DNA of 30,322 bases, from positions 1-30,322 of the IMG/VR virus record IMGVR_UViG_3300034093_001001, one strand, 5' to 3'. Origin of the DNA: a virus. A program made the position numbers and the translations under genes. The number at the start of each line of letters is the position of its first letter. The stretch's first letter is position 1. Positions 1-30,322 of this stretch are shown here, piece by piece. Under the pieces are notes generated by a model. The model saw only the letters and a list, made by a program, of their open reading frames with translations, ran no database searches and was not told where the DNA came from.

Positions 1-1
1 A

Positions 2-2716
2 TATATTGCAAATCAATATTTAAATCAAGCTAGTCAATTATATGTTACTAGAGTATTAGGATTATGTGGTTATGATGCTGGTCGTACATGGGGGTTAACT
101 GTTAAATGTGGTTATGATGCTACAACGGTAGGTCCAACAATTACAGCTGGTACATATAGTACATTATTTACATTTACAGCTGATTCTCAAAACACTATTA
201 CTAATTTTATTTCTAATGATTCTTTATTACAGACATTATGGAATAATAATTTAATCAATAATCAATTTAATAATCTTCCAGGTTCATTATCAGCCGCAAC
301 CGATAGTAATTATACTGGTGGTTCACTAAATCAAATATTTGCTAATGTATATCCTTTAGGTTCATCATTCACTGGTTTAAGTGTTACTAATTATTATTTG
401 AATAGTTATGTTTATGATTCAGTTAATGATATATATTTTGGAACTACAAGTGGTGTAACTACTTATTATTCAGCATCAACATATGACTCTGTGCGTGACC
501 AAATAGTTGTTTTATTAAAAAGTAGAGCTGCTTATGATGGTGATGAAAATTTAACTTTTAGAGTTGGTGGTGTTTCTACATCACTTTCTTTTGATACAAC
601 AGTTTCAGCCGCTACTAACAATATTTACGGTAATTTTAAATTAGATTGGACTGATTCAAATGGTAATTCAAATTCATTATTACTTAATCTTGATAGGACT
701 AGTCCTAATTATATTGGTACTATTTTAGATAAAAATAATACTCAGATACCTATTCCTCCAATTTATGTCGATGAAATTTATGATAATAATATAAGGAATT
801 TATATAATGCTGGTCAAATAAGTGGTTTAAATTTATCATTAGTAGATTATTCAGATAAATTTTCTAATTATAAAGATAAATTTAAACCTTCAGTAACACC
901 ATGGGTGGTGTCTCAGATAAAAGGTTCTAATATTAGTAAACTATTCAGATTTTGGTCTGTAGGTGATGGTGATTATTCTTCAAATTTATTTAAGGTTACT
1001 ATATCTAATATTATGTTACCTGATAGTACAAATACATTATATGATGTTAACTTTCCTGATTTATATAATGATTACAAATTTGATGTAACTATTAGATATA
1101 TAGATAATCTAGATGGTGGTTTTCAAGGGATTCCTGATGAAGTATTTACAATGTGTTCTATGAATCCAAAATCTGCTAATTATATTGGTAAGATGATAGG
1201 TACTAGAAACGGTGATTATGTATCAAGGTCAAAATATGTATTAGTTGAAATTAATGAAGATGACGAGACTACATTAAGAAGTTTCCCAGCTGGGTTTTTA
1301 GGTTATCCACTTATTAATTATGAAGATACTCAAAGTGGTGTAGCTACGGTTCCTCAACAATTTTATAAAAAACAATACGAAGTTACTGATAACGTTAACG
1401 TAACTTATTTAGGTTTAAGTGACGCATTCGGATATGATAAAAGTCTATTCAAATATAATGGTATACCTAATGACGCTGCAATCCTAGAATGGTCTGGTAT
1501 GACTAAAGGATATCATATGGATATAAATGCGACTGGTTCAACAGTTGATGATGTAGATTACACAGCACATAATTATGAGTTTGAGGTAGGTAATTCAATT
1601 TTTACTGATGTAATATCGTCAATTGCTACTCCATATGAATTTTTGAATTCTCGTAAATTTACATTAATGCCTTATGGTGGTTTTGATGGATGGGATATGC
1701 ATAGACAAGGTAGAACTAATTCAAACTATTTTAAAATAACTGGTAGAAATGGTATTTTAGGTGAAATAAAAGATAATTTTAATAAAATTTCATTAACTAA
1801 TAAATCAACTGGTTTAAATTCTGATTACTATGCGTTTTTAGAAGGTGTATGGACATTTAAAAATACTGACTACATTGACATCAATTTATTTGCAACACCA
1901 GGTTTAGATGTGATTAACCATAACGATTTAATTGAAGAAACAATTGATTTAATTGAATACATAAGAGCCGATTCTTTATATATAATTACAACACCAGATG
2001 TTAATGCATCTGAAGATAAATTGTTGGTTGAAGATATCGTTGACTTTACTGATGGAATATATAACTCATCATATGTCGCAACATATTGGCCATGGGTTCA
2101 AGTAAATGACTCTACTCCATGGTTACCACCAACTGGAGTTGTAATTGCTAGTATTGCTAGAAATGATAAGGCTCCAGGTGGTCAGTTGTGGTTTGCTGCT
2201 GCTGGTGTAAATAGAGGTGCTATTAGTGTTTATGATATAAGAAGAAATGAGATTGGTGACCTATTAAGTAAACCAGAAGTAGATTATTTATATAATAATA
2301 GAATAAACCCATTAATATATGTTAATTTACAAGACTATGAAGGTTATAAGATATGGGGTAATAAAACATTATTAATCGATAATAAATTAACTAATAGAAT
2401 ACATGTTAGACGTTTATTATTAGAAGCTAGATATGTTATCAGACAAGTTTGTAAAAAATATTTGTTTGAACAAAATGATATGAAAACTCAGAGAGCACTT
2501 GAAAATGCTATTAATCCATTATTAGCTAATATAAAAGATGGTCGTGGTATATCACAATTTAAATTACAATTTGATAGAGACCCAAATAAAATAGATAGTG
2601 GTCAACTTGATGGTAAAATATTTATAAAACCAGTTAATACTATTGAATATATGGTATTTACGTTTTCGATAATACCTAGAGATGAAGATTTAGCAATAGT
2701 ATTTAATCAAGAATAA
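2..2716 (+). CDS. Contractile tail sheath protein (gp18-like), 5' partial
   Basis: The reading frame is open from the left edge to the stop at 2714-2716, giving at least 904 residues, so the start lies outside the window. A TTG at 398 is in frame but is not a credible start because the frame continues upstream without a stop and encodes sheath-like sequence, for example SQLYVTRVLG near the left edge. The C-terminal third carries the conserved sheath signature: an R-N-E-I-G-D-L-L segment, then NPLIYVNLQDYEGYKIWGNKTL, VRRLLLEARYVIRQ and a closing NTIEYMVFTFSI strand. Sheath subunits polymerise around the tube and contract to drive it through the host envelope. The partial protein is already much longer than T4 gp18 (659 aa), implying large extra surface domains in its N-terminal and middle parts. 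Family assignment is from visible motifs; the extra domains are not identified. Confidence 0.9.
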   Translation, partial: YIANQYLNQASQLYVTRVLGLCGYDAGRTWGLTVKCGYDATTVGPTITAGTYSTLFTFTADSQNTITNFISNDSLLQTLWNNNLINNQFNNLPGSLSAATDSNYTGGSLNQIFANVYPLGSSFTGLSVTNYYLNSYVYDSVNDIYFGTTSGVTTYYSASTYDSVRDQIVVLLKSRAAYDGDENLTFRVGGVSTSLSFDTTVSAATNNIYGNFKLDWTDSNGNSNSLLLNLDRTSPNYIGTILDKNNTQIPIPPIYVDEIYDNNIRNLYNAGQISGLNLSLVDYSDKFSNYKDKFKPSVTPWVVSQIKGSNISKLFRFWSVGDGDYSSNLFKVTISNIMLPDSTNTLYDVNFPDLYNDYKFDVTIRYIDNLDGGFQGIPDEVFTMCSMNPKSANYIGKMIGTRNGDYVSRSKYVLVEINEDDETTLRSFPAGFLGYPLINYEDTQSGVATVPQQFYKKQYEVTDNVNVTYLGLSDAFGYDKSLFKYNGIPNDAAILEWSGMTKGYHMDINATGSTVDDVDYTAHNYEFEVGNSIFTDVISSIATPYEFLNSRKFTLMPYGGFDGWDMHRQGRTNSNYFKITGRNGILGEIKDNFNKISLTNKSTGLNSDYYAFLEGVWTFKNTDYIDINLFATPGLDVINHNDLIEETIDLIEYIRADSLYIITTPDVNASEDKLLVEDIVDFTDGIYNSSYVATYWPWVQVNDSTPWLPPTGVVIASIARNDKAPGGQLWFAAAGVNRGAISVYDIRRNEIGDLLSKPEVDYLYNNRINPLIYVNLQDYEGYKIWGNKTLLIDNKLTNRIHVRRLLLEARYVIRQVCKKYLFEQNDMKTQRALENAINPLLANIKDGRGISQFKLQFDRDPNKIDSGQLDGKIFIKPVNTIEYMVFTFSIIPRDEDLAIVFNQE

Positions 2717-2720
2717 AAAA

Positions 2721-2740
2721 ACCCCCTATTTCTAGGGGGT
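2721..2740. terminator. Bidirectional intrinsic terminator between sheath gene and RNA-repair operon
   Basis: Perfect 8-bp inverted repeat ACCCCCTA / TAGGGGGT around a TTTC loop, flanked by an A run on the left (2714-2721) and TATATTT on the right. It sits between convergent stop codons (2716 on plus, 2746 on minus), so it can end transcription from both sides. Confidence 0.9.
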
Positions 2741-2745
2741 TATAT

Positions 2746-3594
2746 TTAAAAATTACCTTCTTGTACTTGTAGACATTTTAAACCCATGTCTCGCCACATA
2801 TCAACCACTTGGTTCCTATCGTCAAGTACGTACTCAATAAAGTATTTATTCTTAATGTGATTATCAAATAATTCTTTTTTAACAATAGAATCTTTTCTGA
2901 AATCACTTTCAGCTCTCATTAGTAATGAATCGTATTTTATATTATTATCTTCTAACCATTTAATAGTTATATCTCTACAAGAACCATCACGACCTGACAT
3001 TACAATAGTAACACCTAAGTTATCGTAAGAATTTACAATACCTTTAATAATATCATCACATTCATCTTCACCTACTCTTTGCCAGTCAAATGGTGAGCGG
3101 TCTTTCATATGTGCTAATGTACCATCGATATCAACAATAATCGCATTAGGTAATGATTTATCTTGTAAGATTGGTTCCGTTTTTTTAAGGTGTTGTTCGT
3201 ATAACTTAACAATAACATCTTTACCAACTGAATCTAATCGTTTTAAATCGTTTTTAATACATGTTTCTAATGGAATACCTAAAAACATATCTTGAATAAC
3301 TACTTCAGCTTTACCTTTAACTAATTCTTTAATCCTATTAACAGAATTTTCAGATAAGTGAGTATTATCCAATATGACATGTTTACCTTCCTCTAGAGCT
3401 AACAATACTAATACATCAACAGCTTTTTTAATAAACTTTTCCATATCACTAGAGTATTGAGTGTTATCAAACATTTTTCTCAAATCATCATTATTAATTC
3501 GTTTGTAACTATTTGGATTCATATCTATTAATCCTTTAGCCCATGTAGATTTACCTGAACCTGGTAAACCTCTAGTCAATATTACTTTTTTCAT
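2746..3594 (-). CDS. pseT: Polynucleotide 5'-kinase / 3'-phosphatase (T4 Pnk-like)
   Basis: 282 aa (T4 Pnk is 301). The N-terminal kinase domain has the P-loop GLPGSGKST at residues 9-17 and the INNDDLRKM segment near 33-41 that matches the T4 active-site D-D-x-R region. The C-terminal phosphatase is a HAD-type domain: VDIDGTLA with the nucleophile and acid Asp155/Asp157, VMSGRD at 198-203 and VLDDRNQVVDMW from 256, which aligns closely with the T4 C-terminus. In T4 the enzyme removes 3'-phosphate or 2',3'-cyclic phosphate and phosphorylates 5'-OH ends of cleaved tRNA so that RNA ligase can reseal it. It is the last gene of a minus-strand operon whose first gene is an Rnl1-type ligase; one base separates it from the upstream gene, so translation is probably coupled. 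All key residues appear intact. Confidence 0.95.
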   Translation of the reverse strand: MKKVILTRGLPGSGKSTWAKGLIDMNPNSYKRINNDDLRKMFDNTQYSSDMEKFIKKAVDVLVLLALEEGKHVILDNTHLSENSVNRIKELVKGKAEVVIQDMFLGIPLETCIKNDLKRLDSVGKDVIVKLYEQHLKKTEPILQDKSLPNAIIVDIDGTLAHMKDRSPFDWQRVGEDECDDIIKGIVNSYDNLGVTIVMSGRDGSCRDITIKWLEDNNIKYDSLLMRAESDFRKDSIVKKELFDNHIKNKYFIEYVLDDRNQVVDMWRDMGLKCLQVQEGNF

Positions 3595-3595
3595 C

Positions 3596-4270
3596 TTAAT
3601 CGTATTTAAATTCTAAAATATTATTTGCTTCCATTATTTTTCTCTCCAGAGAACTTTTTGGTTCAAATATTAATTCTTTAGGGAACATTGTAAGTTCCTT
3701 ATTATTCTTCATGTTATTACATCTAGTTCTTAAATCAACACACTTAGTCATTAATTCAGCTGAACCTAAAATAACATATTTACTTAAATCTTCTAACTTA
3801 GGTAATTCATTATCCATTAGCTTCTCAGCACAGTATATACTTCTAGCCGCATGAAAATGTTTATTCTTACCACTGTTATATCGATTTAAATCCCTTTTAG
3901 CGAATCCTAAGAACGCTTTTATTACATTATACGTTCTACAGTGATTAAGTTTCTCAGAAGGGCTTAAATAATCAAAATCTGTAAACATAATTATATCAGC
4001 ATTAATAGTTGATTCACCAGAGAATAGATTCCTATAAAACCTTTCTTTAGTAGTAAACATATATTGACGTTCACCATCTGCACTATCATATTGGAATTGA
4101 TGCCAATTAGGATAATACTTATCTGATTTAAGAAAAGGTGTTATAATGTATAGTACATCAAAATCTGAATCCTCAGTATGTGTATTATACATTCTGGAAC
4201 CAATAACATATGATTCTTTGATATATAAGCTAATCTCACTTAACTCATCTTCATTTATTTTTATATTCAT
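3596..4270 (-). CDS. RlaP-like predicted nucleotidyltransferase (DNA polymerase beta superfamily)
   Basis: 224 aa. Near the N-terminus it has GSRMYNTHTEDSDFDVLYI: the helix-turn GS (residues 24-25) followed by D-F-D acids at 36 and 38, the metal-binding signature of the polymerase-beta nucleotidyltransferase superfamily. The ADIIMFTDFD segment near 91-100 could supply the third acid. The spacing fits the COG3541/PF10127 group (RlaP), which is described as associated with RNA ligases in RNA-repair operons. Its start overlaps the stop of the HNH gene by 4 nt and it is followed after 1 nt by the kinase/phosphatase. I infer a role in preparing damaged RNA ends, such as nucleotide addition; substrate and activity cannot be read from sequence. 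A minimal antitoxin-like nucleotidyltransferase is less likely given length and context. Confidence 0.75.
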   Translation of the reverse strand: MNIKINEDELSEISLYIKESYVIGSRMYNTHTEDSDFDVLYIITPFLKSDKYYPNWHQFQYDSADGERQYMFTTKERFYRNLFSGESTINADIIMFTDFDYLSPSEKLNHCRTYNVIKAFLGFAKRDLNRYNSGKNKHFHAARSIYCAEKLMDNELPKLEDLSKYVILGSAELMTKCVDLRTRCNNMKNNKELTMFPKELIFEPKSSLERKIMEANNILEFKYD

Positions 4271-4719
4271 TTTATATATTCTTTAAGGTAATCAGTATTT
4301 AATTTCCATTCAAAATTACTTCTTTTTGACCATATATCAAAAGATTTGTTAATATAGTTGAGTGCTTCATCTTCAGTAATGTCATTAACTTTCATTAATT
4401 GATTAACTACTATATGTAATTCACCATTCATTTGTGCTAAACCAACATGTTTACTCTTATGACAATAAGGACATAATGAAATTAAACCTAAAAGTGTTTG
4501 CTCTTTAGTTTCATCGTTATAATCCCATATTTCATGACATTCAACATTATGCCTAACACCTTGGTTAGTCCCTACATCACCACATATCTCACATACATGA
4601 TTAGCATGTTCATATGATTTCTTACGAATCACATCCCATTCATTTTTTGTTACATTAGACCTAACGTTACTATACCAACATGTTCTAGGTACTAATTCAA
4701 TTGTTAATTTATAATTCAT
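4267..4719 (-). CDS. HNH-type zinc protein in the RNA-repair operon
   Basis: 150 aa. The centre holds an HNH/treble-clef zinc site: CEIC at residues 43-46, VECHEIW with His62, and CPYCHKSKH at 83-91. The N-terminal ELVPRTCWYSNVRSNV and the C-terminal part up to FEWKLNTDYL recall a widespread family of bacterial and phage HNH-annotated proteins of this size. It overlaps both neighbours by 4 nt (stop at 4267 with the RlaP-like start; start at 4719 with the ligase stop), so it is translationally coupled to RNA-repair enzymes and is likely a genuine operon member instead of a late homing insertion. HNH proteins are usually nucleases; whether this one cuts DNA, trims RNA or only binds nucleic acid is unknown. 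Confidence 0.7.
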   Translation of the reverse strand: MNYKLTIELVPRTCWYSNVRSNVTKNEWDVIRKKSYEHANHVCEICGDVGTNQGVRHNVECHEIWDYNDETKEQTLLGLISLCPYCHKSKHVGLAQMNGELHIVVNQLMKVNDITEDEALNYINKSFDIWSKRSNFEWKLNTDYLKEYIK

Positions 4720-5825
4720 GACTCTTTAGTATTACTAAAAGGCTTACTGAATACTGGTCTAATTATTTTCCAAATAAATTCAGAGTAATTTTTACCAGTA
4801 TTCATGTTAAATAATATCGATGGGTACTTGTATAGTTTTGCGTGAGCTGCAAATACTTTTTTATCATCGGTATTATATTCACCTTTTATTTTATTGTATA
4901 TAACTTTATATTCATTCTCAATTATTACATATTGAGTTTCTAATGTGTTTATAGTATCCTTAACCCAATCATAGAATTCATCTGGAACTTTTTCCAATAT
5001 TTCATCAAATGATTTCTCTTCCATAAGATGTTCCCATATTGCAATATTAGATACTCCAGTAATTATTCTATGTAGTCTGATATAATCTTCAAACTTAATT
5101 TTCATTCTAAAATTTGAAGGATGGAATCTAAATATAAACCCTTCACTATTATTAGTGTTTAGACTTTTAAGTTCTTTAGGTAAATCAGGTCCAAAAGTAA
5201 AATATTGTTTACATTTAACTATATCTTTAGTTTTAATTCCAGAATACTTAAAATAACTTGTAGCTCTAGTAAAATGTAATTCATCATAATCATCATGAGT
5301 ATAACATCTGTTTGGTACAGCTGTAATAAACTTAACTGTAGATAAATCACCATAGTCAACTACAATTCTATTTTGTGGATAAATAACCTCGCCAATATAA
5401 GCAATAGATTTTTCAAATGCTTCTAACTTATATTTGGAGTTTAGTATACTCATACCTTCAATAGCTTGTTCAGACATAAATGAACCTCTAGTTGCAGTTA
5501 CCCATTCATTAGTTGGTAGGTAATAGAATAATATCAGCATTGAACCATCTAATTTATCTTGAACATATACATACTCATCTTTCCATGGAATAAGATTATT
5601 AGCGTCATAAACTACTTCCTCATAGTTAAAGAATTTAGTCATTGGTTTTACAATGATATTTCCTTTATCATCAGTTATAAGCCCTCTACACATTAAAGTT
5701 ATTTCATCCCATAATTTTTCATATTGAACTTTTTCAGTATAGTTCCATATAACTAATGGTAATGTAGGATGAACTTGTTTATACAACAACCCATCTTCAT
5801 AGTATTTATTTAATATTTTTTCCAT
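4716..5825 (-). CDS. rnlA: RNA ligase (T4 Rnl1-like)
   Basis: 369 aa, close to T4 Rnl1 (374). The nucleotidyltransferase motifs are visible in order: CRGLITDDKG upstream with KPMTKFFNYEE at 60-70; motif I KLDGS with the adenylated Lys91; ATRGS at 111-115; YIGEVIYPQNRIVV with Glu146; motif IV SEGFIFRF with Glu228; and motif V MKIKFEDYIRLH with Lys242/Lys244. The enzyme joins 5'-phosphate to 3'-OH RNA ends with ATP; in T4 it works with Pnk to restore tRNA cut by the PrrC anticodon nuclease. First gene of the four-gene minus-strand operon, transcribed away from the tail tube gene, with a Bacteroidota-type promoter immediately upstream (5846-5876). All catalytic residues look intact. Confidence 0.94.
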   Translation of the reverse strand: MEKILNKYYEDGLLYKQVHPTLPLVIWNYTEKVQYEKLWDEITLMCRGLITDDKGNIIVKPMTKFFNYEEVVYDANNLIPWKDEYVYVQDKLDGSMLILFYYLPTNEWVTATRGSFMSEQAIEGMSILNSKYKLEAFEKSIAYIGEVIYPQNRIVVDYGDLSTVKFITAVPNRCYTHDDYDELHFTRATSYFKYSGIKTKDIVKCKQYFTFGPDLPKELKSLNTNNSEGFIFRFHPSNFRMKIKFEDYIRLHRIITGVSNIAIWEHLMEEKSFDEILEKVPDEFYDWVKDTINTLETQYVIIENEYKVIYNKIKGEYNTDDKKVFAAHAKLYKYPSILFNMNTGKNYSEFIWKIIRPVFSKPFSNTKES

Positions 5826-5845
5826 AGTTATACACTTTTTTTATG

Positions 5846-5876
5846 CAAAGATATATAAAATAAAATAAAAAACAAA
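5846..5876 (-). promoter_or_regulatory. Bacteroidota-type promoter of the RNA-repair operon
   Basis: Read on the minus strand: TTTG (5876-5873), 19 nt, then TATCTTTG (5853-5846). This matches the -33/-7 pattern TTTG-N19-21-TAnnTTTG. The expected transcription start is near 5841, about 15 nt before the ligase start codon. Confidence 0.75.
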
Positions 5877-5902
5877 AAAAATAGATTATTTTATTTATTA
5901 AC

Positions 5903-5917
5903 ATATTTATTATTAAA
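5903..5917 (+). promoter_or_regulatory. Candidate phage late promoter motif before the tail tube gene
   Basis: ATATTTATTATTAAA, 48 nt before the tube start codon. Near-identical motifs precede five other plus-strand genes in this window (see finding). The TATTTAT core is the reverse complement of the main part of the T4 late TATAAATA box, so homology with T4 late promoters is uncertain. Confidence 0.5.
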
Positions 5918-5965
5918 CTGAATATAATAAAATTAATAATAATTACAGTAAAAAAAAAGTAGAAT

Positions 5966-6454
5966 ATGAGTGATTTATTAATGAAGATGCCTAACCCCTA
6001 TGAACCAAAAAGGAAAAATAGATGGTTATTAAGATTTCCAGCGGCATTAGGGATTCAAGAGTGGTGGTTATCTTCCGCTTCAAGACCTTCAATTACACAA
6101 AATGAAGTGGAGATTCCATTTTTAAATACATCGACTTGGGTTATCGGTAGATTTACATGGGAAGCAATTTCCGTTACATTTAGAGACCCTATTGGTCCTT
6201 CTGCGTCTCAAGCAATTATGGAGTGGGTTCGTTTACAATCAGAATCTATTACTGGTCGTCAAGGTTACGCAGCTGGTTACAAGAAAGATGTTTATTTAGA
6301 GATGTTAGACCCAACTGGTGTAGTTATCGAAAAATGGAAATTAGAAGGAACTATGTTAACTAACGTTAACTTTGGAGATTTAGCATTTGACGATGATGCA
6401 ATTGCAGATATCACTGCTGATATGCGTTTTGACAGAGCAATCTTATTGTTCTGA
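5966..6454 (+). CDS. Tail tube protein (gp19-like)
   Basis: 162 aa, the same size as T4 gp19 (163 aa). The sequence has the usual tube-protein profile: an N-terminal NRWLLRFPAALGIQEWWLSSASRPSI stretch (Arg-rich start leading to a strand that ends in S-R-P), then EIPFLNTSTWVIGRFTWEAISVTFRDP, and a C-terminal KLEGTMLTNVNFGDLAFDDDAIADI ending with a basic-aromatic strand. Subunits stack as hexameric rings inside the sheath. The ATG is preceded by an A-rich leader typical of Bacteroidota phages, not a strong Shine-Dalgarno. In T4 the tube gene directly follows the sheath gene; here the RNA-repair operon is inserted between them on the other strand. A strong terminator follows at 6482. Confidence 0.9.
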   Translation: MSDLLMKMPNPYEPKRKNRWLLRFPAALGIQEWWLSSASRPSITQNEVEIPFLNTSTWVIGRFTWEAISVTFRDPIGPSASQAIMEWVRLQSESITGRQGYAAGYKKDVYLEMLDPTGVVIEKWKLEGTMLTNVNFGDLAFDDDAIADITADMRFDRAILLF

Positions 6455-6481
6455 TATTCATATCAAAAACATTATAAATCT

Positions 6482-6522
6482 AGCTTTACTTTAATATCAC
6501 TTATTAGAGTAAGGCTTTTTTT
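6482..6522 (+). terminator. Intrinsic terminator after tail tube gene
   Basis: 15-bp stem (6482-6496 with 6502-6516, including two G-U pairs), loop TCACT, followed by a run of seven T (6516-6522). This should isolate the abundant tube transcript from the endonuclease gene that follows. Confidence 0.9.
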
Positions 6523-6540
6523 GTATTAACATTTTGAGCT

Positions 6541-6975
6541 ATGATAAGAAAAGTACCAAAAAAATTAACTAAGAAGAAGTATAAACCTAAGAAACGATTT
6601 AAACGTAAAAAGTTCGATGCTACAGCTAAGAATAAATTAGAGTCTAGGTTTGAAGAATTTTTAAAAGAATTAGGTTTAGTTGAACATGTTGATTATGAAT
6701 TTCAACATAAAGTAAGTTCAGCTTATTATGATTTCTTAATTAAGAAGAGTCGTATACTAATAGAGGTGGATGGTGATTTTCATCATTGTAATCCGAATAC
6801 AATACATAAGGACCCTAAGTATCCAATGCAAGTTAAGAATGTTAAAAATGATATTAGAAAGAATGGTATAGCATCTGATAATGGTTATAAATTATTAAGG
6901 TTCTGGGAGATGGACATTAATGAAAATACTGAAACAGTAAAAGAAACATTAAAAAGAGAACTTTTACTATTATAA
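6541..6975 (+). CDS. Vsr/DUF559-like endonuclease, probable free-standing homing enzyme
   Basis: 144 aa. The first 25 residues are almost all Lys/Arg, a likely DNA-binding tail. Then a PD-(D/E)XK fold of the very-short-patch-repair/DUF559 type: ESRFEEFLKELG (Glu34), SSAYYDF with Asp64, ILIEVDGDFHH with Glu75/Asp77 and His81, and the typical closing KLLRFWEMDI at 117-126. Phage proteins of this build are often mobile endonucleases inserted between structural genes, and this one sits alone after the tube terminator with no partner gene. Role in homing, host DNA degradation or repair cannot be decided from sequence. Its start has no clear upstream promoter; readthrough from the tube gene may supply expression. 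Confidence 0.75.
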   Translation: MIRKVPKKLTKKKYKPKKRFKRKKFDATAKNKLESRFEEFLKELGLVEHVDYEFQHKVSSAYYDFLIKKSRILIEVDGDFHHCNPNTIHKDPKYPMQVKNVKNDIRKNGIASDNGYKLLRFWEMDINENTETVKETLKRELLLL

Positions 6976-6978
6976 AAG

Positions 6979-6993
6979 ATATTTATTAATAAA
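6979..6993 (+). promoter_or_regulatory. Candidate phage late promoter motif before 7001 gene
   Basis: ATATTTATTAATAAA, 7 nt before the start codon of the 252-aa gene; a member of the recurrent motif set. Confidence 0.45.
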
Positions 6994-7000
6994 AAATATT

Positions 7001-7759
7001 ATGAGAAGAATTGATAAAAAATTAAATATGATGAAAGCTAATCTATTGGCTGAATCAAGATATTTGGAATCTAAAGGATTAATTAAAGAAGAGGAATATT
7101 TAAGAGGAGACTTACATACTTTAATTGGTACTGAAATGAGAGCAGAAAAAATAGCAGATAATAGTAATGGTGCAGAACATCATGTTGCAGCGTATGAAGC
7201 AGCAGCAAAAGCTACTAAGGAATTTCTTAGACAACATCCAGAAATGAGGGATGCCGCAGAAGAAATTGAAGCGCATTTTTCAAAAAAATTATATGGATTA
7301 GATGAAAATAGATTATCTTCACTATTTGGTGGATTTAAAAAAGAAAGTGTATACCCTTATATAGGACAATTAAAAGAACTTTTATTACCAAGTAGACCAT
7401 TAACTATTGAAATGGCAGAAAAAGCACCAAATTCAATAAATAAATTTAACCAAATAGTTGATGCAATCAAAGCTGATAAAGGTATTGTTAAGAAAATGGG
7501 AAAAAAAGGTATTAGTTTAAAGACTACTTTAGGTACTGACCAATACGGTATAAATAGAGCATCTAATAATTATAACTCAGATATGAATGATTTATATTTA
7601 GGTAATGTAGGTGGGTTAAATACTAAAGCACTTTCTTTCTGGATTAAAAACATTGATGATGCTGAAGTTGCTAATACTATCGGTAAACAATTATCTGGCT
7701 GGGTTAATGATAATATAAACCACGTTATAGAGGTCCTGACATCACTAACTAAAGATTAA
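7001..7759 (+). CDS. Unknown phage protein, 252 aa
   Basis: I do not recognise this protein. The N-terminus MRRIDKKLNMMKANLLAESRYLESKG is basic and amphipathic and contains L-L-A-E near residue 17, which fits the L/I-x-E cleavage pattern of T4-type prohead proteases; this is inference only. The middle is helical and charged (for example EAAAKATKEFLRQHPEMRDAAEEIEAHF), and the C-terminal half has Gly/Asn-rich turns such as GTDQYGINRASNNYNSDMNDLYLGNVGG. No transmembrane segment or enzyme motif is visible. It has its own candidate late promoter 7 nt upstream and a strong terminator downstream, so it is a single-gene unit among tail genes. It may be a virion component; an internal head protein or tail assembly factor are both possible. 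Confidence 0.7.
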   Translation: MRRIDKKLNMMKANLLAESRYLESKGLIKEEEYLRGDLHTLIGTEMRAEKIADNSNGAEHHVAAYEAAAKATKEFLRQHPEMRDAAEEIEAHFSKKLYGLDENRLSSLFGGFKKESVYPYIGQLKELLLPSRPLTIEMAEKAPNSINKFNQIVDAIKADKGIVKKMGKKGISLKTTLGTDQYGINRASNNYNSDMNDLYLGNVGGLNTKALSFWIKNIDDAEVANTIGKQLSGWVNDNINHVIEVLTSLTKD

Positions 7760-7780
7760 ATAAAATAAAGATTTTAGATT

Positions 7781-7809
7781 AAAACCACTTTAACGAGTGG
7801 TTTTTTTTT
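7781..7809 (+). terminator. Intrinsic terminator after 252-aa gene
   Basis: 9-bp perfect stem AAAACCACT / AGTGGTTTT with loop TTAACG, followed by nine T. Confidence 0.9.
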
Positions 7810-7852
7810 ATTTATATAATTCCAGGTATTTACAAAAAAAGTTTAGTATCTT

Positions 7853-7866
7853 ATATTTATAATTAA
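7853..7866 (+). promoter_or_regulatory. Candidate phage late promoter motif before PF12322 baseplate gene
   Basis: ATATTTATAATTAA, 25 nt before the start codon at 7892; a member of the recurrent motif set. It is not a TAnnTTTG element because the final G is missing. Confidence 0.45.
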
Positions 7867-7891
7867 CTAATAAAAATAAAGTTTTTAGAAT

Positions 7892-8983
7892 ATGACTGAT
7901 AAAAGACCAAATGTGTTTCAAACACAGAATGACGTTAAAAAAACTGCTGATGAATCAGCTTATTTCAGGCCAATCAATGTTGACCCAAATTTAGAATTTG
8001 AAGAGCAAGAGAAGCTTAGGACTGAAGAACAAAAGAGAATGCGTGAAGAAGCGGTAAGGATTACTCAAGAAATGGCTAATGAAGGAGAGGTATTGCGTAA
8101 AGCAATGACTGAAAATACTCCACCATCTCAACCAGTATACCAATCAACTACACCGCCAGTGATTCCTCCAGTTGTACCACCATCAAATGATGATGATAAC
8201 GATGATGAGGCAAAAGAAAAGAGAGCTAGATATATCGAAGTTTTAAGTCAGCCTCAAATGAATCAACCATATGATTTAATTCCATTACCATCAGAAGGTA
8301 AATTATATCCTAACAAAAAGAAAAGTGTTAAGATAGCTTATTTAACTACAGCTGATGAAAATATTCTTACGTCACCTAACTTAGTTGAAAGTGGTGATTT
8401 CTTAGAGATATTAATTAACCGAAAATTATTAGAACCAACATTAAGATATAAGGATTTAATACCTGGTGATAGAAATGCTATCATGATTTGGTTAAGAGCA
8501 ACTGGTTATGGTGAAATGTATCCAATTACAATTTATGATAATAATGGGGTTCCATTTGATACTGAGATTAACTTAAGTAGTTTAAAAACTATTAATTTAA
8601 CTGTTGACCCTGAAGAAGATGGTTTATATACTTTTGTATTACCAGTTTCTAAAAATAGAGTTAGATTTAGAATATTAACTATCGGTGAGATGGAAGAATT
8701 AGAGGCTGAAGCTGAAAGTAGAAGAGATGATTTTTTAAATTCTGAAAATACTATGATTCTAGAAGCTCAGATAGTAGCTATTAATGATAATAAAGATAGA
8801 GCATTTATTAGTGATTATGTTGAGAACATGAGAGTATTAGATGCTAAAAAATTAAGAGAGTATATGAATAATGTTAGTTGTGGTATCGATATGAATATAT
8901 CAGTTACTTCACCTAATGGCGAAATCGTAAACACGCTCCTTCCCCTTACAACGAAGTTTTTTTGGCCTGACTTCGAAATATAA
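7892..8983 (+). CDS. T4-type baseplate protein (gp26/PF12322-like), zero-frame product
   Basis: 363 aa. The first ~110 residues are charged and low-complexity with a Pro-rich linker (STTPPVIPPVVPPS) and an acidic patch. The conserved domain follows: YDLIPLPSEGKLYPNKKKSVKIAYLTTADENILTSPNLV, a pattern typical of the T4 base plate family PF12322, then DLIPGDRNAIMIWLRATGYGEMY and a C-terminal P-L-T-x-x-F-F-W-P strand just before the stop. Proteins of this kind act in assembly of the baseplate hub. The gene precedes a second reading frame that continues from the T-run at 8957-8963 (see next entry), an arrangement like tail assembly chaperone pairs upstream of tape measure genes. The N-terminal extension makes it longer than T4 gp26 (208 aa). 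Confidence is good for the family, lower for the exact function. Confidence 0.8.
   Translation: MTDKRPNVFQTQNDVKKTADESAYFRPINVDPNLEFEEQEKLRTEEQKRMREEAVRITQEMANEGEVLRKAMTENTPPSQPVYQSTTPPVIPPVVPPSNDDDNDDEAKEKRARYIEVLSQPQMNQPYDLIPLPSEGKLYPNKKKSVKIAYLTTADENILTSPNLVESGDFLEILINRKLLEPTLRYKDLIPGDRNAIMIWLRATGYGEMYPITIYDNNGVPFDTEINLSSLKTINLTVDPEEDGLYTFVLPVSKNRVRFRILTIGEMEELEAEAESRRDDFLNSENTMILEAQIVAINDNKDRAFISDYVENMRVLDAKKLREYMNNVSCGIDMNISVTSPNGEIVNTLLPLTTKFFWPDFEI
8957..8964 (+). promoter_or_regulatory. Candidate +1 ribosomal frameshift site
   Basis: Seven T followed by G, read as AAG TTT TTT TGG in the zero frame. Sliding both Phe tRNAs by +1 keeps perfect TTT pairing and puts GGC next in the downstream frame. 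The zero frame stops 18 nt after the TGG codon. A homopolymer sequencing error of one T would give the same picture. Confidence 0.5.
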
Positions 8984-9239
8984 AGAATTCTTATTAGAAG
9001 AAATTTATATTTGCATGAAACATATTGGTATGAGTTATCAAGATGTTTTATTTTGTCCTACATACGAAAGAAGATTCTATCTACAAATGCTGATTAATGA
9101 AGCAAATAGAAAGAATGAGATAGCAGAAGAAGCACAACAAGCTAGGAGTAGTAGTGGGGGTAGGGGGAGTAGAAATACTAGAATTAGTGGAGACCAACTG
9201 AAGGCTAAATTACAATCTGGAGAAATCCCTAATGTTTAA
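8964..9239 (+). CDS. Frameshift extension of the baseplate protein (or short separate ORF from 9015)
   Basis: This frame is +1 relative to the 7892 gene and is open from 8931 to the stop at 9237-9239. An ATG at 9015 would give 74 aa, but the conserved-looking sequence begins before it: after a +1 shift on the T7 run the product reads GLTSKYKEFLLEEIYICMKH, then IGMSYQDVLFCPTYERRFYL. That second half resembles the short phage element (helix, G-x-S-x-x-x-V-L-x-L-P, x-x-R-R-F-Y-L) found at the C-terminus of, or just after, PF12322-like proteins in T4-related phages and contractile injection systems. The ATG at 9015 has no clear ribosome binding site. I therefore favour a programmed frameshift fusion (C-terminal ~92 residues) over an independent gene. 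A Gly/Ser-rich linker (SSSGGRGSR) precedes the end. Confidence 0.65.
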   Translation, partial: GLTSKYKEFLLEEIYICMKHIGMSYQDVLFCPTYERRFYLQMLINEANRKNEIAEEAQQARSSSGGRGSRNTRISGDQLKAKLQSGEIPNV

Positions 9240-9251
9240 TTAGGGATTTTT
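9223..9251 (+). terminator. Intrinsic terminator overlapping the stop codon
   Basis: Perfect 11-bp stem AAATCCCTAAT / ATTAGGGATTT with a GTTTA loop, followed by TTTTT. The left arm lies inside the last codons and the stop TAA (9237-9239) spans the loop and the base of the right arm. Confidence 0.88.
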
Positions 9252-9262
9252 CTATTTAATGG

Positions 9263-9278
9263 ATATTTATATATTAAA
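9263..9278 (+). promoter_or_regulatory. Candidate phage late promoter motif before 643-aa gene
   Basis: ATATTTATATATTAAA directly after the preceding terminator and 12 nt before the start codon at 9291; a member of the recurrent motif set. Because a strong terminator precedes it, a promoter is needed here. Confidence 0.5.
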
Positions 9279-9290
9279 CATTACAATCAT

Positions 9291-11222
9291 ATGAAAATAA
9301 GATTAACTGAATCGCAATACGATAAACTATTAAAGGTAGTTAACTCAAATAAGAAATTAATAATTACTGAAACTCAGTACAAAAGACTTTTATTAGAGTT
9401 TGCTGGTCAATTTACTACTATTGAAGAGGGTAATGGGATTAAAATAATATCAAATGGTAAAGAATTTACATTTAAAGTATTTGGTGAATTAAACGGTGAG
9501 TTATTAGTTAGAAATCTAAATGATGGTAGATACAAGTCTCAATATTTTTTATTTAATAAAAATGGGCTAAAGAATAAAACATTACGTGCTGAAAAATCAG
9601 GTGTAATAAAAGCTGATTATAATGATATCACTACATTAACTTCAAAAGAACAGAATGCTAACTGGAAACAATTCATATTTCAAAATGTAACAAGTTTCCA
9701 AGTTTTTAGTGATGAAACATTTAAATTAGTTATTGACCCTAAAATAGATACTAAAACTGGTAAAGTATTAAGTAATCCAGAAGATAAAGCACCAGAAGAA
9801 ATTAAACAAATAGATTTTAAAGATGCGTTAGTTAGAGGTATTGAATCTAATCACATGTATCAATTAACCTTTTATGATAATTCAACAGTTAAATTTAAAG
9901 TATCTGAAAAAGAAGGTAGTGTAATAACTATTGAATTTGAAACTGTGAGTGAAAGAAGTTTTATTGACTCAAATACTTTTGATAAAAATACAGAAGAATA
10001 TAAAAAGTTTGAAGTACTACAAAGCCAACTTAAAAATGCAAGTACGGAAGAAGAAAAAACTGAAATAGAACAAGAAATATCTATTTTAGTTAAAGATAGG
10101 GAAGACTACGATAAAAAAGATGAAAATAAATCAGAATTAAAAACTATTAAAAAAACAGTTTACAATGGTGGTGTAGCTACTAAATGGGTTGGAGGACTTG
10201 AGGATTCAGTGGAATATAAAGACGCTAAAGAATTAAAAATTGATTTAAGTAAAGTAGTTAAACACCCTAATAAAATTAAAGTAGCTAATAAAGACCAAGA
10301 AGCTAAAATAAATAAGTTAAATCAAGAATTAGCTATGGCTAGTACTGATGAAGAAAAAAAGAAAATACAAGACGAAATTAAGGATATTGACCGAGAACTT
10401 ACTTTACATTTTTTAAATCCAGATTTTGATGTATATAATAAAGTGTCCGATGGTATAGATACATTTGATTTAACATTAATGTTAAATTACAGACCAGAAT
10501 CAGTTTCTAAGAAAACTAAAAATGGTATGGAGTGGTCTCAGAATTACGATAGTAAGATGTATTCTAAGAATTTTCCATTATACGGTCTTAAAAATTTGAC
10601 TATAATAAAAGATAAAGTATTACCATCATTAACTGATAAACGTGAAGTGAACAAGGGTGATAAACTAGATTTATCACGTAAAGAAATGGAGTTTAAAAAA
10701 ATAAAAGATTATATATATAGTTCTAACGCTTCTTCAGAGTTATTACGTAGGCCTAAAGGACTTATGAGGTTATTAAATACTGATAAAGGTGTAATACCTT
10801 TAGAAACTTTACAAGCTGAATTAGGTAATAACCTTAAGACTAAAGATAAAAGAGATAAATTTATTGCTGGTAATTATGTAGCTTTTAAAGCTGATTTTGA
10901 AAGTGTTAGTAAGGTTGATGATGCTGCTCAATTAGAAACGTTTAAAAGATTAATTACAGCATATGGGAATAAATTCCCTAAAGCAGTAGTTAAAAAATAT
11001 ACTGTAGGTGATAATCATGTATCTTTAATTATGAAAGATGAAGAATCTGGCATAATGTATAGTTTATTTATACAAAATGCTGATGAGGATGGTGAAGAAA
11101 AATTAGCGGAAGATACATACAACATTCAGTTAAAATTTAATAATAATAGTAAACAAGCAAAAAAATCTATAGCTAAATTTAAAATTGAAGTTAAAGATTA
11201 TCACGCAACTAAACTTAGTTAA
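9291..11222 (+). CDS. Unknown tail-region protein, 643 aa, with duplicated helical segments
   Basis: I do not recognise a family. The N-terminus holds two copies of a short motif: IRLTESQYDKLLK (residues 3-15) and IITETQYKRLLLE (24-36). Residues 40-230 look beta-rich with alternating hydrophobic and polar residues. Two similar charged helical segments lie exactly 100 residues apart: LQSQLKNASTEEEKTEIEQE from residue 243 and LNQELAMASTDEEKKKIQDE from residue 343, both followed by further charged helix. The remainder is Lys/Asp-rich and soluble, with no membrane segment. It lies 3 nt upstream of the tape measure start, so the two are cotranscribed and perhaps coupled; a tape-measure chaperone, tail tip or baseplate accessory role is plausible but unproven. 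Confidence 0.75.
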   Translation: MKIRLTESQYDKLLKVVNSNKKLIITETQYKRLLLEFAGQFTTIEEGNGIKIISNGKEFTFKVFGELNGELLVRNLNDGRYKSQYFLFNKNGLKNKTLRAEKSGVIKADYNDITTLTSKEQNANWKQFIFQNVTSFQVFSDETFKLVIDPKIDTKTGKVLSNPEDKAPEEIKQIDFKDALVRGIESNHMYQLTFYDNSTVKFKVSEKEGSVITIEFETVSERSFIDSNTFDKNTEEYKKFEVLQSQLKNASTEEEKTEIEQEISILVKDREDYDKKDENKSELKTIKKTVYNGGVATKWVGGLEDSVEYKDAKELKIDLSKVVKHPNKIKVANKDQEAKINKLNQELAMASTDEEKKKIQDEIKDIDRELTLHFLNPDFDVYNKVSDGIDTFDLTLMLNYRPESVSKKTKNGMEWSQNYDSKMYSKNFPLYGLKNLTIIKDKVLPSLTDKREVNKGDKLDLSRKEMEFKKIKDYIYSSNASSELLRRPKGLMRLLNTDKGVIPLETLQAELGNNLKTKDKRDKFIAGNYVAFKADFESVSKVDDAAQLETFKRLITAYGNKFPKAVVKKYTVGDNHVSLIMKDEESGIMYSLFIQNADEDGEEKLAEDTYNIQLKFNNNSKQAKKSIAKFKIEVKDYHATKLS

Positions 11223-11224
11223 TT

Positions 11225-13909
11225 ATGAGCTTATCAAGTGATGAATTTAAAGATGCTAAAAAAGCATTAGACGAGTTAAAGCAATCGATGGCCCAAGGCC
11301 TTAAGATTCAAAAAGATATGGAGAAAGGTGTTGGCAATTATGCTAAAGCCTTAGTAAATATTGCTGAACAACAAAAAAATATCAATTATCTTGAAAGTCA
11401 ATTAGCTGAAACTGTAAATAGAGTTAGTCTTTTAAAGAAAGAAATTGCCGACAAAGAAGAAGCTAATAGGGATAAAATTGAACGTTGGCAAAAATTATAC
11501 GAGAGTGGTTCTGAAAGAACTAAAGCTATTGCTGCAAAACATTTACAAATATTAGTTGCTCAAACTAATGAACTTAAAGGTCAATTAGATATTGAGGAAA
11601 AAAGAGTTGCTGTTTCTGGAAATTATTTAAAGTCACAAAAAGAAAATTTAGAATTAACCAAACAACAAGCTAAAGAAGCTAGTTTATTATTAGCTACTTG
11701 GAAATCATTAGGTAAGTTACCAGGTCTTGGTAAGAAGTGGGGATTTGATAAAATGAAGTCTTGGGGTATTTTCGAGATGGATAAAGAAATCCGAAACTCT
11801 GCAAGAAGTATGAACGTTGGCGCTAAAAGCTTTGAAGGTTTTAGTAAAAATATTGGTAAAGCTGCTGATACTACTGTAGCATGGGGTGTTAACGCTAAAG
11901 AGTTAGCTAAAATGCAAGGTGGCTATAGTGAAGCTATTGGTAGGTCAGTTGAATTAACTCAAGAAGGTCATAAAGCAATGGCTCTTATGGCTGAAGGTAC
12001 TGGTTTAGGTACTGAGTTTGCAGTTCAAATGGCTTCTGAAATGGATAAGTTTGGTGCTAGTGTTTCTACATCTAAGGATTTAGTTGCTGCAACTATTAAA
12101 CAAGCTAGTAAAGTTGGTGTTAATGGTGCCGCTGCATCTAAGAAATTAGTATCTTTATTAAAGCTCTCACAGACTTATGTATTTAAGGGTGGACAAGAAG
12201 GTCTTAAAAAGATGGCGAGTGACGCAGAACGTCTTAAATTAGATTTAGAAGGTGCTGCTGGTATGGCTGAAAAAGTAATGCGACCAGAAGGTGCTGTTGA
12301 AACTGCTGCATTGTTAACTACAATGGGTGGTGAGTTTGCTAAATTAGGTGACCCATTCCAATTAATGTTTAAAGCAAGGAATGATTTTGCTGGATTTGCA
12401 AAAGATTTAGGTAAGGCATCATCTGAATTTGTTGAATTTAATGACCAGACTGGTTCATTTGATATTAAAGGTGGTTTAGCTAGAGATAGGATGTTAGAGA
12501 TATCTAAGATTACTGGTATTCAAATGGATAAACTTCAGGAAATGGCAGTTGCTGAGAAGAAATTACAAATGATTCAAGGTAATACACCAGCTGGTATCAC
12601 AAGTGAAGAAGATAAAGAATTGATTGCTAGTTTAACTGAAGTAGGTAAAGGTGGTAAGTTAATGATTAAATTAAGAGGTCAAGACCCACTTAATATTGAC
12701 CAATTAACACCTAAGATGTTAGAACAATATAAATTAGACCAAAATACATTAGAAGAATCAGCTAAACAAGCTAGAACATTCGATGAGGTAGTTGAAGATT
12801 TAATTACATCACTTAAACAAACCTTATTACCATTTGTTCAATCATTAAAAGAAAATTTAGGTAAACCATTACAAGATTTAATGGCTAAATGGGATAAGAA
12901 TGGTTTCTACGATAAATTAAAATCATTTGCTAAAACTGCTGGTGAAATTGCATCAGCAATAGGTAATTTTATTCTTGCACATCCATTCGCAGCGTTATTA
13001 GCATGGAAAGGATTAGAAGCACTTACATGGATTAAAAATGGTTTAGCCTTAGGTAAAGGATTTAATATGGTTGCTCGTGCTGGTGGTGGTATGGGTGGTG
13101 GTATGGGCGGTGGTATGGCGGCTGGTTATGGTCAAGCTGGTGGTATGATAGGTCCAGCATTACCTCCAGGTGCGGTCCCTCCTATGGGTAGGATGCAAAG
13201 AATGATGGGTGGTAATGTTATGGGTGGTAAATTTGCCATGGGTAGTATGGGTTCAATGGCAGCTGGTGCTGGTTTAGGTATAGCTGGAATGGGTTTAAAT
13301 GCTATGAGAGGTGATGAGAATGATGGTTTCTATAATAGTGGTGGTGGAAAAGCGTTAGGTATTGGTAGTTCAATAGCATCTGGTGCTGGTATGGGTATGA
13401 TGTTTGGACCATATGGTGCATTAATTGGTGGTTTATTAGGTGGTGCTTATGGTGCTTATAATGAATTTGGTAATAGTGATAGAAATAAAAACAATGCTCC
13501 TAAATCTACATATCTAGCAGATGACGCATTGATTAGTAATGATGGAAAAAATAATGGTGGACCTGGTTCTAGAATACAATTTAATCCACATGATAAATTT
13601 ATGTCTTTTGATGATGTAATGATTGCTGGTACAAATGCTGGTGCAAATGGTAAATTAGCTGATGAAATAAAGGGTAAAGGTAAGGATAAAGGTGGTCGTG
13701 GTAGTGACAAAAAAAATATTCAACATTCTGGTGAAATTAAAATTACTGGTTTACCATCTGGAAGTAAATTTGGTGAGTGGATTATTGATTTAGTTGTAAA
13801 TAATCCTAAATTTGCAACTGATTTGGCTCATAGTAACGCTAGTAGCAATAATGCAAATAAAAAAGGAGGTAAAACTCCTGGAAAAGGTAGTAGAGATTTA
13901 TTAACTTAA
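11225..13909 (+). CDS. Tail tape measure protein
   Basis: 894 aa. The first ~155 residues are long coiled-coil helix (KNINYLESQLAETVNRVSLL and following). The middle is an Ala/Lys-rich helical domain with segments such as AALLTTMGGEFAKLGDPFQL. A hydrophobic stretch near 575-600 (IASAIGNFILAHPFAALLAW) may insert in the host membrane. After ~620 the protein turns Gly/Met-rich (repeated GGGM units, then GSMGSMAAGAGLGIAGMGL) with a second glycine-zipper-like hydrophobic segment near 718-745. The C-terminus is Lys/Gly-rich. This architecture and the position after the PF12322 gene and before baseplate genes fit a tape measure, which sets tail length and is ejected during infection. At about 1.5 angstrom per residue it would specify a tail of roughly 130 nm. 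Starts 3 nt after the previous stop. Confidence 0.8.
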   Translation: MSLSSDEFKDAKKALDELKQSMAQGLKIQKDMEKGVGNYAKALVNIAEQQKNINYLESQLAETVNRVSLLKKEIADKEEANRDKIERWQKLYESGSERTKAIAAKHLQILVAQTNELKGQLDIEEKRVAVSGNYLKSQKENLELTKQQAKEASLLLATWKSLGKLPGLGKKWGFDKMKSWGIFEMDKEIRNSARSMNVGAKSFEGFSKNIGKAADTTVAWGVNAKELAKMQGGYSEAIGRSVELTQEGHKAMALMAEGTGLGTEFAVQMASEMDKFGASVSTSKDLVAATIKQASKVGVNGAAASKKLVSLLKLSQTYVFKGGQEGLKKMASDAERLKLDLEGAAGMAEKVMRPEGAVETAALLTTMGGEFAKLGDPFQLMFKARNDFAGFAKDLGKASSEFVEFNDQTGSFDIKGGLARDRMLEISKITGIQMDKLQEMAVAEKKLQMIQGNTPAGITSEEDKELIASLTEVGKGGKLMIKLRGQDPLNIDQLTPKMLEQYKLDQNTLEESAKQARTFDEVVEDLITSLKQTLLPFVQSLKENLGKPLQDLMAKWDKNGFYDKLKSFAKTAGEIASAIGNFILAHPFAALLAWKGLEALTWIKNGLALGKGFNMVARAGGGMGGGMGGGMAAGYGQAGGMIGPALPPGAVPPMGRMQRMMGGNVMGGKFAMGSMGSMAAGAGLGIAGMGLNAMRGDENDGFYNSGGGKALGIGSSIASGAGMGMMFGPYGALIGGLLGGAYGAYNEFGNSDRNKNNAPKSTYLADDALISNDGKNNGGPGSRIQFNPHDKFMSFDDVMIAGTNAGANGKLADEIKGKGKDKGGRGSDKKNIQHSGEIKITGLPSGSKFGEWIIDLVVNNPKFATDLAHSNASSNNANKKGGKTPGKGSRDLLT

Positions 13910-13930
13910 AAAAAAAAGTTTAATTAACTG

Positions 13931-13961
13931 TTGACTTTTTTCATTTTAATGTATAACTTTG
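13931..13961 (+). promoter_or_regulatory. Bacteroidota-type promoter in the AT-rich spacer
   Basis: TTG (13931-13933), 20 nt, then TAACTTTG (13954-13961), matching the -33/-7 consensus. A transcript from it would have a leader of about 165 nt before the 14133 gene. Confidence 0.65.
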
Positions 13962-13974
13962 TTATGTGAATAAA

Positions 13975-14068
13975 ACATATAATATATAATATATAATAAT
14001 AAACATAATATATAAATAATAATAATAAAATATATATTAATATATAATAATTATTAATTTATATATAA
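13975..14068. repeat. Low-complexity ATA/TAA-rich spacer
   Basis: About 94 bp consisting nearly entirely of A and T, with iterated ATATAATATATAAT and AATAATAATAA units and many short palindromes. No open reading frame. It lies downstream of a promoter and upstream of the 1514-aa gene. It could be an untranslated leader, a protein-binding region or a DNA unwinding element; nothing visible decides. Confidence 0.7.
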
Positions 14069-14108
14069 CCTTATATCCAATTTTTTACTAAATTTTCTAT
14101 TGGCATAG

Positions 14109-14121
14109 TATTTATATTAAA
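14109..14121 (+). promoter_or_regulatory. Candidate phage late promoter motif before 1514-aa baseplate gene
   Basis: TATTTATATTAAA, 11 nt before the start codon at 14133, with a purine-rich AGAGAG just before the ATG; a member of the recurrent motif set. Confidence 0.45.
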
Positions 14122-14132
14122 ATAAGAGAGCT

Positions 14133-17100
14133 ATGCCAAGTTTATTAAATATAAATACAATTTCACCTGATTTAAGAGATATCCTTTTAGGATTAAACCT
14201 TAAACCTTCTCCAACTATTACGAGTAATAATTATGAACAATATTTAAGTGGTGTTGGTTTACCTTTTACGGTTACTTACGGTACTGGAGTATTAGAACCA
14301 GAATTTAGCCTTCAACAATTAGGTTCAATTTGGAGAGATGCAACATATACTTATAATGAATATCAAGCTGAACCAAATGAATATTCTGATTCAGGTGAAG
14401 TAATAGGTGATGCTGTAAAAGGTTCAAATAGTGTTAAACCTAGTTATTTAGATGCCAACGGTAAATTAAATATAGGTGGTCCTTCAACTGAAGCATATAA
14501 TACTATTAGTAGTTTATTAAAAGGTGGTGTCGGTTTCGATAAGAACGGTGGTGGTTTAAGTGTTGTTAATAACAATGATATTAGAAATACAATTGTTGGT
14601 AGAGCATTAACTGCTGGAGGATTGATTAGTGATACTGATTTAGGTATCATAGGTGCTCAGAGACTAGCTATCTCTTTAGCGAACAACGCAGCATTCAAAT
14701 TACAAAAAGAAACGATTGGAAGGGTTAATTTAGATATATTCAGTTGGATAGATGGTAAGAAGGATGATTTCATAGTTCCAAATTATGAAATTACAGTACC
14801 AGCTGGTTTATTTGGTAAGGCTGTTGATTTTTTAGGTGATTTAGCTGGATTCACTAGACCTAAGAGTCAAATGAAGACTGAGTTCTTTAGTTTTGATGAA
14901 AGATTTGTACCAACTGGTATAGGAAATATAGCTAGAGCCAATGGAATGCTTGAAACTACTGGTAAAGGGCAAGTAATTGCTTTATTCAGAAATTTACAAG
15001 CTAACTTACTTAATTCAAACTTTACTAAACAAGGTTATGCTCCAGGTATTGTTAATAAACGAGTTGATGGTGATGATGCTGTAAGACATAATGTATATGC
15101 TTATGGTGATAATGATGGTGAAATACTTGAAAACACTACATATGATAGTCCTAATGGTCTTGGTAATGGAAATGCTAGATGGACTGATGGTGATGGTAGT
15201 GGATTTGAAGGTGATTACTTCCGTTATACAACGGATGGTAATGGTGGTAATACTGGTAATGGTAGTAATGGTACTGAAAGTGGGTTTATATGGGCTGATG
15301 AAACAATTAATATTGATAAGAATGGTTCTGAAACTTTAATTGACGATGCTAATACTCTTTTTGGTCCATCACCAAGTGAAGGTGAGACAAATAGTTTATA
15401 TCAAATAAATAGAAAAAGTATTTTATATAAAACAAAAGAATTATTTAAAAATGGTAATATACCAACTTTAGTTAATGGTCACCTTACAATAAGTGATATG
15501 AGTCAAATACAATCTTCTGTATTATCTAATGGTATGATGTCTAAAGGTAATGCTGCTTTAACTTCAGCTGCGATGAACGGTAATTTTGATGATAGAACTA
15601 ATGTGTATTGTAGAACTTGGACACCAATGGATAAATATGACCAAATTTTAGATTTAGTTAGACATAGAACTTTAGATAAAGATGGTGGTGATTATATTAG
15701 AAATTCATATTTATCTGAATTTTCAGTATTAGAAAATACTGGTTTTGTAAAAATAGCTAGATACCTTAGTGATACTGGTTCAGTTAGAAGACATATGTTC
15801 TCACTTGAAAATTTAGCATGGACTGATTTTGCTTGGGATGACGAAGATAAAGATATGGCTGGATGTGAGAAAGGTCCATACGGTGGTAGAGTTATGTGGT
15901 TCCCACCTTACGATATTAAATTTAGTGAATCAACGTCTGTAAACTGGGATAAACATAACTTTATAGGTCGTGGCGAGCCGATGTATACATACAATAATAC
16001 TGAAAGAACTGGTCAATTAAGTTTTAAAGTAATCATTGACCATCCTAATCAACTTAATAAAAAAGAAAATAATAATATAATTAAGTCTACTACTTTTGCA
16101 GATGAAGATGCGCATTACGCTTCATATTTTGCTGGGTGTAATTTAAATGATATATTAACTCAAAAAGAAAAAGATAAATTAACACCACCAAAAGAAAAAC
16201 CAAAACAAGAAATACCACCTGATTCACCTACACCACCAGCGTTTAATATATTCTTTCCTAATGATAACCATACTTATCCGAATGATTATCCAGAATATGA
16301 ATCTGGTGTTGTAACATCAGGTGGTGTAGTTAATATTAGAGTTATTCAAAAATATGGTTCAAAAACACCTAACATTGGTAAGTATATAGGTGAACCAGAC
16401 CCAAATAATGGAAATCAAAAAATAAATTACAATGTATTAATGGGTAACCCAGATGCAAACGGTGTTAAAACATTAGGTCCTAGAAATCCAATAACTTTAA
16501 CATCTGCTGAGTTTACTCAATACAAGATTAACTATAAAGATAATCCAAATGGAGCTTATTTAGGTTTAGGTTTAATTAATATTGTAAATAGTAGAATTGT
16601 AGGCTGTGCTACTGAATATTATATTGATAGATACAACTATGGTTTAAATGCTAATAGACATGATGCTGAGACATATAATTTAACAATTCCTGGTAATGAA
16701 GCATATGCTGGATGTAGATGGGGCGGATGGTTAGCCGCTAGTGATATGGATGATAAAGATGTTAAATGTAAGGTTCCGTATTTAACAGCATTAAAAGAAC
16801 ATATGAAAGGACCATGCGCTAATTGTATAATAAAAATTGCTGGTTACGCATCAAAACAATGTGCTTGTGCTAATAATGCAAAACTTCCAGGTAAAAATTG
16901 TAAAGAAAGAAATCAATTATTATCAGATAATAGGGCTAAAAATATAGCCAAATATTTTCAAGATAATTTATTAGATGCTGGTGACCCTAAAAAGAATGAA
17001 AGAATTGTTGCAGTAGTAGGAAAAGGTCAAACTGCTTTCTTTAATGATTTTGTAGACGCTGATGAAAAATGTGCAGCATTGTCACCAACCGATATAGTTG

Positions 17101-18677
17101 GTTGTAAAATGAATAGACGAGTTAAGGTTACATTTGAACATAGTGCAAAACTTAATGCTCCTGACCCAAATGCAACAACTAATACTACAAGTCCAGTTGC
17201 ACCAGCAGTAACTATAGCTGAGGCTGCAAAAGCAAAAATACGTGGTTATTATGCTGAATGTGATTATTTTTCTAAATTATCAGAAAAAGACCCTTTTACA
17301 TTTAAAAAAATAAATGATAAAATTAAATTTTTCTCACCAGCATTTCATTCAACTACACCAGAAGGATTTAACTCTAGATTAACATTTTTACAACAATGTA
17401 CTAGACAAGGTCCTTCAGTATATACTGAAGCTAATAAACCAGATAACTTAGTATTTGGTAGACCACCAGTATGTATATTAAGAATTGGTGATTTCTATTA
17501 TACTAAAATTATTATAGAAAGTTTATCGATTGACTATGAACCATTAGTTTGGGACCTTAACCCAGAAGGTGTTGGTGTACAACCTATGATTGCAAACGTT
17601 AGTATGAACTTTGCGTTTATTGGTGGGTCAAGTTTAGATGGACCAATTTCTAAATTACAAAATGGTTTATCATTTAATTATTATGCTAATACTGGTATAT
17701 TTGCTGGTAATATGGCTGAAACTAATGAAGGTGCTGTACCTTTAGATAAAACTATTGATAAAGGTGACCCTAACAAGGTATTTGAAAATGAAATTCAAAA
17801 AACAACTATACCACCATCAGCAAGTGCTACAACTGCACAAGATTTAGATAGAGAATTATTAGAAGCTGGTATATTAAGTTTAAGTTATGATGATTCTGGT
17901 ATATTTCAAGGTAAAGTTAAAGGTAAATTTACAGTTAAAAGTAAGTTATCAAAAGAATATACAATTAAATTAAGAACTTCACCAAGTAAAAGAAATAAAG
18001 ACAATAATTTGGGTAAAGAATCTATTGACATTCAACCAATTAAATTGAATGAAACAAAAGTTGAATTTAAGAGTAAAAGTAAAACGACTAATTCATTACA
18101 ACGATGGGATAGTTATTTTACTGATATAAGTTACATTGTTTTAAATGGGGATATACCAGTTCTTAATTGGTACGATTTAGCTCAATATAGTTTAAATAAA
18201 TATATAGATGAAAATACATCAGCTGATGGGTCTAATAAAGATAAAGGTTGGGATATAAGTAAAGCTCGTACCCCAGACCGAAATTTTTCTTTTTATATTG
18301 AAGTTGAAGAATTAAAATTTAAAAAACAATACGATGCTAGATGGATACCAAATTTCAAAGTAGAAGTCAACGAAAGTGAACCAGTGCAAGACCCTACAGA
18401 CGAAACTATGGTTATTATAACATATTCGTATAAAGCATATTTATCTGGTGGTAAATTAGATATAGTTACCGAGACTCTTGGTGGTGATTATTCAGACTAT
18501 AAAACATCAGGAGAAGTTGCTAATGATATTAAAGCTGAATCTGAAAAAACTAAACAAGAAAATAAAGACCAAGCTAAAGCTAAAAAAGAAAGTGATAAAT
18601 TAGCTAAAGCTGAGAAAAAGCGTAAAAATGACGAACAAAAAGCTAAAGTTGCAGCACGTGGTGGTAGGTTATTATAA
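14133..18677 (+). CDS. Large baseplate protein with split tube-initiator/LysM-type domain and inserted OmpA-like domain
   Basis: 1514 aa. Around residues 595-640 it has WFPPYDIKFSESTSVNWDKH and then FIGRGEPMYTYNNTERTGQL with a following SFKVIIDHP; around 1110-1170 it has RPPVCILRIGDFYYTKIIIE and then SLSIDYEPLVWDL. Together these resemble the two halves of the baseplate tube-initiator/LysM-protein fold (T4 gp48/gp54 and Pvc7/Afp7 type: G-R-x-x-P-x-Y ... L-S-F ... D, then P-P-x-x-x-x-x-G-D-F). Between them lies an OmpA/MotB-like peptidoglycan-binding domain, about 885-1000, with IKIAGYAS, NQLLSDNRAKNIAKYF and MNRRVKVTFE. That insert is Cys-rich. The last ~50 residues are a Lys/Ala-rich charged tail. 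It follows the tape measure and precedes gp53- and hub-like genes, where T4 also places baseplate genes. The OmpA-like domain may hold the baseplate to host peptidoglycan during infection. Confidence 0.72.
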   Translation: MPSLLNINTISPDLRDILLGLNLKPSPTITSNNYEQYLSGVGLPFTVTYGTGVLEPEFSLQQLGSIWRDATYTYNEYQAEPNEYSDSGEVIGDAVKGSNSVKPSYLDANGKLNIGGPSTEAYNTISSLLKGGVGFDKNGGGLSVVNNNDIRNTIVGRALTAGGLISDTDLGIIGAQRLAISLANNAAFKLQKETIGRVNLDIFSWIDGKKDDFIVPNYEITVPAGLFGKAVDFLGDLAGFTRPKSQMKTEFFSFDERFVPTGIGNIARANGMLETTGKGQVIALFRNLQANLLNSNFTKQGYAPGIVNKRVDGDDAVRHNVYAYGDNDGEILENTTYDSPNGLGNGNARWTDGDGSGFEGDYFRYTTDGNGGNTGNGSNGTESGFIWADETINIDKNGSETLIDDANTLFGPSPSEGETNSLYQINRKSILYKTKELFKNGNIPTLVNGHLTISDMSQIQSSVLSNGMMSKGNAALTSAAMNGNFDDRTNVYCRTWTPMDKYDQILDLVRHRTLDKDGGDYIRNSYLSEFSVLENTGFVKIARYLSDTGSVRRHMFSLENLAWTDFAWDDEDKDMAGCEKGPYGGRVMWFPPYDIKFSESTSVNWDKHNFIGRGEPMYTYNNTERTGQLSFKVIIDHPNQLNKKENNNIIKSTTFADEDAHYASYFAGCNLNDILTQKEKDKLTPPKEKPKQEIPPDSPTPPAFNIFFPNDNHTYPNDYPEYESGVVTSGGVVNIRVIQKYGSKTPNIGKYIGEPDPNNGNQKINYNVLMGNPDANGVKTLGPRNPITLTSAEFTQYKINYKDNPNGAYLGLGLINIVNSRIVGCATEYYIDRYNYGLNANRHDAETYNLTIPGNEAYAGCRWGGWLAASDMDDKDVKCKVPYLTALKEHMKGPCANCIIKIAGYASKQCACANNAKLPGKNCKERNQLLSDNRAKNIAKYFQDNLLDAGDPKKNERIVAVVGKGQTAFFNDFVDADEKCAALSPTDIVGCKMNRRVKVTFEHSAKLNAPDPNATTNTTSPVAPAVTIAEAAKAKIRGYYAECDYFSKLSEKDPFTFKKINDKIKFFSPAFHSTTPEGFNSRLTFLQQCTRQGPSVYTEANKPDNLVFGRPPVCILRIGDFYYTKIIIESLSIDYEPLVWDLNPEGVGVQPMIANVSMNFAFIGGSSLDGPISKLQNGLSFNYYANTGIFAGNMAETNEGAVPLDKTIDKGDPNKVFENEIQKTTIPPSASATTAQDLDRELLEAGILSLSYDDSGIFQGKVKGKFTVKSKLSKEYTIKLRTSPSKRNKDNNLGKESIDIQPIKLNETKVEFKSKSKTTNSLQRWDSYFTDISYIVLNGDIPVLNWYDLAQYSLNKYIDENTSADGSNKDKGWDISKARTPDRNFSFYIEVEELKFKKQYDARWIPNFKVEVNESEPVQDPTDETMVIITYSYKAYLSGGKLDIVTETLGGDYSDYKTSGEVANDIKAESEKTKQENKDQAKAKKESDKLAKAEKKRKNDEQKAKVAARGGRLL

Positions 18678-18699
18678 TAAATAAAAAAAAATATAAGAT

Positions 18700-19023
18700 A
18701 TGGCAAAGTATTTTGATAGATACGAACTTTTTAAAGGTAATGGTACTATGACAATGGTACCAGGGATAAATATACCTAGAAGACCAACAGATAAACAAGT
18801 AGTTTATATAAAAGGTGAAACTAGACTTGACAAATTGAGTCAAATGTATTATAATAATCCATATCATGGTTTTTTTATTATGTTAGCTAATCCCCAATAT
18901 GGTGGGTTAGAATTTGATATAAAAGATAGAGATATTATAATAATACCGTATCCATTTGATAGTGCGATAGAAAGGTATTTAAATGAAGTAAAAATTTATA
19001 AAACATTATATGGAGAGAATTGA
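18700..19023 (+). CDS. gp53-like baseplate wedge protein with LysM-like fold
   Basis: 107 aa. The core VVYIKGETRLDKLSQMYYNN, followed by PYHGFFIMLANPQYGG and DIIIIPYPFD, follows the LysM-like pattern of T4 gp53 and relatives: a short strand, a helix around L-D-K-L-S-x-x-Y-Y, a helix with aromatic residues and A-N, then a final strand ending in I-I-P-Y-P. gp53 links wedges to the hub during baseplate assembly. The gene begins 22 nt after the 1514-aa gene and overlaps the next by 14 nt. In T4, gene 53 is directly followed by hub gene 5, and here it is directly followed by a hub protein with a lysozyme-like end, so order supports the call. It is shorter than T4 gp53 (196 aa). Confidence 0.75.
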   Translation: MAKYFDRYELFKGNGTMTMVPGINIPRRPTDKQVVYIKGETRLDKLSQMYYNNPYHGFFIMLANPQYGGLEFDIKDRDIIIIPYPFDSAIERYLNEVKIYKTLYGEN

Positions 19024-22000
19024 TGGACCTTTACAATTTGGTAAATTATTATGGTACGACCCAAATCCAGCCGACAATGAACCTATTAGATTAGAAGATT
19101 TAACGATATCAGTTGATTTAGAGGTTACGTCTAAAACTAGGAGTATTATATTAGTTAATAAACAAGCTGGTACTGCATCAGTTAATAGTAATGGTACCCA
19201 AACGGTAGTTAATGTTAATTTCTTTGAAGGTTCGGCCTACAATGATGAAAGGGCGTTAACTACTCATTATACTGATATACAAAATTTAAATAATACTTTA
19301 AATGATGATTATGAAGCTTTAAATATTGAAAGTATTAATATTGATTTCAATAGTTCGTATGCTCCGATGATTAAAATTAAATTTATTGATATCAGAGGTG
19401 CGGCAATGTTTTCTAGAAACGGTGAGGGTAAATATAAGTTTTTCTTTGAATTACCATATCCTATATTCCATTTAACCATTAAAGGTTTTTATGGTAAGTC
19501 AGTTCAATATTGTATTCACTTACTTAGATTTAATGCAAGTTTTAATGCTCAAACTGGTAATTTTGAAATTGATTGTGATTTCATAGGTTTTACGTATGCA
19601 TTATTAGCCGATATGTTAATGGGTATAGTTAGAGGGTCTGTTGGGACAGTAAGAGGTAAAGCTATTTTCCAAAAAATAAAAGGTGAATATAAAAACCAAG
19701 ATGCGATTATTACAGTTGATGAATTGGTCGCTAGGATTAGTGAAGTAAATGAAAAAGTAGGTAAAATTAAAAGTGGTGAAGAAGGTAAACAATTAGCTTT
19801 AGTTGATAAAAGTAAAAGTGAAGTTGAAAATTTAAGACAAACTGTTTTAACTTTCTTAGATACTTGTCAATCTGGACAAGAAATATTTACACGAGCTTAT
19901 AGTAATGGTATTTTGATTATATCAACACCAGATTCTGCTAGAGATGGTATAATCAATACCGCAAAAGATAATTACAAAATTAATTCTGCGAAAAAAATAA
20001 ATGATGATATTAAAAAATTAATAAATTTTGATACAAATATAGCTATTAAACAAGCATTAGATATTAATAATGATGGTATTTGTCCTAATTTTACTAAATG
20101 GGATGCTGCTGAAAATGTATTAGAAGTTAAAAATATTCCAGTAACTAAAATAAGTAATACTAATAAGTTAACTGCTATTTTAGAAAGTAATTACTACAGT
20201 GGTAATAGATTAACAAATATGATTACTTTATTACAATCTATTAATTATAGCGGTACTGATGATATTAGAATTATTGACTTATCTAGCGCGATTAAAGCAT
20301 GTGATACATCAATAGCAGAAATTGAAAAAATTAATAGTAGTGCAATAAAAACTGCAACTGATTCATTAAAAACTGGAATAAAGGAAGTTTTAGGGTTCGA
20401 CCCAACAATTAGAAATTTATTTAGAGTTTTATGTATTTCTACTGAAGTATTCTTAGAGTGTATGGTAGATATATCTAAAGAAGCTGAAATTGATAACGGT
20501 GGTAAGAGAGCTGTTGAATTAAATAAATTAAGAAATGGTTTAAATGACGTAAGTAAAAGTAATAAAATATTTCCATGGCCAGAATATAGGAAAAAAAGTG
20601 CTGACAGTGATGGTTATTATGAAGAGTGGATGGGTAATGAACCTATAACAACTGCTAATGTACCAGAATTACAATTTACTGAAGAATTATTAGATGTAAT
20701 TATAGAACAAAAAAAGCAAGATTTATTACGTGAAGAAGAATTAACTGGTAGTCTTGATTGGTATCCTATTTCAGTTATAGATACTCCAGTAGATAATGGT
20801 TTAGGAGATGCTAGACTTACTGTAAATCCTTATAAAATAGGTTTAATGGAGGAAATAGAAAGTAATACAACACAACCAAAAGGTACTGCTGATGAAGCAT
20901 TAAGAGTTATGATGTATAGAGCTTTCTTATTATTAGGTGTTGTAAATAGAAATGATATAAAAGATGATTTAATTAAATTACATGCTAGATTAGAAGCTGA
21001 AAACTTATACGAAACATTGAAAAAAATGCCAGTTTCAAGTATAGGTGTTGATATTAAAAATAGTATAATAAATAGTAAATTAGCTGATTTACTTACAAAA
21101 TTTAGTGATGGGACTCCTTTAGATGTTAGTGGTGATAAAATGAATAAACCATTTTTCAAGGATATTGGTGGTGGTAAATTAGAATATAGATATATTTGGC
21201 ACGAAAGTTCGGATAGGTCAGTTATACCAGTAAATGGTTATTTTAGTGGTGAAAAATTCTTTAGTGACATTGCTAATAATACATTATTAAGTTGTTATGA
21301 TATTCGACCATTTAGAGATGCTGGTGCATTATATGTCGGTAATTCGGCAAATCATGTTAGAACTGGAGCACCATATGACTCAACAACAAAAAGATTTAAA
21401 ACTAACGGTTCTAGTTCTCAGTTGGATGCAGCTACTAAAATAGGTATAGAAAATGATAGAACAAGAAGAAATTATCAAGTTTCAGATGGTGCAGTATATG
21501 TTAAAATTGTTTCAGATAGCGCCTATAATGATTCTAATAGTTTTTTAACACCTACATTTGGTAAGGATGTATTATCAGGTTATAATGCTCAAACACAACA
21601 ATTATATGGTGAAATAGCTAATGCAATTGATGACCCATCGGTACAAAGTTTTTACGATGACCCAATTAGCGGTAATTATTTAGCTAATCAATATTCAAAA
21701 ATTGATTACACTCTAAATACTGCTAATTATAGTATATATACTGGAGATTATTATACTGGTGTTGACCCAAGTAGTCCAGGAGGTGGTGTTGCTCCCTCAT
21801 TTATTGCTTTTTTCAATGAAGCTTATGATAGACACCCAAAATTTAGTACAGTAGATAGATATGGGTTTGACCTTGCTGATATTACATATAATGGGTTTGC
21901 TAGTAATTATGATAAAAAATACCGAAAGTCTGGCTGGCATGAGTTTAATAATAACGCTAATGTAAACTTAAGAAATGGGTTATATAAAGGACTATTTACA

Positions 22001-25000
22001 GTAGATAATACAGTAGCTAAAGACGATGCTGGTGATAATCTAGCTCCACGAGATTTACCCTACCTTAAATATGGTGAAAATAGGCAAGTACTTAATAATA
22101 AAATAACAAAGGGTGAAGAAATTTTTATACCAAAAATAGAATTTGCTGTTGATACATTTGTAAGTTATAGTCTATTTGGTACTAGATTTTATAATTATCA
22201 ATATAGTGTTTCACCAGCATTATCAGATGGTAATGGTGGAGCACTATATAATGTTAATGTAGGTGACGCATCTAAAGCTTTATTATTTTTACATTGTTTC
22301 CCATTTCAAGGTGTAACTAGAAAAGATGATGACGTTTGGGATAGATTTATGTTTGATTTTAATAGTGCTGATATTCAAGAATCTTCACCTAATAAGGATA
22401 ACCCATCTAGTGAAGTATTAGGGATTAAATCATTATTCAGATTTCATAATGCGTTTATTGAAGCACCTAAAATTTGGACATTATTTATGGGAGCTATATT
22501 ATGGCGAATTCAATATTATAATATACATAAGGATGACCCTATAGAATGGTATTCACCACCATCAAGTACTGGTAATGTTGGTATGTTAATACCAGGCATG
22601 CGTTTAAATGGGTTTCCAAGAACCGACCAGTATTTAACGGTAGTATTAGATGAATCTAATTATATACCAGCTGGAATGCATTTTAATTCAGCTGCTGATG
22701 ATTATTACCCATTAAATTATGCACTTAATAGTGGTGCTAAGGAACCAGTAACTGGTGCTTATTCTAGAGTGGATGAAACTATAATGGGGTTACCAGAGCA
22801 AGTTAAAAGTGAATTTATAAATAAATTCTTATCTTGGGTATCTAGTGGTTTTAAAGAAATACAAGAAGAGCTTGAAATAAAATTTAAAAAAGGTACACCT
22901 AAAACTACAAGTTATCTTAGTGATTATGAATCAAAATGGAATAATTTAAGTACTTCATATAAAGTTTATCCAGATACTAGTATGCAAGCATTAGAAGTAG
23001 ATAAAATAAAATCTGAATTAGGTGAAAATATATATCAAAATTATATAATGGTTTGTCCAGTTAATGTGGGTGGTACGACTGAGACATTTGAAGGTTGGAC
23101 TATAACTGGTACTGATATTGATAATAGCATATATGTGAAAAACCAATATGTTTTTAATATGGAATTAAATCCAAATGGTCAAGGTATGGATTTAGTTAGA
23201 AATTTATTATTAGAAAAAGTTTATATACAAAATGTTGCCCCTAAAGTTTGGAATCCACCTAACATAATAAAAGGTCTTGGTAAATTAATAAGTGGGTGTG
23301 CACCAATAACTGTTAAAAAAGATGATTTAGATATTTTTGTAGGTGAATTTATTATCCATTTAGAAAAAATATCAAAAAAAATGGAAGAAGAAATACAAAC
23401 TGAAGAGAAAGAAATTCAGCAAGCTTTATTTAATACTAACCAAGAAGATAAAATAAAATTAAATTTATATAGAACATTAATGTCCATTTACCAAAAATGG
23501 GTAGGTGGTCTTAAAAAAACAATGTTTACACAATGTGGTAGTTATAATAAATCGGACCTTTCAATAGCAAAACATGAACGAAATGTAGCTAACGAACCTA
23601 GATTAATTGATAGTTTTAGATTCTTAGATAGGTCATTCAATGATATTGGAGATGCTTTTTATATGAATCCTGAAATATTTTATAGATTAATTACTAAAAA
23701 TACTAATGCTTCATTCTTTGATGTAGCTAATAAGGTATTAAGTGAAAATAACTTTAACTTCATACCATTACCATCATTTGTTAATTTTAATGATGGTAAA
23801 GCTTTAGCTGATATTTTTGAACCATACCCCTATAACGATGTAATTGCAAGTGGTCCATCATTCGTATGTGTATACGCTGGCCAGTCATCAACTAATCTAG
23901 ATTTAGGTGCTACATCTAATTATCCAGATGATGGTGTATTTATTAGAATTGACGCTGATGGTAATTTTGTTCCAGGAACAATACCAGAGGATTTAAATAA
24001 TTTAAATAAATTAACAGTATACGAAACTAATGCGCCAGTATTTACTGTTAACTACGGACAGCAAAATCAAAACTACTTTAAAGATGTTAAATTAGACCAA
24101 AAAGAATTTGCTGAAACTGCTGAATCATTGGAGATTATTGATGATATTTCACAAGGTGGTGATAAAAGAAAAAGTGTTATGGTAGGTCAAAACTTATTTA
24201 ATACTTATCAAACAAGGTCTTATTCATGTGAAGTTGAAATGTTAGGTTGTGCCTTAGTTCAACCAATGATGTACTTTCAATTAAACAATGTACCAATGTG
24301 GAGAGGGTTATATTTGATTATTAATGTGAGTCACTCGATTAAACCAAATAGCATGACCACAACATTTAAAGGTGTTAGAGTTAAAAAAACCAAAACACCA
24401 TTATTAAGCGCGTCAGATGTATTAATGAATTTAGTTGGTGATGTTAGTAGTATCGGTACTGGTAACAGTAAATTAGGTGGTACTAGAACTGCTAAAGCAA
24501 GTATTGTATGTGGTGGTGTAACTAAATCTGTTAAAGCGTTCAAAGATGTATTAAAAATTGTTGTAGATAATTTAGAAGGTGCTTATTGTCCTGGTGGCAA
24601 TAGTTGCGGTAGTAGTAATAGTGGTGAAACTTTATGGGGATTAGATAAAGATAATTTTGGTTCAGGTGGTGTAACTATGTCTAATTTTAATCAGTTTTGG
24701 ACTGATGTTACTAATGAGAATAAATCTAGCTGGAATAATAGTACTTTTCCAAAACCAAGTGATAAACCAGCATTATTTACTTTATATGAAAAGTTATTAA
24801 AAGAAAGATATGAGCTTGTATTAGTTGAGGCAAAAAAAACACACCCAACTAACTATGATAATATAATGACCTTAGTTGACTCAGATGGTAGATTAAAATT
24901 AAATTTAATTTATGCTGCGTATAATGGTCCTGGATGGTTTGCAAAATTCTTTAAAATGTTAGATAAAGAATATAGTAATAATAATAAAACATCTGATGGG

Positions 25001-25102
25001 TTATTAACTGCATTTGTTGACGCAAGAACTTCTAATTCTAATAGTTTAATTGCAAATACTGGTATGGATATTCGTAAACTTGTTGGTATAGGTTGTCCTT
25101 AA
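19010..25102 (+). CDS. Giant baseplate hub protein with C-terminal GH108-like muramidase domain
   Basis: 2030 aa. The N-terminal ~210 residues include FFFELPYPIFHLTIKGFYGK and a beta-rich part (NFEIDCDFIGFTYALLADML) seen in hub-type proteins of related phages. Residues about 1690-1790 (YSCEVEMLGCALVQPMMYFQ, then MWRGLYLIINVSHSI and TTTFKGVRV) match the closing domain of gp27/VgrG/gpD-type hubs: pattern G-x-x-x-x-x-P-x-x-x-F, then G-x-Y-x-I-x-x-x-x-H, then T-T-x-x-G-x-R. The C-terminus (about 1840-2030) has LEGAY at 1855-1859 and SGETLWGLDK from 1871, the E-G-G-Y ... G-G-x-T-x-x-G-I pattern of GH108 lysozymes with Glu1856 as likely catalyst, then a helical part with YNGPGWFAKFFKML from 1971. 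In T4, gp27 and lysozyme gp5 are separate proteins forming the cell-puncturing device; here they appear fused. The ATG at 19010 overlaps the previous gene by 14 nt. Confidence 0.75.
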   Translation: MERIDGPLQFGKLLWYDPNPADNEPIRLEDLTISVDLEVTSKTRSIILVNKQAGTASVNSNGTQTVVNVNFFEGSAYNDERALTTHYTDIQNLNNTLNDDYEALNIESINIDFNSSYAPMIKIKFIDIRGAAMFSRNGEGKYKFFFELPYPIFHLTIKGFYGKSVQYCIHLLRFNASFNAQTGNFEIDCDFIGFTYALLADMLMGIVRGSVGTVRGKAIFQKIKGEYKNQDAIITVDELVARISEVNEKVGKIKSGEEGKQLALVDKSKSEVENLRQTVLTFLDTCQSGQEIFTRAYSNGILIISTPDSARDGIINTAKDNYKINSAKKINDDIKKLINFDTNIAIKQALDINNDGICPNFTKWDAAENVLEVKNIPVTKISNTNKLTAILESNYYSGNRLTNMITLLQSINYSGTDDIRIIDLSSAIKACDTSIAEIEKINSSAIKTATDSLKTGIKEVLGFDPTIRNLFRVLCISTEVFLECMVDISKEAEIDNGGKRAVELNKLRNGLNDVSKSNKIFPWPEYRKKSADSDGYYEEWMGNEPITTANVPELQFTEELLDVIIEQKKQDLLREEELTGSLDWYPISVIDTPVDNGLGDARLTVNPYKIGLMEEIESNTTQPKGTADEALRVMMYRAFLLLGVVNRNDIKDDLIKLHARLEAENLYETLKKMPVSSIGVDIKNSIINSKLADLLTKFSDGTPLDVSGDKMNKPFFKDIGGGKLEYRYIWHESSDRSVIPVNGYFSGEKFFSDIANNTLLSCYDIRPFRDAGALYVGNSANHVRTGAPYDSTTKRFKTNGSSSQLDAATKIGIENDRTRRNYQVSDGAVYVKIVSDSAYNDSNSFLTPTFGKDVLSGYNAQTQQLYGEIANAIDDPSVQSFYDDPISGNYLANQYSKIDYTLNTANYSIYTGDYYTGVDPSSPGGGVAPSFIAFFNEAYDRHPKFSTVDRYGFDLADITYNGFASNYDKKYRKSGWHEFNNNANVNLRNGLYKGLFTVDNTVAKDDAGDNLAPRDLPYLKYGENRQVLNNKITKGEEIFIPKIEFAVDTFVSYSLFGTRFYNYQYSVSPALSDGNGGALYNVNVGDASKALLFLHCFPFQGVTRKDDDVWDRFMFDFNSADIQESSPNKDNPSSEVLGIKSLFRFHNAFIEAPKIWTLFMGAILWRIQYYNIHKDDPIEWYSPPSSTGNVGMLIPGMRLNGFPRTDQYLTVVLDESNYIPAGMHFNSAADDYYPLNYALNSGAKEPVTGAYSRVDETIMGLPEQVKSEFINKFLSWVSSGFKEIQEELEIKFKKGTPKTTSYLSDYESKWNNLSTSYKVYPDTSMQALEVDKIKSELGENIYQNYIMVCPVNVGGTTETFEGWTITGTDIDNSIYVKNQYVFNMELNPNGQGMDLVRNLLLEKVYIQNVAPKVWNPPNIIKGLGKLISGCAPITVKKDDLDIFVGEFIIHLEKISKKMEEEIQTEEKEIQQALFNTNQEDKIKLNLYRTLMSIYQKWVGGLKKTMFTQCGSYNKSDLSIAKHERNVANEPRLIDSFRFLDRSFNDIGDAFYMNPEIFYRLITKNTNASFFDVANKVLSENNFNFIPLPSFVNFNDGKALADIFEPYPYNDVIASGPSFVCVYAGQSSTNLDLGATSNYPDDGVFIRIDADGNFVPGTIPEDLNNLNKLTVYETNAPVFTVNYGQQNQNYFKDVKLDQKEFAETAESLEIIDDISQGGDKRKSVMVGQNLFNTYQTRSYSCEVEMLGCALVQPMMYFQLNNVPMWRGLYLIINVSHSIKPNSMTTTFKGVRVKKTKTPLLSASDVLMNLVGDVSSIGTGNSKLGGTRTAKASIVCGGVTKSVKAFKDVLKIVVDNLEGAYCPGGNSCGSSNSGETLWGLDKDNFGSGGVTMSNFNQFWTDVTNENKSSWNNSTFPKPSDKPALFTLYEKLLKERYELVLVEAKKTHPTNYDNIMTLVDSDGRLKLNLIYAAYNGPGWFAKFFKMLDKEYSNNNKTSDGLLTAFVDARTSNSNSLIANTGMDIRKLVGIGCP

Positions 25103-25123
25103 TTAATTTTTTTACTATATTTG
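25093..25123 (+). promoter_or_regulatory. Bacteroidota-type promoter for the 25128 gene pair
   Basis: TTG (25093-25095), 20 nt, TATATTTG (25116-25123). The -7 box ends 4 nt before the ATG at 25128, so the predicted transcript starts at or within a few bases of the start codon and may be leaderless. The -33 element lies inside the last codons of the hub gene. Confidence 0.7.
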
Positions 25124-25127
25124 CAAT

Positions 25128-25724
25128 ATGTTTATAGGAAATATAGTTACAAAATCGATTATTAAATCCCCTGATAAGTTTAATGTGGTGGATTCTCTAG
25201 ATAAAATTATAGAGAATCTACCTACATTAATAATTGGTTGGGAGATAGTCAAGGAGATTAATCCTGATGCCGATTTCTGTGACAGAAGATTATCCGATAA
25301 CATTAAATGGACATTCACGTTAACTGAAAAACGTAATCTATATGAAGAAGATTTATATTACTTCATTGAAGATTGTCACAACAACTTAACATCAAAAGTT
25401 ACCTACAAGTATATCGATTTCATCCTAACTAATGATGATGATTTAACTGATATCTTTAAAGGTATTAAAAATTCACAAAAAACTATTGCTTTCAAGAATG
25501 ATAATATGGTTTACATTTATTCATCAAATAACTTATTTGGGATAGATTTAGATATTATAGAGTTTGTAGGAAGAAATACTGATAAACTAATAAATTATTT
25601 AAAGAGTTTTATTAATGTCTTTTTAGAAGATACTAAGATACTTATAGAGTATAAAGGTTATATGTCTGCACTTAATAATCAAGTGAAGTACATACCATAC
25701 TTATACTCCATAGAAAATGAATAA
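25128..25724 (+). CDS. Unknown phage protein, 198 aa
   Basis: Not recognised. The sequence is soluble, acidic and mixed alpha/beta, starting MFIGNIVTKSIIKSPDKFNV; notable parts are LPTLIIGWEIVKEINPDADF, the aromatic-rich IKWTFTLTEKRNLYEEDLYY, and KYIDFILTNDDDLTDIFKGI. No signal peptide, membrane segment or enzyme motif is evident. It has its own Bacteroidota-type promoter with the -7 box 4 nt before the start, and it overlaps the next gene by 8 nt, so the two form a transcription unit apart from the hub gene. Promoter class suggests expression before late genes, so a regulatory or replication-linked role is more likely than a structural one; that is inference. No upstream in-frame start competes because the hub stop lies just before. 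Confidence 0.7.
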   Translation: MFIGNIVTKSIIKSPDKFNVVDSLDKIIENLPTLIIGWEIVKEINPDADFCDRRLSDNIKWTFTLTEKRNLYEEDLYYFIEDCHNNLTSKVTYKYIDFILTNDDDLTDIFKGIKNSQKTIAFKNDNMVYIYSSNNLFGIDLDIIEFVGRNTDKLINYLKSFINVFLEDTKILIEYKGYMSALNNQVKYIPYLYSIENE

Positions 25725-26115
25725 AAATATATTATTAGCCTCTTTTATATTCCCAGAAAGACTAGATTGGTTCTTAGGATACCTAGAAAGTAAATTCTCA
25801 ATAGATAGGGATAAAGTATTCGTCTATAAAAATATAGATGATGAATCTAAAGTGATTGTAACTTTTAAATTTGTAATTAAAGATGGTAAGAAAATAGACT
25901 TTAAAAATCTATTTCCTAATGCTATCCTTATACATAAAAAAGGAAATGCAATCTATACCATAAACGCACTTAATAAAATAATTGAAGATACTAATGATAA
26001 CATTGGTAATATAGATTATAAATCTCATAAGATTGATTGGGATACATTTCAAGATAAAATGTTATTGACTAATAATGATGGTTTAATAATATACAATATA
26101 AAACGTCTTTTTTAA
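25717..26115 (+). CDS. Unknown phage protein, 132 aa
   Basis: Not recognised. Begins at the ATG inside the sequence that ends the 198-aa gene (8-nt overlap), which implies translational coupling. The protein is small and alpha/beta with FIFPERLDWFLGYLESKF near the N-terminus, a strand pair around KVIVTFKFVIKDGKKIDF, and a basic, hydrophobic end. An N-terminal helix with F-P-E-R-L-D-W-F suggests a protein-interaction surface. No catalytic motif seen. Likely works with the protein encoded upstream. It is followed by a candidate late promoter for the next unit. Confidence 0.65.
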   Translation: MNKNILLASFIFPERLDWFLGYLESKFSIDRDKVFVYKNIDDESKVIVTFKFVIKDGKKIDFKNLFPNAILIHKKGNAIYTINALNKIIEDTNDNIGNIDYKSHKIDWDTFQDKMLLTNNDGLIIYNIKRLF

Positions 26116-26125
26116 TAAAATACAG

Positions 26126-26140
26126 ATATTTATTATTAAA
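26126..26140 (+). promoter_or_regulatory. Candidate phage late promoter motif before the 53-aa gene
   Basis: ATATTTATTATTAAA, identical over 15 bases to the motif before the tail tube gene, 26 nt before the ATG at 26167. Confidence 0.5.
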
Positions 26141-26166
26141 TAATCAAGAAATTAAAATTTTATGTT

Positions 26167-26328
26167 ATGAATGAAGATAAGAATAAAGATTTGGAAAACA
26201 AATTAGATTCGTTTTTAAGTCAAGAAGAATGTAACACTGAGGAATGTAAAATCCGTAAGCCACAAGAATTAGTTGAAAAAATTAATAAGAAAATAGTTAC
26301 TGAAGATGGTAGACAATTATTAATCTAA
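26167..26328 (+). CDS. Small unknown protein, 53 aa
   Basis: Read directly from the sequence: starts MNEDKNKDLENKLDSFLSQE, contains a C-x-x-x-x-C pair (ECNTEECK) in the middle, and ends KINKKIVTEDGRQLLI. It is highly charged and probably helical, with two cysteines spaced by four residues. It is followed 8 nt later by the acidic 262-aa gene, so they are cotranscribed from the candidate late promoter at 26126 and probably act together. An alternative ATG at 26162 is out of frame and stops at once (ATG TTA TGA). Function unknown; the I-V-T-E near the end matches the loose L/I-x-E protease pattern seen in neighbours. Confidence 0.6.
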   Translation: MNEDKNKDLENKLDSFLSQEECNTEECKIRKPQELVEKINKKIVTEDGRQLLI

Positions 26329-26336
26329 TAGATATT

Positions 26337-27125
26337 ATGAAGAAAGATAAAAAACAATTATTAAATGAAGAGTTAAGTAAATTTAATAAATTACTTAATT
26401 ATGACTATTATGATGGTAAGGATTCAGTAAATGAAATGCATTTACATGGTTTAGACAAATTCAAAGGTAAAGAAGGTGATGAAAAATTATTATACGGTTC
26501 TACTGTTGAAGAAGCTGAAGAAGAAGAAACTGAAGCAGCAACTCCAGAAGCACCTGAAGACATTGCACCAGAAGATATGCCAGACCCATCATTAGAAACT
26601 GGAGCACCTATACCAGATATGGGCGCTGATGCTGAATTACCAGCTGACGATACAATGCCACCAGCTGAAGACGAAATGGCACCAGAAGCTACTGATGACG
26701 AGTCAGTTGATTTGGATGTTACTGAATTAGTAAAAGGTTCTCAAGAAGCTAAAGCTAGTGCTGATGAAGCTAATGCTAAAATCGAAAGATTATTAGGTAT
26801 GGTTGATAAATTGGAAGGTCAATTATCATCAATGGGACAAATAAGTGCTAAGATTGATGGTTTAGAAAAAGAATTAGAAAAAAGAGTACCAACTCCAGAC
26901 GAGAAAATAGAATTACGTTCAATGGATTCTTACCCTTATAATATTAAATTATCTGACTTCTGGGCTGACCGTAAGGATTCACCTTATGATGCTGGACAGA
27001 ATGACGATGAAGATAAAGATGAAGAAGGTAACTATGTGTTAACACAAGATGATGTTGATAACTTTGACGCTAATAACATTAAACAATCTTTTAAAGAAAA
27101 CCCTTTTGAAGAAGAGGATGTTTAA
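26337..27125 (+). CDS. Acidic unknown protein, 262 aa, probable virion or scaffold-type component
   Basis: Not assigned to a family. The N-terminus MKKDKKQLLNEELSKFNKLL is a basic amphipathic helix with L-L-N-E at residues 8-11. Residues about 55-130 are an acidic Pro/Ala/Glu low-complexity region (for example PEAPEDIAPEDMPDPSLE). A coiled-coil segment follows (about 135-190: AKIERLLGMVDKLEGQLSSM). The C-terminal part contains YPYNIKLSDFWADRKDSPYD and an acidic end. The charged, coiled-coil, low-complexity build resembles scaffolding or prohead core proteins, but no motif proves it. Cotranscribed with the 53-aa gene and closed by a strong terminator. Confidence 0.65.
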   Translation: MKKDKKQLLNEELSKFNKLLNYDYYDGKDSVNEMHLHGLDKFKGKEGDEKLLYGSTVEEAEEEETEAATPEAPEDIAPEDMPDPSLETGAPIPDMGADAELPADDTMPPAEDEMAPEATDDESVDLDVTELVKGSQEAKASADEANAKIERLLGMVDKLEGQLSSMGQISAKIDGLEKELEKRVPTPDEKIELRSMDSYPYNIKLSDFWADRKDSPYDAGQNDDEDKDEEGNYVLTQDDVDNFDANNIKQSFKENPFEEEDV

Positions 27126-27150
27126 TTAAATAATTGATAATTAGTTAAGT

Positions 27151-27176
27151 AAAGAGGGTTAATACCCTCTTTTTTT
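27151..27176 (+). terminator. Intrinsic terminator after the 262-aa gene
   Basis: 9-bp perfect stem AAAGAGGGT / ACCCTCTTT with loop TAAT and a T run to 27176. It separates this unit from the replication genes. Confidence 0.9.
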
Positions 27177-27195
27177 ATTTTTATTAATTTAGTTG

Positions 27196-27226
27196 TTGCA
27201 TATAATAAATTAAGTTACTATATTTG
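27196..27226 (+). promoter_or_regulatory. Bacteroidota-type promoter upstream of the ssDNA-binding protein gene
   Basis: TTG (27196-27198), 20 nt, TATATTTG (27219-27226). It would give a leader of about 130 nt. It is the best of three -7-like boxes in this 234-bp spacer. Confidence 0.7.
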
Positions 27227-27257
27227 TAAAAAGTTATTTAATATAACCTAAAAAAGT

Positions 27258-27290
27258 TTGAAAATAAATGCTAAAATTACTTTACTTTTG
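27258..27290 (+). promoter_or_regulatory. Possible second promoter upstream of the ssDNA-binding protein gene
   Basis: TTG (27258-27260), 22 nt, TACTTTTG (27283-27290). The spacing is slightly longer than usual. Confidence 0.4.
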
Positions 27291-27303
27291 AACAATATTA
27301 GAC

Positions 27304-27311
27304 TATATTTG
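27304..27311 (+). promoter_or_regulatory. Possible third -7 element (TATATTTG)
   Basis: A perfect TATATTTG box 48 nt before the start codon, but the expected -33 position (about 27280-27285) holds CTTTAC instead of TTG. It may need an activator or be inactive. Confidence 0.35.
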
Positions 27312-27359
27312 TATAACAAACTAATTAGTAAATAATAAACAAATATAAATAAATCAATC

Positions 27360-28286
27360 ATGGGAATTTTTGAAGAAATGATGCAACAGTACCAAGACTC
27401 ACACAAAATTGGCGGTGCTAAAAAGTCAGACAATAAGTATGACTTAAAAAATTACTTTAATGCTGGTCTACCTAAAGGTGTAGATGAATTAAAGAAAAAG
27501 ATTAGAATTTTACCTCCAGAAGAAGGTAAGAAAACATCTTTCGGTGTGATGTATGGGCACACTAAAAAAATTAATGGGGAGTATAAAACTTTTCCTTGTT
27601 TAAAACATGAGAAAAATGAAGAATGCCCTTTCTGTCAAGCTAGAGAAGCATTGCTTGCTGGTGGTACAGAAGAAGAAAAAGAGTTAGCTAAAGATTATTC
27701 AGCTAGAAAGTTTTACATCGTTAAAGTTATCGATAGAGATAATGAAGCTGATGGTGTTAAATTCTGGAGAATTAAGCATAACTACCAAAAAAATGGTAAC
27801 TATGATAAAATCATGGATGCTATCGTAAATGCTGAACATGATATTACAGACCCAGAAACTGGTAGAGATTTAAATATTACTATTAAGAGAAACGCAACTG
27901 GTAGTGCTGTAACAATTTTAGGTGCTAATTCTGCATCGGTATTAACATCTGATGAAGAGCAATTAAGTAAATGGACATCTGACGTAAGAACTTGGGAAGA
28001 TGTTTACTCTTTAAGAAACTATGACTACTTAGCTATCATCGTTAAAGGTGATACTCCAGTTTGGAGCAAAGAAGAGGGTAGATGGATTGCTAAAGAAACT
28101 GAAAAAGAAAGTGATGGTATTGAAGACGAAGTTGATATGGGTAATGATTTACCTACACCAACTGAAGCACCTTCAAAAGTTACTTCAAAAGTTGAAACAA
28201 AAGTTGCTCCAAAAACTGAAACAAAAGTTGCACCTAAAGTGGTTGCTACTGATGATGAGGATGAGGATGATGACTTACCATTCTAA
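27360..28286 (+). CDS. Single-stranded DNA-binding protein (gp32-like)
   Basis: 308 aa, close to T4 gp32 (301). A zinc site is visible: His67 (YGHTKK), Cys80 (FPCLKH), then Cys89 and Cys92 (ECPFC); the His-to-first-Cys spacing of 13 and the C-x-x-C pair match T4 gp32 (H64, C77, C87, C90). The core FYIVKVIDRDNEADGVKFWR and the region around YDKIMDAIVN fit the OB-type binding fold. The C-terminal ~60 residues are a flexible linker with a short Lys-Val repeat (ETKVAPK twice) and an acidic tip ending DDEDEDDDLPF. The protein coats ssDNA in replication, recombination and repair and recruits partners through its acidic tail. It leads the replication/recombination block, behind tandem promoters and ahead of a uvsX-like gene. 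Confidence 0.9.
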   Translation: MGIFEEMMQQYQDSHKIGGAKKSDNKYDLKNYFNAGLPKGVDELKKKIRILPPEEGKKTSFGVMYGHTKKINGEYKTFPCLKHEKNEECPFCQAREALLAGGTEEEKELAKDYSARKFYIVKVIDRDNEADGVKFWRIKHNYQKNGNYDKIMDAIVNAEHDITDPETGRDLNITIKRNATGSAVTILGANSASVLTSDEEQLSKWTSDVRTWEDVYSLRNYDYLAIIVKGDTPVWSKEEGRWIAKETEKESDGIEDEVDMGNDLPTPTEAPSKVTSKVETKVAPKTETKVAPKVVATDDEDEDDDLPF

Positions 28287-28299
28287 ATCAAATAAACAT

Positions 28300-28323
28300 A
28301 AAGGTGACTACGGTCACCTTTTT
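28300..28323 (+). terminator. Intrinsic terminator after the ssDNA-binding protein gene
   Basis: 9-bp stem AAAGGTGAC / GTCACCTTT with loop TACG and a five-T tail. No promoter is evident before the next gene, so partial readthrough probably feeds uvsX, giving more ssDNA-binding protein than recombinase. Confidence 0.85.
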
Positions 28324-28352
28324 GGTCTAATGTAATCAATAATTTTTAATAT

Positions 28353-29462
28353 ATGGCTAAAAAAGTAGCACCAAAAAAAGTTGGAATCGAAAAAATGGAT
28401 TTTGACTTGGATTCATTCTTAGAATCCGAAAACTTAAACAGCGCACCAAAAGATAAGGACCTAACATGGATTCCATTATCTAAAGCTTGGCACGATGCGT
28501 TAAAATTACCAGGATTTCCTAGAGGATATCTAAGTTTAGTTAGAGGTTATTCTAATACTGGTAAATCAACCGCATTCTACGAAGCAATCGCTGGAGCGCA
28601 AAAGATTGGGGATTTCCCAATAGTAATTGAAACTGAAGGTAACTGGAATGACGAGCATGCTAAGAAAATCGGAGTTAAATTCAAAGAAGTTGTAGATGAA
28701 ACAACTGGTGAGATTATTGAGAAACCAGATGGATTCTTATTAGTTAAGAGTAAAGATTTATATAATCGTTACAAAAACTATAATCACCAAGAAAGTAAGA
28801 TGATGAGTAAACCTACAAGAGGGGAACCAGTTATTGAAGATGTATCTTTGTTTATCAGTCACATGATTCAGAAACAAGAAGATGGTGAACTAAATAGAGA
28901 CATTTGTTTCTTATGGGATTCAATCGGTACACTTAACTGTTACAAATCAGCTTGTTCAAATACATCAAACAACATGTGGAATGCTGGGGCAATGGGTGCT
29001 TTTCAAGCAATCGTTAACTTTAAAATTCCATCAAGTAGAGATGTTGATAGTAAATTCACTAACACATTTGTTTGTGTTCAGAAAGTTTGGTTAGATAGTA
29101 TGAATGGTACTGTAATTAAACATAAAGGTGGTGAGTTCATGTTCTTTAATTCTAGACTTATTGTACATATCGGTGGTATTTTAACACATGGTACAACTAA
29201 ATTGAAAGCAACAGCGTTAGGTCACAATTTCCAATATGGTACAAAGGCTAAAATCAAATGTGAGAAAAATCACGTAACTGGTATCGAAAGAGAAGGTGAG
29301 ATTGCTTCAACACCACATGGTTATGTAAACCCTGATGAACTTGATGAATACAAAAAAGCAAATCGTCAATTTATTCATGAAGCATTGAATGTAGATTATA
29401 GTACACCAATTGATTTTACAGAAGAAGAAGGAACATTTGACGAAGAAGACAAAAGAGGTTAG
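28353..29462 (+). CDS. uvsX: UvsX/RecA-like recombinase
   Basis: 369 aa (T4 UvsX is 391). Walker A is GYSNTGKST (residues 65-73), IETEGNW at 92-98 gives the catalytic glutamate region, and Walker B is ICFLWDSIG with Asp189. RGEPVIEDVSLFISHMI and the later FVCVQKVWLDSMNG with HKGGEFMFFNSRLIVHI match the UvsX-type core. The C-terminal end is acidic (EEEGTFDEEDKRG), as in RecA-family regulators of DNA binding. It forms filaments on ssDNA for strand exchange, and in T4 works with gp32 and UvsY for recombination-dependent replication. It lies 66 nt after the ssDNA-binding gene beyond a terminator and 23 nt before the nuclease gene. Confidence 0.92.
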   Translation: MAKKVAPKKVGIEKMDFDLDSFLESENLNSAPKDKDLTWIPLSKAWHDALKLPGFPRGYLSLVRGYSNTGKSTAFYEAIAGAQKIGDFPIVIETEGNWNDEHAKKIGVKFKEVVDETTGEIIEKPDGFLLVKSKDLYNRYKNYNHQESKMMSKPTRGEPVIEDVSLFISHMIQKQEDGELNRDICFLWDSIGTLNCYKSACSNTSNNMWNAGAMGAFQAIVNFKIPSSRDVDSKFTNTFVCVQKVWLDSMNGTVIKHKGGEFMFFNSRLIVHIGGILTHGTTKLKATALGHNFQYGTKAKIKCEKNHVTGIEREGEIASTPHGYVNPDELDEYKKANRQFIHEALNVDYSTPIDFTEEEGTFDEEDKRG

Positions 29463-29485
29463 TATTAATTTTTAAAAAGTTCTAC

Positions 29486-30322
29486 ATGAACAGAAGACCA
29501 CCAAAAAATGGTGAAACAATTAAAGAAATAAATACTCTAGTGGTTGATGGGAACGCTCTCTTTAAGAGGGGGTTCCTTGGGGCCAAAGATGAGTATAACT
29601 CCAATGGTCAACACATTGGGGGTCTTTACCAATTTATTACTGTATTAAGAAATGTAATAGAAAATGATTTATACCATAGAGTATACGTTTTCTGGGATGG
29701 AAAATATAGTGGTAAACTAAGATATGAAATCTATAAAGACTACAAAAGTGGTCGTGGTAAAGATTATGAGCATGGGACCATGCCAATCGATAAAGATGAG
29801 TTGAATCAGAAAATACGTATTAAAAAATACCTTGAAGAATTATTTATTCGTCAATTAGAGGATGAAATAGTTGAGGCTGATGATTTTATTGCCTATATTT
29901 GTAATAATAAACTTGAGAATGAAAAAATCACAATAATTACAAGTGATAGAGACTTATGTCAATTAATTAATGATGAGGTTAAAATTTACATGTGTGATTT
30001 AAAATTATATGTTACAAAGGAAAACTTTAACAGACATTTCAAATATAAATTAGAAAATGCTGCGTTAATGAAAGTACTTTGTGGTGATAATAGTGATTCA
30101 ATCAAGGGTGTTAAACGATTAGGTGAAGATACTTTATTAAAACACTTCCCAGAGGTACGTAAAGAAGTATTAACCATTGAACAAGTTATTAGTAAATCTA
30201 AGTTATTACAAGATGAAAGGATAGCTAACAAAAAGAAACCATTACAAATATTAACGAATATTTACGATGGAATCACTGATGGAGTTCAAGGTAATGAGTT
30301 ATATAAGATTAACAACCTTTTA
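29486..30322 (+). CDS. 5'-3' exonuclease / T4 RNase H-like FEN nuclease, 3' partial
   Basis: Open from ATG 29486 to the right edge, 279 codons without a stop, so the C-terminus is missing. Acidic active-site residues of the FEN/PIN family appear in order: VVDGNALF (Asp21), VYVFWDGKYSGKLR (Asp71), EIVEADDFIAYI (Glu130, Asp132, Asp133), ITSDRDLCQL (Asp154, Asp156), and LCGDNSDSIKGVKRLGEDT (Asp201, Asp204) leading into the helix-hairpin-helix H3TH element. YEIYKDYKSGR matches the conserved basic helix. T4 RNase H removes RNA primers from lagging-strand fragments and cooperates with gp32, whose homologue lies two genes upstream. A polymerase-I-type 5' nuclease domain is the alternative name for the same fold; no polymerase part can be seen here. 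Confidence 0.88.
   Translation, partial: MNRRPPKNGETIKEINTLVVDGNALFKRGFLGAKDEYNSNGQHIGGLYQFITVLRNVIENDLYHRVYVFWDGKYSGKLRYEIYKDYKSGRGKDYEHGTMPIDKDELNQKIRIKKYLEELFIRQLEDEIVEADDFIAYICNNKLENEKITIITSDRDLCQLINDEVKIYMCDLKLYVTKENFNRHFKYKLENAALMKVLCGDNSDSIKGVKRLGEDTLLKHFPEVRKEVLTIEQVISKSKLLQDERIANKKKPLQILTNIYDGITDGVQGNELYKINNLL

Follow-up and report, generated by a model that had tools for sequence, protein, structure and literature searches.

A putative RNA-repair operon carried as cargo between tail genes of a probable Bacteroidota myovirus

In the window (the whole stretch of DNA analysed, 30,322 nucleotides, which is a 30-kb fragment of a viral genome), ORF calls and family matches bear out the earlier note's report of four minus-strand genes between the tail sheath and tail tube genes (Table 1). 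In operon order, these encode an Rnl1-type RNA ligase, an HNH protein, a Pol-beta nucleotidyltransferase (NTase) and a T4-Pnk-like kinase/phosphatase (Pnk). We consider it likely, with a probability of roughly 70%, that they represent an RNA heal–refill–seal operon that is directed at tRNA and carried as cargo at a tail-gene hotspot, and that the HNH protein is a passenger. An RNA-repair unit of all four genes had been proposed before; the proposal holds for the ligase, NTase and Pnk, because the NTase gene has a ligase and/or Pnk gene as a neighbour in independent jumbo phages and on three Bacteroidota chromosomes, but not for the HNH gene.

The genes meet at the junctions ATGA, ATGA and TAA-G-ATG, that is, with 4-nt overlaps and a 1-nt gap as previously described, and we infer that they are translationally coupled. 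An ORF search found no plus-strand ORF of 60 amino acids over the operon, and PADLOC defence models gave no meaningful match. The junction of sheath, terminator and Pnk was confirmed independently by a second contig (L102; 99.8% identity over 2956 nt). The virus is probably a large myovirus with a Bacteroidota host; the suggested host fits the relatives of the tube protein (in Flavobacterium and Rhodothermus phages), phage pT24 and the chromosomal relatives described below.

Table 1 Features of the operon and its flanks in the window
Feature	Position	Strand	Evidence
Tail sheath, extending 5′ beyond the contig	2–2716	+	PF17482 1.8e-8, phrog_23 5.9e-42
Bidirectional terminator-like hairpin between the converging Pnk and sheath genes	2720–2741	.	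9-bp stem and T tract
Predicted bifunctional 5′ kinase/3′ phosphatase, T4 Pnk architecture, 282 aa	2746–3594	-	PF25109, AAA_33, phrog_505
Predicted Pol-beta NTase, compact RlaP-related family, 224 aa	3596–4270	-	NTP_transf_2 1.9e-4
Accessory HNH-family protein, 150 aa; probably a passenger DNA endonuclease	4267–4719	-	phrog_5200 7e-54
Predicted Rnl1-type (T4 RnlA-like) ATP-dependent RNA ligase, 369 aa	4716–5825	-	PF09511, phrog_562
Putative Bacteroidota-type operon promoter, TTTG-N19-TATCTTTG	5846–5876	-	Sequence
Tail tube	5966–6454	+	phrog_4542 1.1e-25

Enzymes of the predicted repair pathway

Domain score and nucleotidyl-transfer motifs (KxDG and others) place the ligase in the Rnl1 (T4 RNA ligase 1) family; it scores 61 bits against PF09511 (1.9e-16), above the cut-off of 28.3, and matches phrog_562 over its full length (residues 14–364, 1e-55). 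T4 residues R54, K75, K99, D101, G102, E159, E227, K240 and K242 are all kept, as R47, K64, K91, D93, G94, E146, E228, K242 and K244, respectively. A closer assignment as the equivalog of T4 RnlA was rejected in favour of family membership (TIGR02308, 50 bits against a cut-off of 242). Pnk matches PF25109 (2.9e-51), AAA_33 and, over its full length, phrog_505 (2.6e-90), as well as the PDB structures of Pnkp1 (4xrp, 4.5e-46) and T4 Pnk (1ltq, 3e-36). Its N-terminal P-loop kinase and C-terminal HAD phosphatase, with catalytic residues present (12/12 T4 residues checked), mark it as a T4 Pnk-type protein. The intact T4-type active sites of both proteins count in favour of the repair reading. In trees of the ligase and of Pnk, the window protein pairs firmly with that of the related virus L101 only, and most deep branches are poorly supported.

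The earlier note had called the NTase RlaP-like. RlaP was reportedly introduced in a 2016 NAR paper. Homology to its core and active site stands, because a profile match by hhalign to full-length RlaP gave a probability of 96% (E 3e-9 over 106 columns), but membership by Pfam was rejected (PF10127, E=0.043, 13.9 bits against a 23-bit cut-off), and we claim relatedness alone. One neighbouring NTase region in the L121 virus scores 25 bits against the same model. A GS-x10-DxD motif is invariant in 12 relatives (GS...SDxD kept), and the association with RNA ligase that marks RlaP was also found, with a ligase within 6 kb in L001, L116, L122, pT24, L164, L165 and L166. Among 396 Bacteroidota genomes and 200 Taibaiella-family genomes that were sampled, strong matches came from Taibaiella only. 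Single-sequence PDB searches returned no useful match for the NTase or for the ligase.

An AlphaFold2 model of the NTase (pLDDT 84.5) found its best PDB folds in ANT(4′)/KNTase and HalB (E 1e-4). These top matches, which include small-molecule adenylyltransferases, count against the repair reading and would suit an enzyme that rebuilds tRNA 3′-CCA tails or synthesizes a nucleotide signal, rather than one that refills anticodon loops; tRNA CCA tails are cut by Cas12a3 immunity (PMC12851939). We nevertheless consider such a function improbable, given the homology to RlaP and the repeated tight linkage of the NTase to the ligase and Pnk, neither of which would be required for tail repair. The likely role of the NTase is to refill nucleotides removed from cut RNA.

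In the repair pathway that we infer, Pnk would remove the 3′ phosphate (or cyclic phosphate) and phosphorylate the 5′-OH left by the cut of a metal-independent RNase, the compact RlaP-like NTase would restore nucleotides missing at the 3′ end, and the Rnl1-type ligase would seal the RNA, with the HNH protein outside the repair machine as an inserted DNA-nuclease passenger. The most likely substrate would be host or phage tRNA whose anticodon loop has been cleaved by PrrC, RloC or a similar anti-phage nuclease. On the basis of family functions and published work (PMC7824862, PMC2610378), it is reasonable to suppose that the operon provides counter-defence against tRNA or rRNA nucleases. This reading is already in print for jumbo phages, which encode Rnl1, PNKP and RlaP, the last predicted to refill bases excised by RloC (PMC7824862); RloC removes the wobble nucleotide (PMC2610378). 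Two observations count against tRNA-directed repair: no tRNA genes were found in the 30-kb window, and other jumbo relatives encode a different, divergent Rnl1 elsewhere in the genome, so the window set could duplicate that function or act on a different RNA.

Recurrence of the ligase–NTase–Pnk set and its relation to known systems

Distant jumbo phages and three Bacteroidota chromosomes have the same core order, ligase–NTase–Pnk, which strongly supports a role in RNA repair and indicates that the NTase belongs to the pathway. In L116, the ligase gene lies 3 nt upstream of the NTase gene, with Pnk 3.3 kb downstream; L122 has a ligase gene with an ATGA overlap to the NTase gene, plus a kinase; in L120 and L126, Pnk is within ~1 kb of the NTase; and in L117 the NTase gene overlaps Thg1. 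Ligase and Pnk genes flank the NTase gene in 3/3 chromosomal relatives. As in the phage, the chromosomal clusters (Taibaiella and a Chitinophagales MAG) have the three genes in order on one strand, and the one in L164 shares the 4-nt overlap and 1-nt gap of the window. Unlike the window operon, they lack an HNH gene and have further neighbours: two RlaP genes, Hen1, a PNKP-type ligase and a second Pnk in Taibaiella, and TROVE and WYL genes upstream in L164. A Pnkp1–Rnl–Hen1 set adjoins only the chromosomal homologue in Taibaiella, and neither Hen1 nor PNKP_ligase was found in the window operon.

At one and the same place on the sheath side, three related viruses each carry a different version: ligase–Pnk, ligase–NTase–Pnk and ligase–HNH–NTase–Pnk. 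The four-gene order, for which a search of related phage genomes had been proposed, is not conserved. The L101 operon lacks the NTase, indicating that refilling is not essential, and counts against the heal–refill–seal reading.

T4 Pnk and Rnl1 (pseT and rnlA) belong to the same families as the window enzymes, with the checked catalytic residues kept, although identity is only 23% for the ligase and 34% for Pnk. In T4, a distance of ~1.4 kb containing four other genes separates the two, as the earlier note had implied, and, unlike in the window, no NTase or HNH gene is joined to them. The published jumbo-phage systems (PMC7824862) likewise have a ligase, a PNKP-HAD protein and a Pol-beta NTase predicted to refill lost nucleotides; by contrast, the compact window NTase is without the C-terminal half of RlaP, and the window genes form a tight operon in a tail-gene hotspot, with an HNH gene inserted. 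Tenacibaculum phage pT24, a phage of Bacteroidota, has the three core genes on a single strand in a 5.2-kb stretch (the Pnk and ligase genes are no more than 4.5 kb from that of the NTase), but in the order Pnk–ligase–NTase, with unrelated genes between, an NTase that is 34% identical and no HNH gene.

The concept of Rnl1, PNKP and RlaP acting against tRNA-cutting immunity is already published, and the window operon is a variant of it. A broader interpretation is that the compact RlaP-like NTase family defines a three-gene ligase–NTase–Pnk cassette common to phages and chromosomes of Bacteroidota, built up step by step in jumbo phages (ligase–Pnk, then NTase, then HNH), with homing-type nuclease spread through the tail-gene hotspot, and that it reverses RloC-type nucleotide-excising tRNases beyond plain T4-type repair; we regard this as doubtful. 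The operon offers a compact natural set for testing whether the nucleotide taken by RloC-type anticodon nucleases is restored by a phage NTase, in which case Rnl1 and Pnk could finish a repair thought to be beyond the T4 enzymes, and the versions with and without the NTase or HNH gene are ready-made comparisons.

The HNH gene

The earlier note had treated all four genes as one system. The HNH protein would then contribute to its function, perhaps as a nuclease trimming damaged RNA ends or attacking rival DNA. Its gene overlaps both neighbours by 4 nt in a single transcription unit, its zinc and active-site residues (C43, C46, H62, E63, C83, C86, H87 and H91) are invariant in 11 relatives, and a fusion of HNH to Rnl2 has been reported (PMC7824862). 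However, the two nearest operons (L001 and L101) lack the gene and join their other genes directly through the same ATGA junction, and it is also missing from all chromosomal and distant phage versions of the set. Moreover, none of 29 other viral loci encoding HNH relatives has a ligase or Pnk gene within 5 kb, and these relatives often adjoin DNA replication genes. The predicted linkage of the repair genes elsewhere thus extends to the ligase, NTase and Pnk, but not to the HNH gene. We rejected a core repair part as the default reading and think the one-system proposal quite unlikely; most likely, the HNH protein is a passenger or homing-type nuclease.

A more specific possibility, to which we give a sizeable chance but less than even odds, is that a free-standing homing endonuclease invaded the ligase–NTase junction and helps to spread the operon by cutting operons without HNH. 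An empty allele at the insertion point is present in L001 and L101, the ligase–NTase junction is intact in that of L001, and the HNH gene is flanked by ATGAAT direct repeats. The region has also been struck repeatedly by homing-type genes, including a NUMOD1 ORF that in L001 lies beside a second 3′ end of Pnk, DUF723-type ORFs at the sheath–tube site and a Vsr-like ORF after the tube gene. Against homing, HNH relatives are often found in a stable gene neighbourhood (DNA polymerase, RNase H and exonuclease), which is atypical for a homing gene.

The sheath–tube junction

Relatives of the tail tube protein are encoded in 468 viral loci, and the sheath–tube junction is a cargo hotspot: among 77 relatives, the junction is empty (≤170 bp) in 23 and holds other cargo in 54, often antisense homing-type genes. 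The operon itself is rare (0/77), which counts against our preferred reading. Its position among tail genes, together with the annotation of T4 RnlA for tail-fibre attachment, might suggest a purpose other than tRNA repair, such as a ligase acting in tail assembly like T4 RnlA, or repair of rRNA or phage mRNA. We consider this highly unlikely, because the site is a general hotspot that is empty in many relatives and occupied by unrelated genes in the rest, the operon is transcribed against the tail genes, and the chromosomal versions lack tail genes and lie beside RlaP, Hen1 and TROVE RNA-repair genes. The hotspot, which was not recognised in the earlier note, could be searched in jumbo phages for more cargo of an accessory or counter-defence kind.

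Operon identity of 64–88%, compared with ~40% for the adjacent sheath, raised the possibility of horizontal operon transfer. We did not retain this idea: L102 and L101 share 80% identity in a second, distal sheath gene, so vertical inheritance combined with divergence or replacement of the proximal sheath would also account for the pattern.

A hairpin equivalent to the terminator-like one is found 3′ of the sheath gene in most relatives. The proposed promoter, from which the operon may be transcribed, matches the Bacteroidota consensus, but the pattern occurs 4 times against 2.95 expected in this AT-rich window, and we rejected identification by consensus alone as not above chance. An antisense TANNTTTG within 150 bp of the tube gene was found in 13 of 22 distinct antisense-cargo junctions, compared with 5/17 sense-cargo and 0/12 empty junctions, the gaps of the empty ones being shorter.

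Gene content of the antisense operon

The ORF positions, junctions and families bear out the earlier note's observation of four antisense genes between the tail sheath and tail tube genes. The window is a complete 30,322-bp virus record but a fragment of a larger genome, and the junction running from the sheath through the terminator to Pnk (a T4-Pnk-like 5′ kinase/3′ phosphatase) is confirmed by a second contig, L102 (99.8% identity, 2956 nt). In order, the operon gene junctions read ATGA, ATGA and TAA-G-ATG.

Features of the operon and its surroundings in the window
Feature	Position	Strand	Context
RNA ligase	4716-5825	-	first in transcription order
HNH protein	4267-4719	-	second in transcription order
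Nucleotidyltransferase (NTase)	3596-4270	-	third in transcription order
Kinase/phosphatase (Pnk)	2746-3594	-	last in transcription order
Tail sheath	ends 2716	+	convergent with Pnk
Terminator-like hairpin, bidirectional	2720-2741		separates Pnk from sheath
Tail tube	5966-6454	+	divergent from ligase
Vsr/DUF559-like endonuclease ORF	6541-6975		directly after tail tube

Profile searches gave clear families for the ligase (Rnl1-type), Pnk and the HNH protein, and a weaker assignment for the NTase. Aligned with T4 reference proteins from NC_000866, the ligase keeps R54, K75, K99-x-D-G, E159, E227, K240 and K242, and Pnk keeps K15, S16, D35, R38, R126, D165, D167, R176, S211, R213, D254 and K258, residues that we take, following the T4 literature, to be catalytic. 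The NTase carries a Pol-β signature (GS-x10-DxD) that is invariant among 12 relatives, and its AlphaFold2 model is confident (pLDDT 84.5); the best-matching solved structures were kanamycin/neomycin nucleotidyltransferases and HalB (E about 1e-4, TM 0.34-0.40). Against an alignment of five full-length jumbo-phage RlaP proteins it scored a probability of 96% (E 3e-9 over the core), with a length of 224 aa versus 355-407 for full-length RlaP; the Pfam RlaP cut-off was not reached. We regard it as a compact RlaP relative.

Zinc and active-site residues are conserved in the HNH protein, whose gene is flanked in the window by ATGAAT repeats. With HMMs built for the analysis, no ligase or Pnk was found within 5 kb of HNH relatives at 29 viral loci; in cultured phages, the family sits near DNA exonuclease or polymerase genes. 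It is most likely a passenger DNA nuclease, possibly a homing one, a role that fits the region because a NUMOD1 ORF lies between Pnk ends in the related virus L001. The Vsr/DUF559-like ORF is probably another homing-type gene.

Operon versions in related viruses

In two viruses besides the window, L101 and L001 (also L100), the operon adjoins a sheath gene and is convergent with it; the tube side is unseen because both contigs end inside the ligase, the first 104 bases of L001 encoding its C terminus. The window order is ligase-HNH-NTase-Pnk, L001 has ligase-NTase (ATGA overlap) followed by Pnk, and in L101 an ATGA overlap joins ligase directly to Pnk. A conserved four-gene order was not found in related phages; the versions in these three viruses differ in the presence of HNH and NTase. 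The operon core is three genes (ligase, NTase and Pnk), not four: of the proposed four-gene unit for RNA repair, the RNA-repair part is supported and the four-gene unit is not, HNH being absent from both L001 and L101.

L001/L100 has an extra ~160 bp between NTase and Pnk (776-940) that forms a stable hairpin (z = -3.6). Its Pnk P-loop is broken by TAACTT, with an in-frame stop (RGLP-stop-LGSGKST); possible explanations are gene disruption, an error in the assembly or a recoding/bypass element. At 1645-2782, a NUMOD1 homing-type ORF (1740-2663) separates the intact Pnk end from a second, partial Pnk 3′ end; the latter resembles window Pnk more than the intact end does, as if the ORF had invaded Pnk, carrying its own 3′ end along. 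Tandem sheath genes occur at L102:241-6165 and in L101; the operon-proximal sheath is only ~41% identical between the window and L101, and the distal one is 80% identical between L102 and L101.

The sheath-tube junction as an insertion site

Sheath and tube were both present in 77 of 80 close tube relatives fetched. The gap was 74-170 bp in 23 of these 77 and held cargo of up to 6.8 kb in the other 54; none of the four operon genes occurred at the junction in any of the 77. Among the antisense cargo are DUF723/DUF4379 or Mom-like and Vsr-like ORFs (536-602 aa) and CAP-domain proteins; OmpA-like proteins are encoded in the sense direction. Most relatives keep the terminator-like hairpin after the sheath. 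The junction (window 2717-5965, relatives L020-L099) is thus an insertion hotspot of this jumbo-phage lineage, with gaps from 74 bp to 6.8 kb and with homing-type and CAP-domain genes in antisense, and the operon is one of its cargoes. An antisense TANNTTTG motif lies ≤150 bp from the tube at 13 of 22 distinct antisense-cargo junctions and 5 of 17 sense-cargo ones; it was found at 0 of 12 empty junctions, but empty gaps are shorter. The operon's antisense orientation reflects the site, not its function.

Linkage of the NTase and a possible repair pathway

Scanning viral contigs with a profile recovered the NTase family from jumbo-phage contigs as long as 345 kb. In L116, the ligase lies 3 nt upstream of NTase and Pnk 3.3 kb downstream; in L122, the ligase overlaps NTase (ATGA), followed by a phosphoesterase-like ORF and a kinase; and in Tenacibaculum phage pT24 (also L123), a 5.2-kb stretch holds Pnk, ligase and NTase. 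Pnk is near NTase in L120 and L126, NTase overlaps a Thg1 gene in L117, and L121 has a full RlaP and a kinase in addition to NTase. The L121 island (5549-11784) is repair-like, with NTase, a second NTase, the kinase and full RlaP, plus NADAR-like and CCA-enzyme-like ORFs, both judged by eye.

A bacterial genome scan gave three genomes with NTase, all Bacteroidota (L164, a Chitinophagales MAG; L165 and L166, Taibaiella chromosomes), and in all three the ligase is upstream and Pnk downstream on one strand. L164 has the same 4-nt overlap and 1-nt gap as the phage, with TROVE and WYL genes upstream; in L165, a second NTase lies between ligase and NTase. In Taibaiella chishuiensis, these genes are followed by two RlaP genes, Hen1, a PNKP-type ligase and another Pnk, so that L165:2435-11159 is a large RNA-repair cluster that also includes Rnl1, the two NTases and the first Pnk. 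Samples of 396 Bacteroidota and 200 Taibaiella-family genomes held no strong NTase matches outside Taibaiella, and the chromosomal linkage is rare. Without a role for the NTase in RNA repair, such linkage across unrelated replicons would be difficult to account for.

Families and linkage together suggest a pathway in which Pnk would heal both RNA ends, NTase would put back 3′ nucleotides that double-cutting or trimming nucleases had removed, and Rnl1 would seal. RloC cuts out the wobble nucleotide, damage that T4-type repair is thought unable to mend (PMC2610378), and RlaP is predicted to refill such losses in jumbo phages (PMC7824862). Alternatively, the NTase may repair tRNA tails after CCA-cutting immunity (Cas12a3, PMC12851939). 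The counter-defence role proposed in the earlier note is plausible and, as a concept, already published. A Bacteroidota host would be consistent with the tube relatives, which include proteins of Flavobacterium and Rhodothermus phages, with pT24 and with the chromosomal homologues.

Other Rnl1 loci have features of their own. A small P-loop kinase lies upstream of Rnl1 in L002, L003, L004, L005, L008, L009 and L010; L004 also encodes a cREC domain protein (PF20274, 1.1e-23) directly afterwards, and ORFs resembling it occur in L005 and L009. A divergent Rnl1-type ligase, different from the operon's, occurs elsewhere in jumbo relatives of the tail region (L105-L111), some with a P-loop kinase ~2 kb away; 9 of 14 records searched matched, two of which had been fetched by their ligase. 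Immediately after its catalytic KxDG motif, the Rnl1 ligase of the 345-kb phage (L116:3880-5997) is interrupted by an intein-like insert containing a LAGLIDADG endonuclease (PF03161, 1.6e-27).
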